A DNA stretch of 64,000 nt from Candidatus Nanoarchaeia archaeon. Lineage in GTDB: Archaea > Nanobdellota > Nanobdellia > Woesearchaeales > JANQNE01. Positions 1 through 64,000 of the stretch are shown in pieces. The first letter of the stretch is position 1; each line of letters starts with the position of its first letter. A program made the position numbers and the translations under genes. A model generated the notes under the pieces. It ran no database searches and was not told the origin of the DNA. It saw only the letters and a program-made list of their open reading frames with translations. Where the stretch lies: NCBI GenBank assembly GCA_028279725.1, contig JANQNE010000011.1, positions 151,872-215,871 on the forward strand. The letters run 5' to 3'.

Positions 1-599
1 TTCAAGGAACAAAGAACGGAATTTCAGATGAGCGTCTTGGATCTTTTTCTGTAATAGGAACTGAAGAAGAAACACAAGATCTGATCCAAGAATCCGGAAA
101 CAGCGGAACAGGAGGAGGATCAGGAGGAGGGGGAATACCAATAAGAACTCCTGCTAATGATGAGCTATCAGAAGACTTAGAACAGAACAATGAAGGTGTA
201 TCTGCTGAGCCAGACAATAATGTAGGAAGTCCTGGTGAAGATGATCAAGATAACAGGACAATGGAATATCCGTCTGCTGGTAATCCTGATGGTAATATAA
301 CAGAACAATCCTATCTAAATGCTATAACAGGAAATGTCATTAAAGAATTTCCCCTATTGGGTGATATAAATTACTGCCTGCTGATAATCATCATCCTGTT
401 AATCGTCTGGCTAATAACACTTTTCTTGTATGCTAAAGAACGCAGAAAAAAGAACGCTTTATACAAGATAGAATCTGAAAAGAAGAAGCTGACCCTTAAG
501 AAGAAAAAGATCTCAGAAAAGATCAATTCCTTAAAGGAAAAAAGGAAAAAAGAGATAGAAACGATCCAGAAAAGACTGAATAGATATAAAAGATCATGA
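1..599 (+). CDS. C-terminal part of a membrane-anchored surface protein (5' partial)
   Basis: The frame is open from base 3 to the stop at 599, so the gene begins outside the window; the ATG at 261 is probably internal. The visible part starts with a hydrophilic segment rich in Gly, Asp, Glu, Asn and Gln, including a glycine linker (GTGGGSGGGG). One strong transmembrane helix follows (CLLIIIILLIVWLITLFLYA), then a highly charged Lys/Glu coiled coil to the end. This order fits an exported protein with a C-terminal membrane anchor and a cytoplasmic coiled-coil tail. No enzymatic domain is visible and the family is not recognised. The next gene starts 19 bases downstream after an AAGGAGG ribosome-binding site, so the two could share a transcript. 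Confidence 0.7.
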   Translation, partial: QGTKNGISDERLGSFSVIGTEEETQDLIQESGNSGTGGGSGGGGIPIRTPANDELSEDLEQNNEGVSAEPDNNVGSPGEDDQDNRTMEYPSAGNPDGNITEQSYLNAITGNVIKEFPLLGDINYCLLIIIILLIVWLITLFLYAKERRKKNALYKIESEKKKLTLKKKKISEKINSLKEKRKKEIETIQKRLNRYKRS

Positions 600-618
600 T
601 AAAAAGGAGGCGGATAAA

Positions 619-1038
619 ATGGAAAATGATATTGTTTGGACACCTGTCATGTCTGTAAATGATAAAAACATAGATAGCCAGCATAAAGAAATAATCGAAA
701 CACTCAGGAAGTTTGGTGAAAAAATAGTGCTTAGAGCAAACATCAATCAAGTAAAAGGCCTGATTGATGTTTTTGAAGATTATTCTGTTAAGCACTTAGA
801 TCATGAAGAAAAATATATGAAAGCCCATAAATTTCCTGAACTTGACAACCATAAGAAACTTCATGATTCATATAAGGAATATTTCAAAGATCTGAACAAA
901 AAGTTAAAAGATGAGCAATCTGATCAATTTTTAGCAAAATTAGTGGATATAGAGAGATTTCTTAGCAATTGGTGGACTAATCATATCTTAGTAGAAGACC
1001 GTAAGTATGCTCTGTATATCAAGTCGCATCCTAAATGA
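619..1038 (+). CDS. Bacteriohemerythrin-like non-heme diiron oxygen-binding protein
   Basis: At 139 residues this is the usual length for a single-domain hemerythrin. The four-helix-bundle ligand pattern is visible: His in DSQHKE, HxxxE in HLDHEEKYM, two His in NHKKLH, and the final His/Asp in NHILVEDRKY. The N-terminal tryptophan-containing strand (IVWTPVMSVNDKNID) is also typical. Family members bind O2 reversibly and serve in oxygen sensing, storage or delivery in microaerophiles and anaerobes. An AAGGAGG Shine-Dalgarno lies 7 bases before the ATG, unlike the leaderless genes nearby. The family is mainly bacterial, so transfer is plausible. Confidence 0.9.
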   Translation: MENDIVWTPVMSVNDKNIDSQHKEIIETLRKFGEKIVLRANINQVKGLIDVFEDYSVKHLDHEEKYMKAHKFPELDNHKKLHDSYKEYFKDLNKKLKDEQSDQFLAKLVDIERFLSNWWTNHILVEDRKYALYIKSHPK

Positions 1039-1097
1039 TCTTGATAAATAATTAAAGATAATAGGCAGTCTCTGAATTCTTTATTTACAAATATTAT

Positions 1098-1640
1098 TTA
1101 ATTAGAACTGATGTTGTAGATGACTGGAACTGTCCTGCAATCTGGTTCTCCTACTTTTGGTTTTAAACCTAATCTGTATATTGATCTAAGATCTTCAAAC
1201 ATATGCGGCATGAAAACAGAAATAAGCTTTTCTGCAGTTTCCCTCATGTATCCTGGGTCTGCGATCTTTGCAGGGTCTTCAGTCCAGTGGACTCCTGCAT
1301 AGTTATTTAATCTATTTACAAACCTCTGTCCTTTATTTAGTATAGACAAAGCCTCATCAAAATCTTTGCTTTCTTTTGATTCTTCGAATATCTTCTGTTT
1401 GACATGACCTATAATATCCCCTCCTAACCTAATCCTGCATCTAGCCTGTTCATAATTGGTTCCAGAATAAGACGGGAACAAGAATAGGTTTCCGCTTCTG
1501 TAGATACGATCCATGACGACTGGTTCTTTAACCTCACTATAATATCTAAAACTAGATTCAGGATCCTGTTTTTTGGGTAAACTGGAGGCAGGAACTACCT
1601 GGATACCTCGGTTTGCTAGATTTTCTAGTAAGCTTTCCAT
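1098..1640 (-). CDS. Hypothetical protein
   Basis: This protein of about 180 residues is not recognised. It is soluble, with no signal peptide or membrane helix, and ends in a proline/valine-containing tail (RTVPVIYNISSN). The ORF track starts at a TTG two codons upstream. I prefer the ATG at 1640 because a TATA-like CTTATAAATAA sits about 25 bases before it and there is no Shine-Dalgarno, as in other leaderless genes here. It is divergent from the GH18-like gene at 1735 and shares a short promoter region with it. Confidence 0.6.
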   Translation of the reverse strand: MESLLENLANRGIQVVPASSLPKKQDPESSFRYYSEVKEPVVMDRIYRSGNLFLFPSYSGTNYEQARCRIRLGGDIIGHVKQKIFEESKESKDFDEALSILNKGQRFVNRLNNYAGVHWTEDPAKIADPGYMRETAEKLISVFMPHMFEDLRSIYRLGLKPKVGEPDCRTVPVIYNISSN

Positions 1641-1734
1641 AATCAAAAGGAGATTTGTAATTATTTATAAGCCTTACTGAATAAACTTTTAAATGACAAA
1701 AGCTTTATAAAAAACAGAAATTGATGTATAGAGA

Positions 1735-2841
1735 ATGAAAAAACAAGGCGGAGTAGGAGTGTTTATAATGATCTGTTTAGTTTTGATTATAGTATTTGGT
1801 TTTATATTATTGTTATTGATCGGACCTGAAGAGAAGAAAACTCCGAATAGGTATGTCTCTGTAGTGATGGAGGAAGAGATAATAGTTCCAGAGAAAGTGT
1901 ATGAAGAGTCCGTTAAGGATTTTGTTGAAGAGGAAGAGGATAGAAGTTATAGAGATGATGATTCTGATAGTGAAGATGAGGATGAAGAGCGAGATGATGA
2001 AGATGAGGAACCTCCTGAAGAAGATAAGAAGGAAGAAGTGAAAGAAGAATATAATAAAATAAAAAAGATGGAGAAAGGATATGGATTTTGGGTGTATGGA
2101 AGCTTTGATAAGGATGAATATGATAACTACATAGAGATTATCGAGGATTTTAACTCTAGGCAGAATGATGATGACAAGGAGATAAAGTATCTTTTCGTGT
2201 GGGCTGGTGAATTAAGGGATGTGGACAATACTTATTTCTATTATAATCCTGAGAGAGCAAAGTATCTTGATGAGAATGTTGATATGGAGATACATGCCCT
2301 TATAAGCTGTTCATCAGATGTTACAGATTCGTTAGGAAATAATGACCTGGACAGGATCGCTGATGAGATTGTAGCTGAAGTTGAATTTGAAGGCATACAT
2401 CTTGATCTAGAGCCGCATAATAAAGATGTTGAAGAACTAGCCTTAAAATTAGAAGGGAAGACTAATAAGGCTATCTCTGTTGCGCTTGGAAAAGGTGTTG
2501 ATGAAGAGTTTTTGGCTAGTGTTGATTTTACTGTTCTGATGAATTATGCGCAGTGCCAGGATACAGTGGATGAATTCTATGATGTTTCAAAAGGGAGGTT
2601 AGAGAGATACTATAAAGATTGTGTAGATGTTGATGCTAACTGTATGAATGGCATAATGGTAACTCCGACATCATGTGAGAAAGAGGATATATTAGAGCAT
2701 ACTAATAAATCAATATTGGTTTATCATGAAGTCATGGATGAATTTGGAGAAAGCAATATGATGGGGATAAACATGTTCAGGCTAAATTATAAGAAAGCGA
2801 TGCCTGGTGAAGAGGTTATTGACTTAGTTTTAGGATCTTGA
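1735..2841 (+). CDS. Membrane-anchored GH18-like TIM-barrel protein
   Basis: 368 residues. An N-terminal transmembrane anchor (VFIMICLVLIIVFGFILLLLI, about residues 9-29) is followed by an extremely acidic linker (about residues 55-110, runs of D and E) and then a globular domain. That domain contains FEGIHLDLEP, which resembles the catalytic strand of glycoside hydrolase family 18 (DxxDxDxE with terminal Glu), and a later barrel-like strand FTVLMNYAQ. The probable site is outside the cell on a flexible stalk. The first Asp residues of the GH18 motif are not clear, so it may bind or cleave glycan, or be inactive. TATA-like GCTTTATAAAAA lies about 28 bases upstream, so the mRNA is probably leaderless. 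Confidence 0.65.
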   Translation: MKKQGGVGVFIMICLVLIIVFGFILLLLIGPEEKKTPNRYVSVVMEEEIIVPEKVYEESVKDFVEEEEDRSYRDDDSDSEDEDEERDDEDEEPPEEDKKEEVKEEYNKIKKMEKGYGFWVYGSFDKDEYDNYIEIIEDFNSRQNDDDKEIKYLFVWAGELRDVDNTYFYYNPERAKYLDENVDMEIHALISCSSDVTDSLGNNDLDRIADEIVAEVEFEGIHLDLEPHNKDVEELALKLEGKTNKAISVALGKGVDEEFLASVDFTVLMNYAQCQDTVDEFYDVSKGRLERYYKDCVDVDANCMNGIMVTPTSCEKEDILEHTNKSILVYHEVMDEFGESNMMGINMFRLNYKKAMPGEEVIDLVLGS

Positions 2842-2925
2842 TATTTCTTTTAATCATCACGTTCGCTAATACTTTGGAGAAGATAAAAAGAAAGATTTAA
2901 AAATAACCTTAACTTAATAAATACA

Positions 2926-3345
2926 ATGGGATTTTTAGATATATTCAGGAAAAAGAAATCTAGTTTTGAAAAATATTTTGAGGGTTCTGATGTAAAACCA
3001 GGCCCAAGACATAATTATCATTTTCCAAAAGAGGTTTTGGATATGGTTAAGAAGATTGAATTAACTTTTAAAAAAGTTCATCCATTAACATTTGAAGAAT
3101 GGATAGATGGGTTTGACAGGGATTCTAATCCTGAAAAAGAGATTGCTTTATGGTTATATATGGCAGATGTTTATAAAAAAATTATCAGTAAATATCCTAA
3201 TAAACCAGATTACAACAAAGAAATATATAAAGTTGTCTTATCATGTTCAATAGGTGATGATCAGTATGTTTTATCACAAATAAAATCAAAAATATTATCA
3301 AAGTCAGAAGTCATATCAATTATTAAAGAATTTAGAAATAAATAA
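2926..3345 (+). CDS. Hypothetical protein
   Basis: 139 residues, family not recognised. The N-terminus (MGFLDIFRKKKSSFEKYF) is an amphipathic basic helix of the kind that touches membranes or partners. The rest looks like a small alpha-helical fold with a conserved-looking HPLTFEEWIDGFD segment. There is no signal peptide. The gene stands alone between the GH18-like gene and a convergent nuclease gene. It has its own TATA-like sequence about 25-30 bases upstream and no Shine-Dalgarno. Confidence 0.6.
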   Translation: MGFLDIFRKKKSSFEKYFEGSDVKPGPRHNYHFPKEVLDMVKKIELTFKKVHPLTFEEWIDGFDRDSNPEKEIALWLYMADVYKKIISKYPNKPDYNKEIYKVVLSCSIGDDQYVLSQIKSKILSKSEVISIIKEFRNK

Positions 3346-3406
3346 ACCTTCTTTCGTATAATCTTATGCAGAGGGATCAGTAAGTTCAAATTTTTATAAA
3401 AAATAT

Positions 3407-4156
3407 TTAATTCTTACAATTATTCTTTAACTTATCAAAGACTTTATCAGCTATAAGCTTTAGATTGATGGTGTCTTCTTCGTTGTATTCTATCAATAAG
3501 CTGAGATAATATTCATCTCCTGTTGCACGCCACATCCTCCAGAGAGTGAAAGCATCTCCTCCTTTGAGATCTTTTATTATCTGTCTTCTCTTTATTCCGA
3601 AGGATTCTTCTATCTCTTTAAGGCTGCCTGTTATGCCTAGCTTTGAGCAGCAGAACCTTAGATCAAAATGAGGGATATTGGGGATTATGTTTGGGTGTTT
3701 TTTGTTGATGAAAGGAATGTCAAATACAGATCCGTTAAAAGAAATGATCATCTTGTATTTTCTTAATTCTTCTTTAAGATAGTTGAAGTTTAGATTTATC
3801 CCTTCTATCATTGTTTTTGTCTCGTATCCATCATAAAGGCCGATTACTGTTATGAAACCATCTGCGCAGTGCGATACTTCTATATCTAGGAAGATAGCTT
3901 CATCCTTGAACTGATCATATAATCTCCAATGCTCTGATTGAGGAAGGAGTTTAGCGAAGAATTCTGAGTCATTGTTTCTTAGAGCAGAGCCTGCTTTTAT
4001 TATCTGCCTGTCGAAGAATTTCTTCTTTTTATCAGCGATGCCTTTTATTGATCTTGTTTCTATGAATTCATTCCAGTCTGAGATGTTTTGGCTCCAGATA
4101 TTCCTTTCTCTGTTAGATCCGAATCCGTCAAGGAAGAGGAATGTGTTTTTTATCAT
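3407..4156 (-). CDS. RNase H-like DEDD exonuclease domain protein (YprB type)
   Basis: 249 residues. A DnaQ-like/RNase_H_2 fold is indicated by the first acidic motif LDIEVSH (residues about 83-89), the middle motif SFNGSVFDIPF with a second Asp, and the terminal YNEEDTINL with the last Asp. Proteins of this type (YprB family) are predicted metal-dependent 3'-5' exonucleases; substrate is not established. It sits alone on the minus strand with a TATA-like TATATAAACC close upstream, suggesting leaderless translation. It is divergent from the transglutaminase-like gene at 4260. Confidence 0.75.
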   Translation of the reverse strand: MIKNTFLFLDGFGSNRERNIWSQNISDWNEFIETRSIKGIADKKKKFFDRQIIKAGSALRNNDSEFFAKLLPQSEHWRLYDQFKDEAIFLDIEVSHCADGFITVIGLYDGYETKTMIEGINLNFNYLKEELRKYKMIISFNGSVFDIPFINKKHPNIIPNIPHFDLRFCCSKLGITGSLKEIEESFGIKRRQIIKDLKGGDAFTLWRMWRATGDEYYLSLLIEYNEEDTINLKLIADKVFDKLKNNCKN

Positions 4157-4259
4157 GATGAAAATTAGAAATCAGAGGTTTATATATTTTAGGCGTGTAT
4201 GTCCAGTGTCCAGTGAAGATACATATATATTTATATATGTTATTGCTTTTTATTAGGGT

Positions 4260-4694
4260 ATGATTCCAAACCTATTCTGGGATAAGGAGATACCTGACAA
4301 GCTTCCGAAAGAGATGGAAGAGATAGTGAAGAAGCTGAAGAAGATCAGGGATAAGGAGAAGCTTGTGAAGAAAGTATATGATATAGTGACTAAGAGATAT
4401 TATGGATGTCATTCGTTTAAGCGTTTCTTTGACCTATTTGTAACTGATATGGAAAAGTTCTGGAAGATAAAAGGGGCAACGCACTGTACAAACCTTTGCT
4501 ACCTTATGAAGATATTCTTAGTTAAGAGCGGGAAATTTAAGGAAGAAGATATAAAGATAAAATATACGACTACTTATGTTTTATGGCCTCATGTGTATCT
4601 TAAGATTAAGATGGGAAAAGGTAAGACTCTGGATGTAGATCCCTGGGGAAAGGCTAATGGTATCAAATATGGAGATTATGCCAGTACATTCTAA
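4260..4694 (+). CDS. Transglutaminase-like cysteine protein
   Basis: 144 residues. A plausible Cys-His-Asp triad of the transglutaminase-like fold is visible in the right order: Cys in ATHCTNLCYLMKIFLVKSG, His in LWPHVYLKIKM, and Asp in LDVDPWG. Such domains act as peptidases, amidases or cross-linking enzymes; the specific reaction cannot be deduced. The protein lacks a signal peptide. Its 3' end overlaps or abuts the propeller glycosidase gene that follows, and a third gene (lgt) overlaps that one, so the three look like one operon. Confidence 0.65.
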   Translation: MIPNLFWDKEIPDKLPKEMEEIVKKLKKIRDKEKLVKKVYDIVTKRYYGCHSFKRFFDLFVTDMEKFWKIKGATHCTNLCYLMKIFLVKSGKFKEEDIKIKYTTTYVLWPHVYLKIKMGKGKTLDVDPWGKANGIKYGDYASTF

Positions 4695-5580
4695 AATGAA
4701 GAACTATGCTCCTAAAGGAAAAGTTGTATGGGATTCCTGGTTTATCAAGGAGAAAGGGGAATATCATGTTTTTTATCTTCAGGCTGATCCTTTGAAGAGG
4801 TCTGGAGATCTTGAATATCCGACTTCAGTAGGACATTCTGTATCTAAGGATCTTGTTGATTGGAAAGAAATTGGAACTGTGTTAGAGCCAAACGAAAAAG
4901 GATGGGATGATGCTGCTATATGGACAGGAAGTGTTGTCAAGAAAGGGAAGAAATTCTATATGTTCTATACTGGAAGGACAAAGAAAGAGCTTATGGTGCA
5001 GAGGATAGGTGCTGCTGTTTCTGATAATTTGATTGATTGGGAGAAGTTTTCTGAAAATCCTGTTTTAGTTGCTGATAAAAAATACTACCAGATGGAAAAT
5101 AAGAGGAATAAACTGGGAAAAGTTGGGGCATGGAGAGATCCTTTTGTTTTTGAGGACAAAGGAAAGTATTTTATGACAATATCTGCAAGGAAGAACGGAA
5201 AGAAAAAGGAAAATAATGCTTGTGTTGCAATAGCTGAATCAGATGATCTGACCAATTGGAAAGTTAAGAAGCCGATTCTTTTTGGAAGGGGATTTGATGA
5301 GATGGAAGTTACGCAGATCGTTAAATATGAGGGGAGATATTATCTGTTCTTTTCAAGCCATGAGAGAGGAGATGGACTGTTTTGTTATCATTCTGATAAG
5401 CTGTTTGGAGAGTATAAGCCTGTGAATAAAGATGGGTTTGTTGTTGGTGAAGGAATATATGGTGTCAGATTAGTGGATGGAAAGGATGGAGTTTTTAGAT
5501 GTATTGGATGGGTAAAAGACAGGAAATTATCGATGCCTTTTAATATAAGGATTGATGGTGATAAGGTATGTATGTGCTAG
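4678..5580 (+). CDS. Five-bladed beta-propeller glycosidase (GH32/GH43-like)
   Basis: About 300 residues. Repeated propeller blades carry three acidic motifs in the expected order for clan GH-J/GH-F enzymes: WDSWF near the N-terminus (nucleophile position), WRDPF (RDP motif) and EMEVTQ (acid/base position). VGHSVSKDLVDW and WTGSVV are typical blade sequences. The probable reaction is hydrolysis or transfer of a fructosyl, arabinosyl or similar glycoside; the exact substrate is unknown. No signal peptide is seen. Several starts are possible. The ATG at 4678 has GGAG just upstream and overlaps the previous gene slightly; ATG 4696 directly after its stop is an alternative. Confidence 0.75.
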   Translation: MPVHSKMKNYAPKGKVVWDSWFIKEKGEYHVFYLQADPLKRSGDLEYPTSVGHSVSKDLVDWKEIGTVLEPNEKGWDDAAIWTGSVVKKGKKFYMFYTGRTKKELMVQRIGAAVSDNLIDWEKFSENPVLVADKKYYQMENKRNKLGKVGAWRDPFVFEDKGKYFMTISARKNGKKKENNACVAIAESDDLTNWKVKKPILFGRGFDEMEVTQIVKYEGRYYLFFSSHERGDGLFCYHSDKLFGEYKPVNKDGFVVGEGIYGVRLVDGKDGVFRCIGWVKDRKLSMPFNIRIDGDKVCMC

Positions 5581-6356
5581 ATATAAATCCTACAATACTG
5601 AATATTGGTTCTTTAAAGATACAGTGGTATGGGCTGATATATGCTCTAGGGTTTATCTTAAGTTATGTATTTCTTAGGAGAGTTGTTAAGAATAGATGGA
5701 TAAAGAGATTAGATATTGAGAAGCTGGACAGTTTTATAATATACGCTATCTTAGGTGTTGTTTTAGGGTCCAGGCTGTTTTATTTTGTATTTTATGATTT
5801 CATGGAACTAATAGTTAATCCGCTGGAGTTTTTCAGCATATGGCATGGAGGTATGAGCTTTCATGGCGGACTGATAGGAACGGTAGTTGCATGTATATTG
5901 TTTTCAAGAAAGTATAAGATAGATGTATGGAAATTGTTTGATATTTGTACAATCCCTGCGATATTTGCTCTTATGTTAGGAAGGATAGGGAATCTTATCA
6001 ATGGAGGGCTAGTTGGAACTGCTTTTGATGGAGGATGGTGTTTTATATTTCCAAAATATGATATGGTGTGCAGGCATCCTTATCCAATATATGCTTTTAT
6101 CTCACACCTTATACTGTTTGGTTATTTAGTTATGTTGTTGTATATTAATAGGGAGAAGATCAAGAGTTATTTAGGAAAAGGTGTTTTAGGTGTTAATTTT
6201 CTTATAGGTTATGGTGTGCTGAGAATAATAACAGACATATGGAAAGTTGACAATTTGGTTCTTGGTGTTAAGATAGGCCAATGGCTAAGTGTAATTATGA
6301 TACTGATAGGGATTATAATAATAAAGGAAAAGAAAGAGAAAATCAACATTCAATAA
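5568..6356 (+). CDS. lgt: Prolipoprotein diacylglyceryl transferase
   Basis: 262 residues with about seven transmembrane helices. Lgt signatures are clear: QWYGLIYALGF near the N-terminus, HGGMSFHGGLIG (essential His region), and GRIGNLINGGLVG (Arg/Asn active-site motif), followed by HPYPIYAF. Lgt attaches diacylglycerol from a phospholipid to the lipobox cysteine of lipoprotein precursors in the membrane. The start overlaps the propeller gene by 13 bases, and the 3' end overlaps the convergent FKBP gene by 14 bases. Bacterial-type Lgt is uncommon in archaea. Two proteins with lipobox-like signals lie about 5 kb downstream. Confidence 0.93.
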   Translation: MYVLDINPTILNIGSLKIQWYGLIYALGFILSYVFLRRVVKNRWIKRLDIEKLDSFIIYAILGVVLGSRLFYFVFYDFMELIVNPLEFFSIWHGGMSFHGGLIGTVVACILFSRKYKIDVWKLFDICTIPAIFALMLGRIGNLINGGLVGTAFDGGWCFIFPKYDMVCRHPYPIYAFISHLILFGYLVMLLYINREKIKSYLGKGVLGVNFLIGYGVLRIITDIWKVDNLVLGVKIGQWLSVIMILIGIIIIKEKKEKINIQ

Positions 6357-6768
6357 CTTTTATCTTGAAGTTGATGTCTTTTCCAGCCAACGGATGATTC
6401 ATATCGATTGTTATCTCTTTATCTCCTACTTCTACAATCTTTGCCGGCAGCTGCTGTCCTGTAGGCAGAGCAACACCAAGCATCATCCCTGGCTTTAGTT
6501 CCTGTTCTGTAGGAAGCTTGTCTCTTGGGACTTTTTTTACAAGGTCTGGGTTAGGATCTCCGTAAGCATCTGCACATTTTATGTGAATGTCTTTCTCTTC
6601 TCCTTTTTTCATACCTATGACTCCTTCATCAAATCCTTTTATCAACTGTCCTGAGCCAACTTCGAACTCTAAAGGATGTCCGTGTTTTTTTGAATCATCA
6701 AAAACAGTACCATCATCTAATGTTCCTGTATAGTCAACTTTTATCTTATCTCCTTTCTTTACTGGCAT
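6343..6768 (-). CDS. FKBP-type peptidyl-prolyl cis-trans isomerase (SlyD-like)
   Basis: 141 residues, the length of archaeal short FKBPs without the long His-rich tail. The FKBP core is plain: VDYTGTLDDGTVFDDS, a flap insert, then GSGQLIKGFDEGVIGMKKGEEK. The IF/chaperone insert (about residues 65-120) contains the SlyD-type NHPLAGKDINFKIKV closing strand. It catalyses prolyl isomerisation and acts as a folding chaperone in the cytoplasm. The gene is convergent with lgt and overlaps its last codons. GGATTAAA precedes the ATG and suggests a weak Shine-Dalgarno. Confidence 0.95.
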   Translation of the reverse strand: MPVKKGDKIKVDYTGTLDDGTVFDDSKKHGHPLEFEVGSGQLIKGFDEGVIGMKKGEEKDIHIKCADAYGDPNPDLVKKVPRDKLPTEQELKPGMMLGVALPTGQQLPAKIVEVGDKEITIDMNHPLAGKDINFKIKVIEC

Positions 6769-6838
6769 TTTAATCCTCCATCGAGCAATTACGATTCTTT
6801 TGATGATTTTGTTGGTTTATTTAAGTGTTGTGGTTAAG

Positions 6839-6933
6839 ATGCATATTGCGCTTCGTATCGATTTTTTTATTGAAGTGATCCAGATTTATCTTTTACAGAT
6901 ATCTTCCTGAGAACTTCGCCTGGTAATATGCAT
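6839..6933. ncRNA. Copy A of a repeated stem-closed intergenic element (candidate structured RNA)
   Basis: This about 95-base element opens with ATGCATATTGCGCTTCGT and closes with CGCCTGGTAATATGCAT. The outer arms ATGCATATT and AATATGCAT are perfectly complementary. Next to the stem it shares the inner boxes GCGCTTCGT (5') and a CGCYTGG-type box (3') with copies at 19151, 36596 and 50851, as well as an internal CAGATTTAT segment. Its stem sequence is entirely different from theirs yet still paired, the pattern expected of selection on RNA structure. The transcribed strand is unknown. It lies between the divergent FKBP and manC genes. Confidence 0.6.
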
Positions 6934-6982
6934 GTATGTTAAAATATAAAACTTTATAAATAGAGGATAAATTAAGCAGGGT

Positions 6983-8188
6983 ATGATATCAGTTGTCATA
7001 ATGGCAGGTGGGAGCGGTACAAGGTTTTGGCCTAAGAGCAGGAAGAATGTTCCAAAGCAATGCATCGCTATTGTTTCTGAAAAGACCATGATCGAGGAAG
7101 CAGTTGAAAGGATGGAAAAGCTTACTCCTAAAGATAACATCTATATATCCACAGGAAAGCATCTTGAAGGGCCAATGAGAAAACATCTTCCTGATGTGAA
7201 TTATGTTATAGAGCCTTGCGCAAGAAACACTGCTCCATGTATAGGATTGAGTGCGATATCGATAATGAAGAAAGATCCTGAATCAATAATGGCAATTGTT
7301 ACAGCTGATCACAGCTTTGCTGATCCTGATGCTTTTATAGAACATATGAAAGCTGGTGTTGAGATGGCTAAGAATGATAAGATTGTTTTGATCGGTATAA
7401 ATCCAACTTATCCAAGCACTGGTTTCGGCTATATACACATGGGTGATGAATTGACTTCAGAGGATGATGATATAAAGATACATGATCTTAGGGAGTTTAA
7501 GGAAAAGCCAGATCTTAAGACAGCAAAAGAATTTTTGGAAAGCGGAGAGTATATGTGGAACTCCGGGATGTTTATCAGCAAAGTTAGTGTTATGATGGAT
7601 GCTATAAGGATGCATATGCCAGATCTTTATGATGCTCTGTCAAAGATAAGCAATTCTGATTTTGATGAGAAAGTCCTGGAAGAAGAATTTGAGAAACTGG
7701 AAAAGATATCTATAGATTACGGGGTTATGGAAAAGGCTAAGAACATTGCAGTTGTCAGAGGAGATTTTCCATGGGCTGATGTCGGAGACTGGAAGTCAAT
7801 GGAGATAATACATCCAAAAGATGAGAATGGTAATGTAGTTATCGGAGAGCACAGCGGGGATGCGAAGAACTGCATAATTGTCGGAGATGGAAAGCTGATC
7901 GAGACTGCTGATATTGAGAATGTTGTTATTGTCGATACAAAGGATTGTCTTTTGGTCTGTTCCAAGGATCGTGTTCAGGAAGTTAAGAAGATCGTTGAGA
8001 TATTAGAGAATGATCCTGAACTTGAGAAATATACAAAAGACTTACAGGATGAGTTTGAATTCCATAAAGTTTCTATTGACTGTGAGGATCTTGAAGTTTC
8101 AAGCAATGGATTAGTCGCAACTATAGATGTTGATGAGCTCCATATAGAAAAGAATGATGAAAAGATAATGATCAAAGAGGTTGAATAA
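6983..8188 (+). CDS. manC: Mannose-1-phosphate guanylyltransferase
   Basis: 401 residues. The nucleotidyltransferase signature VVIMAGGSGTRFWPKSRKNVPKQ is at the very N-terminus, followed by EPCARNTAPC and a later FKEKPDL and ISIDYGVMEKA, all typical of GDP-mannose pyrophosphorylases. It makes GDP-mannose from mannose-1-phosphate and GTP. The C-terminus is a short beta-helix without the isomerase domain of bifunctional ManC/AlgA. The gene overlaps or abuts manB, which supplies its substrate. TATA-like ACTTTATAAATA is about 30 bases before the start. Confidence 0.93.
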   Translation: MISVVIMAGGSGTRFWPKSRKNVPKQCIAIVSEKTMIEEAVERMEKLTPKDNIYISTGKHLEGPMRKHLPDVNYVIEPCARNTAPCIGLSAISIMKKDPESIMAIVTADHSFADPDAFIEHMKAGVEMAKNDKIVLIGINPTYPSTGFGYIHMGDELTSEDDDIKIHDLREFKEKPDLKTAKEFLESGEYMWNSGMFISKVSVMMDAIRMHMPDLYDALSKISNSDFDEKVLEEEFEKLEKISIDYGVMEKAKNIAVVRGDFPWADVGDWKSMEIIHPKDENGNVVIGEHSGDAKNCIIVGDGKLIETADIENVVIVDTKDCLLVCSKDRVQEVKKIVEILENDPELEKYTKDLQDEFEFHKVSIDCEDLEVSSNGLVATIDVDELHIEKNDEKIMIKEVE

Positions 8189-8189
8189 A

Positions 8190-9626
8190 ATGAAAGTAAA
8201 TAAGTTTATGTTCAGAAATTATGATATCAGAGGAGTTGTTCCTGATGACCTTACTCCTGAAGTTGTTGAAGCTTTAGGAAAAGCTTACGGAACTTTCCTG
8301 CATAAAAGAAAGATAAGGCAGGCTGTTATCGGAAGAGACTGTCGTCTTAGTGGGGAGGAGTTTCAGGAAGCGTATATGAAAGGTGTTATGTCAGCTGGCA
8401 TAGATATAATAGACATAGGCATGGTGATGACGCAGATGATGTATTACGGGCAGTATAGGTTCCAGACTAATGGGGGCACTATGATAACTGCATCACATAA
8501 TCCTTTCAACTTTAACGGATTTAAGATGGGTGTTAGCTTTTCCCTGACAACAGGGCCTGAAGAAGTCCAGGAGATAAAGAGTTATGTTGATAATGATGAT
8601 TATTATGAAGCTGATGAGCCAGGAAAGAAAATCGCTAAGGAAGATATAAAAGAAGATTATTTCCATGATGTTCTGAAAAGAGTGAGATTAAAGAAGAAGT
8701 TTAAGGTTGTTGTCGATACCAGGCATGGAACATGCGGGATATATGCTCCTGAATTGCTTGAGAGGGCTGGATGCGAGGTTATCTGCGTCAATAAAGAAGT
8801 TGACGGAAATTTTCCGGAAGGGACTCCTGATCCTACAGATGAGAAATTTATGGAGATATTGGGGAAGAAGGTTGTTGAAGAAAAAGCTGACTTAGGCGTT
8901 GCATTTGACGGTGATGGAGACAGGATAGGGACTGTAGACGAGAAAGGGCATATATTGTGGAATGATGTGCTTGTTGCGATATTTGCAAAAGAGATACTGG
9001 AGAGATTCCCTAAATCAAAGATAATACATAATACGCTTTGTTCACAAGTTGTCACAGAAGTTGTGAAAGAAAATGGGGGCACGCCAATAATGTGGCTGAC
9101 TGGACATGCTTTTATCAAGAAAAAGATAGCTGAAGAGAATGCTGCATTTGGCGGAGAGTTATCAGGACATTTCTTCTTCAATGACAATGCTTATGGGCAT
9201 GATGACGGAACTTATGCGATACTTAGGGTATTGGAATATCTGTCTGAGAAAGATATAAGCCTTACTGAACTGCACGAGAGCTTTCCAAAATATTTTTCTT
9301 CACCTGAAGTAAAGATAGGATGCCCTGATGACAAGAAGATAGAGGTTATCAAAGATCTTTCAAAGAAATTCAAGAAGGATTTTCCTAAAGCAAAGATAAC
9401 TGATGATAGTGTGATACCTGGAGATGATGGAACAAGAGCAGATTTTGAGGATGGGATGATGATATTCAGATATTCTCAGAACGGGCCTTATATCACAGTG
9501 AAGTTTGAAGCAAAGGATGAAAAGACATATGAAGAAAGAAGGAAGTATGTTAGCAAGATGCTTCATAGCTATCCTGAGATGATATGGAAGGACCAGCTTT
9601 GTGTTAACCTGCATGTAGTTGAATAA
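8190..9626 (+). CDS. manB: Phosphomannomutase/phosphoglucomutase
   Basis: About 478 residues. All four landmarks of alpha-D-phosphohexomutases are present: substrate/N-terminal FRNYDIRGVVPDDL, phosphoserine loop TASHNPFNFNGFK, metal loop FDGDGDRIG and sugar-binding GELSGHFFF. The C-terminal phosphate-binding region (RYSQNGPYITVKFEA) is also visible. It interconverts mannose-6-P and mannose-1-P (and possibly glucose phosphates), feeding manC. The ORF track begins at an in-frame TTG. I prefer ATG 8190, placed 10 bases after AGAGG and overlapping the end of manC, which indicates translational coupling. Confidence 0.93.
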   Translation: MKVNKFMFRNYDIRGVVPDDLTPEVVEALGKAYGTFLHKRKIRQAVIGRDCRLSGEEFQEAYMKGVMSAGIDIIDIGMVMTQMMYYGQYRFQTNGGTMITASHNPFNFNGFKMGVSFSLTTGPEEVQEIKSYVDNDDYYEADEPGKKIAKEDIKEDYFHDVLKRVRLKKKFKVVVDTRHGTCGIYAPELLERAGCEVICVNKEVDGNFPEGTPDPTDEKFMEILGKKVVEEKADLGVAFDGDGDRIGTVDEKGHILWNDVLVAIFAKEILERFPKSKIIHNTLCSQVVTEVVKENGGTPIMWLTGHAFIKKKIAEENAAFGGELSGHFFFNDNAYGHDDGTYAILRVLEYLSEKDISLTELHESFPKYFSSPEVKIGCPDDKKIEVIKDLSKKFKKDFPKAKITDDSVIPGDDGTRADFEDGMMIFRYSQNGPYITVKFEAKDEKTYEERRKYVSKMLHSYPEMIWKDQLCVNLHVVE

Positions 9627-9628
9627 GC

Positions 9629-10402
9629 TTATTCTTTTAATATATTTAATATCTTGTCGTGAACCTTTCCATTGGTCGCCAGTATAGATGTCGATTCAAA
9701 AGTTATTTTGTTCCCTTCTATGTCAGTTACTTTCCCGCCTGCCTCTTCTACTAAAAGAGCTCCTGGCAGAATATCCCACTGGCTTGTTTTTATGTTAAAG
9801 AATACATCAAATTTTCCGCTCGCAATATATGTCAGTGCAGCCAGACCACAGCCGTAGAATCTGACATGCAGTGCATTTTCAAATACCTTATCCAGCTTAC
9901 TCATTGTTTTTGTCCTTGCATCTTTTTTAGAAGACAGATGGGTCATAACACTAGAGTATTTGAAATTATTGTTATCATTAACCTTAATCCTTTTCCCATT
10001 GACTGTTGCACCTTTTCCTTTTTCTGCAAAATACATCTCATCCTTTATCGGATTATATACGGCAGAGATTATGGATTCTTTGTTCTTAAGCAAACATATT
10101 CCAACCCTGAAAGGAGCTCCTCCATGATAATAGTTGATGGTTCCATCAAGAGGATCGATGACCCAAATATATTCTGAATTTTTGTCATCAAAACCGGATT
10201 CTTCAGATAGAATTGTGTGGTCAGGAAAGCTTTCTTTTATTTTATCGATTATTATCTTCTCTGATTTAACGTCGATCTCTGTAACTATGTCGTTTTTGTC
10301 CTTAAAAGAAACCTCTTTCACTTTTTCTAAATTATCAATCAATAAGTTTCCTGCTTCTTTTGCAGCTTCTATTGATATCCTTCTAGCAAGTTTGATGTCC
10401 AT
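9629..10402 (-). CDS. Inositol monophosphatase / fructose-1,6-bisphosphatase family protein
   Basis: 257 residues. Li+-sensitive phosphatase motifs are present in order: metal-binding SEESGF, then WVIDPLDGTINYYHG, and the C-terminal SQWDILPGALLVEEAGG. Archaeal members dephosphorylate inositol-1-phosphate and often fructose-1,6-bisphosphate; which one applies here cannot be told from sequence. It is convergent with manB with only two bases between the stops. It probably acts in the same cytoplasmic sugar-phosphate pool. Confidence 0.9.
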   Translation of the reverse strand: MDIKLARRISIEAAKEAGNLLIDNLEKVKEVSFKDKNDIVTEIDVKSEKIIIDKIKESFPDHTILSEESGFDDKNSEYIWVIDPLDGTINYYHGGAPFRVGICLLKNKESIISAVYNPIKDEMYFAEKGKGATVNGKRIKVNDNNNFKYSSVMTHLSSKKDARTKTMSKLDKVFENALHVRFYGCGLAALTYIASGKFDVFFNIKTSQWDILPGALLVEEAGGKVTDIEGNKITFESTSILATNGKVHDKILNILKE

Positions 10403-10443
10403 TAACCATCAGATTACGCAGTTAGAATAAAAAGGTTTCGTTC

Positions 10444-11226
10444 CTATCTTCTTTTTTCAAAATAATCTTCTGCTATCGCTTTTCCGTAAAGGCGCATAGC
10501 AACAGTAAAGACTTTCCTGAAATAATGGTCGCTAATTGCCTGTTCTGGGTTATCTAGTCTTTTGAAATCACTTCTGTCTAAACGTCTTCTTAGCTCTGAG
10601 TTGAACTTATATAAGCACGGAGCATATACAAACTTACGTCCTTTCAATGCCTGCTTTATCTTTCTTGTAAACAAATCCTTGTTCTTTACAGCATAGTTAA
10701 TAGCGTCGAAATTTCTCTTGAGAGTATGCTTTTTATCTCTTGGGATCTTTCCGATGTATATCAGACCAGGAACAATATATCCTGGATTATCTTTGATCCC
10801 TAACCTTTTGATTTCCTTATACATCTCAAATGCATCATCTGTTGCTCTGATCTTATTATATCTTTTATCTCCTAATACTTTTTCTATAGACCCTGCAATA
10901 AACGTCGATTCTATGTAATCTTTCTGTCTTATCTTTCCTTTTGTCCATAATGCCTGCACCATATAACCAAGACTTACTTTTCCCGGCCTTTTTTTTATAA
11001 TCTGCCTTATAGTAGAATATATGTCAGAATTAACATGGACTTCATTTATCCATCTGTTGTCTGCAGCAAAATCTGCTGTTGATGCGATCCTCTGGAGCAG
11101 GTCCCTTTCTTTAGGATTCCCTCTTAATGGCTTATGTTCTCCAAGAAGCCTTATAGCAGTGAATTTAAACTTCTCTCTTCCTTTTCTTTTCTCTTTCAAT
11201 AATCTAAGTACATCCTGATCTAACAT
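10444..11226 (-). CDS. Hypothetical basic protein
   Basis: About 260 residues, rich in Lys and Arg, predicted mostly helical, family not recognised. Segments such as KYKFNSELRRRLDRSDFKRL and LKRNFDAINYAVKNKDL suggest nucleic-acid or ribonucleoprotein binding, but this is only a composition argument. The ATG at 11226 is chosen over the upstream in-frame start because GGGGGAT lies just before it. Isolated minus-strand gene between the phosphatase and the divergent lipoprotein operon. Confidence 0.6.
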   Translation of the reverse strand: MLDQDVLRLLKEKRKGREKFKFTAIRLLGEHKPLRGNPKERDLLQRIASTADFAADNRWINEVHVNSDIYSTIRQIIKKRPGKVSLGYMVQALWTKGKIRQKDYIESTFIAGSIEKVLGDKRYNKIRATDDAFEMYKEIKRLGIKDNPGYIVPGLIYIGKIPRDKKHTLKRNFDAINYAVKNKDLFTRKIKQALKGRKFVYAPCLYKFNSELRRRLDRSDFKRLDNPEQAISDHYFRKVFTVAMRLYGKAIAEDYFEKRR

Positions 11227-11331
11227 AAAATCCCCCAACGATTCTCAGGTGTTAACAATGGCTTGTTTATAAGCTTTTATGCAAAAGCTTTATATATAAC
11301 TAAATCTGGTATTGGCATAGGGGTGATGGTT

Positions 11332-11796
11332 TTGAAAAAATATCTAATACTAACGATAATTATGGTCTTATTTATGGTGGGATGCGGAAAGCAGGTCCAG
11401 GAAGAGATTCCTGTTGAAAAGATTCCTATAAAGGAGCCTGATGTTATGGAAGAAGAGGAGCCTGCTCCTATAGTTGAAGAAGAAGTTCCTGCCGGAGAGA
11501 TTGAGCCAGAGCCTCTTGAATTTGTATCTGATATGGAATGTGTCAATGGAAGGTTTAATTTTACTGTCACCAATGTTGGAGTTGAGAATTTCACTACAAC
11601 CAAAGCGACAATGCATATCAAGGCAAAGCTGTTCAGGATGATATGTGATGATGAAGTTGTTGCTCCTGGGAATTCAACAGGATGTACCCAGAGCTATTAT
11701 TCATCGATCATCGGAGGAGCTCCGGTAAAGATCCAGGCAAAGATAGGAAAACAGCTTGAGACTTATTTTGAAACAGTAGATTGTGGGGGTAAATGA
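11332..11796 (+). CDS. Predicted lipoprotein with acidic stalk
   Basis: The N-terminus KKYLILTIIMVLFMVGC is a signal peptide ending in a bacterial-type lipobox (FMVGC), so the mature protein would begin at Cys and be lipidated. A Pro/Glu-rich stalk follows (EEEPAPIVEEEVPAGE), then a small domain with paired cysteines (DMECVNG, MICDD, GCTQS, VDCGGK) that looks like a beta-sandwich. The function of the domain is unknown. TTG 11332 is preferred as start because GGGGTGAT lies 4 bases before it, the spacing used elsewhere here; ATG 11326 is possible. It overlaps the next lipoprotein gene by 4 bases. Confidence 0.7.
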   Translation: MKKYLILTIIMVLFMVGCGKQVQEEIPVEKIPIKEPDVMEEEEPAPIVEEEVPAGEIEPEPLEFVSDMECVNGRFNFTVTNVGVENFTTTKATMHIKAKLFRMICDDEVVAPGNSTGCTQSYYSSIIGGAPVKIQAKIGKQLETYFETVDCGGK

Positions 11797-12587
11797 AAAT
11801 GAAGAAGATATTATTTGTTCTGTCGATTATGCTAATTATCATGTTAAGCGGATGCGCAACAAAGTATGTCTGTGATGATGGGAGTACTGTTACAGATCCA
11901 ACAGAATGCAAGGCTGAGGCTGAAGAAGAGGAAGAAGACGATAAGCAGGAAGTTGTTATGATGGATGAAGAGGAAGAAGAGGAGAAAGAGGAAGAAGTAA
12001 AACCAGTCCTGAAGAACATCGATCCTAATGTGCAGGCTTTGTTTGATAAGGTCAAGGCAAAGAACAATTTCCAGTATCTTTACAAAGCGCCTAAAGGGGA
12101 ATTCTCAAAAAAAGTTTATGTAAGGGGGAAGTTCATAAAAGAAGAATACCTGGGAGATCAATATGTTGATGGAGGAAAGCTGAGTGATAACAGGTATGAC
12201 ACAATATTCTTTGATACAGATAGAAAAACAGCATACAGGATGTGTTTAGATAAAGAGCTGTGTGAAAATACAACATTAGCAAAAAAACTGAGCTATAATG
12301 AATATTACATGGGAACTATGATCGGATTGATAGATAGCATTAGTGTTGGAAAAGATACTGACAGGACAGAGATGGTAGGAGGAAGAAAGACGATTGTGAT
12401 TGATTATAAGCTGGAAGATAATCAGGAAGGGAGGATGTGGATAGACCAGTGGTATGGGACTCCTATGAAGCTTGAATATCTGGGAAGTGATGGAAAGAAG
12501 ACAAGTGAAGAGTTCTCTGAATATGAACCAGATTCTGTGACAGAAGGCATGGTAAAGATGCCTGCAGTTGCTGTTGTTACAGAATAA
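11793..12587 (+). CDS. Predicted lipoprotein
   Basis: 264 residues. Signal peptide KKILFVLSIMLIIMLSGC with lipobox LSGC, then CATKYVCDDGSTVTDPTEC, a very acidic stalk (EEEEEDDKQ and EEEEEEKEEE), and a C-terminal domain of about 190 residues with alternating beta strands (KVYVRGKFIKEEYLGDQYV, KTIVIDYKLEDNQEGRMWI) reminiscent of LolA/outer-membrane lipoprotein-carrier folds. That likeness is by strand pattern only. It overlaps the preceding lipoprotein gene by ATGA, so the two are co-translated. Both are natural substrates for the Lgt encoded 5 kb away. Confidence 0.72.
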   Translation: MKMKKILFVLSIMLIIMLSGCATKYVCDDGSTVTDPTECKAEAEEEEEDDKQEVVMMDEEEEEEKEEEVKPVLKNIDPNVQALFDKVKAKNNFQYLYKAPKGEFSKKVYVRGKFIKEEYLGDQYVDGGKLSDNRYDTIFFDTDRKTAYRMCLDKELCENTTLAKKLSYNEYYMGTMIGLIDSISVGKDTDRTEMVGGRKTIVIDYKLEDNQEGRMWIDQWYGTPMKLEYLGSDGKKTSEEFSEYEPDSVTEGMVKMPAVAVVTE

Positions 12588-12605
12588 TTTTTTTCTTTTT
12601 TTAAT

Positions 12606-12737
12606 ATGAAATGCCCTAAGTGTGATGCGGAATTAACCAGCTGGCATGAAGTAAATCTTAGGCATTGCTCTCAATGTGGAGAGTCATTTGACTGGCCTGA
12701 GGATCAGCTGCCTCCGATGCCTAATGATTATAAATAA
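12606..12737 (+). CDS. Small zinc-ribbon protein (43 aa)
   Basis: This ORF is too short for the supplied track. It encodes 43 residues with two zinc knuckles, KCPKC and HCSQCGESF, spaced 17 residues apart, followed by an acidic proline tail (WPEDQLPPMPNDYK). That is a complete small zinc ribbon. It starts 18 bases after the lipoprotein stop across a T-rich stretch and ends 3 bases before the convergent receiver gene. The function is unknown; such minimal ribbons are common in archaea as nucleic-acid- or protein-binding modules. Confidence 0.75.
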   Translation: MKCPKCDAELTSWHEVNLRHCSQCGESFDWPEDQLPPMPNDYK

Positions 12738-12740
12738 GAA

Positions 12741-13487
12741 TTAATTTCTTTTTACTTCTATATATTTAGCTACTTTTTCCAGCAATGTTTCTCTTTCGTA
12801 AGGCTTTGCCAAGCTGTCACCACACCATGCAGCAAAATGTTTTTGTTCTAGTGTGTCTGTGGAATTTGTCATGGCAATTACCGGAACTTTGTAATCTGGA
12901 CTCTGGACTTCCTTCAATACATCATAACATTCTTGTGTAGGGATCCTTGTATCTAACAAAACAAGAGATATGCTCTGTTTTAAAGAATTGAACAGATTGA
13001 TCGCTGTCGGTCCATTATTTGCAGTTACAACTGGATGGCCTTCTTCTGAAAGTATATCGCTTGACAATGGTCTTGAATATTGTTCAGGATCTTCAACACA
13101 TAGTGCTCCTTTTCTTTTTTCAAGAAGCATGTCAGTAAGTGAATACAATTTTTCTGGTGAGGCTGGCTTTTGGACAAAAGGAACTCCTAATGAGCCATAT
13201 TCTGGATCAGATGTTGCAGCATCAAATCCGCTAGTGCCAATAAATTTAGTTTTTGCAGATTCTCCTTTTTGTTTTCTGTATTCTCTGATAACATCAAATC
13301 CCCAAAGTTTAGGCATGTTTGAATCAGTTACACAAAGATCATAATCTCCTTCCAACAGCTCTGAAAGTGCTTGGTTTCCGTCCTCTGCAACATTAATGTT
13401 AATATAACCTCTATCTTTAAAGATGCTGGTAAATACATCACGTATTGACCAATCATCATCTGCTATAAGAATCTTTGTTTCTTCCAT
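12741..13487 (-). CDS. Tandem response-regulator receiver protein
   Basis: 248 residues made of two CheY-like domains and nothing else. The first (about 1-125) has the acidic pair IADDDW, phosphoacceptor Asp in CVTDSNMP and the Lys in VQKPAS. The second (about 130-245) keeps a degenerate acidic pair (VEDPE), an Asp in LLDTRIP and the Lys in LAKPYE. There is no DNA-binding or enzymatic output domain, so it probably works by protein-protein contact in a phosphorelay. No histidine kinase is visible in the window. A TATA-like CTTATTTAAATAC... lies in the divergent region upstream. Confidence 0.85.
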   Translation of the reverse strand: MEETKILIADDDWSIRDVFTSIFKDRGYININVAEDGNQALSELLEGDYDLCVTDSNMPKLWGFDVIREYRKQKGESAKTKFIGTSGFDAATSDPEYGSLGVPFVQKPASPEKLYSLTDMLLEKRKGALCVEDPEQYSRPLSSDILSEEGHPVVTANNGPTAINLFNSLKQSISLVLLDTRIPTQECYDVLKEVQSPDYKVPVIAMTNSTDTLEQKHFAAWCGDSLAKPYERETLLEKVAKYIEVKRN

Positions 13488-13643
13488 TGCGCAAGTAGTA
13501 GTGTGACTCTTATTTAAATACTTTTCTATTTATTTACCACTAATAAGTGGTTTTGTTGATTATCAATAACTATCATTTCTCTGTAGTTTACAAAAACCTT
13601 TATAAAGGGCAAGGATATCCCTAATAAATACGTGAGAGGAGAA

Positions 13644-13697
13644 ATGAAGGAAGAATGGCTCTTTTCTCAGTTAATGAAAACTGTTATGGGTGATTAA
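13644..13697 (+). CDS. Possible leader peptide upstream of RNase P Pop5 gene
   Basis: A 17-codon ORF (begins MKEEWLFSQL) with a good GAGAGGAG ribosome-binding site, downstream of a TATA-like TTTATAAA. Its stop TAA lies 2 bases before the presumed ATT start of pop5, and the pop5 Shine-Dalgarno GGTGAT sits inside its last codons. Translation of this leader would therefore couple to, or modulate, pop5 translation. It may simply be a chance ORF. Confidence 0.4.
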   Translation: MKEEWLFSQLMKTVMGD

Positions 13698-13699
13698 AG

Positions 13700-14059
13700 A
13701 TTAAAAAAGGCTTAAAACCGCTTTTGCCGACCCTAAAAGAGAGGAAACGGTATTTGGTGTTTGAAATAATCTCTGAAGAGAATATAGGCAATTTTTCGAG
13801 TGTTTCGAACGCTATATGGGGTAAAACCAAGGATTTCATAGGTGAATTAGGCTTGGCTAGAGCTGGTATGTGGCTACTTCCAGATAAATGGGACAGTAAG
13901 AAGCAAATGGGTATAATCAAAGTAAATAACAAGTATGTTGATGAGATCAAAGCAAGCCTGACTCTTGTGAAAAAGATAGATGATCAGGAAGTTATCATCA
14001 GAAGCAGAGGAGTCAGCGGAATACTAAAAAAAGCTGAAAATAAATTTATGGCAGGGTAG
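13700..14059 (+). CDS. rnp2: Ribonuclease P protein component 2 (Pop5)
   Basis: About 120 residues of the Pop5/Rpp14 family, a protein subunit of archaeal RNase P that supports 5' maturation of tRNA. The recognisable core is LKPLLPTLKERKRYLVFEII, with C-terminal GVSGILKKAENKF. The ORF track begins at TTG 13724, which would remove the conserved LKPLL segment. No ATG, GTG or TTG lies upstream in frame before the stop at 13691. ATT at 13700 has GGTGAT five bases before it, so I take it as the start. Pop5 upstream of psmA and the exosome genes is a classical archaeal arrangement. Confidence 0.8.
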   Translation: MKKGLKPLLPTLKERKRYLVFEIISEENIGNFSSVSNAIWGKTKDFIGELGLARAGMWLLPDKWDSKKQMGIIKVNNKYVDEIKASLTLVKKIDDQEVIIRSRGVSGILKKAENKFMAG

Positions 14060-14067
14060 AGGTGCTG

Positions 14068-14111
14068 AGAAATTCTTCGAATTTCTGGCATCTCAAAATG
14101 TAGATTTTGAG
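14068..14111 (+). promoter_or_regulatory. Tandem RNA hairpins ahead of psmA, the second pairing its ribosome-binding site
   Basis: Two perfect inverted repeats lie between pop5 and psmA. The first is AGAAATTC-TTC-GAATTTCT (14068-14086). The second is CTCAAAAT-GTAG-ATTTTGAG (14092-14111), whose 3' arm contains the GAG of the psmA Shine-Dalgarno GAGGTGG. The same two-hairpin arrangement recurs before SBDS. It could regulate translation or mark an mRNA processing site. Confidence 0.65.
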
Positions 14112-14121
14112 GTGGAAAAAA

Positions 14122-14862
14122 ATGCAACCAACAATGAGCCATCAAATGATGGGATATGATAGGGCAATAACGATGTTCAGCCCGGATGGAAGATTATTAC
14201 AAGTTGAATATGCTAAGAAGACTGTAAGACAGGGAAGTACAGCAATAGGTATGGTGTGTTCTGACGGAATTTTATTGGTAACAGATAAGAGGATAGTTGA
14301 CAGTCTAGTAGTTCCTGAATCTGTAGAAAAGATATTTCAGATAGATGATCATATCGCTGCAGCTGCATCAGGGATTCTTTCTGATGCAAGAGTTCTGATC
14401 GAAAGAGCTCAGCTAAAAGCACAGCAGCATAGAGTTACTTTTGACAGTCCTATCGATACTGTGAGTATTGTAAAAGACATATGTAATATCAAGCAGATAT
14501 GCACACAGAGCGGAGGATTGAGGCCTTTTGGTGTAGGTATATTGGTTGCTGGAATCGATGATGGTGAAGCAAAGCTGTTTGTTACAGACCCAACTGGAAT
14601 ATTCTTCCAGTATAAAGCAGCAGCGATCGGAGAAGGGGAAACAGAAATCGAGGAAGTTCTGCATAAGCAGTATAAGGACAGCATGACAATTGAAGATGGA
14701 CTAAAAGTCTGTGTTAAAGCACTGAATAAAGTTCTTGATGATAATTTTGATGCAGAAAGGCTGGATTGTGCTTATATTACAAAAAAAGAATTAGGATTCA
14801 AAAGATTCTCAAAAGCAAAGCTTGAGAAGATGCTTGACGAAGCTAAAAAGAAAAAGAAGTGA
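14122..14862 (+). CDS. psmA: Proteasome alpha subunit
   Basis: 246 residues. The alpha-subunit N-terminal gate motif YDRAITMFSPDGRLLQVEYAKK is complete, followed by GSTAIGMVCSDGILLVTDKR. The absence of a processed N-terminal Thr confirms alpha rather than beta. Alpha rings form the outer chamber and gate of the 20S proteasome and dock regulatory ATPases. The C-terminus is a Lys-rich helix. The ATG at 14122 is chosen over the track TTG because it follows GAGGTGG at normal spacing and gives the usual archaeal N-terminus. It sits inside the Pop5-PsmA-SBDS-exosome operon. Confidence 0.96.
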   Translation: MQPTMSHQMMGYDRAITMFSPDGRLLQVEYAKKTVRQGSTAIGMVCSDGILLVTDKRIVDSLVVPESVEKIFQIDDHIAAAASGILSDARVLIERAQLKAQQHRVTFDSPIDTVSIVKDICNIKQICTQSGGLRPFGVGILVAGIDDGEAKLFVTDPTGIFFQYKAAAIGEGETEIEEVLHKQYKDSMTIEDGLKVCVKALNKVLDDNFDAERLDCAYITKKELGFKRFSKAKLEKMLDEAKKKKK

Positions 14863-14870
14863 TCAACATC

Positions 14871-14919
14871 CTCAGAAATGAAAACATTTCTGGGACATTC
14901 AAAACAAGGAGGTTTTGAA
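14871..14919 (+). promoter_or_regulatory. Tandem RNA hairpins ahead of SBDS, the second looping out the ribosome-binding site
   Basis: The first hairpin is CTCAGAAATG-AAAA-CATTTCTGGG (14871-14894). The second is TTCAAAAC-AAGGAG-GTTTTGAA (14898-14919), presenting the AAGGAG Shine-Dalgarno in its loop one base before the SBDS ATG. The stem sequences echo those before psmA (GAAAT and CAAAA cores). The spacing between the two hairpins is also similar. Confidence 0.65.
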
Positions 14920-14920
14920 C

Positions 14921-15643
14921 ATGCCAGGAGAAGGAACTGTAAGCAAAGTGGACAAGAACATCCACATAAACAAGGCAGTGCTGAAGAAAGGTGGAGAAAC
15001 ATTTGAAGTAGACGTTGATCCTGATCTGGCTCTGGATGTAAGGGCTGGAAAAGAAGTTGACATGAGAGAAGTGCTTAAGGCAGAGAAGATATTCAGCGAC
15101 GCTAAGAAAGGGCTTTTGGCTCCAGAGGGCAAGATGACTGAGCTTTTTGGGACTGCAGATGCTTTAGATGTTGCAAAGATAATCATCAAAGAAGGAGAGA
15201 TACAGCTTACATCAGAATACAGGAAGAAGAAACAGGAAGAGAAGAGGAGCAAGATCATTAACTCTATCGCAAGAAATGCTATAGACCCTAAAACAAAGCT
15301 GCCGCATCCCCCAAACAGGATTGAGGCTGCTATGAAAGAGGCTAAAGTTACGATAGACGACTATAAGTCAGCTGAAGAGCAGATCGAAGGAATAGTAAAG
15401 AAGCTGCAGCCGATCATACCGATCAAGTTTGAGGTAAAGAAGATTGAGATCGGAATACCTGCAACATATGCTTCAAAGACTTATGCTATAGTTAAGAGCT
15501 ACAGCAAGATAGTCAGTGAAGGATGGCAGAATGATGGAAGCTGGCAGGGAACTGTTGAACTGCCTGGCGGACTGATAGAAGAATTTTTTGATAAATTAAA
15601 TTCATTGACAAAAGGAGATGTTCAGACGAAAATAATTGAATGA
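14921..15643 (+). CDS. Ribosome maturation protein SDO1/SBDS homolog
   Basis: 240 residues in three domains as in archaeal SBDS: N-terminal FYSH-like domain (VLKKGGETFEVDVDPDLALDVRAGK, MTELFGTADALDVAKIIIKEGEIQLTSEYRKK), a central helical domain (RNAIDPKTKLPHPPNRIEAAM), and a C-terminal ferredoxin-like domain ending PGGLIEEFFDKLN. SBDS works with elongation-factor GTPases to release the anti-association factor from the large ribosomal subunit. ATG 14921 is preferred to the track TTG because of the AAGGAGG element just before it. Its place between psmA and rrp4 is the standard archaeal order. Confidence 0.96.
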   Translation: MPGEGTVSKVDKNIHINKAVLKKGGETFEVDVDPDLALDVRAGKEVDMREVLKAEKIFSDAKKGLLAPEGKMTELFGTADALDVAKIIIKEGEIQLTSEYRKKKQEEKRSKIINSIARNAIDPKTKLPHPPNRIEAAMKEAKVTIDDYKSAEEQIEGIVKKLQPIIPIKFEVKKIEIGIPATYASKTYAIVKSYSKIVSEGWQNDGSWQGTVELPGGLIEEFFDKLNSLTKGDVQTKIIE

Positions 15644-15662
15644 ATTTTAAAGGTGAAATAAA

Positions 15663-16376
15663 ATGAGTGAACTAGTAGTAAAAAACAAAGAAGTTGTCGT
15701 GCCTGGAGAAGTGCTGGCAACTGGAATGGACTACCTACCTGGACAAGGAAGTTACAGGGAAGGAGACAATATTCATGCAAGCATATTAGGATTGGTGAAT
15801 GTTGATGGAAGAGCTATAAAGCTGATTCCGCTGAGCGGAAGATATCTTCCAAAAAGAGGAGACACAATAATCGGAAAAGTAATAGATGTTATGATGAGCG
15901 GATGGAGAGTTGAACTTAACTGCGCTTATTCTGCAATGCTTCCTTTGATGGGAACATCAGAATACATCATGAAAGGAGCAGATCTTACAAAGTATTTTGA
16001 TCTAGGAGATTTCATGGTTGCGAAGATAACAAATGTTACAAGCCAGAAGCTTGTTGACCTGAGCACAAAAGGGCCTGGTCTTAGAAAGCTTAGCGGCGGA
16101 AGGATAATGGAAGTAAATACACACAAAGTTCCGAGAATCATCGGAAAGCAGGGAAGCATGGTAAGCATGATAAAACAAGCTACTGACTGCAAGATAATCG
16201 TAGGACAGAACGGACTTGTGTGGATACTTGGAGAGCCAGACAATGAACTATTGGCTGTCAAGACAATCCAGAAGATAGAAAAAGAAAGTCATGTTAGCGG
16301 GTTAACTGACAAGATCAAAGAGTTTCTTGAAAAAGAGACTGGAAAGAAGCTTGAAGTTAACGTAAACGGTGAGTAA
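15663..16376 (+). CDS. rrp4: Exosome complex RNA-binding protein Rrp4
   Basis: 237 residues. N-terminal domain (VPGEVLATGMDYLPGQGSYREGDNIHASILGLV), S1 domain (PKRGDTIIGKVIDVMMSGWRVELN) and KH domain with a GKQGS-type loop (IIGKQGSMVSMIKQATDCKIIVGQNGLVW) are in the expected order. Rrp4 forms the cap that recruits RNA to the Rrp41/Rrp42 ring for 3'-5' decay. Start ATG follows AAAGGTGAAATAAA. It is separated from rrp41 by 2 bases, so translation is coupled. Confidence 0.96.
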   Translation: MSELVVKNKEVVVPGEVLATGMDYLPGQGSYREGDNIHASILGLVNVDGRAIKLIPLSGRYLPKRGDTIIGKVIDVMMSGWRVELNCAYSAMLPLMGTSEYIMKGADLTKYFDLGDFMVAKITNVTSQKLVDLSTKGPGLRKLSGGRIMEVNTHKVPRIIGKQGSMVSMIKQATDCKIIVGQNGLVWILGEPDNELLAVKTIQKIEKESHVSGLTDKIKEFLEKETGKKLEVNVNGE

Positions 16377-16378
16377 AA

Positions 16379-17092
16379 ATGGGATACGAAAAAAGAATTG
16401 ACGGAAGAAAAAAGTTTGAAGAACTAAGGCCGATCGAAGCAAAGGCTGGAGTGATAAAGAGAGCAGACGGAAGTGCTTACTTCAAGATCGGAAAGACAGT
16501 TGCTTATGCTGCTGTATATGGTCCAAGGGATCTTTATCCTAAGTTCATGCAGAATCCAAAGAAAGGAATCTTAAGATGTCATTATAATATGATGCCTTTT
16601 TCAGGCCAAGGAGACAGAGTAAGGCCTGGAGCAAACAGAAGAGCAAAGGAAATCTCAATGATAACTGAGAAATCACTGATACCTGTGATAAATCTTGAAG
16701 ATTTTCCAAACGCAGTTGTTGATGTATTCATCGAGCTGCCGCAGACAGATGCTGGAAGCAGATGTGCAGGAATAACTGCTGCATCAATCGCTCTGGCAGA
16801 TGCTGGCATAATCATGAAAGATATGGTCAGCGCTGTTGCTGTAGGAAGAGTTGATGATAAGTTAGTTGTTGATTTAGACTACAACGAAGAAGCTTATGAA
16901 GAGGGAAGAGCAGCTGCAGATGTACCTGTAGCATTTTTGCCTAATTCAGGAAAACTAAGCTTGCTTCAGATGGACGGAAACATCACAAAGGACGAGCTTA
17001 AGAAAGCACTAGAGATGGGAAAAGAAGCATGCAAAGAGATCTACGAAGTGCAGAAGAAAGCTTTGAAAGACAAATATCAACTAGGTGAGTAA
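16379..17092 (+). CDS. rrp41: Exosome complex exonuclease Rrp41
   Basis: 237 residues of the RNase PH family, the catalytic exosome subunit. The N-terminal KRIDGRKKFEELRPI and substrate motifs LRCHYNMMPFSGQGDRVRPG and IELPQTDAGSRCAGITAASIALADAG are present. The catalytic Asp is seen in VDLDYNEEA. It degrades RNA phosphorolytically from the 3' end in a hexameric ring with Rrp42. The GGTGAG Shine-Dalgarno is inside the end of rrp4. Confidence 0.96.
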   Translation: MGYEKRIDGRKKFEELRPIEAKAGVIKRADGSAYFKIGKTVAYAAVYGPRDLYPKFMQNPKKGILRCHYNMMPFSGQGDRVRPGANRRAKEISMITEKSLIPVINLEDFPNAVVDVFIELPQTDAGSRCAGITAASIALADAGIIMKDMVSAVAVGRVDDKLVVDLDYNEEAYEEGRAAADVPVAFLPNSGKLSLLQMDGNITKDELKKALEMGKEACKEIYEVQKKALKDKYQLGE

Positions 17093-17093
17093 G

Positions 17094-17867
17094 ATGGATA
17101 AAGAACTAAAAAATCACATTTCAAAACTCTTGAAACAAGAGAAGAGAATGGATGGAAGAAAACCACTGGACTTTAGACAGCCGATCAGTGTTGAATATGG
17201 TGTAAGTGCTACAGCAGAAGGAAGTGCTAGAGTAAAGATCGGAGAGACGGAGGTTATCGGAGGAGTAAAGCTTTCATTAGAAACTCCTTATGACGATACA
17301 CCAGATTCAGGAAATCTGATGGTGGGAGTAGAAATGCTGCCTATGTCAAACCCTGATTTTGAAGCAGGACCACCAAGCATAGACGCGATCGAACTTGGAA
17401 GAGTTGTTGACAGAGGAATAAGAGAGAGTAAAGCTATCGATACAAAGAAGCTGTGCATCGAAGAAGGAGAAAAGGTATGGGGTGTTATAGTTGATATCTG
17501 CCCTATCAATGATGCAGGCAACTTGTTTGATGCGTGTGCTCTTGCTGCAGTAGCTGCACTGAAAGACGCTAAGTTTCCGGAAATCAAAGATGGAAAGGTT
17601 GACTACAAGACAAAGACTGATCAAAGTGTGCCTTTGGCAACAATCCCTATATCTGTTACAGTCAGAAAGATAGGAGATGGATTTATCGTAGATTCTACAA
17701 ATGATGAAGAATCTGCAATAGATGCAAGATTGACTGTTGCAATCGATGAGAACGGAGAGCTTGCTGCAATGCAGAAAGGCGGAGATGTTGCACTGACTAT
17801 CGAAGAGGTTGATAAGATGGTCGGAATCGCTTTGGAAAAGGAAAAAGAACTAAGATCTAAGCTTTAA
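17094..17867 (+). CDS. rrp42: Exosome complex component Rrp42
   Basis: 257 residues, the non-catalytic RNase PH-fold partner of Rrp41. RMDGRKPLDFRQPISVEYGVSATAEGSARVKIG and VDICPINDAGNLFDACALAAVAAL are diagnostic. It lacks the catalytic Asp context of Rrp41 but contributes RNA-binding residues. The ATG at 17094 follows AGGTGAGTAAG; the in-frame GTG used by the ORF track is part of that Shine-Dalgarno. It is followed by rpoK after 10 bases. Confidence 0.95.
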   Translation: MDKELKNHISKLLKQEKRMDGRKPLDFRQPISVEYGVSATAEGSARVKIGETEVIGGVKLSLETPYDDTPDSGNLMVGVEMLPMSNPDFEAGPPSIDAIELGRVVDRGIRESKAIDTKKLCIEEGEKVWGVIVDICPINDAGNLFDACALAAVAALKDAKFPEIKDGKVDYKTKTDQSVPLATIPISVTVRKIGDGFIVDSTNDEESAIDARLTVAIDENGELAAMQKGGDVALTIEEVDKMVGIALEKEKELRSKL

Positions 17868-17877
17868 GGTGATAATA

Positions 17878-18087
17878 ATGGCTGAAGTTGAATTCACAAA
17901 ATACGAGAGAGCAAGGATGCTTGGAAGCAGAGCTTTACAGATATCTATGGGAGCTCCTTTTTTGATCAAACTGAATGATGATGATCTTAAGAAGATCGAG
18001 TATAATCCTCTTGAGATCGCTAAACTTGAGTTTGCAGAAGGAATAATCCCTATAACTGTAAGAAGACCGATGCCTAGTGAAAATTAG
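17878..18087 (+). CDS. rpoK: DNA-directed RNA polymerase subunit K (omega/Rpb6 homolog)
   Basis: 69 residues. The family core is complete: FTKYERARMLGSRALQISMGAP then NPLEIAKLEFAEGIIPITVRRP. Subunit K stabilises the clamp and the largest subunit of archaeal RNA polymerase. ATG 17878 follows GGTGATAAT with standard spacing. The last gene of the exosome operon; its stop overlaps the convergent coiled-coil gene by 4 bases. Confidence 0.92.
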   Translation: MAEVEFTKYERARMLGSRALQISMGAPFLIKLNDDDLKKIEYNPLEIAKLEFAEGIIPITVRRPMPSEN

Positions 18088-19094
18088 GCAACTTTTTTTA
18101 TTATTTCTTGTTCTTTTTGTTTTGGAAAAGGTATGATTTTTGATTTGTATTCTTTTATCTCTATACTATTCATAAGCCATCTTGCCTGACGTGCTAATCC
18201 TTTAAGCTTATTTTTGTACCTGTCTTTCAATTTTTTGTTCTTGATTATGTGGTGTATCATCTTATGGACCCTGTGGGATAAGATCGCTATATGATCTTCT
18301 ACTAATTCTTCTATGACTTTGATCTGAGGTATCCATGAGTCGTGAACCAGATGAGGAATCTGATTTACTTTTAGAACTTTCATCTGCTGCTGGACAAGAC
18401 TCTCATAGTTATCTATCTCTATCGTTGCCTGCCTAACTCTTCTGCATTTGATCCTTGTTGACATAGGACTTATCTCTTTAAGAGCTGCCAATGGATTTGA
18501 GACTCCTCTTTCCTGATATTGCAGTGTTGCATACATCTTTTTTGCTACTTCTCTGACCTCTTTCTTTACTTCATTTAGGAATCTGATAGAATGTTCTTTG
18601 TGCTGCTCTAGAAGAGCTTCGTTCGTGTGTTTTAGTGATCTTATCTTTTGGATCAGCTTGTCTGCATCATCCCTTTCTCTGTGTAATAGAGTCATTGCAG
18701 CTATGAATAAGTTGTATGAAGCGTCCATAAGGTCGTTTATATTATTAGTTACATCTTTTGAGTATCTTTTTGAGCTGTCTATGGCTTTTTTCTGCTGTTC
18801 AAGAAGTGTTTTTTGCCTTAGCATCAAAGATCCAAGATCTTTCATAATCTTTTCATTCTTTTTTGTCTTTTTGCCTGTTGCTTTTGATTTCTGGCTGTTT
18901 ATTGTCTTTAGGTTATTTTTCAGTTCTTTATCACTTCTGTTCTTTTCTTTCATGAAGTTTGTCAAGAACTTGATCATCTCTTCTATCTTATAGTATAGTT
19001 CGTTAAACTGCATAGAATTCTTCCTTATAATTATATTGGGATTTACTACCAAGTTTTTCCATTTGTAAAAAGGATGCTGCAATAAAAATCTCAA
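18084..19094 (-). CDS. Coiled-coil hypothetical protein
   Basis: 336 residues, almost entirely alpha-helical with long coiled coils (for example MLRQKTLLEQQKKAID and IRSLKHTNEALLEQHKEHS) and a strongly basic N-terminal region of Lys/Asn/Ser. No known family is recognised. The TTG start at 19094 is supported by AGGTGAT three bases before it and a TATA-like CTTTAAATA about 30 bases further upstream; an internal ATG at 19013 with AAGGAAG is the alternative. It may be a structural or nucleoid-associated factor, but nothing proves this. Confidence 0.65.
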   Translation of the reverse strand: MRFLLQHPFYKWKNLVVNPNIIIRKNSMQFNELYYKIEEMIKFLTNFMKEKNRSDKELKNNLKTINSQKSKATGKKTKKNEKIMKDLGSLMLRQKTLLEQQKKAIDSSKRYSKDVTNNINDLMDASYNLFIAAMTLLHRERDDADKLIQKIRSLKHTNEALLEQHKEHSIRFLNEVKKEVREVAKKMYATLQYQERGVSNPLAALKEISPMSTRIKCRRVRQATIEIDNYESLVQQQMKVLKVNQIPHLVHDSWIPQIKVIEELVEDHIAILSHRVHKMIHHIIKNKKLKDRYKNKLKGLARQARWLMNSIEIKEYKSKIIPFPKQKEQEIIKKVA

Positions 19095-19150
19095 CCTATC
19101 ACCTAAATAAAAATTAGGTTAAGTAGTATTTAAAGGTTTCTATGTGTTGT

Positions 19151-19242
19151 GAATAGCACGCTTCGTTCGCTTCTGTGTCGGCAGGAGAAGCAGATCTATT
19201 TTAATAAAGATCCATATCTGATGACTACGCTCGGTGCTATTC
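19151..19242. ncRNA. Copy B of the repeated stem-closed intergenic element
   Basis: Outer arms GAATAGCAC and GTGCTATTC pair perfectly. Inside them are the shared boxes GCTTCGT and ACTACGCTCG, and an internal hairpin beginning CAGATCTATTTT and ending ATATCTG. About 92 bases, between the divergent coiled-coil and DUF357 genes. Compared with copy C (36596), the A-T pair near the base of the stem becomes a C-G pair, a compensatory change. Confidence 0.65.
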
Positions 19243-19278
19243 GATAGAATTAAATAAAAGAAGCTGTTCACAGCTTTT

Positions 19279-19566
19279 ATGAGAGAAGTTACTGACGAGA
19301 AACTGGAGAAGTACTTTGATGTTACTGGCAGAGCTATAGCTAAAGTTAAGATAGTTAAAGAAGGGGAGGTGGATTTTGAATCTGCTGCTGAGGATTTCTT
19401 AGATATGGCTAAAAGGTATTTTTCTGATGCAAAGCATTTCAAGGAGAAAGGAGATATAGTTACAGCGTTTGCTGCTCTGAATTATGCACATGGATGGCTT
19501 GATGCTGGTGCCAGGCTGGGATTATTTGATGTAGATAGAGATAATGTGCTGTTTACTGTTGATTAA
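19279..19566 (+). CDS. DUF357 family protein
   Basis: 95 residues, all helical, matching the archaeal DUF357 pattern: [50 protein letters not shown]. The conserved [13 protein letters not shown] segment is the clearest marker. Function is not established for the family. Start ATG is directly upstream of [11 protein letters not shown]. It is convergent with a two-gene minus-strand unit whose terminator lies between the stops. Confidence 0.85.
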
Positions 19567-19579
19567 AAGAAAGAAAAAA

Positions 19580-19595
19580 AGCGCTTTTCAGCGCT
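19580..19595 (-). terminator. Intrinsic-type terminator hairpin of the small minus-strand unit
   Basis: AGCGCT-TTTC-AGCGCT forms a 6-bp GC-rich stem. Read on the minus strand it is followed by a T-rich tract (TTTTTTTCTTTC). It overlaps the stop of the 38-aa gene and lies just after the convergent DUF357 gene. Confidence 0.7.
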
Positions 19596-19710
19596 ACATT
19601 GCAACTTTCTGGAGATTCTCTTCGATTATGATGTTTCCTAAAGGATCAAGCTCCCAGTGGTAAAAGTCCCCAACCAAAAATTCATCATAGTTTTGTTCAT
19701 CGATTTCCAT
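19594..19710 (-). CDS. Small acidic protein (38 aa)
   Basis: Not in the ORF track. It encodes 38 residues (starts MEIDEQNYDEFLVGDFYHW) and is acidic. A GAGGTGAATGAG Shine-Dalgarno precedes the ATG, and it directly follows the 91-aa gene with a terminator after it. Real expression is likely from these signals. No family is recognised. Confidence 0.6.
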   Translation of the reverse strand: MEIDEQNYDEFLVGDFYHWELDPLGNIIIEENLQKVAM

Positions 19711-19720
19711 CTCATTCACC

Positions 19721-19996
19721 TCATGCTAGTTTGGCTGCAAGGCCTTCTGGCTTGTGCAGCTCATATTGTTCGCAATTTTTTATATTTGCGAATTCTCTCC
19801 CATACTCTTCCCATCTTCTCTCACACTCCATGGACTGTCTGTCATATTCTATGTCCTTGAAAAAATCATCAATCCCTCCTTTGATCTTACTTAGGGTGGT
19901 TGAGATATAATCTCCTATCATATCTAAGACCCCATATGCTGGTGTGTATCTCCCGTGCATCATCGCTGTTCCGTCATGATTTGCTGTTGTGTTCAT
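19721..19996 (-). CDS. Small hypothetical protein (91 aa)
   Basis: 91 residues with a strong AGGAGG ribosome-binding site 7 bases before the ATG. The sequence has a short Gly/Tyr N-terminal part (MMHGRYTPAYGVLDMIGDYI) and a charged helical second half (DRQSMECERRWEEYGREF). No known family. It is the first gene of a two-gene minus-strand unit with the 38-aa gene. The strong Shine-Dalgarno contrasts with the leaderless style of most neighbours. Confidence 0.6.
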   Translation of the reverse strand: MNTTANHDGTAMMHGRYTPAYGVLDMIGDYISTTLSKIKGGIDDFFKDIEYDRQSMECERRWEEYGREFANIKNCEQYELHKPEGLAAKLA

Positions 19997-20136
19997 TTTT
20001 TATTCCTCCTAGTTTGAGTTTTTCGCCAAAAAAACTTTTAATGATAGGTAGGCATAGCATTTATTAATGCATTATTAAAGGAAAATCAAGAACTATCTTT
20101 CATAAAGTTTAAAAAGGGTAAAAATAGGTTATTGTT

Positions 20137-20799
20137 ATGGCAAACACATACTTAGTGCCGATATGGTTTTTTGGATATGAAGTGTCTCTGGAATTGATCT
20201 TTGCATTGATCACTTTAGTGCTTAGTATCTATTCTTTCAGGATATTCAGATTATCTGAGCAAAGGCAGACTAAGTTCTTTGGGCTGGCTTTTGCGTTTAT
20301 ATCTGCATCTTATTTCTTGCAGTCTTTTGTGAGTTTAAGGATGATACTGAACGAGAATATCAATGAAGTGCTTAGCCTGGTTGAGATCAGTACGATAAAT
20401 AATCTTGGTTTGAGGCTGCATATGATGTTTTTTCTGATGGGATTAGTTACTTTAGCCTATATGACATTTAAGGTGAAGAGTGGGAAGACTTATGCGTTTA
20501 TGCTGATATTAGTGGTTGCTGCGATAATGATGAGCTCTTATGTTGTTTATCTGTTCCATCTGTTGTCTACTATATTATTAGCTTATGTGCTTACATACTA
20601 TTTATTTAATTACAGGAGGAAGAAAAAGAGGAAAAGAAGGAGTCTGCTTATAATAATAGCATTTGCGTTTTTGCTTATAGGAAGTATGGATTTTTTCTTC
20701 TCTTTCAGCACAAGCATGTATTATGTGATAGGGCATATGCTTGAGCTTGTTGCGTATCTTATTATCTTGATCAATCTTATAACAGTGCTTAGAAAATGA
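20137..20799 (+). CDS. Multi-spanning membrane protein
   Basis: 220 residues with six or seven predicted transmembrane helices (for example LELIFALITLVLSIYSF, AYMTFKV, FMLILVVAAIMMSSYVVYLF, LLIIIAFAFLLIGSMDFFFSF) and a basic loop RRKKKRKRRS. The family is not firmly recognised; archaea have many such proteins encoded next to winged-helix regulators. It overlaps the following regulator gene by ATGA, which indicates a shared transcript and probably a shared role, for example a membrane sensor with its regulator. Confidence 0.7.
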   Translation: MANTYLVPIWFFGYEVSLELIFALITLVLSIYSFRIFRLSEQRQTKFFGLAFAFISASYFLQSFVSLRMILNENINEVLSLVEISTINNLGLRLHMMFFLMGLVTLAYMTFKVKSGKTYAFMLILVVAAIMMSSYVVYLFHLLSTILLAYVLTYYLFNYRRKKKRKRRSLLIIIAFAFLLIGSMDFFFSFSTSMYYVIGHMLELVAYLIILINLITVLRK

Positions 20800-21071
20800 G
20801 TCCAAAAAGAGATAAACACAGAGTTGTGCATGATATATTGAAGGCGATCCGTGAGAAGAACGGAACGATAAAGCCGACGCATATACTCTATAGAGCGAAC
20901 TTATCTCACCAGATGATGGATGAGTACTTGAGAGATTTGATTTCTAAGGAATTCATTATTGAGAAAGTAGGTGATAGGGGTAAGACTTATGAGCTTACTC
21001 CTAGGGGGTTTGAATATCTGGGCAAATACAAGATGATAACAGAATTTATAGATTCTTTTGGTCTGGACTAG
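20796..21071 (+). CDS. Winged-helix transcriptional regulator (COG3432-like)
   Basis: 91 residues forming one winged helix-turn-helix: recognition helices KPTHILYRANLSHQMMDEYLRDLISKEFI and wing KVGDRGKTYELTPRGFEYLGKYK. The TYxLTxRGxxYL pattern is typical of archaeal COG3432-type regulators. It overlaps the membrane protein gene upstream and the convergent cbf5 gene downstream by 4 bases each. Confidence 0.85.
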   Translation: MSPKRDKHRVVHDILKAIREKNGTIKPTHILYRANLSHQMMDEYLRDLISKEFIIEKVGDRGKTYELTPRGFEYLGKYKMITEFIDSFGLD

Positions 21072-22054
21072 GTCATCTTTGGGTATGTGCCTGGCTCCAT
21101 GAAGACTTTTGATGTTTTTACTGCAACTCCTTTTTCTTTCTTTATGATGTCTTTTGAGATCATCTTTGCTGTTCCTACTGCGATCAATTCGTCTTTTAAT
21201 GACATTATCGCTATTGGATCATCTAGTTGTATGTCTGAATGTACTTTTACTACACCAGGTGTTTTTAGATCAGTTCCGTGGCATAGTGATTCTACAGTTG
21301 AGTCTAGGACCCATATTTTTGCTAGATGCTGTGTTGCAAATTCAATTGGGTGGATTATTGTTCTTATGAACTTGTCGTTGTTCTCTTCTTTGTGGTAATG
21401 GTATGCATCAGTGAGGTCTTGCAATGTTGTTAGTGTTGATTCGTTGAATAAGGCTGCTTTTGTTCTTCTTAGCTCTGCCATGTGTGCTCCAACTTCTAGT
21501 TTTTGGCCTATGTCATGGAGCAGTTTTCTTATGTAAGTTCCTGCCTGGCAGCCGATTTTCATAAGGATGTCTTGACCTTTGATTTCTATGATCTCTATGT
21601 AATAGATCTTCCTGAAACGCCACTGTCTTTTTACTGAAGATTTTATCGGAGGAAGCTGTTTTATCTTTCCTACGAATTCGCTGCAGATTTTTTTGATCTT
21701 GTTGGGATCTATCTCTTTATGCAGATGCATTATCGCTATGTATTCTTTTCCTGCTGTTAAGAGGGTTTGTACTATCCTTGTAGCTGCTCCTAGTGCAACT
21801 GGCAGAACACCTGTTACTTTTGGATCTAGTGTTCCTGAGTGTCCTCCTTTGTTTATGTGCAGTATTTTTTGGACATATGCACTGACTTGATGAGAAGTTG
21901 GTCCTTTTGGCTTGTCAATGTTGACTATTCCAAAGTTTATGAGTTCTTCTGTAGGTCTTTCTTCTGGTCTGCAGCCGTACTTATCACTAGTTGTTGCTTT
22001 TCTTTTCTCGAAGATCTCTCTTTCGGTCTTTTCAAAAGGAAGTAATGTTTCCAT
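21068..22054 (-). CDS. cbf5: tRNA/rRNA pseudouridine synthase Cbf5
   Basis: 328 residues. The TruB-family catalytic domain carries NIDKPKGPTSHQVSAYVQKIL and catalytic Asp motif GGHSGTLDPKVTGVLPVALGAATR; the C-terminal PUA domain (LCHGTDLKTPGVVKVHSDIQLDDPIAIMSLKDELIAVGTA) is present. Cbf5 is the catalytic subunit of H/ACA ribonucleoproteins and also modifies tRNA U55 directly. It follows the L31e gene in the same minus-strand direction after about 34 bases and probably ends that operon. Confidence 0.95.
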   Translation of the reverse strand: METLLPFEKTEREIFEKRKATTSDKYGCRPEERPTEELINFGIVNIDKPKGPTSHQVSAYVQKILHINKGGHSGTLDPKVTGVLPVALGAATRIVQTLLTAGKEYIAIMHLHKEIDPNKIKKICSEFVGKIKQLPPIKSSVKRQWRFRKIYYIEIIEIKGQDILMKIGCQAGTYIRKLLHDIGQKLEVGAHMAELRRTKAALFNESTLTTLQDLTDAYHYHKEENNDKFIRTIIHPIEFATQHLAKIWVLDSTVESLCHGTDLKTPGVVKVHSDIQLDDPIAIMSLKDELIAVGTAKMISKDIIKKEKGVAVKTSKVFMEPGTYPKMT

Positions 22055-22088
22055 AATAAGCTGTTAGAAATAAGTGATTTATAAAGGT

Positions 22089-22616
22089 TTACTGTTTTTT
22101 AGGAGCTGGTTTTGGCTTTTCTTCTTTTTTAGGTGTTTCTTTTGGAGCTTCCTTTTTTTCTTCTTTCTTTACTGCTTCCTCAGCTGGCTTCTCATCTTTT
22201 GCTGGCTGAGGTTTGTCTTCTTTAGGAGATTCTGTCTTTTCTGCTGGTTTTTCTTCTTTCTTATCTTCTTCTTTTGGTGCTGCCTTAACTCCAAGCTTTT
22301 CCATCAGTTCGTCTTTTTTAGTTTTCTCTACTTTCTCTATCTTCTTGAATTCTTCATATTTCTTTCCGAAAAGCTCTGCTTTAACAGTTCCGTCATCTTC
22401 TTTGATTGCTGTGACTTTGATGTGATGAGGGGGATTCTTTATCCCATGTTTCCAAAGATCTAAGTTTAGGAGTTTTCCAAGCTTTATGTTATCTGATTTC
22501 ATATGCTTGACTAAGAACTCTTTTATAGCTGTGACTGCTTTTTTTGCCCTCTTGTATTTAGGTGTTTTCAGCCACTCTTTCCTCAATGGAATATTGTAAG
22601 TTCTTTCAGTTGCCAT
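22089..22616 (-). CDS. rpl31e: Large ribosomal subunit protein eL31 with long charged tail
   Basis: 175 residues. The first about 85 are a normal archaeal L31e (TYNIPLRKEWLKTPKYKRAKKAVTAIKEFL, KLGKLLNLDLWKHGI, PPHHIKVTA). The remaining about 90 are low-complexity Lys/Glu/Pro/Ala (for example KPAEEAVKKEEKKEAPKE). Typical L31e is about 90 residues, so the tail doubles it. A 29-base stretch in the tail is identical to one in the S19e tail. L31e lies near the peptide exit tunnel. The ATG immediately follows the L39e stop. Confidence 0.93.
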   Translation of the reverse strand: MATERTYNIPLRKEWLKTPKYKRAKKAVTAIKEFLVKHMKSDNIKLGKLLNLDLWKHGIKNPPHHIKVTAIKEDDGTVKAELFGKKYEEFKKIEKVEKTKKDELMEKLGVKAAPKEEDKKEEKPAEKTESPKEDKPQPAKDEKPAEEAVKKEEKKEAPKETPKKEEKPKPAPKKQ

Positions 22617-22617
22617 C

Positions 22618-22791
22618 TTATGCCTTAGTCTTAGTTCTTCTCCAAGATCTCTTCTTCTGTGTCTTTCTGCCAGGGTGTACTCTTCTTCCTAGACCGAACA
22701 CTTTTGGAATTATCCAGAATGGTGCCCATTTTGTCTGTCTGCCTAACTTAGACAATCTTTTCTTTCTGCTTGGATGCTTGTATCTTGCCAT
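22618..22791 (-). CDS. rpl39e: Large ribosomal subunit protein eL39
   Basis: Missing from the ORF track because of its size. 57 residues, very basic, with the family sequence RKKRLSKLGRQTKWAPFWIIPK and HPGRKTQKKRSWRRTKTKA. L39e lines the peptide exit tunnel of the 50S subunit. It sits between PDCD5 and L31e, the conserved archaeal order, and its stop lies one base before the L31e ATG. Confidence 0.95.
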   Translation of the reverse strand: MARYKHPSRKKRLSKLGRQTKWAPFWIIPKVFGLGRRVHPGRKTQKKRSWRRTKTKA

Positions 22792-22792
22792 C

Positions 22793-23113
22793 TTAAATCC
22801 TTTTTATGTTAAATTCTTTTTTTTCTGTCTGTAATCTTGATAATAGGTTTTTGAGCATCGCGTCATCGACAGTCTTCAGCTGTCCTGCTTCGATGCCTTT
22901 GCCAAGCACAGCAATGATCTGCAGTGCTTTTTCCGGATGCGCTGATTTTATGTTTCCGTATCTTTCCAATGCATCTTTTGTAAGATGCTGCTTGATGATC
23001 ATCTCGACTTGTTCAAGCTGCTGCTGCAGTAAAGCTTCTTGCTGCATTGATGCATTTTGTTGTTCCTGCAATTGCTGCAATTTTCTTGCTTTTATCTGCT
23101 CTAGCTCATCCAT
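22793..23113 (-). CDS. PDCD5-related DNA-binding protein (TFAR19 family)
   Basis: 106 residues. A Gln-rich N-terminal helix (KLQQLQEQQNASMQQEALLQQQ) leads to the conserved three-helix core with HLTKDALERYGNIKSAHPEKALQIIAVL and the DDAMLKNLLSRLQ segment. Archaeal members are DNA-binding proteins of uncertain role found in the S19e-L39e-L31e operon, as here. Spacing to both neighbours is 1 base. Confidence 0.92.
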   Translation of the reverse strand: MDELEQIKARKLQQLQEQQNASMQQEALLQQQLEQVEMIIKQHLTKDALERYGNIKSAHPEKALQIIAVLGKGIEAGQLKTVDDAMLKNLLSRLQTEKKEFNIKRI

Positions 23114-23114
23114 T

Positions 23115-23675
23115 TTATTCTTTCTGAGGGGTTGGTTGTTCTTTTGGTTTTGTCTCTGCTGGCTTTTTTTCTTCTTTTGGTTTTTCTTTCTTTACTGCTT
23201 CCTCAGCTGGCTGTTCCTTTTTCTCAGGCTGAGGTTTTACTTTTTTTGTAGTCTTCTGTATCTCAACTGAAGCTTTGTCAAGGATAGATTTTCCTTTTCC
23301 TGTAACAACTCTTCCTTTGTGTACGCCAACTTCTCCTTTTTTTACCAACTCAGCTTGTTCAAGCTGCTGTAATATCTTTCTAAGTATGCTGCCTGATCCT
23401 TTTCTGAACTCTTCAGGCTTGTGACCACGGTTTTTCTTTCCGCCGTATTTGATTCTTAGCTTGCTAACTCCGATAGGACCTAGCTTGAAAACGCTTCTTA
23501 GAACTGCAGCTGATCTTGTGTACCACCAATCTTCCTGTGTAGGAGCTCTTTCCTTGTGAGTTCCTGTCTTTACGAAGGATGCCCATGCAGGCGGCTTTAT
23601 TGTGTCTATTGACTTTAGAGATTCAGCTACTTTTTCTACTAGTTTATTAGGATCAACTGAATATATACTAACCAT
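23115..23675 (-). CDS. rps19e: Small ribosomal subunit protein eS19 with charged tail
   Basis: 186 residues. The S19e core is normal (PAWASFVKTGTHKERAPTQEDWWYTRSAAVLRSVF, GPIGVSKLRIKYGGKKNRGHKPEEFRKGSGSILRKILQQLEQAELV). An extra C-terminal tail of about 40 Lys/Glu/Pro residues (KPKEEKKPAETKPKEQ) is attached. S19e sits in the head of the small subunit. It is the first gene of the S19e-PDCD5-L39e-L31e-Cbf5 operon, with AATAGGTGAAAATAA before the ATG and a TATA-like CCTTTATAAATAACC about 80-90 bases upstream, giving an unusually long leader. Confidence 0.94.
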   Translation of the reverse strand: MVSIYSVDPNKLVEKVAESLKSIDTIKPPAWASFVKTGTHKERAPTQEDWWYTRSAAVLRSVFKLGPIGVSKLRIKYGGKKNRGHKPEEFRKGSGSILRKILQQLEQAELVKKGEVGVHKGRVVTGKGKSILDKASVEIQKTTKKVKPQPEKKEQPAEEAVKKEKPKEEKKPAETKPKEQPTPQKE

Positions 23676-23910
23676 TTATTTTCACCTATTGTTTCATGCT
23701 TTTCAGCATTAGAACCGCAACACTTGGTATGCGATGTATCTGAGGAGTTTGAGGTTATTTATAAAGGTTATGTTTTATGCGTCTAAATTCCTCTTCTTGT
23801 GAAGATCTCTGTCCTGGAGCAACTTTTTTATCATTTGCAAGTGGCTATAATAGATAGGTTTATTAAAATTGTAATATTCTTACAAAAATTATGATGGGGT
23901 TTGATTTAAA
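23676..23910. promoter_or_regulatory. Divergent promoter region and S19e leader
   Basis: This gap holds the minus-strand TATA-like TTTATAAATAA near 23755-23765 for the ribosomal operon and a plus-strand TTTATTAAAATTG box near 23860 for the radical-SAM-like gene. In the S19e leader a small hairpin ATGCT-GAAA-AGCAT is followed by AATAGGTGA. No additional gene is visible. Confidence 0.45.
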
Positions 23911-24840
23911 ATGAAGTATGTTCCAAGAGAAGATATAACTGAAGGATTTAACGATAAGCAATTAGATCGATTGATGGAGAATATAACAGTGTTTATGCCG
24001 ATGGACGGATGTAATGCACCTTGTGGTATCTGTGCCTTAAGCGCAAATAAATCCCCTAAATATTCTATGGATTTTGAAGCAGTTGAATGGTTTTATAAAA
24101 ATTATCCTGACCCTTTCAATAAAAACCAGCCTAATGAGTATGCGATGGATCTACTTGGATTTATTGGGAGAGATGGTGAAACATATCATGATGTTCTTGA
24201 ACTGCACAAAGAACATCACACTTATTATCCTACATTCAGAACAGCATTGCCAGTTGGGTCTGAGAAGACACTCTTAAAAATTCTAGAGATGGAATTTGTA
24301 AATGAACACCATGGTTCTGAAAATCTTAGTGATCAGTTAGTTGTACCTACAATCTCAAGAGTTCTACATAATGCTGAAAGAGTTGATGCATATTTAGCGA
24401 GTCTTAGCGAAAGAGAGTTAATCGAGAGGATTGATGAAGGTACAGCTTTCTTAGGTACTAATAATCCTACTTATATCATCAGAACTGATCATGGTCTACG
24501 AGATCTTAATGTAATCTATCAGGAACCTGTTTTTGTTGGCAGTGCTGCAGGACTGATCAAGGATCCTAGTGAAGTTGAAGGGAATCAAGTTTATCTTACA
24601 TGCACTGACCAAGGAGTTGCACTTCTGCCAACGGGATTCTATGTAGTTAATCCTATGTTTCCTTTCTTTGATGAGTTTCTTAAAAATAAGATAACTCCGG
24701 ATAATTTCATCTTTAAACCAAGAAGAGAAGTAATCACAGGAATATCATTCAGAAAAAGTGATGGTGCACAGATTATATCATCTATTGACAAAAATACAGA
24801 TGAAGTAGTTGGTGAACCAAGAATTATACCTAGAACATAA
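23911..24840 (+). CDS. Divergent radical-SAM-like protein
   Basis: 309 residues. The motif GCNAPCGICALSA near residue 34-46 has the C-x3-C-x2-C spacing that binds the 4Fe-4S cluster in radical SAM enzymes. Downstream sequence (YAMDLLGFIGRDGETYHDVLELHKEHHTYYPTFRTALPVGSE) could form the following barrel strands, and the C-terminal half is an unfamiliar beta-rich domain. If it is a radical SAM enzyme the barrel is short and divergent. The reaction and substrate are unknown. It is a single gene with its own promoter. Confidence 0.6.
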   Translation: MKYVPREDITEGFNDKQLDRLMENITVFMPMDGCNAPCGICALSANKSPKYSMDFEAVEWFYKNYPDPFNKNQPNEYAMDLLGFIGRDGETYHDVLELHKEHHTYYPTFRTALPVGSEKTLLKILEMEFVNEHHGSENLSDQLVVPTISRVLHNAERVDAYLASLSERELIERIDEGTAFLGTNNPTYIIRTDHGLRDLNVIYQEPVFVGSAAGLIKDPSEVEGNQVYLTCTDQGVALLPTGFYVVNPMFPFFDEFLKNKITPDNFIFKPRREVITGISFRKSDGAQIISSIDKNTDEVVGEPRIIPRT

Positions 24841-24915
24841 CATCAGGATTTAACGAAGTTTTCACAATATTTATAAAGCATAAAGCAATATTTCTTTATA
24901 AAAAGAGGTTATGGA

Positions 24916-26112
24916 ATGGTTCCACATTTTTTACTGACGATAACGTTAAGTCTTCTGGTTGTGTTTATATTTACTGAAATAGCCTACAGGTTCAAGTTTC
25001 CTATGGTTGTTGCTCAGATATTTGCAGGCATATTCATAGGGATACCTCAGGTTAGGAATGTTGTTATCGGGCCTAATGTTGAGATAGTTGAGCTGCTTTC
25101 TGATCTCGGGATAATATTTTTGCTGTTCTTGGCTGGATTGGAGGTTGAGAAGAACAAGATCTATGGGGCAAGGAGGGATGTATTTATTATAGGTATATTC
25201 GGATCTTTGATCCCTTTGGTGTTAGGATTTTTGACTATGAAGCTTCTTGGTTATTCTAATCTTATTGCACTTATTGTCGGAATCTCTATGAGCATCACAT
25301 CAGAAGGAGCTAAAGTAAAAGAACTTATTGAGATAGGAAAGATAAAAAGCAGGATCGCTGGCATAATGATGGGTGCTGGGATCATTGATGATGTTATCGG
25401 TCTATTGATGTTTATCATTGCGTCACTTTTCTCAGGATATACAATAATATCTATAGATCTTGTTAAGACCCCAGCTCAGCTTGCTTTGTTCATAATTTCA
25501 GTATGGCTTATATTCAAGATGCTTCCAAAGCTTATCGAATATGAAGAGAAAGAAACTAAGGAGACAAGAGAAGTGAGTATGTTTATGACTGTGTTGTTAT
25601 TATGTTTGGGATTCTCTATAATGGGTATAATCATTTCAGGAACTTTGACTGGAGCTATAATTGCTGCTTTCCTGGCTGGGATAATCATCCAGTTAAGTGT
25701 CAAGGTTAAGGAAGAAAGGATGATAAGATCTCATTTTGAGATATTGGCTTTATCATTTATTGTTCCGTTCTTCTTTATCTGGACAGGGATGGCTTTTGAT
25801 TACAGTTCTTTGATAGTTAATATTCCTCTGTTGATCATAATTACATGCGTAGCTATATTCGGAAAGATATTTGGTGTTTTTATCACAAGGCCGTTTGTTA
25901 ATGATCTAACTTCAAAACAGCTTCATCTTATAGGTTGGGCTATGAATTCAAGGGGAGCAGTAGAATTGGTTATCGCTTTGATAGCTTTTAAGGCAGGGTT
26001 TATCTCTACTACGATATATTCTGCGATAATACTGATGACTCTGATAACTACGATAATGTTTCCGTTTATACTTAAAGCTATGCTTAAGAAAGAACCAGAA
26101 ATAATGGATTAA
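24916..26112 (+). CDS. Kef-type cation:proton antiporter (CPA2 family)
   Basis: 398 residues, about 12 transmembrane helices. Typical elements include PMVVAQIFAGIFIGIPQV, LLFLAGLEVEKNKI, the helix with GAGIIDDVIGLLMF (antiporter DD-type ion site) and the late NSRGAVELVIALIAFKAGFIS. It lacks the cytoplasmic TrkA-N/RCK domains of full Kef proteins. It exchanges Na+ or K+ for H+ at the cell membrane. TATA-like CTTTATAAAAAG is about 23 bases before the start. Confidence 0.9.
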   Translation: MVPHFLLTITLSLLVVFIFTEIAYRFKFPMVVAQIFAGIFIGIPQVRNVVIGPNVEIVELLSDLGIIFLLFLAGLEVEKNKIYGARRDVFIIGIFGSLIPLVLGFLTMKLLGYSNLIALIVGISMSITSEGAKVKELIEIGKIKSRIAGIMMGAGIIDDVIGLLMFIIASLFSGYTIISIDLVKTPAQLALFIISVWLIFKMLPKLIEYEEKETKETREVSMFMTVLLLCLGFSIMGIIISGTLTGAIIAAFLAGIIIQLSVKVKEERMIRSHFEILALSFIVPFFFIWTGMAFDYSSLIVNIPLLIIITCVAIFGKIFGVFITRPFVNDLTSKQLHLIGWAMNSRGAVELVIALIAFKAGFISTTIYSAIILMTLITTIMFPFILKAMLKKEPEIMD

Positions 26113-26678
26113 GTGTGTTTTGTGCAATTGAATAGATGAATCTTATGGTTTTTCTCTTCGTCGATTTCAAACACTGTTATGCTTGTGTTGCTGAAACATT
26201 CTATGTCTCTTGTTTTCTTATTAGTTATTACTGCTGTGATTGCTCTATTGATTCCATTATGCGCAACACATAAAACTGTGTTGTTTTTGTGTTTGTGTAG
26301 GAGTTTGTGAACAAATTTCTCTGCTCTTTTGTATAATTCTTCTGAAGTTTCTCCATTTTCTGGATCAGGCCATTCTTTGTCTTCTAGCAAATTAAGCTCT
26401 TTTTTTGTTTTTCCTTCAAACTCTCCAAGATTTCGTTCCCTTAATTCTTTTGTAAATTTTATTGGAACTTTGTGATGTTTGGCTATTTCTTTTGCTGTAT
26501 CTGCTGCTCTTGCCAGATCACTTGAATAGATGAAGTCGATCTGGTCGGTTTTTAACCTATCTGCTAATTTCTTTGCTTGATCAATCCCTTTTTCAGAAAG
26601 TTTTCCTGGAAGATGACCTTGAATGATCCTTTTGGAATTTTCAACAGTTTCTCCATGCCTAGTCAGTATAAGTTTCAT
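26109..26678 (-). CDS. Histidine phosphatase (phosphoglycerate-mutase-like)
   Basis: 189 residues. The catalytic LTRHGETVENSKRIIQGHLPG is at the N-terminus, followed by IYSSDLARAADTAKEIA, RERNLGEFEGK and the second histidine in VLCVAHNGINRAI. Members act as small-molecule phosphatases or mutases; the substrate is uncertain. It is the last gene of a four-gene minus-strand operon (HIT, isomerase, HIT, phosphatase) with one base to the previous stop. Confidence 0.92.
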   Translation of the reverse strand: MKLILTRHGETVENSKRIIQGHLPGKLSEKGIDQAKKLADRLKTDQIDFIYSSDLARAADTAKEIAKHHKVPIKFTKELRERNLGEFEGKTKKELNLLEDKEWPDPENGETSEELYKRAEKFVHKLLHKHKNNTVLCVAHNGINRAITAVITNKKTRDIECFSNTSITVFEIDEEKNHKIHLFNCTKHT

Positions 26679-26679
26679 T

Positions 26680-27195
26680 TTATTTTATCTTCTTCAGTTC
26701 TCTTAGGAATATCTTCATCTCTTTTTCTGTCATCTCTTTTGGCTTTACTTTTGCGTTCTTTCCTGGGATAACTGGTGGGTTTCCCCAGTCTTTATCTGTC
26801 TTGAATCTTGGGTATATATTCCAGTGTATGTGCGGATCCCAGTTGTCTAGATATTCCATATTTAGTCTGTCGAACTTTATTGCTTTGTGTAATGCTCTGC
26901 AGACTTTTATAGAATCTGTGAAAAAGGAATCTAATGTTTTCTCGTGCAGCATCATCAGATGCTCTTCATGAGCCCTTGTTAGAATAACTAAGTGTCCTTT
27001 GTGATGCAATCTTCCGAAGACTACGATTATGTGTGGATTTTCGAAAAGTATTGTTGATTTGTCTTTTATCTTCTGGCAGAATTTGCAGTCTTTGTGTTTG
27101 TCTGGATGTTGGTGTGAGTGCTTCAAGAATTTCTTTTCAAATGCCTTGTGATGTTTTTTATGATAGCCATGTTCAACTGTTTTTTTCTTTGCCAT
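26680..27195 (-). CDS. HIT family protein
   Basis: 171 residues. The HIT fold is seen in CKFCQKIKDKSTILFENPHIIVVFGRLHHKGHLVILTRAHEEHL and in the histidine-triad region DPHIHWNIYPRF. The triad reads H-I-H-W-N, so the third histidine is Asn while the catalytic middle histidine is kept. HIT proteins hydrolyse or transfer nucleoside phosphates. The N-terminus is a His/Lys-rich extension (VEHGYHKKHHKAFEKKFLKHSHQHPDKH, about 30 residues). GGAGGAAAATAAA precedes the start. Confidence 0.85.
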   Translation of the reverse strand: MAKKKTVEHGYHKKHHKAFEKKFLKHSHQHPDKHKDCKFCQKIKDKSTILFENPHIIVVFGRLHHKGHLVILTRAHEEHLMMLHEKTLDSFFTDSIKVCRALHKAIKFDRLNMEYLDNWDPHIHWNIYPRFKTDKDWGNPPVIPGKNAKVKPKEMTEKEMKIFLRELKKIK

Positions 27196-27196
27196 T

Positions 27197-28069
27197 TTAT
27201 TTTCCTCCGATAGCTGACCTTACAAATTCAAGATTATCTTTTATTGTCTTTAGCTGGACTTTTTTTTCTTGTGGTATGATGCCTCTTGTATGTCCTTCAA
27301 TAGTTATTATCCCATCATAATTTAGCGCTACTTCTTTTAAGATGTTTCTGAAGTATTTTGAATGTGTCTTGTCCATAGCAAAAGGACAGTGGGTCTTTCC
27401 GCTGATCCCATAATGGCCGCTGACATGCATATGCCTTAGGTGGATTCCAAGCTCTTCCATATGTTTTAGAGGGAGCTCTTCTCCATGTGTGAAAGCATGG
27501 ACTAGATCTAAGGTTGCTCCAAGATTTTCGGAGTTGTAGAATGAGATAAGCTTTTTTATGTCTTCAACACGTATTACAAATTCTTTTGACCTTTTCTCCA
27601 TAGCTTCTATCGCAAGTATGATGTTATGTTTTTCTGCTTCTTTTACTATGATTTCAAATGATTCCTTCAATATTGGCCAGTATTTTTTTGGATTGTCTTT
27701 TTCCCTATCCAGCCAACCAGGGTGGATATTTACAAGATGAAAACCAAGGTCTTTGGCCATCTTTATGCTTTTTAGGTTTAAGTCAATAGATTTTAGTCTG
27801 AGGTCCTCATGTATTGAGCAGATGTTCAGTTTTTCTATCGGATCTACTGTTAGATCTTTTATAGGAGAATGGATGACTCCTTTTAGTCCTGTAGTTTTCA
27901 TAGCTTTTTTCATCTTTTCAAAAGAAGTTTCTTTGTTTTTTTCTTTAAGCCAGAAAGATTCAGGCCAGATCTCTATACCTTCATATCCTGCTTTCTTTAG
28001 GACTACTGGTGCTTCGTGCGTAGGAAATTCTGAGACTAAGCCTGTTGTTGTCGCTATTATATTGTTCAT
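27197..28069 (-). CDS. Sugar phosphate isomerase/epimerase-like TIM-barrel protein
   Basis: 290 residues of the xylose-isomerase-like/AP-endonuclease-2 superfamily. Barrel strands with metal-ligand candidates can be followed: GYEGIEIWPESFW, KGVIHSPI, LVNIHPGWLD, ILAIEAMEKRS, GATLDLVHAFTHGE, HLRHMHVSGHYG and GIITIEGH. It could isomerise or epimerise a sugar, or be an endonuclease IV relative; the operon with two HIT proteins and a phosphatase favours small metabolites. Its ATG overlaps the stop of the upstream HIT gene. Confidence 0.8.
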   Translation of the reverse strand: MNNIIATTTGLVSEFPTHEAPVVLKKAGYEGIEIWPESFWLKEKNKETSFEKMKKAMKTTGLKGVIHSPIKDLTVDPIEKLNICSIHEDLRLKSIDLNLKSIKMAKDLGFHLVNIHPGWLDREKDNPKKYWPILKESFEIIVKEAEKHNIILAIEAMEKRSKEFVIRVEDIKKLISFYNSENLGATLDLVHAFTHGEELPLKHMEELGIHLRHMHVSGHYGISGKTHCPFAMDKTHSKYFRNILKEVALNYDGIITIEGHTRGIIPQEKKVQLKTIKDNLEFVRSAIGGK

Positions 28070-28599
28070 TTTTTAAGTCTTTTTAGGAGAGAATATTTTT
28101 CTTTTCTTAGAAGTCTTGATATCTGCTGTTTTAGCAGTTGTTCATCTTTTTTATTTAGTGGCTTGAGTTTTTTGTAGTACTTATTTCCTTTTGGTGGAAA
28201 CACTAAAGCTTGCCCATGTTTTTGGAATTTTGAATTTTTTGCTCTTCCGTAGAGATGTAAGTGTAGATGAGGTCCTCCTTTTGCGTCAACAGACCAGTTT
28301 CCGTTATCCTGGTAGTTGATAAGTGTAAGCTTGATATTATTTTTTGGCAGAGCAGAATACATTGCATCTCCAATCATCATAGCTAGAAGGATAAATTCTT
28401 GTGATTCTGATTTTGAGAATTCTTTTCTATCCCATATATGCCATCTTGGCATTATCTTGATATGGCCACCATCTTTTCTGTCTACATGTGGTTTATCTGA
28501 TATCTGAGCAGCGAACTTTTTTGAAAGGTAAAGAAAATCTGAACTTTTTGCATCTTTTAGTGCCATGCACTTCTTACAATCTTCTCTTTGATACATCAT
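28066..28599 (-). CDS. HIT superfamily protein
   Basis: About 177 residues. REDCKKCMAL gives a metal-binding CxxC near the start and GGPHLHLHLYGRAKNS is a full histidine triad (HLHLH). It is the second HIT-type gene of this operon and only distantly similar to the other. It probably cleaves nucleotide conjugates. ATG 28599 is preferred over the track GTG because AGAGGTG lies 4 bases before it. First gene of the four-gene operon. Confidence 0.8.
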   Translation of the reverse strand: MMYQREDCKKCMALKDAKSSDFLYLSKKFAAQISDKPHVDRKDGGHIKIMPRWHIWDRKEFSKSESQEFILLAMMIGDAMYSALPKNNIKLTLINYQDNGNWSVDAKGGPHLHLHLYGRAKNSKFQKHGQALVFPPKGNKYYKKLKPLNKKDEQLLKQQISRLLRKEKYSLLKRLKK

Positions 28600-28653
28600 A
28601 AACACCTCTTATGTAAACTTTAGAATTTGGTGTTTATAAACTTATTGCTTGAT

Positions 28654-29241
28654 TCAGTTATTACGATAATCCCGGATCCCTAGATTTTTATCATGGAACT
28701 TTATCTCTGGAAATCTTTCTTTTAATATCTGAGAATCTCTTGTCATAAAGTAATAGTTGAGTATCTGTGAGTTTAAGAAATCTGATATCTCTTGAACTCT
28801 CATCGTTTTTGGTATGTCTCCAACTATGTTGGTGTTATCTTCAGATGGATTTGTGCTGTATCTGAATACCATTATGCTTGGGTTTATCTCTTTTAGTATA
28901 TTTGTCAGATGATTTCCACATCCTATTGATTTAATATTTGCAATATAGTCATAATTAAGCATTTTATCCGGAAGTGAAAGATATGACATTGATTTTAAAA
29001 GATCATCAGTTGTATTTACAGGCGGATTATAGAAGTGTTGTCCTGTTACTACTATGTCTGCTTTTCCTTCAAATGCTCTTTTAATAACCTTTGAAGGCTC
29101 TGTTGTAAGCATGACATTGTTGTAGTTTCCTGGACGTTTTATCCTTTCAGATATAATCATGCCTGAAATAAGATTTATATTATACTGATGTGTCTGAGCT
29201 ACAACAATCTCCAATGGTCTTGCTTGAGTACTCTTGTCCAT
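28654..29241 (-). CDS. Hypothetical protein
   Basis: 195 residues. Alternating alpha/beta pattern with IVVAQTHQYNINLISGMII, GKADIVVTGQHFYNPP and INPSIMVFRYSTNPSE resembles a Rossmann-like or degenerate receiver-type fold, but phosphoacceptor residues are not evident. Family not recognised. Single gene with its own short promoter. Divergent from the Lhr helicase gene. Confidence 0.55.
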   Translation of the reverse strand: MDKSTQARPLEIVVAQTHQYNINLISGMIISERIKRPGNYNNVMLTTEPSKVIKRAFEGKADIVVTGQHFYNPPVNTTDDLLKSMSYLSLPDKMLNYDYIANIKSIGCGNHLTNILKEINPSIMVFRYSTNPSEDNTNIVGDIPKTMRVQEISDFLNSQILNYYFMTRDSQILKERFPEIKFHDKNLGIRDYRNN

Positions 29242-29388
29242 TTTTATACCCTGCCTTAAGTATTAAAACTTTTGAGTTTATAAATCTTTCGGTTTTTTTG
29301 TCTCTTTATAGTAGTTACACATAGAAAGGCTTATAAGGAAAGTATATACAATAGGTTTTTAAAGAAAAGAGCGAGAGTAGGTGTTGGA

Positions 29389-32256
29389 ATGATAAGGCGT
29401 ATGAACAAGCCCCATGGGCAGGCTGACGTCAAGAAGATCCTAAATCCTTTGGTTGAGAAGTGGTTTTTTTCTAGGTTTAAGGAGTTCTCTCTGCCGCAGC
29501 TTTACGGAGTTATGGAGATACATAAGAGGAACAATATATTAGTTAGTGCTCCGACTGGTGCTACAAAGACATTGACTGGGTTCTTGTCTGTATTGAATGA
29601 ATTAGTGGATAGTGCTGAGAAAGGGATTCTTGAAGATAAGACATATTGTATCTATATCTCTCCTCTGAAAGCTCTGAATTATGATATTGAGGTTAACTTG
29701 AAGAAGCCGCTGCAGGAGATCGAAGAGATTGCCGGGAAGAAATTAGGCATAAGGGTTATGACAAGGACTGGAGATACAACTCCTTCTGAAAAGACAAAGA
29801 TGCTGAAGAAGCCGCCGCATATATTGATAACAACTCCTGAGTCGTTGGCTATTGTTCTGTCTTCTGTGAAGTTTATTGACCATCTTAGAGATGTGCAGTG
29901 GTGTATAATCGATGAGATCCATGCATTGGCTGAGAATAAAAGAGGAGTTCATCTGTCATTGTCTGTTGAAAGATTAGGGAAGTTAAGTAGTCATATGACC
30001 AGAGTTGGGCTGAGTGCTACTATCTCGCCTTTAGATGATATCGCAAGGTTTTTAGTAGGTTATGAAGGGAAAGAAGAAAGGGATTGTAAGATAGTTGATG
30101 TCCAGTTTATCAAAGATCTTGACCTAAAGGTGTTGAGTCCTTTGAAGAATCTTGTTGATGTGACACAGGATGAGATACATGATGCTATGTATTCTCTGAT
30201 GCATAAGCTGATACAAGACCATAAGACTACTTTGATATTCACAAATACAAGAGCTGCAACTGAGAGGGTTGTAGATAATCTTAAGGATAAATATCCTGGA
30301 CATTATGGAAGTAATATTGGAGCACATCATGGTTCTTTGTCTAAGGAGCATAGATTTAATGTTGAGAAAAGATTAAGAGATGGGAAGCTGAAATGTATCG
30401 TTTCTTCGACTTCACTTGAGCTAGGGATTGATATTGGTTATATTGATCTGGTGATATTGTTAAGTAGTCCTAAGTCTGTTGCAAGAGCTTTGCAAAGGTG
30501 TGGAAGAAGTGGGCATAAACTGCATGAGACTGCAAAAGGAAGGCTGATTGTTGTTGATAGAGATGATCTGATTGAGTGTAGTGTTCTTTTGAAGTCTGCT
30601 ATAGAGAAAAAGATAGATCAGATACATATTCCAACTAATTGTCTTGATGTTTTGGCACAGCAGATTGATGGAATTGCGATACAGGAGAAGATACATATCA
30701 GAGATCTTTTGAAGCTGGTTAGAGGGAGCTACTGTTATCATGATCTTCCTAAAAAGGATTTTGACGAAGTTATAGATTATCTTTCCGGCAAGTTTGCATC
30801 TTTGGAAAGCAGGCATATCTATGCAAAGATATGGTATGATGAAGAGACTGGGATGATCGGAAGAAAAGGAAAGATGGGAAGAGTGATCTATATGACCAAT
30901 ATAGGAACTATTCCTGATGAGAGCTTTATCACTGTGAAGATCGGAGAGCAGACTATAGGGAAATTAGATGAAGGTTATCTTGAGAAATTAAAGCCAGGAG
31001 ATGTTTTTGTTTTAGGCGGGGAGACTTACAAATTTAGATTCTCAAGAGGAATGGTCGCTCAGGTCAGTGCATCAGCAGGAAGGCCTCCTTCTATTCCAAG
31101 ATGGGTTTCTGAGATGCTTCCTTTAAGTTTTGATCTTGCTACAAATATCGGAAAATTTAGAAGATTGATGAGTGAGAAGTTTTGCTCTGGAAAAAGCAAG
31201 GAAGAGATCATGAAGTTTATCAATGAATATCTTTATGTTGACAAGAATGCTGCTAATTCAATCTATGAATATTTTAATGATCAGTTTAAGTATGCTACAA
31301 TTCCTTCTGATAAAAGGATAATAGTTGAGCATTATACTGATGACAGCGGAAAGCATGTTATATTTCATTCTTTGTTTGGAAGAAGAGTCAATGATTGTTT
31401 ATCCAGGGCAGTTGCTTATGCTATCTCTAAAAAAGAACATAAGGATGTTGAGATGGGGATAAGTGATAATGGATTTTATGTGAGGACTCCTTCGAAAATA
31501 AATGTGATGAAAGCATTTAAGATGTTAAAATCAAAGGAGCTTAGGAAAGTTCTGGAGATGGCAATAGATCAGACTGAAGTTCTGAAAAGAAGATTTAGGC
31601 ATTGTGCTTCAAGATCGTTGATGATCCTTCGTAATTATATGGGAAGGAAGAAAAGAGTTGGAAGGCAGCAAGTTAGTTCTATGATACTGATGAGTGCTGT
31701 GAAAAGGATAAGCAATGATTTTGCTATATTGAAAGAGGCTAGAAGGGAAGTTTTGGAAGATCTTATGGATGTTGATAATGCAGAATTAGTTTTGAAAGGT
31801 GTTGAAGAAGGAAAGATAAAAGTTGAGGAAATCAGTACAACTGTTCCTTCTCCATTTGCATTTAACCTGATAATACAAGGTTATGCTGATATACTGAAGA
31901 TGGAAGACAGATTAGAGTTTATCAAAAGGATGCATGAGATGGTGCTGGCTAAGATCAGCCTGAAAGAAGGGAAGAAGATGAAGAAAGAGAGTTTTGATTA
32001 TAATAAGATATTTGAAGAATCTGAGAAAAAGAAAGAAGAGGAAAAAGATGAAGAAAAGGAGAAGCTGAAGATGATGGCATGGAATCTTAAGAGAGTTCCG
32101 ATGTTTGCAAAAGAAGAGATCATCAAGATTATTGATGGTGAGAAGAAGATTAGAGAGGATTTTGTACAAGCAGTCAAGAAATATAAGGATGAAATAGAGA
32201 AAACATGGCCTACAGAGCTTAAGAAGGTCGTTTTCGAGTATTTAGAGAAATATTAG
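29389..32256 (+). CDS. lhr: Lhr-type superfamily 2 ATP-dependent helicase
   Basis: 955 residues, typical of archaeal Lhr core enzymes. Motifs are in order: Q-like SLPQLYGVMEIHKRNNILVSAPTGATKT (motif I), ISPLKALNYD (Ia), TTPESLAIVL (Ib), IIDEIHALAENKRG (DEIH), LSATI (III), TLIFTNTRAATERV (IV), GLELGIDIGYIDLVI-type (V), ALQRCGRSGH (VI). The Lhr-specific winged-helix and beta-barrel domains follow. It unwinds DNA, RNA:DNA hybrids or repair intermediates. The Walker A reads TGATKT rather than TGxGKT. A metallophosphoesterase gene, a common Lhr partner, lies 1 kb downstream. Confidence 0.93.
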   Translation: MIRRMNKPHGQADVKKILNPLVEKWFFSRFKEFSLPQLYGVMEIHKRNNILVSAPTGATKTLTGFLSVLNELVDSAEKGILEDKTYCIYISPLKALNYDIEVNLKKPLQEIEEIAGKKLGIRVMTRTGDTTPSEKTKMLKKPPHILITTPESLAIVLSSVKFIDHLRDVQWCIIDEIHALAENKRGVHLSLSVERLGKLSSHMTRVGLSATISPLDDIARFLVGYEGKEERDCKIVDVQFIKDLDLKVLSPLKNLVDVTQDEIHDAMYSLMHKLIQDHKTTLIFTNTRAATERVVDNLKDKYPGHYGSNIGAHHGSLSKEHRFNVEKRLRDGKLKCIVSSTSLELGIDIGYIDLVILLSSPKSVARALQRCGRSGHKLHETAKGRLIVVDRDDLIECSVLLKSAIEKKIDQIHIPTNCLDVLAQQIDGIAIQEKIHIRDLLKLVRGSYCYHDLPKKDFDEVIDYLSGKFASLESRHIYAKIWYDEETGMIGRKGKMGRVIYMTNIGTIPDESFITVKIGEQTIGKLDEGYLEKLKPGDVFVLGGETYKFRFSRGMVAQVSASAGRPPSIPRWVSEMLPLSFDLATNIGKFRRLMSEKFCSGKSKEEIMKFINEYLYVDKNAANSIYEYFNDQFKYATIPSDKRIIVEHYTDDSGKHVIFHSLFGRRVNDCLSRAVAYAISKKEHKDVEMGISDNGFYVRTPSKINVMKAFKMLKSKELRKVLEMAIDQTEVLKRRFRHCASRSLMILRNYMGRKKRVGRQQVSSMILMSAVKRISNDFAILKEARREVLEDLMDVDNAELVLKGVEEGKIKVEEISTTVPSPFAFNLIIQGYADILKMEDRLEFIKRMHEMVLAKISLKEGKKMKKESFDYNKIFEESEKKKEEEKDEEKEKLKMMAWNLKRVPMFAKEEIIKIIDGEKKIREDFVQAVKKYKDEIEKTWPTELKKVVFEYLEKY

Positions 32257-32335
32257 TGTTATTACTAAATAGTGGTTAAAAAGCGAAAGCTTTATATATG
32301 ACTTCTGCGTTAGAACTAGTGTGAGGTAGTCAGAA

Positions 32336-32893
32336 ATGGGTAAAGTAAGGAATATAGTTGGCACTGTCGCTTCAATAGGTGTGCCTATCTTAACACACTA
32401 TGGTGTAGATAGCTCTATAGGCGGCAATGATATAGCAGATATAGTTGTACATGGTAGTACTGCTTTAAGCGGTTATATGACTGCTGGAATCGCTTTAGGC
32501 CAGGGCGCGTACAAGTCCTTTGTAAAGGGAATGTATGCTGGATTAGGAACTATGTACTGCCTTAATGATGTCTTTGAACTGACAGCTGATTCTCCATCTA
32601 AAGTGTCTTATGTACTAAGCAAGGCTGGAGAGTATGCAAGCATTCCTTTCAAATATCTTGATAATGGGATTAAAGCTATTGCAGATAAGCCAAAATATGA
32701 TCCTGGAATAGAAGAGCTTGTAAGGAATACATTTGACTTTAAAGGATCTTTAACTTCATTAAGTAAGATGAAGAGAAGCACTAATGGTATATTTTCTATA
32801 ATCGGCGGGCTAGCTTTGTATCGTCCTTTGTCTGGAATTGTTGATAAGGTTTGGAACAGTACAATAGGCAGGATTCCTTTCCTGAGATTGTAA
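32336..32893 (+). CDS. Hypothetical protein with glycine-rich hydrophobic segments
   Basis: 185 residues. Moderately hydrophobic stretches (VGTVASIGVPILTHYGV, AGIALGQGAYKSFVKGMYAGLGTMYC, GIFSIIGGLALYRPL) suggest two or three short or amphipathic membrane segments. Family not recognised. GTGTGAGGTAGT before the ATG gives a possible Shine-Dalgarno, and a TATA-like GCTTTATATATG lies about 40 bases upstream. Confidence 0.55.
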   Translation: MGKVRNIVGTVASIGVPILTHYGVDSSIGGNDIADIVVHGSTALSGYMTAGIALGQGAYKSFVKGMYAGLGTMYCLNDVFELTADSPSKVSYVLSKAGEYASIPFKYLDNGIKAIADKPKYDPGIEELVRNTFDFKGSLTSLSKMKRSTNGIFSIIGGLALYRPLSGIVDKVWNSTIGRIPFLRL

Positions 32894-32972
32894 AAAATTC
32901 TTTATAATATGTTTTCGAAAAGTTTATATACTCTGCATGCCATGTATGCATAGTACACTGTGGGGGTGTTAG

Positions 32973-33128
32973 ATTATTAAAAAGGATACATCGATCAGGC
33001 TTAGGGCTGAAACTAAGCTTAAGCTGGATTCACTTGATTTTGCAAGAAAGAATACTAGCTATAATGAGATAGTTGAGAAATTAATTCTAGAGTACAGTAG
33101 ATTGAATAAATTGAGGGGTGGTAGATAA
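32973..33128 (+). CDS. Ribbon-helix-helix DNA-binding protein with ATT start
   Basis: Not in the ORF track. 51 codons encode a complete ribbon-helix-helix: strand DTSIRLRAETKLKLDSLDFA and helices TSYNEIVEKLILEYSRLNKL. A TAG stop immediately precedes the first codon and no ATG, GTG or TTG occurs before the conserved strand. ATT 32973, with GGGGGTG four bases upstream, is therefore the best start. These proteins are dimeric repressors or antitoxins, often autoregulating. A TATA-like GTTTATATACT and the near-palindrome TGCATGCCATGTATGCA lie just upstream. The stop overlaps the next ATG. Confidence 0.75.
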   Translation: MIKKDTSIRLRAETKLKLDSLDFARKNTSYNEIVEKLILEYSRLNKLRGGR

Positions 33129-33268
33129 TGATATTGAACTTTGTTAAGATAAAGAACTTGGTGAAATATCACAGGCAGATGGAAACCAGAGATGGTATGA
33201 CATACATGAGGATGAAGAAAAGGCCTTTGATATTTATCAAGGACATAAGATATGAATCAGCAATGTGA
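33128..33268 (+). CDS. Small basic protein (46 aa) coupled to the RHH gene
   Basis: 46 residues (starts MILNFVKIKNLVKYHRQMET) and strongly basic. Its ATG overlaps the RHH stop (TAATG) and its stop overlaps the region where the metallophosphoesterase begins. The tight coupling suggests it is real. It does not resemble RelE, VapC or MazF toxins, so a toxin-antitoxin reading is only a possibility. Confidence 0.5.
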   Translation: MILNFVKIKNLVKYHRQMETRDGMTYMRMKKRPLIFIKDIRYESAM

Positions 33269-33270
33269 AG

Positions 33271-33966
33271 ATGGAGATAAGCAAAGGAATTGAAGTTGTA
33301 GACTTAGGTCTATTTATCGTTAAAGAGAAAGTTTTAGTGGTCAGTGATCTTCATATTGGTTATGAGGAAGAGCTGAACAAGAAAGGAGTTCTTATGCCCA
33401 GGTTTTCTTTTAAGGACTTAGTTGATAGGTTAGATTTGATGTTGAAAGAAGTTAGGCCTAAAGTGATTGTTATCAATGGTGATCTTAAGCATGAGTTTGG
33501 GACAATATCTGAGCAGGAATGGAGAGATACTCTGAAAGTTATTGATATGGTGTCGAGGTTTGGTAAGATTGTTTTGGTGAAGGGTAATCATGACAATATC
33601 CTAGGGCCAATTGCTAAGAAAAGAAAGGTTGAAGTTGTTGATAAGTTTGAAGTTGATGGTGTTTGTGTTGCTCATGGAGATTCTGTAGTTGAGACAAAGA
33701 AGAAAGTAGTTATTATTGGACATGAGCATCCTGCTGTAATGCTTTCTGAAGGAGAGAGGAAGGAGAAAGTGAAGTGTTTTCTTAAAGGGAAGTTTAAGGG
33801 AAAGGAACTGATTGTAATGCCTTCTATGAATCAAGTTACAGAAGGAACAGATGTTCTTAGTGAGAAGTTGTTGAGTCCTTATCTGCAGAAGAGTTTAGGG
33901 AGTTTTGAAGTCTATGTTGTTGCAGATAAAGTGTATGATTTTGGGAAATTGAAGAATCTTAGCTAA
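33271..33966 (+). CDS. Metallophosphoesterase (Lhr-associated type)
   Basis: 231 residues. Calcineurin-like motifs are in order: VVSDLHIGYEEE (DxH), VINGDLKHEF (GD), LVKGNHDNI (GNHD), VAHGDSV and IIGHEHPAV (GHxH). The archaeal family (MJ0037-like) is often encoded beside Lhr helicases and is related to SbcD/Mre11-type nucleases, so a DNA-repair nuclease or phosphoesterase is likely. ATG 33271 is preferred to the overlapping GTG 33265. Confidence 0.9.
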   Translation: MEISKGIEVVDLGLFIVKEKVLVVSDLHIGYEEELNKKGVLMPRFSFKDLVDRLDLMLKEVRPKVIVINGDLKHEFGTISEQEWRDTLKVIDMVSRFGKIVLVKGNHDNILGPIAKKRKVEVVDKFEVDGVCVAHGDSVVETKKKVVIIGHEHPAVMLSEGERKEKVKCFLKGKFKGKELIVMPSMNQVTEGTDVLSEKLLSPYLQKSLGSFEVYVVADKVYDFGKLKNLS

Positions 33967-34676
33967 GGTTTTGACTTTGCCCACATCTCATCAAACATGA
34001 TGTTCATTGCTCTTGCATGGTCTTTTGATTTTATCTTGATTGCGCTTATCTCATACTGAAGTATTATGTGGTAGACATAATCATCAAAGATGAATATTGC
34101 TTCTTTTGAATCTTTTAAAGATTCAAGAAATCTTGTTTCTGTGTAATCATCAGATACTTCTTTTTTTGCTTCTTTTGAAAGTTCAAGTATTTGTTTTAAT
34201 ATTATCTTCTTGCTTGTCCTCTTCATCCTAAACTTAGTAGGATGGTAACCTATCTTTTCTAGAGCATTTCCCTGGCTTCCAATAATCTTGAGTTCTTTTG
34301 CATTATCTAAGATTTCATCAAGAAGTTTTATTATGGCAATCTTTCCCTGATATACTTCTGCAAAAGGTCTTTCTCCTACTTTGTTATGGATCTCTTTTAA
34401 TGAAGGCAGTATTTGTTGAATGCTCTGTTTTTTTTCATCCAGGGATGTGAGTAATACATTTGGATCACTAGCTATAAAGTTTATCTTGTTGTCTATCACA
34501 TTTGTGGTTATGAGGCCGTGTGCTTTAAGACGTTCCAGTATATCATATACTGTGCTTCTTGCCATATTTGCCAGCTCAGCTATCCTATTTGCTGTTGCTT
34601 TTCCTGTCTTTAGACATATCAAGAATATCTCTGCTTCTCTCTCAGAAAGGCCGTATTGTATCAATTCTTCCTTCAT
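33963..34676 (-). CDS. TrmB-family transcriptional regulator
   Basis: 237 residues. N-terminal winged helix LIQYGLSEREAEIFLICLKTGKATANRIAELANMARSTVYDILERLKAHGLI is the TrmB HTH, with a short coiled linker and an effector/dimer domain (AEVYQGKIAIIKLLDEILDNAKELKIIGS). Archaeal TrmB proteins repress sugar transport and metabolism genes. The sugar-binding C-terminal domain of full TrmB is not obvious at this length. Divergent from the methyltransferase gene. Confidence 0.88.
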   Translation of the reverse strand: MKEELIQYGLSEREAEIFLICLKTGKATANRIAELANMARSTVYDILERLKAHGLITTNVIDNKINFIASDPNVLLTSLDEKKQSIQQILPSLKEIHNKVGERPFAEVYQGKIAIIKLLDEILDNAKELKIIGSQGNALEKIGYHPTKFRMKRTSKKIILKQILELSKEAKKEVSDDYTETRFLESLKDSKEAIFIFDDYVYHIILQYEISAIKIKSKDHARAMNIMFDEMWAKSKP

Positions 34677-34772
34677 GGGGTAAAAATTGTGTCTTGACTA
34701 TATAAATTTTGCTATTGTCGTCGTTTTTGGACGGCTATATTATAAATAGAAATTAAGTACTACTACATAGTT

Positions 34773-35585
34773 ATGACTAAACAAACAATACCCAAGGAAT
34801 GGTGGAAAGGAAGTTATTTTTTTGGTAGAAGATATTTTGAGCCAGACAATAGTGATGAAGGTTATATTCCAGGTAAGAAGGAGACACTGGAAGAAAGAAC
34901 TAAAAGAGAGGGTGAAGGGATAATTGATTTGCTTAAATTAAAAGAGGGATCTAATGTTGTTGATGTTCCTTGTGGTTATGGAAGACATAGTATTTATCTT
35001 GCATCAAAAGGTCATAATGTTACTGGACTTGATATTGATAAAGAGCATCTTGAGAAAGCTGTTATTGACTCAAGTAATAAAGATGTAAAAGTAAACTTTC
35101 TTGAAAGAGATATGAGAAATATAGGGGAGGATCTTTATGGAAAGTATGATGCTTTGGTGAATATGTTCTATTCTTTTGGTTTTTTTGAAAAAGAAGAAGA
35201 TAATGTGCAGACCATGAAGGAATTTTATAGTGCTTTGAAGGAAGGAGGGCAGATGCTGATACATACTGATGTTAGTCCTGAGATGATTAAGAATCAGACA
35301 ACACAGACTGATGCAGTTAGAGTTTTGCCTGATGGGAACAAGCTGGTAATATTGGAGATGTATAATGCAGAGAATAAAAGGATGGAGGGTTCATGGGAAA
35401 CTACTGATGGTATCGGAAGAGTTATACACCCAAGGTCGTTTTATTCTGTAAGAATCTATACAAAGGATGAATTTGTGGATATGGCAAAAAACTGCGGTTT
35501 TAAGGATGTTAATGTGTATGGTTCTTTCAAAGGAGAGAAATTTGACTATAATTCAAAAGAAATGATTGTTGTTGGAAAGAAATGA
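34773..35585 (+). CDS. SAM-dependent methyltransferase
   Basis: 270 residues, class I Rossmann fold. Motif I is NVVDVPCGYGRHSIYLASKG, then VTGLDIDKEHLEKA, LERDMRNI and DALVNMFYSFGFFEKEEDN. Substrate unknown. The N-terminal KEWWKGSYFFGRRYFEP is typical of a small-molecule methyltransferase subgroup. Probably leaderless, with ATTATAAATAG about 30 bases before the ATG. Its stop abuts the convergent exchanger gene. Confidence 0.88.
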   Translation: MTKQTIPKEWWKGSYFFGRRYFEPDNSDEGYIPGKKETLEERTKREGEGIIDLLKLKEGSNVVDVPCGYGRHSIYLASKGHNVTGLDIDKEHLEKAVIDSSNKDVKVNFLERDMRNIGEDLYGKYDALVNMFYSFGFFEKEEDNVQTMKEFYSALKEGGQMLIHTDVSPEMIKNQTTQTDAVRVLPDGNKLVILEMYNAENKRMEGSWETTDGIGRVIHPRSFYSVRIYTKDEFVDMAKNCGFKDVNVYGSFKGEKFDYNSKEMIVVGKK

Positions 35586-36548
35586 TTACATTAACCCAAA
35601 CAGATTTCCTATGAAGAATATGTAGAATATGATCAGTAGCCAGCCTTCCCATCTTGTGATTTCTTTGTCCTGTGTTATGAAGAAGTAAAGGATTGTTGCT
35701 ATGAGCATCAGAGGCAGTGCAACTGACAATATGTGTGTTGAGATCACTAATGAGCCGAATAGAGCTGAGATTCCAACAACACCGAATGTGTTGAATATGT
35801 TTGAGCCTAGGACGTTTCCTACTGCCATCTCCGGCTTTCCTTTTTTTGCTGCTGTGAATGTGACAACTAGTTCTGGCAAAGAAGTTCCTAAAGCAACTGC
35901 GCTGATTGCGATCACTTCTGTGCCTATGTTTAATAGCTGAGATAATGTTACGACTGATTCGACTGTGTATCTTGCTCCAAGATAGATGAAGAATCCGCTT
36001 AGTAGAAGGATTATCCATGTCTTCCATGTTAGCTTTTGTTTTTTGATAAGATTTCCTTTCATCTCTTTCTCTATCTCTTTGTCTTTGTGTTTTGTCTCTG
36101 AATTTATTGTGTAAAGAACATATAAGATAAGGCCTGCTATGCAAAGTACTGCTTCAGGTATTGTGAATACTCCATCCCAAAGTGTTGCTGCTAAGAAGAA
36201 AGCTGAGCCAACTAGAAGTGGTAAGTCAACGTGAATAAGTTCGTATGTTATCTTTAGTTTTTTCGCAATGATTGCTGCAAATCCAAGCACTAGAAAGATG
36301 TTTGTTATGTTTGAACCCATGACATTTGCAAGAACGATCTCAGAAGATCCGTTTAAGACTGCTATTATAGATGTTATCAGTTCTGGAAGAGAAGTTCCTA
36401 TAGCAACTATGGTAACTCCTATGATAAAATCAGGCATCTTGAAGTAGACACCAATCTTTTCAGAAGAATCAGTGAAGTAGTCTGATGCTTTGATCAGGAC
36501 AAACATACTTGCTATAAATACTGCAATCCATATCAATAGATCCATCAT
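35586..36548 (-). CDS. Sodium/calcium exchanger family antiporter (YrbG-like)
   Basis: About 320 residues with ten transmembrane helices and two inverted alpha-repeats. The repeats show VTIVAIGTSLPELITSIIAVLNGSSEIVLANVMGSNITN and ISAVALGTSLPELVVTFTAAKKGKPEMAVGNVLGSNIFN, the G(S/T)SxPE and GSNxxN ion-site motifs of the CaCA superfamily. It expels Ca2+ in exchange for Na+ (or H+). I prefer ATG 36548, about 20 bases after a minus-strand TATTTAAATAAA box, to the track start. Confidence 0.92.
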   Translation of the reverse strand: MMDLLIWIAVFIASMFVLIKASDYFTDSSEKIGVYFKMPDFIIGVTIVAIGTSLPELITSIIAVLNGSSEIVLANVMGSNITNIFLVLGFAAIIAKKLKITYELIHVDLPLLVGSAFFLAATLWDGVFTIPEAVLCIAGLILYVLYTINSETKHKDKEIEKEMKGNLIKKQKLTWKTWIILLLSGFFIYLGARYTVESVVTLSQLLNIGTEVIAISAVALGTSLPELVVTFTAAKKGKPEMAVGNVLGSNIFNTFGVVGISALFGSLVISTHILSVALPLMLIATILYFFITQDKEITRWEGWLLIIFYIFFIGNLFGLM

Positions 36549-36595
36549 ATGCAGAAATAATATTGTTTTATTTAAATATGTTTTTAAAATATTCA

Positions 36596-36690
36596 CACAT
36601 AGCACGCTTCGTTCTAATTCTGTTTTTAGATCTGTTCCAGATTCTAGCTGTCTCTGATGTTAATATGATGACTACGCTTGGTGCTATGTG
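36596..36690. ncRNA. Copy C of the repeated stem-closed intergenic element
   Basis: Outer arms CACATAGCAC and GTGCTATGTG pair over 10 bases. The inner boxes GCTTCGT and GACTACGCTTG match copy B, and an AGATCTGTTCCAGAT internal hairpin is present. About 95 bases between two minus-strand genes (XRE-CBS regulator and exchanger). Confidence 0.65.
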
Positions 36691-36691
36691 A

Positions 36692-37255
36692 TTAAGACCT
36701 GTAAATCTTTCTAAGCATGTCTGCTTTTGTTATAAGGCCTTTTATCTTTCCTGATTCTGCGACTAACAGTACAGGGTAGAATTTTAGTAAAGATGATATT
36801 ACATCCATCTTTGCGTTTGGTGTGATGATTGGTGGCGATTCAACCAAAACTTCTGTAATCTTTAAATCTAAGAGTTTTTGAGGATCATCAACAGATCCCA
36901 TCTTGTTGATTATAGTGGATTCTGATACTAAACCGAGGATCTTGTCTCCATCTACAACCGGCATCTGAGAGATGTCGTATTTTTTCATCTTCTTGATAGC
37001 TTCTTTGATGCTTTCTGTGTGGTTAAGAGATATTATCTTCTTATTCATAATCTCTTCTGCCTTTACCTCCTTCTTCTCTGTAAGCTCGTCTAAAGCTGTG
37101 AAGATCTTTTTTGCGTTATTGTATGTTGGGTCAAGCATTCCTGACTCTATTTTTGCGATTAGGGATTGGGAGACTCCTGCTTTTTTTGCAAGCTGGCCCT
37201 GAGTAAGTCCTGCTTTTTTCCTTATCTCTTTTATCTCGTTAAGTTCGTATGGCAT
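36692..37255 (-). CDS. XRE-type HTH regulator with CBS domain pair
   Basis: 187 residues. N-terminal HTH_3 (LNEIKEIRKKAGLTQGQLAKKAGVSQSLIAKIESGMLDPTYNNAKKIFTAL) is joined to two CBS domains (MNKKIISLNHTESIKEAIKKMKKYDISQMPVVDGDKILGLVSES and MDVISSLLKFYPVLLVAESGKIKGLITKADML). CBS pairs bind adenosyl nucleotides such as SAM, AMP or ATP and modulate the attached domain. This HTH-CBS layout is common in euryarchaea. Its target is unknown. Confidence 0.92.
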   Translation of the reverse strand: MPYELNEIKEIRKKAGLTQGQLAKKAGVSQSLIAKIESGMLDPTYNNAKKIFTALDELTEKKEVKAEEIMNKKIISLNHTESIKEAIKKMKKYDISQMPVVDGDKILGLVSESTIINKMGSVDDPQKLLDLKITEVLVESPPIITPNAKMDVISSLLKFYPVLLVAESGKIKGLITKADMLRKIYRS

Positions 37256-37341
37256 GTATGAGAATAAATACAGGTTATTTATATTCTTTTTGGAATAAAG
37301 TAAAGAAAGGCTTATAAAGAATTTAATCTTTGGATAGAAAG

Positions 37342-37704
37342 ATGACAGATATCAGTTCTCTGCTGAGGGATGATGAGATATTCATCGAGCTTGGCGGTGA
37401 GATAAATAAAGGGGATGTTCAGGGAATAAAAAGAAGGATAGATATCGAGCTTGAGTTATACAGGAATAAAGATAAACTAGTTCTTGATATGGAAGGTGTG
37501 ACTTATGCAAACCATAAGTTTGCAGATCTTGTATTAGATTATGAAAAGCAGCTTAGGATGGAAGGAAGAAGTGTGAGGATAAGGAATCCAAATCCGGGGA
37601 TGTATGCTGTACTGGCAACATATTATGAAGGACTGAAAGAAAGAGGGGCCATACGAAAAGCTCCAAAGATAGAGATCAATCCCAATTACAGACTAACTGG
37701 TTAG
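37342..37704 (+). CDS. STAS-domain protein (anti-sigma-factor-antagonist-like)
   Basis: 120 residues. STAS-like alpha/beta pattern: IFIELGGEINKGDVQGIKRRIDIELEL, then DKLVLDMEGVTYANHKFADLVLDYEKQLRMEGRSVRIRN. The segment DMEGVTYANHKF occupies the position of the phosphorylated loop (normally DxS), with Asn/His in place of Ser. A partner-switch role is therefore doubtful unless another residue is modified. ATG 37342 is about 25 bases after a TATA-like CTTATAAAG. An RsbW-like ATPase is encoded 10 kb away. Confidence 0.7.
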   Translation: MTDISSLLRDDEIFIELGGEINKGDVQGIKRRIDIELELYRNKDKLVLDMEGVTYANHKFADLVLDYEKQLRMEGRSVRIRNPNPGMYAVLATYYEGLKERGAIRKAPKIEINPNYRLTG

Positions 37705-37749
37705 TTCTAAAAAGAAATATTTAAATACAGAGTTTGTGTTGATAAGTTT

Positions 37750-39423
37750 ATGGACATAAAAAAGAGGATAGAGAAAAAACTTGTATTTCTTTATGGAAAA
37801 GAGAGAGGAAGAAACGCTGCTGAAGAACTGATTGGTGTATTAGATAATTTTAAGGAAAAGAAAAAGAGCTATGGGTTGAGCCAAAAAGACAGTATACTTA
37901 TCACTTATGGTGATTCTATCAGTAAGAGAGGAGAAAAGACATTAAAGACCCTAAACAGATTTGCAACAAAGCGTCTGAAAGGAAGTATAAATACAATACA
38001 CCTGCTACCATTCTTTCCTTATGGATTGGATAGGGGATTTTCAGTAAAAGATTTCTATACTGTGGCTCCATGGATGGGAAACTGGAAAGATATCGAGAAG
38101 ATAAGGAAAAATTTTCCAATAATGGTTGATTTTGTAGTCAATCATCTTTGCAGCGATGGTGTGTGGTTCAAGGCGTTTGCAAGAGGTGATGAGAGATATA
38201 AGGATTTCTTTATAGCTTTTGATCCTAAGAATAAGCCTTCAAAAAAACAGCTGCAAAAGGTGTTCAGGCCCAGGACAAATTCTTTACTGGTTCCTTTCAA
38301 GACTAACAACGGAAGGAAACTGGTATGGAGCACTTTTCTTAATGACCAGGTTGATCTGAACTATGCTAATGAAAGAGTACTTATCGAAACTATGAAAGTT
38401 ATCCTTTTCTATATTAAAGAAGGTGCTGACCTCATAAGACTGGATGCTATCGCTTTCCTATGGAAAAAATTGGGAACATCTTGCTTACATCTTAAGCAAG
38501 TACATGTCTATGTCCAGCTTGTAAGAGATGTCTTGAAAGCGGTTGCACCTCATGTAGTGATAATAACAGAGACAAATGTTCCACACAAAGAGAACATCTC
38601 TTATTTTGGAAACGGCAATAATGAAGCGCATATGGTGTATAATTTCTCTCTGCCTCCTTTGGTTGTCCAGGCAGTCCAGAGCGGAAATGCAAAACATCTT
38701 ACAAAATGGGCAAAGATATTGAAAAAGAAAGGAAATACGACATTCTTCAATTTCCTTGATTCTCATGATGGGATAGCAGTCGGACCATTAGAAGGGATAG
38801 TGAGTGATAAGGAGATTGCTGATCTTGTGGATGGTTCTTTAAGAAAAGGAGGGAAAGTTGGGTATAAAGTAGTCAATGGAAAGAAGAAGCCATATGAGAT
38901 GAATATCACATGGTGGAGTATATTAGAGGATGAAAAAGAAGAAGATATACAGATAAAGAGGTATCTTTTATCAAGATCTATAGCATTATCTTTAAGGGGT
39001 GTTCCCGGAATATATATCAATGGATTATTGGGGAATAAGAATGATACAAAAGGATTCAATAAAACAAAACATAACAGAGATATGAATAGGGAGAACCTAA
39101 AAGAAAAGAACATAGAAAAAGAAATGAAGAACAAGAATTCAAGAATGTCAAAGATATTCTATCCATATGCCAAATACATAAGGATCAGGAGCAAGCATAA
39201 AGCATTCCATCCTGAAGGAGAGCAGAAGATATTGAATTTAGGAAAGGAATTGTTTGCTTTGGAAAGGATATCTCCTGATAAGAAGGAAAGGATCTTGTGT
39301 GTGCATAATGTTAGTGATAAAGAAGTAGTTGCCAAGGGAAAAGGGAAGGATCTGATCAGTGGGAGGAGATATTCCGGAAAGATAAAAGTTGAGCCGTATC
39401 AGTTCTTATGGCTGAAGAAGTAA
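37750..39423 (+). CDS. GH13_18-like glycoside phosphorylase (sucrose/glucosylglycerate phosphorylase type)
   Basis: 557 residues with an alpha-amylase-type barrel. IHLLPFFPYGLDRGFSV and MVDFVVNHL are the first conserved regions; ADLIRLDAIAFLWK carries the nucleophile Asp, VIITETNV the acid/base Glu and NFLDSHDGI the stabilising Asp. The specific patterns match GH13_18 phosphorylases, which degrade sucrose, sucrose-6-P or glucosylglycerate with phosphate. Clustering with GpgS favours glucosylglycerate. It is encoded beside, and convergent with, a glycosyltransferase gene. Confidence 0.82.
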   Translation: MDIKKRIEKKLVFLYGKERGRNAAEELIGVLDNFKEKKKSYGLSQKDSILITYGDSISKRGEKTLKTLNRFATKRLKGSINTIHLLPFFPYGLDRGFSVKDFYTVAPWMGNWKDIEKIRKNFPIMVDFVVNHLCSDGVWFKAFARGDERYKDFFIAFDPKNKPSKKQLQKVFRPRTNSLLVPFKTNNGRKLVWSTFLNDQVDLNYANERVLIETMKVILFYIKEGADLIRLDAIAFLWKKLGTSCLHLKQVHVYVQLVRDVLKAVAPHVVIITETNVPHKENISYFGNGNNEAHMVYNFSLPPLVVQAVQSGNAKHLTKWAKILKKKGNTTFFNFLDSHDGIAVGPLEGIVSDKEIADLVDGSLRKGGKVGYKVVNGKKKPYEMNITWWSILEDEKEEDIQIKRYLLSRSIALSLRGVPGIYINGLLGNKNDTKGFNKTKHNRDMNRENLKEKNIEKEMKNKNSRMSKIFYPYAKYIRIRSKHKAFHPEGEQKILNLGKELFALERISPDKKERILCVHNVSDKEVVAKGKGKDLISGRRYSGKIKVEPYQFLWLKK

Positions 39424-40848
39424 TTAAGCCTTGATTATATTTTCTGTTTTTGTGTTCCTTAATATCTCTAATAATCTGTTGGCTATCTTTCTTGAAGTAA
39501 AGTTTTTCATAACTACTTTCCTGTTCTCTCTTATGTCCCTTTTCTCTTCTTTTGGGTCAAATAAGTCTAAAAGACCCGCAATAGCGTGCTTGTTTTCTTC
39601 TGAGAATTCCTCAAAAAATTTCTTGTTGTTCAGTTTCTTTACAAACTGTAATCTTTCCTGTGTTGTGTGATTTCTGAAATCTGATTTGTTAACGAATAGA
39701 GTTGTGTATAGATGCTCTAAGTTGATGCCCTGTGTCTTGAAGTCTGAAGTTATGTCTGGCAGGTCTCTTCCGATTATCGCTTTATCAAAATACCATGATT
39801 CTACAAAGAACATACCGAATCCTTCCAATAGTGATGTTGTTATGACCTTATCGCATATATTGTACATATCTCCAACGCCATACATCTTAATCTTCTTGTC
39901 TTTTGTGTACACTCTTTCCAATGCAACATGATCATGGACACTTAATATTACTGGAAGATTGTTCTTTTTTACAAAGTCATTAAGGATCTTATAGTATTTC
40001 TCTCCGACAGGGCCTCTGCTCCTTAGGCTTACTACTAACACATATTTTCCGTCAAGTTTTTTATTTAATAATGCTGTAAGAAAGATGGCTTCTTCAACAT
40101 TCTTTCTTGGAACTATCCTAACAGGATAGAATATGAATTTTACATCTTTGTCTAGCTTATGATCTTTTATCAATATGTTTCTTAATCCTTCGCTTGTGTG
40201 CTTGTCTTCGTAGTAAAGGTTTTCATCAATTGGGTTAGGAACATAATTTGGTTTTCCTTCTGCCAGGATACCATGAGATCTTAGCTTGTTTAGGTCTTTT
40301 TTGTTTACTACAACATAGCTTAGGTTTCCCACACTAGGGAAAACAACCTTGTGCCAGTAGGGACATGTCTCGTTTCCTCTGAATTTTAGTATGTTTATGA
40401 AGTTTCCACGCCTGTCTTCAGCAAAATCGTGGATCCTGTATATTATCTTTCTTTTTGTCCTTCTCTGGAAATTTCTTTTTACAAACCTGTAGAAAGCGTA
40501 TGTTGCTGCAGGATGGATACCTATATTTGGATTCTCTATAATTACTGAGTCCATGTCTTTAAGAGCATCTTCTAATTTAGTGAATAGATTCATGCCCTTC
40601 CTTATGTATGCAAAGACGTCTTTGTTTGAAAGGTCTTCTTTTGCTTTTGGAAGAACATTAAGTTCTGGGATATCGATGTATTTTACCCGGTCTTTGTATG
40701 AAGTTATTAGCTCTCTTCTGAAAAAGCCTACAAAATATACTTTGTTTTTCTTTGATTTTTTTAAGAATTCAAGAGCGTTGGTCCTCATAACGTTATTGAC
40801 GCCATCTCTGTCACCAATGCCATAGTGTACAAACGCTATTTTTGACAT
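39424..40848 (-). CDS. GT-B glycosyltransferase
   Basis: 474 residues, GT4-like. The C-terminal donor half contains FIFYPVRIVPRKNVEEAI and the nucleotide-sugar motif ITTSLLEGFGMFFVESWYFDKAIIGRDLPDI. The N-terminal half contains RIHDFAEDRRGN. It is paralogous to the protein at 42087, which has HDFAEDSRAD and TTSILEGFGFTYTEGW at matching places. In this cluster a mannosyl- or glucosyltransferase acting on glucosylglycerate is plausible but unproven. Confidence 0.8.
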   Translation of the reverse strand: MSKIAFVHYGIGDRDGVNNVMRTNALEFLKKSKKNKVYFVGFFRRELITSYKDRVKYIDIPELNVLPKAKEDLSNKDVFAYIRKGMNLFTKLEDALKDMDSVIIENPNIGIHPAATYAFYRFVKRNFQRRTKRKIIYRIHDFAEDRRGNFINILKFRGNETCPYWHKVVFPSVGNLSYVVVNKKDLNKLRSHGILAEGKPNYVPNPIDENLYYEDKHTSEGLRNILIKDHKLDKDVKFIFYPVRIVPRKNVEEAIFLTALLNKKLDGKYVLVVSLRSRGPVGEKYYKILNDFVKKNNLPVILSVHDHVALERVYTKDKKIKMYGVGDMYNICDKVITTSLLEGFGMFFVESWYFDKAIIGRDLPDITSDFKTQGINLEHLYTTLFVNKSDFRNHTTQERLQFVKKLNNKKFFEEFSEENKHAIAGLLDLFDPKEEKRDIRENRKVVMKNFTSRKIANRLLEILRNTKTENIIKA

Positions 40849-40894
40849 ACTATAATTTAAGATTTAGTAGTTTATAAACCTTTTGATTTAGTCA

Positions 40895-40976
40895 TGCATA
40901 GCACGCTTCGTCTGATGTTTAATCAATATAGAAACAGATTTATCTTAGATAAGAACATGTTTTTGAGAACTATGCT
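40895..40976. ncRNA. Copy D of the repeated intergenic element (decayed)
   Basis: The 5' side TGCATAGCACGCTTCGT is intact and the internal CAGATTTATCTTAGATAA hairpin is present. The 3' side reads GAGAACTATGC: it lacks the inner box and has only a short GCATAG/CTATGC closing pair. The 3' end abuts the stop of the GpgS gene. Confidence 0.5.
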
Positions 40977-41972
40977 TTATACATATAACCATTTAGGGTT
41001 TTTCTTGAACTTGTTCCTGTATTCTGTGACTGTAATGATAGGGGGGCGCTGTTTTTCCTGGATCTTTATCTCCTTAAGAGAGTAGTTGTCTTTGCTGTCA
41101 CGCTGGATGACCCTTAGTTTACGTTTTATATCTCTTACAAGGATAAGTTTTCCTAATGTGTTTGCTCTTTTAGCGAAGACCTGCAGGATTCCAAATGCCA
41201 TCTTGCTTAAGCTTGCAAGAGTCTGGTTTCTGTGTACTCTTCTTTTTAGGTCTACCTGAGCACATTTTCTCAAGCCGAATTTTTTCACTATGTCTATTAT
41301 TGTTGCTGTCTCAACACCATATCCTGTAAAGAAAGGGATCTTTTCTGCTATTGATCTTCTCATAGCATATTCTCCTGATAAAGGCTGGATAAAACCAGAT
41401 AATCTTGGAAAATACATGTTAAATAATGGCCTTATCGTTAGTTCTGTTACTCTTCCACCACCTAATGGAACAAGCTCTTTTCCTACTTTTATTGGCCTTT
41501 GATAGAATGATTTTGTAAATCCTATGTCTTTATTTGTAAGCAATGGGCCGACTAATCCATAAATCCATCTTGTGTGGATATTCTTTATGTCAGCATCTAT
41601 CCAGACTATTATGTCTCCTTCTGCAAGGAACAGTGATTTCCAAAGGTTTTCTCCTTTTCCTCTTCCTTTGCCTACTGCTTTAAGATGTTTTTCAGCTGTG
41701 AAGAATTTAGCTCCTGCTTTTTCTGAGACCTGTTTTGTCTTGTCTGTGCTTCCTGAATCAACAACTATTATCTCATCAACTAATTTTTTCTTTTTGTTCA
41801 TCAATGGTTTTAGTGTCCTTATTACTTTTCCGACTGTCGCTTCTTCGTTTAAAGTCGGGATACATACAGAAATCTTCAGCTTTTGCTTTTCTTTTAATTT
41901 TACAAGTTTGCCTATATCTTTGAATTCAGCAGACTTAAATTTCCTCTTTTTGAACCACTCCTCAACATCCAT
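40977..41972 (-). CDS. gpgS: Glucosyl-3-phosphoglycerate synthase (GT81)
   Basis: 331 residues, GT-A fold. KISVCIPTLNEEATVGKVI, IIVVDSGSTDKT, KGENLWKSLFLAEGDIIVWIDADIKN (DxD-type metal site), then GGGRVTELTIRPLFNMYFPRLSGFIQPLSGEYAMRR and FFTGYGVETA match GpgS. It makes glucosyl-3-phosphoglycerate from NDP-glucose and 3-phosphoglycerate, the first step to the compatible solute glucosylglycerate. Neighbouring HAD phosphatase and phosphorylase fit the pathway. Confidence 0.9.
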   Translation of the reverse strand: MDVEEWFKKRKFKSAEFKDIGKLVKLKEKQKLKISVCIPTLNEEATVGKVIRTLKPLMNKKKKLVDEIIVVDSGSTDKTKQVSEKAGAKFFTAEKHLKAVGKGRGKGENLWKSLFLAEGDIIVWIDADIKNIHTRWIYGLVGPLLTNKDIGFTKSFYQRPIKVGKELVPLGGGRVTELTIRPLFNMYFPRLSGFIQPLSGEYAMRRSIAEKIPFFTGYGVETATIIDIVKKFGLRKCAQVDLKRRVHRNQTLASLSKMAFGILQVFAKRANTLGKLILVRDIKRKLRVIQRDSKDNYSLKEIKIQEKQRPPIITVTEYRNKFKKNPKWLYV

Positions 41973-42086
41973 TTTATCAAATGATATTGGATTAGGGTTA
42001 ATAAAGCTTTTGATTTTGATTACCCACTTTATAATAGGTATTCTTTAATGAAAAGATTTTTATAGTGGAGTTTTTTGGTTTGAGGT

Positions 42087-43529
42087 ATGGACATAAACTA
42101 TTATTCATTACATTATCATATGAAGAAATGTGGAGTTAGGATAGTTATTGAAAACATATTTGACTGTCTGAGACTGTATTCTGAAAGCAACCTTAATCTT
42201 TTTTATTCTTCAAAATACCAGTCTTTTTCCAAAAGGGATGTTAAAACAATAGACCTTGAAGGCATAGACTATCTTGAACAGATCTTCAAGAATAAAGAAG
42301 AATTGTGGGATAAGGCATTTAAGCTAAAGGAAAGGATAAGAAAGAAATTAGATCTTTCTAAACCATGTGTTCTGCACTGCCATAATGTTAATCTTTTCAA
42401 GAACAGTATACTTGGAGCTGCTTTGCTGCTGCTGGCAAATGATCTAGAAACTGAAGAATTTGTCATGCTGATGCATGTGCATGATTTTGCTGAAGACAGC
42501 AGAGCAGACAGGCTGCATCTTATGATGAACTGTTCCGGGAAAGAAGACAGGATGTTCGGAACTGAACTTGCATATCCTATCAACAGGAATATTGTCTATT
42601 TGACCTTGAACAGCAGAGATTCTAAATTACTTGAGAAACTAGGAATATTCAAGAACAGGATATTTTTGTATCCTAATTCTATCAATATCGACTTTTTTTC
42701 TTCAAAGCCGCTTAAGAAGAATAATCTTAAAGACCTTATTGCAAAGTTTGCCAAGAAGAACGGATATACTTTTGACAAGAAAAGGAAGATAATCCTTTCT
42801 CCTCTGAAGCCGATCAGGAGGAAGAATATTATCGAAAGTCTTTTGATACTAAATCTGTTGAACAGCATAAAAGATGAATGGCAGTTTTTGATAACATTAG
42901 ATGCAGATTCAAAAGCTGATGTAGCTTATGTGAACAGGATAAAGGAATATGTCAAGAAGAAGAAGCTGCCTGTTGTAATTGGATTTGGATATGACCTGAT
43001 ATCTTCTTCTGAAGAGAGGAAATACAAGAACGGAAAAGTTGTACAGTATAATATGGTAGATCTTTTTTCAATAGCTGAAACAATAATGACAACTTCCATA
43101 CTTGAAGGGTTTGGATTTACGTATACAGAAGGATGGCTTGCTGAGAAGAAAGTTGTTGGCCGGCGTATAGATTTTATATTCAAGGATCTTGAAGCTAACG
43201 GGATAAAATTAAATCATTTCTATAACAAGATAATAGTTGATGGAAAGGACTTTAAGGAATATGACCATAACATGCAGCTTAAGCTTCTTAAGATGATAGA
43301 TTATAAGAAGCTGCTTAAGCAAAAAGAAGTTAAGAGATTGGTTGATTTTATGAAAGACAGCAAGAAGACTGTTCTGAACAACAAGAAAAAGATAGCTGAG
43401 AACTATTCTTTGATGGCCTATTACCATAAGCTGAAGAAGATAATAATGAAAGCGATGGAGCTTAGGAAAGACAGGAAGAAAAAGTATAAGCTAGACAACA
43501 AGAAACTGATAGATTATTTTGAAAGATGA
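42087..43529 (+). CDS. GT-B glycosyltransferase, paralog of the 39424 gene product
   Basis: 480 residues. The N-terminal acceptor domain has LHCHNVNLFKNSILGAALLLL and HVHDFAEDSRADRLHL. The C-terminal donor domain has KIILSPLKPIRRKNIIESL and MTTSILEGFGFTYTEGWLAEKKVVGRR. The HAD phosphatase gene overlaps its end by ATGA, tying both to the solute pathway. Substrates are unknown. AGGT precedes the ATG and a TTTATAG box lies about 25 bases upstream. Confidence 0.8.
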   Translation: MDINYYSLHYHMKKCGVRIVIENIFDCLRLYSESNLNLFYSSKYQSFSKRDVKTIDLEGIDYLEQIFKNKEELWDKAFKLKERIRKKLDLSKPCVLHCHNVNLFKNSILGAALLLLANDLETEEFVMLMHVHDFAEDSRADRLHLMMNCSGKEDRMFGTELAYPINRNIVYLTLNSRDSKLLEKLGIFKNRIFLYPNSINIDFFSSKPLKKNNLKDLIAKFAKKNGYTFDKKRKIILSPLKPIRRKNIIESLLILNLLNSIKDEWQFLITLDADSKADVAYVNRIKEYVKKKKLPVVIGFGYDLISSSEERKYKNGKVVQYNMVDLFSIAETIMTTSILEGFGFTYTEGWLAEKKVVGRRIDFIFKDLEANGIKLNHFYNKIIVDGKDFKEYDHNMQLKLLKMIDYKKLLKQKEVKRLVDFMKDSKKTVLNNKKKIAENYSLMAYYHKLKKIIMKAMELRKDRKKKYKLDNKKLIDYFER

Positions 43530-44260
43530 TACAGGCAGTTATTTTTGATATCTATGGCACTTTAGTGTATTATAATCTTGGAGATGTAGATGATATTGTA
43601 AGAAGAAAAGAAGAGACCAAGAAGGCTTTCAGGAAGGCAGCTAAAGTTTTTAAGTTTGATAAACCTGATGAAGTTTATGAAAGATGGGTTGAAGAGATCA
43701 ATAAAGAGCAGCAAAGAAAGAAGAAAAGAGGAGTTAAGAATCCTGAAGTTGTTATAGAGAAGATATGGATGAAGACTTTAGGTTGCAGTGAGAATAAGGG
43801 AAGGAAGATCGCTTTGTTTATGGAAGAGAAAGAGAATAATCCTAGGCTTTTTCCTGGTGTGAAAAAGTGCCTTACTGATTTGAAGAAAAAAGGATTGAAG
43901 TTGGGGATACTGTCAAATGCCCAGTTCTATACTAAGATAATGATGGAAAAGAATCTTAAGAGAAAGATGGAGTATTTCTTTGATAAAGATATGGAATTAT
44001 ATTCATTTAGGTTAGGTTATTCTAAACCAAATCCAAAAGGTTTTGAGATACTGAAGAAAAGGCTGAGGAAACATAAAATCAAGCCAAGTGAAACGTTGTT
44101 TGTCGGAAATGATACATTGAAAGACATATGGGCTGCTAAGAAAGCTGGGCTGAAGACCTGCCTTTATGTATGTTCTCAGACATATTATAAGAAAAAGGTC
44201 AAGCCTGACTACAAGGTTAAGGATCTTAGGGATATTATAAAGATAGTAGAAAAAGCTTAA
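43526..44260 (+). CDS. HAD-superfamily phosphatase
   Basis: 244 residues. All HAD motifs are visible: AVIFDIYGTLVYYN (nucleophile Asp), LGILSNAQFY (motif II), GYSKPNPKGFEIL (Lys, motif III) and LFVGNDTLKDIWAAKKAGLKT (motif IV). It could dephosphorylate glucosyl-3-phosphoglycerate (GpgP function) given the cluster, although known GpgP enzymes come from more than one family. It is translationally coupled to the glycosyltransferase upstream. Confidence 0.82.
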   Translation: MIQAVIFDIYGTLVYYNLGDVDDIVRRKEETKKAFRKAAKVFKFDKPDEVYERWVEEINKEQQRKKKRGVKNPEVVIEKIWMKTLGCSENKGRKIALFMEEKENNPRLFPGVKKCLTDLKKKGLKLGILSNAQFYTKIMMEKNLKRKMEYFFDKDMELYSFRLGYSKPNPKGFEILKKRLRKHKIKPSETLFVGNDTLKDIWAAKKAGLKTCLYVCSQTYYKKKVKPDYKVKDLRDIIKIVEKA

Positions 44261-44324
44261 ATTTATTCTTATAGGAATATTTCTGTCAAGAGTATTTATA
44301 AATGAAGTGGTTGTTCTTGTGCCT

Positions 44325-45008
44325 ATGGGCTTTAGATTTACACCGAGAATAAGCGATAGGTTTGATGAGATTGCAGAAAGATATAGAGATGAAGTATTTG
44401 ATGTAGATAGAATCAGGGAGCAAGTCAGACAAGATCTTAAAGAAGGTGTTAAGCCAGAGTATGCTCTTTCAAGGATCCCTTATTCTGTCCTGCAGAGGCA
44501 GCTTAGAGCATCTGCTAAAGAGCAGATAAGGAATGGAGGATTTAATCATCTTACAAACAAGAAAAGGAATGTTGAGAATGGACTTTACAGAGTTGAGCTA
44601 TTGGTGAGATTTCCCTGCGGTTTTGCTTTTGATCCAGAAAAGAGTGTGTATAATCAAAGAGGAAAGTATAGTGAAAAACGTGTTCCTTATAAGATCAATG
44701 CTGCAGATAAGCAGTTGATCGGGATAATACATGGAACATTTCCTGACTTTGACATATCAAAAGGATTTGAGGAGAGATCTCATGACTATTATGGGGTTGG
44801 GCAGCTGATTGAAGAGCCTTTTTTGAGGATGTTTTATGGTGGAGGAATATCCAGGCCAAAGAGAGATAAGGTTAGTGCTTCAGTTGTCGACAGGGCTGAT
44901 GTCCACCAGTCATTAAGAGATGCTAATTATGGGGAAGCTGTCAAGATAATGCTATCTTCGATAGATAATTCATTGGGCAACAAAAAAGCTTATAAAATAG
45001 TTGCTTAA
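44325..45008 (+). CDS. Hypothetical protein
   Basis: About 227 residues, soluble, family not recognised. The N-terminal third is a charged helical region (FDEIAERYRDEVFDVDRIREQVRQDLKEG), and the middle holds FPCGFAFDPEKSVYNQRG. ATG 44325 is preferred because ATTTATAAATG sits about 25 bases upstream, the usual leaderless distance. It precedes metK but with a separate Shine-Dalgarno for metK. Confidence 0.5.
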   Translation: MGFRFTPRISDRFDEIAERYRDEVFDVDRIREQVRQDLKEGVKPEYALSRIPYSVLQRQLRASAKEQIRNGGFNHLTNKKRNVENGLYRVELLVRFPCGFAFDPEKSVYNQRGKYSEKRVPYKINAADKQLIGIIHGTFPDFDISKGFEERSHDYYGVGQLIEEPFLRMFYGGGISRPKRDKVSASVVDRADVHQSLRDANYGEAVKIMLSSIDNSLGNKKAYKIVA

Positions 45009-45043
45009 AGTATAAGATAATAAAACAAAAAGGTGGTTAAAAA

Positions 45044-46261
45044 ATGGAAGGAAAATATTTGTTTACATCTGAGTCAGTGACTGAAGGTCACCCGGATAAA
45101 ATGTGTGATAAGATTTCTGATGCAATACTGGATGCTATCTATGAGCAGGATAACCAGGCAAGAGTTGCTTGTGAATCTTTCTCAAAGACTGGGATGGTGT
45201 TGGTAGGCGGAGAGATCACAACAAAAGCTTATGTCAATATTCCTAGTGTTGTAAGGAATACGATCAAGGAGATCGGCTACACTAAATCAGAGTATGGTAT
45301 AGAGAATGAGACATGCGCTGTTTTGGTGCATCTTGAAGAGCAATCTCCTGATATAGCTCAGGGTGTTGATGCTGCAGAAGCTGAAGGAAAAGAAGGCGGA
45401 GCAGAACAAGGAGCAGGAGATCAGGGGATGATGTTTGGTTATGCTACAAACGAAACAGAGAACTTCATGCCTTTGCCTATAGATCTTGCTCACAGATTAA
45501 CTGAGAAGCTAGCTGAAGTAAGAAAGAAAGAAGAGCTGAAGTATCTAAGACCTGACGGAAAATCACAGGTTACTGTTGAGTATGAAAAAGGCAAGCCTTT
45601 GAGAGTCCATACTGTTGTCATTTCAACACAGCATGATGAAGGATATACTCATGATGATATCAAGAAAGATATCATAGAGAAGGTTATCAAGCCAGTTTGT
45701 GATAAGTGGTTAGATGATGATACAATCTATCATGTTAATCCAACAGGAAAATTCGTTAGAGGTGGACCTTTTGCTGATGCTGGGTTAACGGGAAGAAAGA
45801 TCATAGTTGATACATACGGCGGACATGGAAGCCATGGTGGAGGAGCTTTTTCAGGAAAAGATCCAAGCAAAGTTGATAGATCAGCCGCTTATGCAGGAAG
45901 ATATATCGCAAAGAATATTGTTGCAGCCGGCTTAGCAGACAAATGTGAAGTACAGCTTGCTTATGCGATCGGAATTGCTGATCCTGTAAGCATCTTTGTA
46001 GAGACATTCGGAACTAACAGGATTTCTATCGAGAAGATTGTTGAATTGGTGAAGAAGCATTTTCCTTTGAAGCCAGCAGACATACTTAAAGAACTGGACC
46101 TTAGAAGACCGATCTATAAGAAGACTGCTGCTTACGGACACTTCGGAAGAAATGATCCAGACTTTACATGGGAGAAGCTAGACAGAGTTGATCTTCTTAA
46201 GAATGAAGCTGGACCGCTTTCTGAACCAGAGAAAACTGGAGAAGAAGTTCCATTAGACTAA
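45044..46261 (+). CDS. metK: S-adenosylmethionine synthetase, bacterial/eukaryotic type
   Basis: 405 residues. MetK signatures are unmistakable: [42 protein letters not shown], the P-loop-like [27 protein letters not shown], and [10 protein letters not shown]. Most archaea use the unrelated-looking archaeal AdoMet synthetase family, so a bacterial-type MetK suggests acquisition. It makes SAM from ATP and methionine. The AAAGGTGGTTAAAAA Shine-Dalgarno is clear. MTAP and Apt, which salvage its spent product, are encoded 2-3 kb away. Confidence 0.96.
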
Positions 46262-46282
46262 AAAGAAATTTTTTATTTTTTC

Positions 46283-47053
46283 TTATTTATTTACTGGTAT
46301 GATCTTTTCTGGCCTTTTGTTTATTTCTGCAAGAACCTCTGGCTGAGCTTCAACTCTTTTGCCGTTTGCCTGATATGTGTTGTCGTTGTATTGCAATACA
46401 TTAAGACCATTTTTTGCTGCGACATAAAGAACAATCTGAGGATGAAACATCTTCATGCTCTCTTCAGGCATAACATCATCTATATATCTTGCATCTTCTT
46501 TGTGTGCAAGGTATCTTGTTACCCTGTTATCTAATCCAACTGAAGATCTTAACAGTGCTTCTTGAGGTACTGTCTCTCTGACTGTCTCCTCTGAAGGTAT
46601 AAGCATTGCTTTCATATATGTGTCATTTATTACTTTTTCATCTTTTGGAATCTGTTTTTTTGCTCCTTTGAATCCATATTCATCTGTAACCTTTTGTCTT
46701 GCTTCTTCTGAGAATAATCTGTTGAAATCTTCTTTTGGCAGCATAAGCATGCCGTAGATGTTTGTTGCTGAAGGATCATTTCCTGATTCCTTCCACATCT
46801 CTGCAAGATTTTTTAGTTTTTTATAGCCGCCATCATCTTTTGGCGTTTCTGGCTGAGAATATTTTGCTCTTATCTTATCAAAAACTTCAATACCATAATT
46901 GAACATTCCTTCCTGCTGTAATTCTGTAGCTGCAGCAACTATGGCTTCATTAGAATCATCTTTGGCATGTTCTACAACTCTTCTTTCAAGATCCCATAGA
47001 ATTCTCTCTTCTTTAGAAAGTCCTGCTGGGGGCTTTAAAAAATCTGTTAACAT
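46283..47053 (-). CDS. Hypothetical protein
   Basis: 256 residues, soluble and mostly helical, no recognised family. N-terminal SKEERILWDLERRVVEHAKDDSNEAIVAAATELQQEG resembles a helical-repeat segment; the C-terminal part (VLYVAAKNGLNVLQYNDNTYQANGKRVEAQ) is beta. RBS-like GAGGACGTGAG precedes the start. A perfect inverted repeat (47090-47109) lies in its promoter region. Confidence 0.55.
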   Translation of the reverse strand: MLTDFLKPPAGLSKEERILWDLERRVVEHAKDDSNEAIVAAATELQQEGMFNYGIEVFDKIRAKYSQPETPKDDGGYKKLKNLAEMWKESGNDPSATNIYGMLMLPKEDFNRLFSEEARQKVTDEYGFKGAKKQIPKDEKVINDTYMKAMLIPSEETVRETVPQEALLRSSVGLDNRVTRYLAHKEDARYIDDVMPEESMKMFHPQIVLYVAAKNGLNVLQYNDNTYQANGKRVEAQPEVLAEINKRPEKIIPVNK

Positions 47054-47089
47054 CTCACGTCCTCTTTTCTCTACTGATTTATCCCCAAC

Positions 47090-47109
47090 AGTATACTAAA
47101 ATGTATACT
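47090..47109. promoter_or_regulatory. Operator-like inverted repeat AGTATAC-N6-GTATACT
   Basis: AGTATAC-TAAAAT-GTATACT is a perfect 7-bp inverted repeat just downstream of a minus-strand TTAAATATT box and about 40 bases before the gene starting at 47053. Its position fits a repressor operator. A hairpin in RNA is also possible. Confidence 0.5.
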
Positions 47110-47114
47110 AATAT

Positions 47115-47816
47115 TTAAGTTTTTCGTTGTTTTTCCATATAGGTGACGTTTCCTACTCCTTTTTTGTGATAATGATAAGCTTTATCCATGCCTCTGCCGA
47201 GCGTGTATAATCCAACTCCTCCAGTGGGTTTGCCTAATTCGATCCTTTTCTTATCCATACTCATAAGCAGGTCGTTGAATTCCTTTAAAGGCATATTCTT
47301 TGATTCAGTCCCTTTTTCTATAAGCCTGTTTACATTCTTCTTGCATGGGAAAGCAGCCTGATCAATAACTTCAGCTGCAAACTTTTTACCGTCATATTCA
47401 TAGTTTACTGTGACTATCTTTGAAGAATCCAGTTCATTTCCATGCTTTTGTGCGTTCTTGATCACTTCATATATCATAAAATGAAGACTATAGTAGTTGA
47501 ACCCTTTATTTCCTGTATCTTTTTTTATCTCTTCTACTATGTTGTTTGCACAATCATGAGCCCATTGGCTTAATGCCCCATCTAATGCAAGATCCAGCTT
47601 ATCTGCCATATTTATCTTTATCGATCTTGCAATATTTTTGTAGATATTTGATGAGCTGCTCCTATAAATAGGCTCTCTTAAGATCTTTTTGTCTAGAATC
47701 TCTTCCAATTCTGCATCCAGAGGACCACCTAATTCTTTTTCTACAAACTGGGTCTTGTCTGGACCTATTAAATTAAAGCTTCTTCTGGTTACTTTTTCAG
47801 TCAATGTGTTTTCCAT
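47115..47816 (-). CDS. RsbW/SpoIIAB-like GHKL ATPase (anti-sigma-factor kinase fold)
   Basis: 233 residues. The GHKL N-box is HFMIYEVIKNAQKHGNELD, the G1-like box VIDQAAFPC, and the G2/G3 region GGVGLYTLGRGMDKAYHY, the order found in serine-kinase anti-sigma factors and related histidine-kinase-like ATPases. In bacteria such proteins pair with STAS antagonists. Archaea lack sigma factors, so its target must differ. Its promoter (minus GCTTTATATACGA) lies just upstream. Confidence 0.75.
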   Translation of the reverse strand: MENTLTEKVTRRSFNLIGPDKTQFVEKELGGPLDAELEEILDKKILREPIYRSSSSNIYKNIARSIKINMADKLDLALDGALSQWAHDCANNIVEEIKKDTGNKGFNYYSLHFMIYEVIKNAQKHGNELDSSKIVTVNYEYDGKKFAAEVIDQAAFPCKKNVNRLIEKGTESKNMPLKEFNDLLMSMDKKRIELGKPTGGVGLYTLGRGMDKAYHYHKKGVGNVTYMEKQRKT

Positions 47817-47850
47817 GCTCTTGTTGGAGTCTAGAAGTCGTATATAAAGC

Positions 47851-48024
47851 TTACTTCTTGAAAGCTCTTTTTTCCAACGGCATCTCTCTTAACTTGATGT
47901 TTTCTTCTAATCTGTTGATTATGAAGTTTGAATCCATAGTTTTTAGGTCTAAGATATCTGAATTAGTGGGTTGTATCTCGCTTTCCATCGCTTTTAGTCT
48001 TGGTTTTTCTGGTTTTATCTTGAT
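47851..48024 (-). CDS. Small hypothetical protein coupled to apt
   Basis: About 57-60 residues, charged (LKTMDSNFIINRLEENIKLREMPLEKRAFKK). It begins exactly at the end of apt. The sequence GGTGAGTAAAATC mirrors the GGTGAGTAAAAATG arrangement before rrp41, with ATC at 48024 in the ATG position; an in-frame GTG at 48033 inside the Shine-Dalgarno is the conventional alternative. No family recognised, and the gene may not be real. Confidence 0.4.
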   Translation of the reverse strand: MKIKPEKPRLKAMESEIQPTNSDILDLKTMDSNFIINRLEENIKLREMPLEKRAFKK

Positions 48025-48025
48025 T

Positions 48026-48556
48026 TTACTCACCTTCAAACTCCACAAGATTGAATACTTTATAACCTTTTCCCTCTAGTTTCTTTTTTCCGCCAACTTC
48101 AGGCAGATCAACTATGAAAGCGCATTCTATTATATCTCCACCCAATCTTTTTATCAGGTCTGCTGCAGCAAGAGCTGTACCACCAGTTGCAAGCAAATCG
48201 TCAATAAGGAGTATCTTTTCGCCTTCTTTGACTGCATCTGCATGGATCTCTATAGTATCCTGTCCATATTCAAGATCATATGTTATGCTTTCTGTCTTGA
48301 ATGGAAGTTTTCCTTTTTTTCTTAATAGGACACAGCCTGTTCCTAGTTCATGTGCAAGAACACCTGCTAAGATAAATCCTCTTGCTTCTATTCCTGCAAC
48401 TGCGTTGATTTCTGTATCTTGATATCTTTCTTTAAGCTCTTTTACAACATCTTTAAGGCCTTGTGCGTCTTGTAGAAGAGTAGTTATGTCTCTGAACATT
48501 ATCCCTTGTTTTGGGAAATGTGGGATTGTTCGAATCTTTGCTTTTATGTGCTCCAT
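48026..48556 (-). CDS. apt: Adenine phosphoribosyltransferase
   Basis: 176 residues. KIRTIPHFPKQGIMFRDITTLL at the N-terminus, VAGIEARGFILAGVLAHELG and the PRPP loop ILLIDDLLATGGTALAAADLI are diagnostic of the bacterial/eukaryotic-type APRT. It converts adenine and PRPP to AMP, salvaging the adenine released by MTAP encoded two genes upstream. Part of the operon MTAP-tautomerase-Apt-small ORF with 2-base gaps. Confidence 0.95.
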   Translation of the reverse strand: MEHIKAKIRTIPHFPKQGIMFRDITTLLQDAQGLKDVVKELKERYQDTEINAVAGIEARGFILAGVLAHELGTGCVLLRKKGKLPFKTESITYDLEYGQDTIEIHADAVKEGEKILLIDDLLATGGTALAAADLIKRLGGDIIECAFIVDLPEVGGKKKLEGKGYKVFNLVEFEGE

Positions 48557-48558
48557 CT

Positions 48559-48738
48559 TTACTCCAGCTGTTTTCCGCCAAGAACCCAGTTCTCTCTTTC
48601 TAAGTCATCAATCTGAACCCAGACTTTTTCTTTTGATTTTCCAAGAACTTCTGATACTGTGTCTGCTATCTTGTCTCCAAGCTCTGCTTTCTTTTCTTTT
48701 GAAAGCTTTCCAGCGTTTTTTATGTTTACAAATGGCAT
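48559..48738 (-). CDS. 4-oxalocrotonate tautomerase family protein
   Basis: Not in the ORF track. 59 residues starting MPFVNIKNAGKLSKEKK with the catalytic Pro as second residue, and ending with ENWVLGGKQ, matching the conserved NWGxGG tail of 4-OT proteins. The family catalyses keto-enol tautomerisation after removal of Met1. The substrate is unknown, but location between MTAP and apt hints at methionine salvage. GGTGAAATAAA precedes the ATG. Confidence 0.85.
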   Translation of the reverse strand: MPFVNIKNAGKLSKEKKAELGDKIADTVSEVLGKSKEKVWVQIDDLERENWVLGGKQLE

Positions 48739-48739
48739 T

Positions 48740-49489
48740 TTATTTCACCTTTGGTATTGTGTTGATCAATAGATCTGTTACTTTTTTTACGTTTTCTCCG
48801 AAGACTTTGAGGATCTCTTCCCATGTAACTGGTGCTTCGTCTGTCTTCCAGCAGTCATAGTCTGTTGACATTGCTACAGCTGCATAAGGTATTCCTGCTT
48901 CGTTTGCTAATATTGCTTCTGGTGCGATGCTCATGTTGATAACATCTGCACCCCATTGCCTGAACATGTTTGATTCTGCTCTTGTTGAGAATCTTGGACC
49001 TTCGATTGTTACAACTGTTCCTTTTTCATGTACCTTTAATTTAAGTTCATTTGATGTTTCAATGAATGCTTTTCTAAGATCTTCATTAAATGGATCTGCC
49101 ATGCCTGTGTGTTTTGCATCATCTGACTGGAACTCGTCATAGAAAGAAAGTTTTCTTAGTCTTGTGAAATCTATGAACTGGTCTAAGATAACAAAATCTC
49201 CTCTTCCTATTTCCTGTCTTAATGAACCGCATGCAGTTGTTGCAAGAATATGTGTGCATCCTTGGTCTTTTAATGCCTGAATGTTTGCTCTGTTGTTAAC
49301 ATGTGTAGGCGGGATAGTGTGATGTCTTCCGTGCCTTGCTAAGAGGACAATGTCTACTCCATTTATCTTTCCGATTTTTAAGTCTGAAGAAGGCTTTCCA
49401 TAAGGGGTTTCTACTTCTAATTGTTCTGGATTTTCTAAAATATCTGGATTGTCCAACCCAGAACCCCCGATGATTCCAATCTTAACCAT
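48740..49489 (-). CDS. mtnP: S-methyl-5'-thioadenosine phosphorylase (PNP family)
   Basis: 249 residues. [73 protein letters not shown], and [56 protein letters not shown] are classical MTAP. It phosphorolyses methylthioadenosine to adenine and methylthioribose-1-P. Asp in TDYDCW favours 6-aminopurine specificity. First gene of the operon that also encodes Apt. Confidence 0.94.
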
Positions 49490-49587
49490 AGAAGTGATTT
49501 ATTTTTTGGTTATTTAAATAATTTTACTTTTTACTACCGACTTTGGACTGCAAAAAGTATTTATAATCTGAGTTTTGTTTTGATATT

Positions 49588-50265
49588 GTGGATAACAGAA
49601 ATCTGATTGTAGAGGGGTTAAGGACTTTTAAGTTTGGGGCTACGATAGAGGTAACAAACGGAATAAGTAAAGAAAATAACTACAGAGATAAAGCACAGCA
49701 GTCACTAAATGCTAAATCTTATCTTGAGCATCTTACGGACAGAGATGTTTTGGTTGCTACTGGATTAGCTTATATCAAAAGCAATACAGCTCCTGATTAT
49801 TCTAAGAAAATAAATGTTCTTCTTAATGTGGAAAAATATAAGCAGAAGAAACTGAAGAGTGTGCTTGAGAAATCATTGGATTCCTGTGGATTACGGAAGA
49901 AAGAAAGAGGATTAGTTGAGAAGATACTGAAAGTACATACTCCTGACTGGCCTCTTCAGGAATTTATCTCTTGTGTTAATGGTGAGTTGAAAGTGTGTGC
50001 GGGATATCTAGGCATCCCTCCTGCAGAGTATAAGGAGAGTCTTGCTGATATCAAAGGTGTTGTGATGGAATTGTATATACAAAGCCTTTTTGAAGAAGAG
50101 CTTGCTAAGAAGATAACTTTCAGAAGGCATAAGTATAAGCATAAAGGGATAAAGTCTGATGCAGATGTTATAGTAATATGTCCTGAGCATAGATTTTACG
50201 GAGCATTGCAGAGACTGGATCAAAGGCCTGATATTTCAGCAAAAGTTCTTACAAGAAAAAGGTAG
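49588..50265 (+). CDS. Hypothetical protein with GTG start
   Basis: 225 residues, basic, family not recognised. Four cysteines (LDSCGLRKK, ISCVNGELKVCAG, VICPEH) and a His/Lys-rich segment FRRHKYKHKGIKSDADVIVICPEHRFYGALQRL could bind metal or nucleic acid. The start is GTG at 49588, about 27 bases after ATTTATAATC. Convergent with the ZPR1 gene with zero gap. Confidence 0.55.
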   Translation: MDNRNLIVEGLRTFKFGATIEVTNGISKENNYRDKAQQSLNAKSYLEHLTDRDVLVATGLAYIKSNTAPDYSKKINVLLNVEKYKQKKLKSVLEKSLDSCGLRKKERGLVEKILKVHTPDWPLQEFISCVNGELKVCAGYLGIPPAEYKESLADIKGVVMELYIQSLFEEELAKKITFRRHKYKHKGIKSDADVIVICPEHRFYGALQRLDQRPDISAKVLTRKR

Positions 50266-50796
50266 TTATTTTAATTTTGTCTTGACAGCTCTGTCGGAGA
50301 TTATTGCAGAGTTGCCAGAAGGATCTTCTATTGTAATTTTGATTTTTTCTTTTCCCCACATTATCCTTGTTATTTTTTTGAGCAAGTTCTTTGCTTTCTT
50401 TCTTTCGTCCTTGTCGTCATCTGAATCTTTGTTTGAATCTATTATCTCTTTTACTCTTTCAAACAATCCTTCTATGTTTGTCACATAACCTTCTGCTGCA
50501 GGACCTGGAGAAATAGTTGCGATCCTTGGGATCTTTACAGTTGCTTCAGAACTTTTTATAACTCTAACATTCATGTCGTCATCTGATGAAACTTCGAATG
50601 TGTATTTTACAGGCTCTTTCTGCTCTGCTGCTTCGACATCTGCCTTGTGGTATTTGCATGTCGAACAGCTCATAGAGAAAGCGAACAGTTTTCCAAAGTA
50701 AGGAACCTCGATCTCTTCTTCCATCAAAGTTAAAGTCTTTTGACGGCACATCGGGCAAACTTCACCCTCGAGCTTGTCTACTTTGGTTTTTGCCAT
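50266..50796 (-). CDS. ZPR1-type zinc finger protein
   Basis: About 176 residues. Zinc finger EVCPMCRQKTLTLMEEEIEVPYFGKLFAFSMSCSTCKYHKADVEAAEQ followed by the ZPR1 beta domain (RVIKSSEATVKIPRIATISPGPAAEGYVTNIEGLFERVKEII). Eukaryotic ZPR1 is an eEF1A-folding chaperone; the archaeal version is a single finger-plus-domain unit, as here. ATG 50796 is chosen because the minus-strand TATA GTTTATAAAC is about 25 bases upstream; the track start is inside it. Confidence 0.9.
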   Translation of the reverse strand: MAKTKVDKLEGEVCPMCRQKTLTLMEEEIEVPYFGKLFAFSMSCSTCKYHKADVEAAEQKEPVKYTFEVSSDDDMNVRVIKSSEATVKIPRIATISPGPAAEGYVTNIEGLFERVKEIIDSNKDSDDDKDERKKAKNLLKKITRIMWGKEKIKITIEDPSGNSAIISDRAVKTKLK

Positions 50797-50850
50797 TAAC
50801 AAAACTAAAGATAAGAAGTTTATAAACTTTATTATTTTGTAAAATATGTG

Positions 50851-50949
50851 TGTGAATAGCACGTTACGCCAGATCATACGTCTGATCCTTGCGTCAGATT
50901 TATTTATATCTGAAAAAAATAAAGAAGGCTACACTTGGTGCTATTCACA
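50851..50949. ncRNA. Copy E of the repeated stem-closed intergenic element
   Basis: The longest outer stem: TGTGAATAGCAC pairs with GTGCTATTCACA over 12 bases. Inner box is CGTTACGCC on the 5' side and CTACACTTG on the 3' side, a concerted variant of the GCTTCGT/CTACGCTTG pair. Two internal hairpins occur (AGATCATACGTCTGATC and CAGATTTATTTATATCTG). Between two minus-strand genes. Confidence 0.65.
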
Positions 50950-50988
50950 TTCTAAAATATAAGAAATTTTTAAGAAATAAGAAAAAAA

Positions 50989-51411
50989 TTACTGACCTTC
51001 TGGTGAAGGTGCTTCTATCTCTTCCTTGACTTCAGCAGTCTGGGAAGTCCTGTGGATCTTTGCAAAAGAAGGTGTTACAACAATCCAGTCTTCTCCAAAT
51101 CCAGCGATGTCTCCGTCAATCGCGTCTGTTGTCTTTTTTAGCTTGTTAACAGCTCTTTTCAATTCAACAAGATCTTTGTCTTTCAAAGGCCTTATGTTGA
51201 TCAAAGGAACTGTGTAGCCTTCTCTCAGAACATCAATAATCGGCTTAACATCTTCGAAATCTTCAATAGTAAAAGGCCTTACTATAATCTTAGCATCTGG
51301 CTGAGCACCTGGTTCCTGAGAAAGTTCTACATATTCTTCAGCCTGCTCTTCTGAAACATCAACGTCATTTGACCCCTTTATCTTTTCTTTTAAGTTTGAA
51401 AATAAACCCAT
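50989..51411 (-). CDS. sepF: SepF-like cell division protein (DUF552)
   Basis: 140 residues. N-terminal amphipathic membrane-targeting helix MGLFSNLKEKIKG, an acidic linker, and the SepF fold (AKIIVRPFTIEDFEDVKPIIDVLREGYTVPLINIRPLKDKDLVELKRAVNKLKKTTDAIDGDIAGFGEDWIVVTPSFAKI). Archaeal SepF anchors FtsZ to the membrane. The start at 51411 follows GGAGGGAGCTAAG and gives the expected membrane helix; the track start is upstream. Confidence 0.92.
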   Translation of the reverse strand: MGLFSNLKEKIKGSNDVDVSEEQAEEYVELSQEPGAQPDAKIIVRPFTIEDFEDVKPIIDVLREGYTVPLINIRPLKDKDLVELKRAVNKLKKTTDAIDGDIAGFGEDWIVVTPSFAKIHRTSQTAEVKEEIEAPSPEGQ

Positions 51412-51587
51412 CTTAGCTCCCTCCATTCACTAATAAATCTAGTGTAACGGGGAGTAAACACCTATTTAAATGTTTTGTTTTTTCACTCTAGAATGGCATT
51501 AAATCAGTAGAAAGCTTTTTATATGAGATAATGAAATCAATAAGAGATTTAAGTAGTGAATAGAGTAAATAGATAAGGTGATTTATT

Positions 51588-51878
51588 ATGGGAGGAAGAA
51601 TTGGCGGATTTAGAAGAAAAACGCGACATAAGCTTCAGAAAAGTGTTAGAGAAAAAGGCAAGCTTAGCCTGAAAAAATATTTCCAGACATTTGAAGTAGG
51701 TCAGAAAGTATTGCTGAAAGGAGATTCCACTGTACAGAAAGCGATGTACAATCCTAAATTTCATGGTAAAGTTGGGATAATAAAAGGAAAAGAAGGAGTC
51801 TGTTATCAGATCAATGTAAAGGACATGAATAAAGAAAAGACATTAGTTGTCCATCCTGTACATTTGGAGAGTGCATAA
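51588..51878 (+). CDS. rpl21e: Large ribosomal subunit protein eL21
   Basis: 96 residues with the L21e pattern: GFRRKTRHKLQKSVREKGKLSLKKYFQTFEVGQKVLLKGDSTVQKAMYNPKFHGKVGIIKGKEGVCYQINVKD. First gene of the L21e-RpoF-DUF655 operon, conserved in archaea. AAGGTGATTTATT precedes the ATG. Confidence 0.96.
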   Translation: MGGRIGGFRRKTRHKLQKSVREKGKLSLKKYFQTFEVGQKVLLKGDSTVQKAMYNPKFHGKVGIIKGKEGVCYQINVKDMNKEKTLVVHPVHLESA

Positions 51879-51880
51879 AA

Positions 51881-52228
51881 ATGGCAAAACCAGAGATATT
51901 GAGCGAAGAACCTATAAGCATAGTTGAGCTTAAGGAAGAACTAGATAAGATAAAGAAGAGGGATGGTGAGCTGAACTTTAGAGCTAACAAGACTGAAGAA
52001 TATCTAGGTCAGTTTGTTACATTGTCAACAAAGAAAGCAGCAGAGATGAAAGAAAAGATAGAGAAACTTAAGATTCCAAGACTTAAGGATGAGCATGTTA
52101 TGAAGATCATTGATCTGATGCCGACAAATGTTGAAAGCCTGAAGGTTATGCTTCAGGGATATACCTTGACAGTGAGTCAGGAGAATATCAAGAAGATTGT
52201 CGGTGTAGTTGAAGAGTTTGCTAAGTAA
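51881..52228 (+). CDS. rpoF: DNA-directed RNA polymerase subunit F (Rpb4 homolog)
   Basis: 115 residues. Match to archaeal RpoF: ILSEEPISIVELKEELDKIKKRDGELNFRANKTEEYLGQF and LMPTNVESLKVMLQGYTLTVSQENIKKIVGVVEEF. RpoF forms the stalk with RpoE and binds nascent RNA. Two bases separate it from both L21e and DUF655 genes. Confidence 0.93.
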   Translation: MAKPEILSEEPISIVELKEELDKIKKRDGELNFRANKTEEYLGQFVTLSTKKAAEMKEKIEKLKIPRLKDEHVMKIIDLMPTNVESLKVMLQGYTLTVSQENIKKIVGVVEEFAK

Positions 52229-52230
52229 AA

Positions 52231-52806
52231 ATGGAAGAAGAACAAGGAATGGATGCTGGAAGAGAGGAAGTTGCAATCGTACTAGATTTTCTGCCGAACG
52301 GCTATCCATTTGATGACAGGCCTATGCACAGGAAGACAGCGATAGTGCAGGCTATGGGAAGCAAGAGATTTACTTTACTGGAGTTAGTCCCTAAGAAAGG
52401 AATTACATTACAGCCGACACAGGAAGTTTATATCGGCGAAGGGAAAAGAGAAGAGATCCACCATATAATCGGAAAGCTTCAGATAGATAAGCTTACAAGG
52501 ACAGCAAAGCAGGAATTAGAATTTGTTGTTGAAGAATTGGTGAAGAAGGATGAGAAAAGATTTGTTGATTTCTTCAATAAAGCTCAGCCTCTGACAACAA
52601 GGATGCATCAGTTAGAATTATTGCCTGGATTGGGGAAGAAGCATATGTGGGAGATAATTGAAGAGAGAAGAGATAGAGATTTTGAAAGCTTTGCTGATCT
52701 TAAGAAAAGAGTTAAGCTGATGCCTGATCCTGAGAAAGCTATTATCAAAAGGATATTGAATGAATTAGAAGGTAAGGAGAAACACAGTCTTTTTGCTGAT
52801 GTATAA
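52231..52806 (+). CDS. DUF655 family nucleic-acid-binding protein
   Basis: 191 residues. N-terminal OB-like domain (AIVLDFLPNGYPFDDRPMHRKTAIVQAMGSKRFTLLELVPKKGITLQPTQEVYIGEGKREEIHHI) and C-terminal helix-hairpin-helix (LELLPGLGKKHMWEIIEERRDRDFESFADLKKRV) are the DUF655 architecture. It is predicted to bind RNA or DNA; its conserved link to L21e and RpoF suggests a translation or transcription role. Convergent with aIF2-gamma. Confidence 0.92.
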   Translation: MEEEQGMDAGREEVAIVLDFLPNGYPFDDRPMHRKTAIVQAMGSKRFTLLELVPKKGITLQPTQEVYIGEGKREEIHHIIGKLQIDKLTRTAKQELEFVVEELVKKDEKRFVDFFNKAQPLTTRMHQLELLPGLGKKHMWEIIEERRDRDFESFADLKKRVKLMPDPEKAIIKRILNELEGKEKHSLFADV

Positions 52807-52808
52807 GA

Positions 52809-54059
52809 TTATTTTTCTAGAATTATTCCGAAACCGATCAATCTGAACCTGTTTCCAACTCTTCTTGAGATCGTAACTCTTGATCCTGGCTCTGCGCAGA
52901 CAGGAAGCTTTAGTTTGCATCTGAACTTGTTCTTTCCAAGTTCTGTAACTACTCCAACTGTTGCAGCTGAGTTTATGTTCAACATTAAAGCTTCTAATTT
53001 CTTTATCGGCTCTACTTTTAGTTCTTCGGCTGCCCCTACAACCCTGTCTAACAGATGAGTCTCTAATGTGAAGTCATACCATACTTTAGGAAGATGATCC
53101 TTGTGGCCGACAACACAGCCAGATAGTTTGTCTGATTTTACAATTGAAGGATCTAATGATGTTAACAATGCCATAGAACCTCCTGGGCCGACTTCTTCAA
53201 CTGAAGTTCCTCCTGTCTTTATGTCTGTGATCTTTGCGAATAATGGCTTGAATATCTTTTGGTTACGCTCTTCAACCTCATAGCCAGGACGGATCTCTAT
53301 CTCTTCTCCTGATTTGAATTTCCCTTGTTTTAATGAACCTCCCAGAACTCCTCCGACAATCTTAGCTATCTTTGTTCCTGGCTTGTTTATGTCGAATGAT
53401 CTTGCAACGAACATCATAGGTGTTGCTGACGGGTCTCTCGCTGGAGTTGGTATTGTCTTTTCTATAGCTTCTATCAGAACTTCTGTGTTAATGTTATGCT
53501 GGGCTGATACTGGAATTATTGGAGCATCTTTGTATTCTGTCTCTTTGATAAATTCTTTTATCTGCTTGTAATTTTTCATAGCCTGCTCTTTTTTTACTAA
53601 ATCAATCTTGTTCTGGACAATAACTAAGTTTTTTACTCCCATGATCTGCAACGCCATGATGTGTTCACGGGTTTGTGGTTGAGGACAGTTTTCGTTTGCA
53701 GCTATCATCAAGATAGCTCCGTCCATTATTGTCGCTCCTGACAGCATTGTTGCCATCAATGATTCATGTCCTGGAGCGTCGACAAAAGAAACTTTTCTCA
53801 GGATTTTTGTCTCTGATTCGCATTTAGGGCATTTATCTTTTACAGTATATCCTGCTGTGCCTCTGCATTTAGAACATTTTTTGAATACTGAATCCGCATA
53901 GCCAAGCCTTATGGTTATCCCTCTTTTCAATTCTTCAGAATGAGTGTCTGTCCATTTTCCTGACAGCCTTTCTGTCAGAGTTGTTTTTCCGTGGTCGACA
54001 TGCCCGACTAGACCGATGTTAACTTCTGGCTGTAATGTGTCTTGCTTTTTCTTGGCTAT
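52809..54059 (-). CDS. eif2g: Translation initiation factor aIF2 gamma subunit
   Basis: About 416 residues. GTPase motifs NIGLVGHVDHGKTTL, switch I RGITIRLGYAD, zinc knuckle CSKCRGTAGYTVKDKCPKC, FVDAPGHESLMATMLSGA and VQNKIDLV, followed by two beta-barrel domains. It delivers initiator Met-tRNA to the small subunit. The start is unusual: AGGTGAT-TCTT-ATA places ATA (54059) where ATG normally falls and gives IAKKKQD; in-frame GTG 54068 is inside the Shine-Dalgarno, exactly as for rpoK, where ATG is used. Its own TATA (TTTATAAATAC) is upstream. Confidence 0.93.
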   Translation of the reverse strand: MAKKKQDTLQPEVNIGLVGHVDHGKTTLTERLSGKWTDTHSEELKRGITIRLGYADSVFKKCSKCRGTAGYTVKDKCPKCESETKILRKVSFVDAPGHESLMATMLSGATIMDGAILMIAANENCPQPQTREHIMALQIMGVKNLVIVQNKIDLVKKEQAMKNYKQIKEFIKETEYKDAPIIPVSAQHNINTEVLIEAIEKTIPTPARDPSATPMMFVARSFDINKPGTKIAKIVGGVLGGSLKQGKFKSGEEIEIRPGYEVEERNQKIFKPLFAKITDIKTGGTSVEEVGPGGSMALLTSLDPSIVKSDKLSGCVVGHKDHLPKVWYDFTLETHLLDRVVGAAEELKVEPIKKLEALMLNINSAATVGVVTELGKNKFRCKLKLPVCAEPGSRVTISRRVGNRFRLIGFGIILEK

Positions 54060-54113
54060 AAGAATCACCTACGAGAAGGAAAAACTGAGTATTTATAAAG
54101 TTAATTGAAAAAA

Positions 54114-54362
54114 TTAGTGTTGAAAAAAATTAAAAGGTGTGGATGATGATTTAGCTGATGGTTTTGATTCTATCATTCCTGGATCGTCAAGCTGCATATC
54201 CTGTCCAAGAATTGTCTTTATCTGCCTGTCAATGAATTGTTTTTCTTCTGTAGTGTAAGGTTCTTGAGGAGCTGTGTTTTTTTGAACTGGACACTGATGA
54301 GTTCTTATGTAACGTAGTACAGGATATTCCTCTATCGTCTTTTCTGAAAAGTATGTTGTCAT
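54114..54362 (-). CDS. Hypothetical protein between S6e and aIF2-gamma
   Basis: 82 residues from ATG 54362 (TYFSEKTIEEYPVLRYIRTHQCPVQKNTAPQEPY), directly after the S6e gene. Polar, with a Ser/Pro-rich tail; no known family. The AAGGAATAATTCTAAG spacing supports the internal ATG rather than the upstream start in the track, which lies inside S6e. Confidence 0.6.
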   Translation of the reverse strand: MTTYFSEKTIEEYPVLRYIRTHQCPVQKNTAPQEPYTTEEKQFIDRQIKTILGQDMQLDDPGMIESKPSAKSSSTPFNFFQH

Positions 54363-54369
54363 CTTAGAA

Positions 54370-54813
54370 TTATTCCTTCTTCTCCTCTTTAGGAGCTTCT
54401 TCTGCTTTTTCTTCAGCAGGTGCTTCTTTCTTCTCTTCAAACAAAGAATCTTTGCCCTGTTTTGTGATCTTTAAGTTAATCTGAGAAATCTTATCGTGGA
54501 TAGCTTCTCCACAGACTGTCTTTTTTATGTATACATCTGACTGTACTTTTCCCCTGTTCTTTCCTCTGAAACCAGTTCCTCCAGCTGCTGTTATCCTTTT
54601 TCTAGCTCCCTGGATACCTTTTCTCATAGGAAAACCACAGTGATCAGATCCTCCAGTTACTACAAATTCATAGCCAGAAAGGTCGAAACCATCTCCTTTT
54701 ACTGCATCTCCAATCTTAAGGCCCAGAAAAGGTTTTGCTGAATCTTCCTTTACTTCCCTCTGTACAGTTTTACTGGTTTTAGGGTCTGATATTGTTAATT
54801 TAAATTCTGCCAT
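54370..54813 (-). CDS. rps6e: Small ribosomal subunit protein eS6 with charged tail
   Basis: 147 residues. S6e core: FKLTISDPKTSKTVQREVKEDSAKPFLGLKIGDAVKGDGFDLSGYEFVVTGGSDHCGFPMRKGIQGARKRITAAGGTGFRGKNRGKVQ. The C-terminal about 25 residues are Glu/Lys/Ala (APAEEKAEEAPKEEKKE), similar in composition to the S19e and L31e tails. S6e is linked to aIF2-gamma, the standard archaeal pairing. Probably leaderless. Confidence 0.95.
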   Translation of the reverse strand: MAEFKLTISDPKTSKTVQREVKEDSAKPFLGLKIGDAVKGDGFDLSGYEFVVTGGSDHCGFPMRKGIQGARKRITAAGGTGFRGKNRGKVQSDVYIKKTVCGEAIHDKISQINLKITKQGKDSLFEEKKEAPAEEKAEEAPKEEKKE

Positions 54814-54914
54814 GAATTTGGGGAAATCTGGTAGTATTTAAATGTTTTTGTATAAGTATGACGAAACTTTTATAAATAGACAAAATAAATTATAAACTGA
54901 AAAGGGGTAGAAAA

Positions 54915-56366
54915 TTGGCTAAAACAAAAGAAGAAATCATGAAGAGTCTTGGCGGGGAAGAGGTGTTTGAGTCCAGCCATCATATGAAGCTTAAATCTGG
55001 TTATCCTAAACCAATAACCCATTACAGGCTAGTCTGGGAAAGGCCAAATCTTGCTATGGAAGAAGGCTATTATTTTATCCTGAAGCAGGTGAGGAATGAC
55101 TGGGGATTTCCAGGAGATGAGATAGAGAAACTAGAAGATGTTTTTGCAGCAGCTGAAAATTCTGCTTTTTTTGGTGTTTCGCAGCAAAGATTAGGGCTGC
55201 AGCAGGATAAGGTCAGCCAGTTCTTAGCTACTATCGGAAAGATGGTAAAGGAGCTGTTTCAGCTTGTAAGAGAGATAAGAGTTTTAGATGAAAGATTAGA
55301 ATATTATGAAGACAGTTTTTTAGATGATAGGAAGAAAGCAGAGCCAGCAGAGATCACACTGAAAGGGATATTTATCGATATGGTAGAAGGGGGTGCGAAG
55401 AACCCTTCTTCTGTCTATGGGATGTCAAGAGAATTACAGTTTACAACACTTCCTGATCTTTTCTTTTCAACACACCCAAGGGTAAAAGAGGATGTTGATA
55501 AAATAGTTGATAAAGAAAGAGCAGGATTCAACAGGAAAGTTAGAGAAGTTCTGAAAAGGAAGCTTTATTCATTTTTAGTGTGGAAGAAAAAGACAAATGC
55601 TGAGCTTAGGAGCAGAAGAACATTCACGATAAAATACCTGAGGCAGCATTATGATGTTATCAAGATGTACATGAACTGGGTAAGGCCATACCTAAGGCAT
55701 ATCAAGAGATTACATATGGATGATAAGAAACTGAACAGCCCTGATATAATATCTTCATTTGAAGGGTCGATGATAGAGATCGAGTTTATGGCAAAGAAAT
55801 TTCCTGTCGATCCAAAATCAAATATCCAGAACAAGAAATATTATGCAGTTGTCATTGCACATTTTTGGTACAGGACAAGGCCTTCGTTATCTTTCCAGCA
55901 GGAAGGCTATCAAAGAGGACCATTACATGTCGGAAGGATGGAGATGGACTTAAGATCATATGTGTGGACAAAAGAACAGTGTGAAAATTATAAGAAGCTT
56001 AAGGATCAGGAAGATTTTGAGCTGTTAGAGTCTGTTAGCGGTTCTGTAAAGGCTGCAATGGAAGCGTTGGGAGATGAACTTGACAAATACCTGAAAGAAG
56101 CTGGAGAAGGATACCTGCCTGAATTTTCAGAGAAAGAAGAAAAGGAAGAGAAAAAAGGAGTTAAGAGATCTGGCCTGTTAGATCCTTTCTTAGCTCCGTT
56201 CAGGAGTTCAGCTCCTAAGAAGGCAAAGAAGAACAAGAAAAAAGAGGATAAAGAAAAATATCAAAGCTATGCTGCTGAGAAAAGCAGAGCGAAAAAAGAG
56301 GTCATGGGTGTAAACTGGGAGTGCTATAAGAACTTTAAGAAAGGACATGGATTTATAGCTTGGTGA
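54915..56366 (+). CDS. Hypothetical protein, lineage-specific
   Basis: 483 residues, TTG start after AAAGGGGTAGAAAA. Large, charged, mostly helical with aromatic patches (YRLVWERPNLAMEEGYYF, RQHYDVIKMYMNWVRPYLRHIKRLHMD) and a very basic Lys-rich C-terminus (PKKAKKNKKKEDKEKY). Not recognised; proteins of this look are common in DPANN genomes. The downstream coiled-coil gene overlaps its end, so the two probably work together. Confidence 0.55.
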   Translation: MAKTKEEIMKSLGGEEVFESSHHMKLKSGYPKPITHYRLVWERPNLAMEEGYYFILKQVRNDWGFPGDEIEKLEDVFAAAENSAFFGVSQQRLGLQQDKVSQFLATIGKMVKELFQLVREIRVLDERLEYYEDSFLDDRKKAEPAEITLKGIFIDMVEGGAKNPSSVYGMSRELQFTTLPDLFFSTHPRVKEDVDKIVDKERAGFNRKVREVLKRKLYSFLVWKKKTNAELRSRRTFTIKYLRQHYDVIKMYMNWVRPYLRHIKRLHMDDKKLNSPDIISSFEGSMIEIEFMAKKFPVDPKSNIQNKKYYAVVIAHFWYRTRPSLSFQQEGYQRGPLHVGRMEMDLRSYVWTKEQCENYKKLKDQEDFELLESVSGSVKAAMEALGDELDKYLKEAGEGYLPEFSEKEEKEEKKGVKRSGLLDPFLAPFRSSAPKKAKKNKKKEDKEKYQSYAAEKSRAKKEVMGVNWECYKNFKKGHGFIAW

Positions 56367-56368
56367 AG

Positions 56369-56968
56369 ATGGCTAAAGAAGATATTGATGAGCTTAAGAA
56401 GTTAAGTGTTGAAGAAAGGATACAAAAGCTTAAGGAGCTAGAGGATAAGAAGAAAGAAGAGATAAAGAAAGCGCATGAGCTTCTTAAGACAAGTGAAGAA
56501 GAGCTTGAAGATAAGGAGAAAGAGAAACAGCAGATACCGATTCCGCAGCTGAAGTCAGTTGATGTTACTGGATTATTTTCAAGCGAAGAAAAAGAGATAT
56601 TCAAGACAAAAAGATTTGAGAGCAGTGAAAAGAAAGAAGAAACTGATCTTGAAGAAGCTGTTTTTACAGAAGGAGAGAAATTACCTCCTGAACAGAAAGC
56701 TGATCAGGTTCAGTACAGGATACAGCTGAGCAAAGAGCCTACTCAGGAGCTTTACAGCGAGATGAAGAATCTCTATCAGGGTGTTGAGCAGAAAGGGTAT
56801 ATGAACTCTGAAGAGAAGCAGAAGATAGAAAACATCCAGTATGCGATGAACAAGAAAGTTGAGGATATTGAAAGCGGTGCTTATAATCCGAGCCAGTATG
56901 TTGCGAATACATTAGATAAGACGCAGCAGCTTGCTGAGAAGATGAAGAGTATGTATAAAGGACACTGA
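56369..56968 (+). CDS. Coiled-coil hypothetical protein
   Basis: 199 residues. A long charged coiled coil opens the protein (LSVEERIQKLKELEDKKKEEIKKAHELLKTSEEELEDKEKEK), followed by PIPQLKSVDVTGLFSSEEKEIF and a helical C-terminus (YQGVEQKGYMNSEEKQKIENIQYAMNKKVEDIE). ATG 56369 comes 3 bases after the previous stop with GGTGA before it. Function unknown; likely a partner of the 483-residue protein. Confidence 0.6.
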   Translation: MAKEDIDELKKLSVEERIQKLKELEDKKKEEIKKAHELLKTSEEELEDKEKEKQQIPIPQLKSVDVTGLFSSEEKEIFKTKRFESSEKKEETDLEEAVFTEGEKLPPEQKADQVQYRIQLSKEPTQELYSEMKNLYQGVEQKGYMNSEEKQKIENIQYAMNKKVEDIESGAYNPSQYVANTLDKTQQLAEKMKSMYKGH

Positions 56969-56970
56969 AG

Positions 56971-57009
56971 ATGATATTTAACCCCGGCAAACTTTTAAAA
57001 AAAGTTTGA
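56971..57009 (+). promoter_or_regulatory. Short leader ORF and hairpin before the split-TIM-barrel gene
   Basis: A 12-codon ORF starts ATGATATTTAAC, nearly the same as the real start ATGATATTTAAT at 57023. Inside it CAAACTTTT-AAA-AAAAGTTTG (56988-57008) makes a perfect 9-bp hairpin. This may be a small duplication of the gene start or a regulatory leader. Confidence 0.4.
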
Positions 57010-57022
57010 TCAAAAAAGAAAA

Positions 57023-59068
57023 ATGATATTTAATCAAGGATATTCACATCCATTAGACCGGAGCTATCATGCAGGTGATGAAGTTAGTGAAGACTCTGAT
57101 ACTAATGATGTAGGTTTTGGTGTCGGTGATGTTGGTATGAGTGTTCCTATGGGCATTGCAGCAGGAAATGTTCAGGGTGTTGCTGTAAAGATAAGAGAAG
57201 GAGCAGGTAACTTAGAGATTGGTTTTCCCGGAGCAGTGAGTGGGAACAGGCAATCGCAGACTCCTGGAATGTATGGAAAAGATACAAGGCAGGCATTGCG
57301 GGAGTTGGCTAAGATAAATGAAGTTAACTTAACAACTCATTCAGCGTATAGTGTTATGGGTCTTAGTGGTCAGGATCAGCAGGGAAATTTTTCTAAAGAA
57401 TATAGGAAGTTAGCGACAGATGAGATAAAGAGGGCTATCGAGTTTGCAGCTGATACTGCGCAAGGCGGGTCAGTTGTAGTACATACCGGAGAGTTTGAAA
57501 GGCCTATATCAGAAGAGCCATGGGCTGAAGGCGGAGCAAAGTTCAGAAGATTTGACGACGAGCCAGAGCAGGCTATTATCAGAGTTGTCGATAAAAGGAC
57601 AGGGCAGGTTATGACCCAGGTCAGGAAGAACCAAAGGGTTGCTGTCGCTGACTGGCTGGTCGCTGATGAAGATAGAGATGGTGTATATTCATGGAACTCT
57701 GATGAAAAGGATGCAGGATTAAGAGGTAAAAATACCCAGATAAAGAAAGGAGATTATGTTGATTATGAAGGAAATAAGATAATAGATCCATTGAGTGTTG
57801 AGCATGGAAGGCTGCCTGCTTATGATACTGAGACTGGAAGATTTAAGGTCAGGATGGCTGAATGGGATCATTTCAAGAGAGAAGCTGATGAATATAACAG
57901 GCTGATGGAGAAGAAATTAGGAAGGCAGCTTACTGAAGAGGAGACTATGACTCCTGAAGAAAGGCATATAAGATCAACTTTGGAGACTAATGAAGGTTAT
58001 GCAAGGGGGTGGGCTTTATCATTTTCTGTCAGGATGAAAGAGAGTGCAGAACATATCCAAAAATTAAGAAAGGCGAAAGAGTTTTATGAAAAGGTCTGGG
58101 AAAATACACCGGAAGAAGAAAGATGGAAACTGAAAGAAGAGGAAGGCCGTTTCTCAAAGTTTGTTCCTGGAGATGTGAAAAGCCCAGTTGAAACACTGAG
58201 CAAAGAGATATGGAGACTGGAACAAGAAATGGCATATAACCAGCAGTCAGCTATATCCCAGGAGAAGCAGGCTTATGATTCCAGGGAAACGCAGGAGAAT
58301 GTTGTAAGTGCGAAGAAATATGCTTTATCAGAAGCGAAGAAAGCTTATGCTGAAGCTGCACTGCATGCTTATGACCAGACAAAGCAAAAGCATCTTGAGG
58401 ATAATCCTCTGATGATAACTATGGAGAACATCTTTCCTGAAAGATATGGAGCTCATCCTGGTGAGCTGAAGACATTGGTGTTGAATGCAAGAGAAGAGAT
58501 GGCAAAACAGCTGCAGGAGCAAAGAGGATTAGATGCTGAAGCTGCAAAGAAAGCTGCTGAAACTCATGTTAAGGCTACTATAGATACTGGGCATTTCAAT
58601 ATGTGGAGAAAATATTTTACTGGAAGTGATGAGCAGTTCAAGAACTGGCTGATAAGGGAAGTTGAAGATCTTGCTAAAAACAGGGTTGTGGGTAATGTAC
58701 ATCTTACAGATAATTTCGGTTATCAGGATGATCATCTTGCACCAGGACAAGGAACTGCTCCTGTGAAAGAGATAGCTAAGATATTGAAAAAGCATGGTTA
58801 TGAAGGGCCATTGACTGTTGAGCCAGGTGCTGATGCATCTACTGATTTAAGTGATTTCCATGGACTGATGAAGACATGGAGGGAGTTTGGCAGCAATGTT
58901 TATGGTGCTGGTTATGGGGGTGCGACTGGGCCAGCAACACATGGACCAAATAGATGGGGAGAGGTGCAGTACAGCTATTTTGGAAGGAATCAGCCGCCTT
59001 ATTTTGTGTTTGGGTCTTATAGTCCATCTAATGACTGGACACTGTGGACAGAGACTCCGATGGAGTAA
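57023..59068 (+). CDS. Xylose-isomerase-like TIM-barrel protein with large helical insertion
   Basis: 681 residues. The two ends form a sugar-isomerase/AP-endonuclease-2-like barrel: N-terminal LEIGFPGAVSG, NLTTHSAYSVMGL and VVVHTGEFERP; C-terminal ATIDTGHFNMWRKYF, VVGNVHLTDNFGYQDDHLAPGQG and GPLTVEPGA. Between them, about residues 180-480 are a long charged, coiled-coil-like and beta insertion (for example LRKAKEFYEKVWENTPEEERWKLKEEE). Metal ligands of the barrel (His, Glu, Asp) appear kept, so an isomerase or endonuclease activity is possible. I do not recognise the insertion. Confidence 0.65.
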   Translation: MIFNQGYSHPLDRSYHAGDEVSEDSDTNDVGFGVGDVGMSVPMGIAAGNVQGVAVKIREGAGNLEIGFPGAVSGNRQSQTPGMYGKDTRQALRELAKINEVNLTTHSAYSVMGLSGQDQQGNFSKEYRKLATDEIKRAIEFAADTAQGGSVVVHTGEFERPISEEPWAEGGAKFRRFDDEPEQAIIRVVDKRTGQVMTQVRKNQRVAVADWLVADEDRDGVYSWNSDEKDAGLRGKNTQIKKGDYVDYEGNKIIDPLSVEHGRLPAYDTETGRFKVRMAEWDHFKREADEYNRLMEKKLGRQLTEEETMTPEERHIRSTLETNEGYARGWALSFSVRMKESAEHIQKLRKAKEFYEKVWENTPEEERWKLKEEEGRFSKFVPGDVKSPVETLSKEIWRLEQEMAYNQQSAISQEKQAYDSRETQENVVSAKKYALSEAKKAYAEAALHAYDQTKQKHLEDNPLMITMENIFPERYGAHPGELKTLVLNAREEMAKQLQEQRGLDAEAAKKAAETHVKATIDTGHFNMWRKYFTGSDEQFKNWLIREVEDLAKNRVVGNVHLTDNFGYQDDHLAPGQGTAPVKEIAKILKKHGYEGPLTVEPGADASTDLSDFHGLMKTWREFGSNVYGAGYGGATGPATHGPNRWGEVQYSYFGRNQPPYFVFGSYSPSNDWTLWTETPME

Positions 59069-59130
59069 GATTTATAAATAAAAGTGGTCTTATTGGGTTA
59101 AAAAGAGTTCTTGTTTAGGTATTTTAGAAA

Positions 59131-60108
59131 ATGGAAATAATTGATAAGATAAAGAGAAAGGTATCGGTTGGGTTGATCGCTCTACTTTCACATGCAACAA
59201 TGGCTCCTGCATGTACTGGTGCTAAACAGATGGCTATGGGGTGGGCAGGCATAACAACTTCTGATAATACTCATGCGATCTATTGGAACCAAGCTATGAT
59301 GCATTATCTGAAATATCTTAGGGTCAGCTATACGCAACTTATAGGTGATACTGAAAGCATAAGGTATGATGATATCTTTTCTGCTGTGGTTCCTGTTTCG
59401 AATAAGTTAACTTTAGGATTGCAGGCTATGAATTCAAGACAAAGCCTGACTGATATTGTTGATGAGGATATAACCTGGGCTAAGTTTGCTGGAGGATTAA
59501 AACTTAATTCTAAATTTTCAGTCGGTTGTGCAATCACTCCTAAATACACGAACGATAAGAGAGGAGATGTAGAAAGAGATGACTTTCTTTTTGATTATGA
59601 AGTTAGCGGCCTGTTTGAAGAGGATAATCTTTTGATAAAAGGGGATGAATTACGATTGGGTTTTCTGATGAAGTTCTGGTCTGGCTTAGATGGAGAAGCT
59701 TTTAATCTCAGGCCCGGAGCAAGCTATACTGTTGATGATAAGATCGGAGAATTAACAATAGCAGCTAACTATTACAGTGCTTTGCATCCTTTTGCTGCAG
59801 CAACTGGCCTTAAGATTCCTGTGATTGGCGGCCCTGGGATAAGAATTGGAATGGAACAGAAGATCAGTGTCTATGATCTTGGTGATCTTTACCTGCGTTT
59901 TGGCCTGGATGACAGCGGTATGGGTGGTGCGTTTGCTTATGGTTTTGGCTATACTGATGGTGAGAGGACAGTCAATGTTGCTTTCAAGAATAACAATGGC
60001 ATTAAATACGGCCTTCTAGAAGTTGAAGTTAATATTCTTCCTGTTAAGGGTTATGGAGATAATAAAGCAGGAGAATTGCTGCCAGTGTTAGGTGGGGAGG
60101 GTTTGTGA
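59131..60108 (+). CDS. Exported beta-rich protein resembling bacterial PorV/UPF0164-type outer-membrane barrels
   Basis: 325 residues. An N-terminal signal-like segment (VSVGLIALLSHATMAPAC) is followed by GAKQMAMGWAGITTSDNTHAIYWNQAMM, which closely resembles the GAR-(A)MGGA-x-A-x-DD-x-A-x-YWNPAG signature of bacterial PorV, FadL-like and UPF0164 barrels. The remainder alternates beta strands (FAGGLKLNSKFSVGCAITPKYTND, KIGELTIAANYYSAL, LGDLYLRFGLDDSGMGGAFAYGFGYTDGERTVNVAFK). Archaea have no canonical outer membrane, so its location and role are open. Confidence 0.6.
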   Translation: MEIIDKIKRKVSVGLIALLSHATMAPACTGAKQMAMGWAGITTSDNTHAIYWNQAMMHYLKYLRVSYTQLIGDTESIRYDDIFSAVVPVSNKLTLGLQAMNSRQSLTDIVDEDITWAKFAGGLKLNSKFSVGCAITPKYTNDKRGDVERDDFLFDYEVSGLFEEDNLLIKGDELRLGFLMKFWSGLDGEAFNLRPGASYTVDDKIGELTIAANYYSALHPFAAATGLKIPVIGGPGIRIGMEQKISVYDLGDLYLRFGLDDSGMGGAFAYGFGYTDGERTVNVAFKNNNGIKYGLLEVEVNILPVKGYGDNKAGELLPVLGGEGL

Positions 60109-60205
60109 GGAATAATTCTTAATATCCTGCTTTTTTTAGTATATCAATACAGATGCACATAATCGGATATGTTGAGCGATCAGCATTTATCACTAACATA
60201 AGTAG

Positions 60206-60586
60206 TCTGGACTTGATGAAAAAGATGATAGATATAAGCGGAATGGAAAACCAAGAAGCAAATACACTTTTTATGTCTGGAGACATACATTCGCAACATA
60301 CTGGATAAATAAAGGTCTTGGTGCAGCATATGTCAAAGAAGCGATGGGACATGCAAAGATGGACACAACAATAAATGTCTATTCGCATATTGAGAATAGT
60401 AACATCATGGATTCGATGAACGAGTTGAGGAATGGAAAACCAAAGGAAGAAGAACCAAAACCAATTGTTGCAGAAACATCAAAAGATGATCCAATAGCCA
60501 TAATCACACAGAGATATTTGAGAGGAGAGATAACTGAAGAAGAAGCAAAAAAGATGAAGAAATTTGTGGAGAAGGAGATGGTGTGA
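60206..60586 (+). pseudogene. Decayed tyrosine recombinase (integrase) fragment
   Basis: Only the C-terminal catalytic part remains. The frame is open from just after a TAG at 60203 and reads YTFYVWRHTFATYWINKGL then EAMGHAKMDTTINVYSH, the HxxR-H, GH-T and nucleophile-Tyr boxes of tyrosine recombinases (the first box His is Tyr here). Arg, His and nucleophile Tyr survive, but the N-terminal half and first catalytic Arg are absent and there is no start. The tail continues as a charged helix (TEEEAKKMKKFVEKEMV). It marks past integration next to the Argonaute gene. Confidence 0.75.
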
Positions 60587-60606
60587 GTGACAGATTCAGA
60601 TTCATG

Positions 60607-60676
60607 TCCTACATTAATCTCTCTTGAAAAACATTAATGTTTTTAAGCCATAAAGATCTAAGAAGTTAATGTAGGA
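60607..60676. repeat. Nested palindromic element upstream of the Argonaute gene
   Basis: An 11-bp inverted repeat TCCTACATTAA (60607) and TTAATGTAGGA (60666) encloses the perfect 18-bp palindrome AAAAACATTAATGTTTTT (60627-60644). The core ACATTAA(T) appears three times. It lies between the integrase fragment and the Argonaute promoter, so it may be an operator, an attachment-site remnant or a recombination end. Confidence 0.65.
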
Positions 60677-60725
60677 TAGATATATGCTTTTGTCTAACAG
60701 TAGTGACGAAGAAAATTGGATATAA

Positions 60726-60734
60726 TTTATAAAA
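60726..60734 (+). promoter_or_regulatory. TATA box of the Schlafen-Argonaute gene
   Basis: TTTATAAAA lies 23-31 bases before the ATG at 60757 and there is no Shine-Dalgarno, so the mRNA is probably leaderless. The palindromic element sits about 50-120 bases upstream of it. Confidence 0.6.
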
Positions 60735-60756
60735 CTTTAGTGATTTCTCCTCATAA

Positions 60757-63700
60757 ATGAACCCAAAAGAAGTATTTGATAATCCTGATGTTAAGCTTTT
60801 GACATCAGGAGACTTGGAATCTCAACATTTTGAGAGAAAAAGACAGATAACTGCGGATAAACTAGCTGATGCTATATCTGGTTTTTCTAATAAGAACAAA
60901 GATGGGGGATTGATAATAGTTGGGATTGAAGATGATGGAGCAATCTCTGGCATTTCAAGTCTTGGCCAGCAGTGGTACAACAACATCCAGACAGATTTGA
61001 ATAGACTCATACATGACAGAGTATATGAATTTAAGAACCTTGCATGTACCAATAAGGAAGGAAGCAGTGATTTCTTGCTATTGATATATGTGAAATATTC
61101 TGAGGGTAAAGTCATTGAGAAGGCTAACAGAAAAGCATATGTCAGGATAGGCGACCAGACACATGAACTAGATGAAGAAGAAAAAATAGAATTGAAATAC
61201 TCAAAAGGGCAACTAGAATTTGAGTCTGTCTGCTATGAAGATTTTGACATAAAGAAGCTGGATGATGATATGCTAGATCAGTTTATAGATGGTATAAAAA
61301 AGAGAGAAGGGATAACTTCTGATCTTGATGCAGAACAAGCCCTTATATCCAAGCGATTGATAAAAGATGAAGATGGCATAAAAAAACTAACCTCTGCTGG
61401 ATTACTAACCCTTAGCAAAGACCCCAAGGAGTTCATATCTGGGGCAAAGATAAGATTTCTAAGATATGAAGGAAAAAGTGAAGGTGCTGGAAGAAGCCTA
61501 AATGTTATAAAAGACAAGGAATTTGAAGGCCCCATCCCTCGGCTTATAGAAAAATCCTTTGAGTACATAAAAACACAGATTAAGGAGTTTAGCAATCTTG
61601 ATGAAAACGGCAAGTTTGTAAAAGAGCCAGAGTATCCTCCAACAGTAATCCTTGAGGCTATCGTAAATGCAGTTGTTCATAGATCATACTCGCTTAAGAA
61701 TGCTCACATATTCATAAAGATGTTTGATGATAGGCTTGTTATAGAAAGCCCAGGGAGATTCCCAGGCATGGTGACTCCCACCAACTTCTACCATCACCCC
61801 CGGAATCCAAAGATAATGGATGCCCTAAAATATTTTGAATATGTCAAAGCTATGGCTGAAGGCACAAGAAGGATGAAAGAAGACATGTTACAATCCAATC
61901 TTCCCGCACCAGAGTTTAAAGAGACTGATTCTAGCATTATGGTCATACTAAAAAATAATCTAGAAGAAAGAAGTAGGGCTCCGGAGGAATCTAAAGAAGA
62001 TGTCCCTCAATACTCAAACCTATTTAACTTGGCAATATCTGATAAAGGAGGAAGTCTATTAAAACCATCCTTCTTTGATTACGACTTCCTTAAATTGATA
62101 AGGAGGACTTTTATCTCGAAACTTATTGATACTGGCTGGTTTGTTCCTAATTTCAAAACAAATGCATATCAACTGAACAACCCCATATATGAAGTAAAAC
62201 AAGGAGATAAGATCATCATATCCATACTACCTGGATTTAGGTTCTCAATAAGAAAATTATCTGATGAATTATTCCTTATAATTGACCCAAGGGTATTACT
62301 TAAACCAAGAGTAACTCTAGAATATATCTCAAGCCATATAGACTTAAACAAAGAACTGATTGGAATGGATGCATTTGATAAAGAAAGTAAAACGTCAGGA
62401 AAGATCATCTCAATAAGTGATGGTGAAGTTATTCTTAAAACAAATAAAGAAGTGTTAAAAGCAAATCATAGAAATATTTATCCTAATATGAAAACCCATC
62501 ATCTACAAAGACTCATAAATGCACTTGGAATTAGTTATGATATTGATGCAGAATCAAAGAAATACTCTTTATTGACTGTTGTAGGAGCACCAAAGATAAG
62601 GGCTAAGAGAACAAAAGAATTAGCTGAGCTTATAGGGAGTTCTGTATTCCCACTGAAAATAGATGATCATAATATAAATTTAGACATAAACCCAGTAAAA
62701 CTAAAGAAACCAACTTTTGAACTTAAGAAAGATATAAAGGAAGTGCAAATAAGTGTAGATACTTTGAACAGATATAAGGGAGATATCGTCTTAGATACTC
62801 TCACAACACATGGAGCTTATGAGAAACCTGAGAAAGAGATAAGGATCATCCCTGTATGCACAAAAGATGTTTCTGAAAAGATGGAATACTTGATATCTCA
62901 AATAAGTAAGGGAAGTTTTAGATACCAAGGAGTTGAGAAGACATTTGGGGTGAAATTGATTAAGGAAAATACACTAGAGTGTAATGATTCTAAAGAGTAT
63001 GTCGATAAACTAAAAGAGAAAATTAAAGAAATAAAAGATAACTCTCAATACATATTTTTGATTTATTGTTCAGAGTCAGAATATAGTAGATTTGAATACG
63101 ATTCTCCATACTATGCTTGTAAACGGTATCTTTTGGAAGAAGGTTATAATTCACAAATGGTAGATACCAGCACATTGAATAATTTAAGATTCAAGGATCT
63201 AAACATATCATTGGATTTATTTGCTAAGAGTGGATTTACGCCATGGGTCTTATCTGAAGGATTCCCTGACTGCGATTTACTTATTGGATTATCTTACTCA
63301 AATATATCCGATAAGGATGGTCAAAGTAGAATATTGGGATATGTAAATGTATTTGATAAGATGGGTAGATGGAGGTTTTATAAAGGAACTACAGAATTAC
63401 TAAGCTTTGAAGATAGAAAGCAACATTTTACAAATCTTATAAAAGAAACATTAGAAGAACTTAAGGATGAGAGAAATATTAAAAAAATTCAGATTCATCA
63501 TTCTTGTAGACTATCTAGGGAGATAAAGGAAAAAATATATTCTGAGTTATTAACTGAATTTCCCGATATTGAACTTATTTTTGTATGGATAAACTCAGAA
63601 ACACCAATTAGGATGTATGATGAGTCTTTTTATTCCGATGGCAGTTTACCTAGGGGGAATTATGTTATCACTTCACCAAATCAGTTTTATCTATCAACTA

Positions 63701-63981
63701 CTGGGTGCAACACCCTAAGACAAAAGGGGATGGGAACACCAAAACTTCTTGAAGTCAATATAGATTGTTTCCCAAATAACTTAATCATAGAACATAAGTT
63801 GATAGCTCTTCAATTACTGAGTCTAACAAAACTGAACTGGGCATCAACTAAGACATTTTGCCATCTACCAATAACTCTCAAATATGCTAATGATATTGCA
63901 TATCTGATGAATGCAATATTTAAAGGATTTGGAGAATTCAAGCTTAATCAAAAACTAAAGAGTAATCCTTGGTTTTTGTAA
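60757..63981 (+). CDS. Schlafen-type AlbA_2/GHKL protein fused to a long, catalytically substituted Argonaute
   Basis: 1074 residues, complete with stop. Residues about 15-145 form an AlbA_2 (Schlafen core-like) domain: ESQHFERKRQ (E21, E25) and DGGLIIVGIEDDGAISGI. Residues about 290-405 are the GHKL-like half of COG2865-type regulators: EAIVNAVVHRSYS (E300), DDRLVIESPGRFPG, HPRNPKIMD, EGTRRM. Residues about 430-600 look like Argonaute N, L1 and PAZ-like regions (FRFSIRKLSDELFLIIDPR). MID (about 690-830) keeps YYACKRYLLEEGYNSQMVD (Y786, K789, Q800), matching guide 5'-end binding. PIWI (about 838-1074) has LLIGLSYS, QIHHSCRL and LPITLKYANDIA, ending PWFL; the usual catalytic Asp positions are S846, S916 and N1045, so slicing is not expected. 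Likely a guide-directed effector. Confidence 0.85.
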   Translation: MNPKEVFDNPDVKLLTSGDLESQHFERKRQITADKLADAISGFSNKNKDGGLIIVGIEDDGAISGISSLGQQWYNNIQTDLNRLIHDRVYEFKNLACTNKEGSSDFLLLIYVKYSEGKVIEKANRKAYVRIGDQTHELDEEEKIELKYSKGQLEFESVCYEDFDIKKLDDDMLDQFIDGIKKREGITSDLDAEQALISKRLIKDEDGIKKLTSAGLLTLSKDPKEFISGAKIRFLRYEGKSEGAGRSLNVIKDKEFEGPIPRLIEKSFEYIKTQIKEFSNLDENGKFVKEPEYPPTVILEAIVNAVVHRSYSLKNAHIFIKMFDDRLVIESPGRFPGMVTPTNFYHHPRNPKIMDALKYFEYVKAMAEGTRRMKEDMLQSNLPAPEFKETDSSIMVILKNNLEERSRAPEESKEDVPQYSNLFNLAISDKGGSLLKPSFFDYDFLKLIRRTFISKLIDTGWFVPNFKTNAYQLNNPIYEVKQGDKIIISILPGFRFSIRKLSDELFLIIDPRVLLKPRVTLEYISSHIDLNKELIGMDAFDKESKTSGKIISISDGEVILKTNKEVLKANHRNIYPNMKTHHLQRLINALGISYDIDAESKKYSLLTVVGAPKIRAKRTKELAELIGSSVFPLKIDDHNINLDINPVKLKKPTFELKKDIKEVQISVDTLNRYKGDIVLDTLTTHGAYEKPEKEIRIIPVCTKDVSEKMEYLISQISKGSFRYQGVEKTFGVKLIKENTLECNDSKEYVDKLKEKIKEIKDNSQYIFLIYCSESEYSRFEYDSPYYACKRYLLEEGYNSQMVDTSTLNNLRFKDLNISLDLFAKSGFTPWVLSEGFPDCDLLIGLSYSNISDKDGQSRILGYVNVFDKMGRWRFYKGTTELLSFEDRKQHFTNLIKETLEELKDERNIKKIQIHHSCRLSREIKEKIYSELLTEFPDIELIFVWINSETPIRMYDESFYSDGSLPRGNYVITSPNQFYLSTTGCNTLRQKGMGTPKLLEVNIDCFPNNLIIEHKLIALQLLSLTKLNWASTKTFCHLPITLKYANDIAYLMNAIFKGFGEFKLNQKLKSNPWFL

Positions 63982-64000
63982 GGTTTTCTAGGAAGTTCAT

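Follow-up and report, generated by a model that had tools for sequence, protein, structure and literature searches.

Short palindromic elements, probably mobile DNA, with one orientation per contig in a Nanoarchaeia genome

Introduction

Prokaryotic MITEs are shorter than 500 bp, end in inverted repeats, occur in many copies at AT-rich intergenic sites and form stable stem-loops; as summarized in PMC10969869, direct repeats flank the younger copies and wane with time. The family described here is alike in those same size, end, repeat, site and stem-loop features. It differs from the MITEs of that account in keeping a conserved mismatched core across elements with different terminal repeats, in having no parent insertion sequence (IS) that we could find in its genome, and in a complete orientation relative to replication in the genome studied (PMC10969869). 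ERIC and similar palindromic elements, again as presented in PMC10969869, are also long imperfect palindromes in intergenic places, present in dozens of copies and lacking a known autonomous partner; by description our family is set apart from ERIC, being confined to one archaeal order and combining variable arms with a conserved core.

Two further systems involve DNA that is recognized as a single strand. REP/REPIN sequences with their Y1 transposase resemble the family in being intergenic hairpins, in their inverted pairs and in the logic of single strands and lagging-strand templates, as laid out in PMC6006769; a REP is a short hairpin, whereas our elements measure about 94 nt and have target duplications, with no Y1 transposase in two genomes that bear them (G000, the genome studied here, and G007). 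The attC sites of archaeal integrons, which PMC9668308 records also from Nanoarchaeota, are likewise folded single strands with variable arms, but our family forms no arrays and is accompanied by no integron integrase above cut-off.

Results

Copies in the window and in the genome

An earlier note, made from the letters of the window (the whole stretch of 64,000 nt that was analysed, from a Candidatus Nanoarchaeia archaeon of the order Woesearchaeales), had described four copies of an intergenic element of about 95 bases and proposed them as a new structured RNA. All four were confirmed in place, by reading the sequence and by covariance model R2, which puts them on the minus strand and finds five copies in the window altogether (Table 1). 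The decayed fifth copy, at 40895-40983, is flanked by two glycosyltransferase genes. The boxes said to be shared are more variable than had been stated: GCTTCGT is present in three of the four copies, the one at 50851 reading GTTACGC; the 3'-side box ACTACGCTTGG is exact in the 36596 copy and in no other of the four; and CAGATYTAT is found in three. By a simple ORF caller the copies do lie between genes, but some of the ORFs called extend into the element. Elsewhere in the window, positions 60257-60394 match part of a phage-integrase domain (PF00589 positions 125-169, E 9.8e-7) and may be what is left of an integrase.

Table 1. Element copies, core halves and flanking repeats in the window; the core halves were assigned from sequence and loop conservation
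Feature	Position	Strand	Remarks
Reported copy	36596..36690	-	arms 36596-36605 and 36681-36690; model R2 E 1.4e-18
3' half of conserved core (element orientation)	36606..36612	-	GC, GAA of the GNA/GNA loop, AC; plus-strand spelling GCTTCGT
5' half of conserved core (element orientation)	36671..36680	-	bulge CAA, GC, GTA, GT; plus-strand spelling ACTACGCTTG
Copy with a different arm family, TGCATATT/AATATGCA	6840..6932	-	R2 E 1.4e-16
Copy	19150..19243	-	R2 E 3.7e-19
Fifth copy, unreported before	40895..40983	-	R2 E 2.2e-11; five bases gone from one arm
Copy with slightly longer arms	50848..50952	-	R2 match 50853-50947, E 3e-18
Left 8-bp direct repeat TAAAATAT, putative target duplication of the 50851 copy	50840..50847	.	
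Right 8-bp direct repeat TAAAATAT, putative target duplication of the 50851 copy	50953..50960	.	

A blastn search with one copy revealed further ones elsewhere in the 1.42-Mb genome. Two covariance models were built, R1 from 12 copies and R2 from 74 copies of two genomes; the E-values of both are rough. By R1 the genome contains 41 copies at E <= 0.05 (39 of them at E < 1e-7), which is far beyond chance, distributed over contigs C1 (4), C2 (3), C3 (4), C4 (10), C6 (3), C7 (6), C8 (7), C9 (2) and C11 (2). They are mostly 88-95 bp long and mostly kilobases apart, the closest pair being separated by about 2 kb. Short, intergenic and in many copies, with arms that pair as inverted ends, they have the build of MITEs, whose terminal repeats measure about 4-30 bp. 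Nearest-neighbour identity is 0.65-0.77, with one pair at 0.85; from this divergence the copies appear to be old, with no sign of recent amplification of the family in this genome.

The boxes had been said to match no known family, and indeed no Rfam match in the window exceeds the gathering threshold; among the matches listed in an Rfam search of seven loci at E <= 1, none falls on the element.

Fold of the element

Read on the minus strand, the element consists of an arm, a bulge CAA, GC, GNA and GU, followed after the interior by AC, GNA, GC and the second arm. The closing stems do differ between copies and nevertheless pair, as had been noticed: all four quoted stems are present and paired, and in the larger set of 74 copies, drawn from two genomes, both partners have changed in 10 of 13 pairs, with a covariation score of 0.554 against 0.197 when shuffled. 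RNAalifold itself proposes the arms in a MAFFT alignment of 12 copies (10/15 pairs compensated). In the structure as named, 98.1% of cells pair and both partners vary in 8 of 13 pairs; no shuffle equals its pairing or covariation scores, and sliding the partners abolishes the signal. Mutual information among 37 own copies (L064-L067 and one inverted self-match left out), in an alignment that had been fitted to the covariance model, is strongest for the arms and for four inner GC/GU pairs. The fold is real for the arms and these four inner pairs. The internal hairpin of the original proposal did not survive: the 55-base interior gives no base-paired mutual-information signal in the 37 copies, and single-sequence folds of 12 copies disagree about it.

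Conservation is concentrated in the boxes, with a mean identity of 0.89, and in a motif AAUCUG, at 0.97, against 0.65 for the interior. A GNA/GNA internal loop with a free middle base occurs on the minus strand in 35 of the 37 own copies, and in four copies from other genomes (L112, L116, L118, L120) it is replaced by a GA/GA loop, one base shorter on both sides. Loops of both kinds can form sheared G.A pairs. Folding energy does not choose between the strands, the opposite strand being slightly more stable on average.

Flanking repeats and relatives

Exact direct repeats were sought near the edges of the 41 own copies: 11 copies have one of at least 6 bp, six of at least 7 bp (the 50851 copy being one of these) and three of at least 8 bp. 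The corresponding means were 2.6, 0.7 and 0.3 with permuted flanks and 3.3, 1.1 and 0.4 at AT-matched positions slid along the same loci, and the observed level of 6/41 for repeats of at least 7 bp was reached in 0/300 runs of either control. This excess over both controls points to DNA, even though 30 of the 41 copies lack a direct repeat of at least 6 bp. In other genomes, with wide offsets, the 8-bp threshold alone beat all permutations (10/33 versus 2.6).

The family is present in 23 of 352 genomes of the order, and in a sample of the phylum 17 of 371 genomes were positive, all in the same order; in the searches over more than 40 genomes only 11-12 candidates were scored each, and per-genome counts are lower bounds. 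In the relatives the hairpin is embedded in longer elements bounded by terminal inverted repeats, which again points to DNA. The elements of G310 enclose a single hairpin and have GGCTCTGTAGAAA-type ends; those of G307 and G304 enclose two hairpins, inverted to each other, and have ends of the GGCTCTGTCCCGAAT or GGTGCAGTCAAGT type. By-eye reading of 15 copies bounded by such terminal repeats gave exact 9-bp duplications for seven (two of them low-complexity), 8/9 for two, shorter repeats for two and an unclear result for four. An empty site was also found: a copy in G333 (G333:C64:7509) lies directly after a stop codon, and in its congeners G332 and G330 the gene has the same end but no element follows it. 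This evidence comes from one site, a second site in G333 having aligned too poorly to be read. No element position is shared between the loci compared, those of G331 and G330 on one side and of G333 on the other.

Two relatives are especially rich, G007 with 55 matches at E <= 0.1 and G262 with 48 at E <= 0.001. G007 has nearly identical copies (0.93-0.98), which shows that the family spread there recently.

Some observations on these relatives are noted in passing. (i) Several loci of G007 (L056, L068, L069, L070, L071, L073) have two hairpin subfamilies, with TGCATAGCAC and CCATTGCTGC arms, arranged as inverted pairs 7-9 bp apart whose 3' ends always face each other. (ii) A tRNA match in G007 spans 130 bases (L049 2518-2647), suggesting an intron-containing tRNA. 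(iii) G307 is rich in elements that have GGCTCTGT ends, a length of about 140-400 bp and 9-bp duplications (L307, L318, L302); the terminal-repeat pattern has 65 matches in this genome, and the AGAAA class there carries long hairpins of other kinds, not matched by the model.

When genome contigs were searched with a strict pattern, 18 stretches were found, 14 in one Nanoarchaeota genome (JAGLWF) and four in bacteria, which we judged to be chance. A viral origin was considered and rejected: in the search made for it the strict pattern gave no stretch, and the at least 120 given by a loose pattern were judged chance, without model scoring.

Orientation of the copies

All 41 own copies have one orientation per contig, uniform on each of the nine contigs, for which the chance is about 2 to the power -32. 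By GC skew, the element strand is the C-rich strand on 9/9 contigs; the skew is backed on C4 by the eight 8-kb blocks of the window and on C3 by three 20-kb stretches, and for single 3-kb flanks its sign agrees for 32 of the 41 copies. Only one strong match to Cdc6/Orc1 was seen, about 1 kb short of the right end of C3 (L350, G000:C3:194476-214475), where the GC skew is strongest. C3 may end near a replication origin, and with a presumed origin there the position fits a leftward-moving fork on C3 whose leading strand is G-rich.

Orientation is independent of the neighbouring genes, 21 copies having the same direction as the upstream gene and 20 the opposite, and 24 and 17, respectively, for the downstream gene. 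An orientation that ignores genes yet is uniform over a contig is a poor fit to a UTR or to a set of sRNA genes. A riboswitch in minus-strand 5' UTRs, proposed from the window, where each minus copy precedes a minus gene, was rejected over the 41 copies for this independence. Among the 31 copies with a stop-side neighbour, 19 lie within 3 nt of the stop codon where 11.4 were expected, a modest excess obtained with crude ORF calls, from which we claim no target preference for stop codons.

The uniform orientation, its agreement with GC skew on all nine contigs, the skew around Cdc6 at the end of C3 that fits an origin, and copies that are old but constrained are what might be seen if the element were of mobile origin but now domesticated, old insertions being kept because the folded DNA acts at replication forks (in pausing, priming or protein loading) and works in one orientation only. 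Other genomes speak against such a role: the bias is weak or absent in G224 (9/13, in regions with absolute skew above 0.05), in G331 (0/2) and in G007 (mixed), and most genomes of the order do without the family. We consider domestication rather unlikely. The full orientation bias is explained neither by symmetric terminal repeats nor by anything else tested.

RNA or DNA

Mismatches in the arm pairs comprise 4 G:T and 9 A:C among 516 cells in the own genome, where pairs are nearly all Watson-Crick, and 6 G:T and 1 A:C among 454 cells in other genomes (for this count L064-L066 were retained, and L067 and the inverted self-match were excluded). An RNA helix should accumulate wobbles, and because the excess of G:U expected for helices on a transcribed strand is absent, the stems point to DNA.

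The earlier note had taken compensatory change as a mark of selection on RNA rather than of a transposon, and had named flanking target duplications as what would speak for the latter; these were found in a minority of own copies and clearly in relatives, to which the empty site in two congeners and stems with no G:U excess are added. A structured non-coding RNA family on the minus strand, a small RNA or leader kept for its RNA function, would still account for the compensatory arms, for the GNA/GNA loop with its coordinated change to GA/GA, for the conserved AAUCUG box and for the constraint on diverged copies. It is at odds with wobbles in about 1% of cells, A:C being no rarer, with the flanking direct repeats, with the inverted-repeat context in relatives, with gene-independent orientation and with an interior that does not covary. 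The RNA reading is weaker than that of mobile DNA, and we hold it to be improbable; the family probably represents short palindromic mobile DNA insertions and not an RNA gene.

Search for a mobilising enzyme

No Y1 (HUH) transposase (PF01797) was found in G000 or G007, and DDE_Tnp_1 (PF01609) occurs in only four of 21 element-bearing genomes and not in G000. The full-length tyrosine recombinase of the genome is XerA-like, passing the cut-off of XerA_Arch and scoring 194.7 bits against integrase_gron, whose cut-off is 265; there are no cassette arrays among the own copies. One IS with a matching terminal repeat, a GGCTCTGTCC end, was found in G126 (L303); it encodes an IS5-like transposase scoring below the NCBIfam cut-off and lacks a hairpin of the family's kind.

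Neither the IS200/IS605-REP mechanism nor that of integron attC sites is expected to produce target duplications. It is very improbable that a Y1 transposase or a tyrosine recombinase moves the element as a folded single-strand site of either type: conserved mismatches in the hairpin, the replication-linked orientation in the own genome and the inverted pairs of G007 would suit such a site, but target duplications are seen, neither G000 nor G007 has the Y1 transposase, and the own recombinase is XerA_Arch, below the integron-integrase cut-off and with no cassette arrays.

Discussion

The copies are probably old insertions of mobile DNA, of a MITE-like element that is non-autonomous and measures about 95-105 bp. 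This reading is favoured because it brings together the direct repeats, the inverted-repeat context in relatives, the empty site, the patchy distribution, the lack of G:U excess and the gene-independent orientation. The 8-10 bp arms would act as terminal inverted repeats and so be the ends of the element, and insertion would duplicate some 7-10 bp of AT-rich intergenic target. The element carries no gene, and a transposase, neither a Y1 nor a DDE_Tnp_1 enzyme having been found in the genome, would be supplied in trans. Inside the arms, on the minus strand, the conserved core comprises the 3-nt bulge CAA, GC pairs, the GNA/GNA loop and GU/AC pairs, and after it comes the variable 55-base interior with its AAUCUG box. 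The same core recurs in the larger elements of relatives, inside other terminal repeats and in one copy or two inverted ones. Mobilisation or replication may involve recognition of this core as a single strand of folded DNA; that would explain why the mismatches are conserved, why arm changes are compensated at the DNA level and why the copies have a single orientation relative to replication.

Several facts stand against the MITE-like reading. The arms still pair and the boxes keep their identity over the interior, unlike in a decaying MITE; most own copies lack direct repeats, and the mobilising enzyme was not found. Nor does it explain a core common to elements with different terminal repeats. 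Template-switch correction of palindromes could keep arms paired, but not mismatches conserved.

A bolder proposal, which we regard as possible but unlikely, is that the core of a hairpin of mobile origin, with its GNA/GNA or GA/GA mismatches, is read at the replication fork while single-stranded and folded, and that elements with this core are inserted or tolerated only one way relative to fork movement, the roughly 40 old copies having become a fixed, polarised feature of this chromosome.

A search for literature on MITEs or inverted-repeat elements in DPANN, Woesearchaeota and Nanoarchaeota returned nothing on the subject, and a MITE-like family with this distinctive folded core is undescribed in the literature searched. 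The case also illustrates that compensatory stems alone are no proof of RNA, and that wobble counts and flanking duplications serve to separate RNA from DNA. The orientation of all 41 copies with replication is a sharp and testable oddity, and is the part most worth following.
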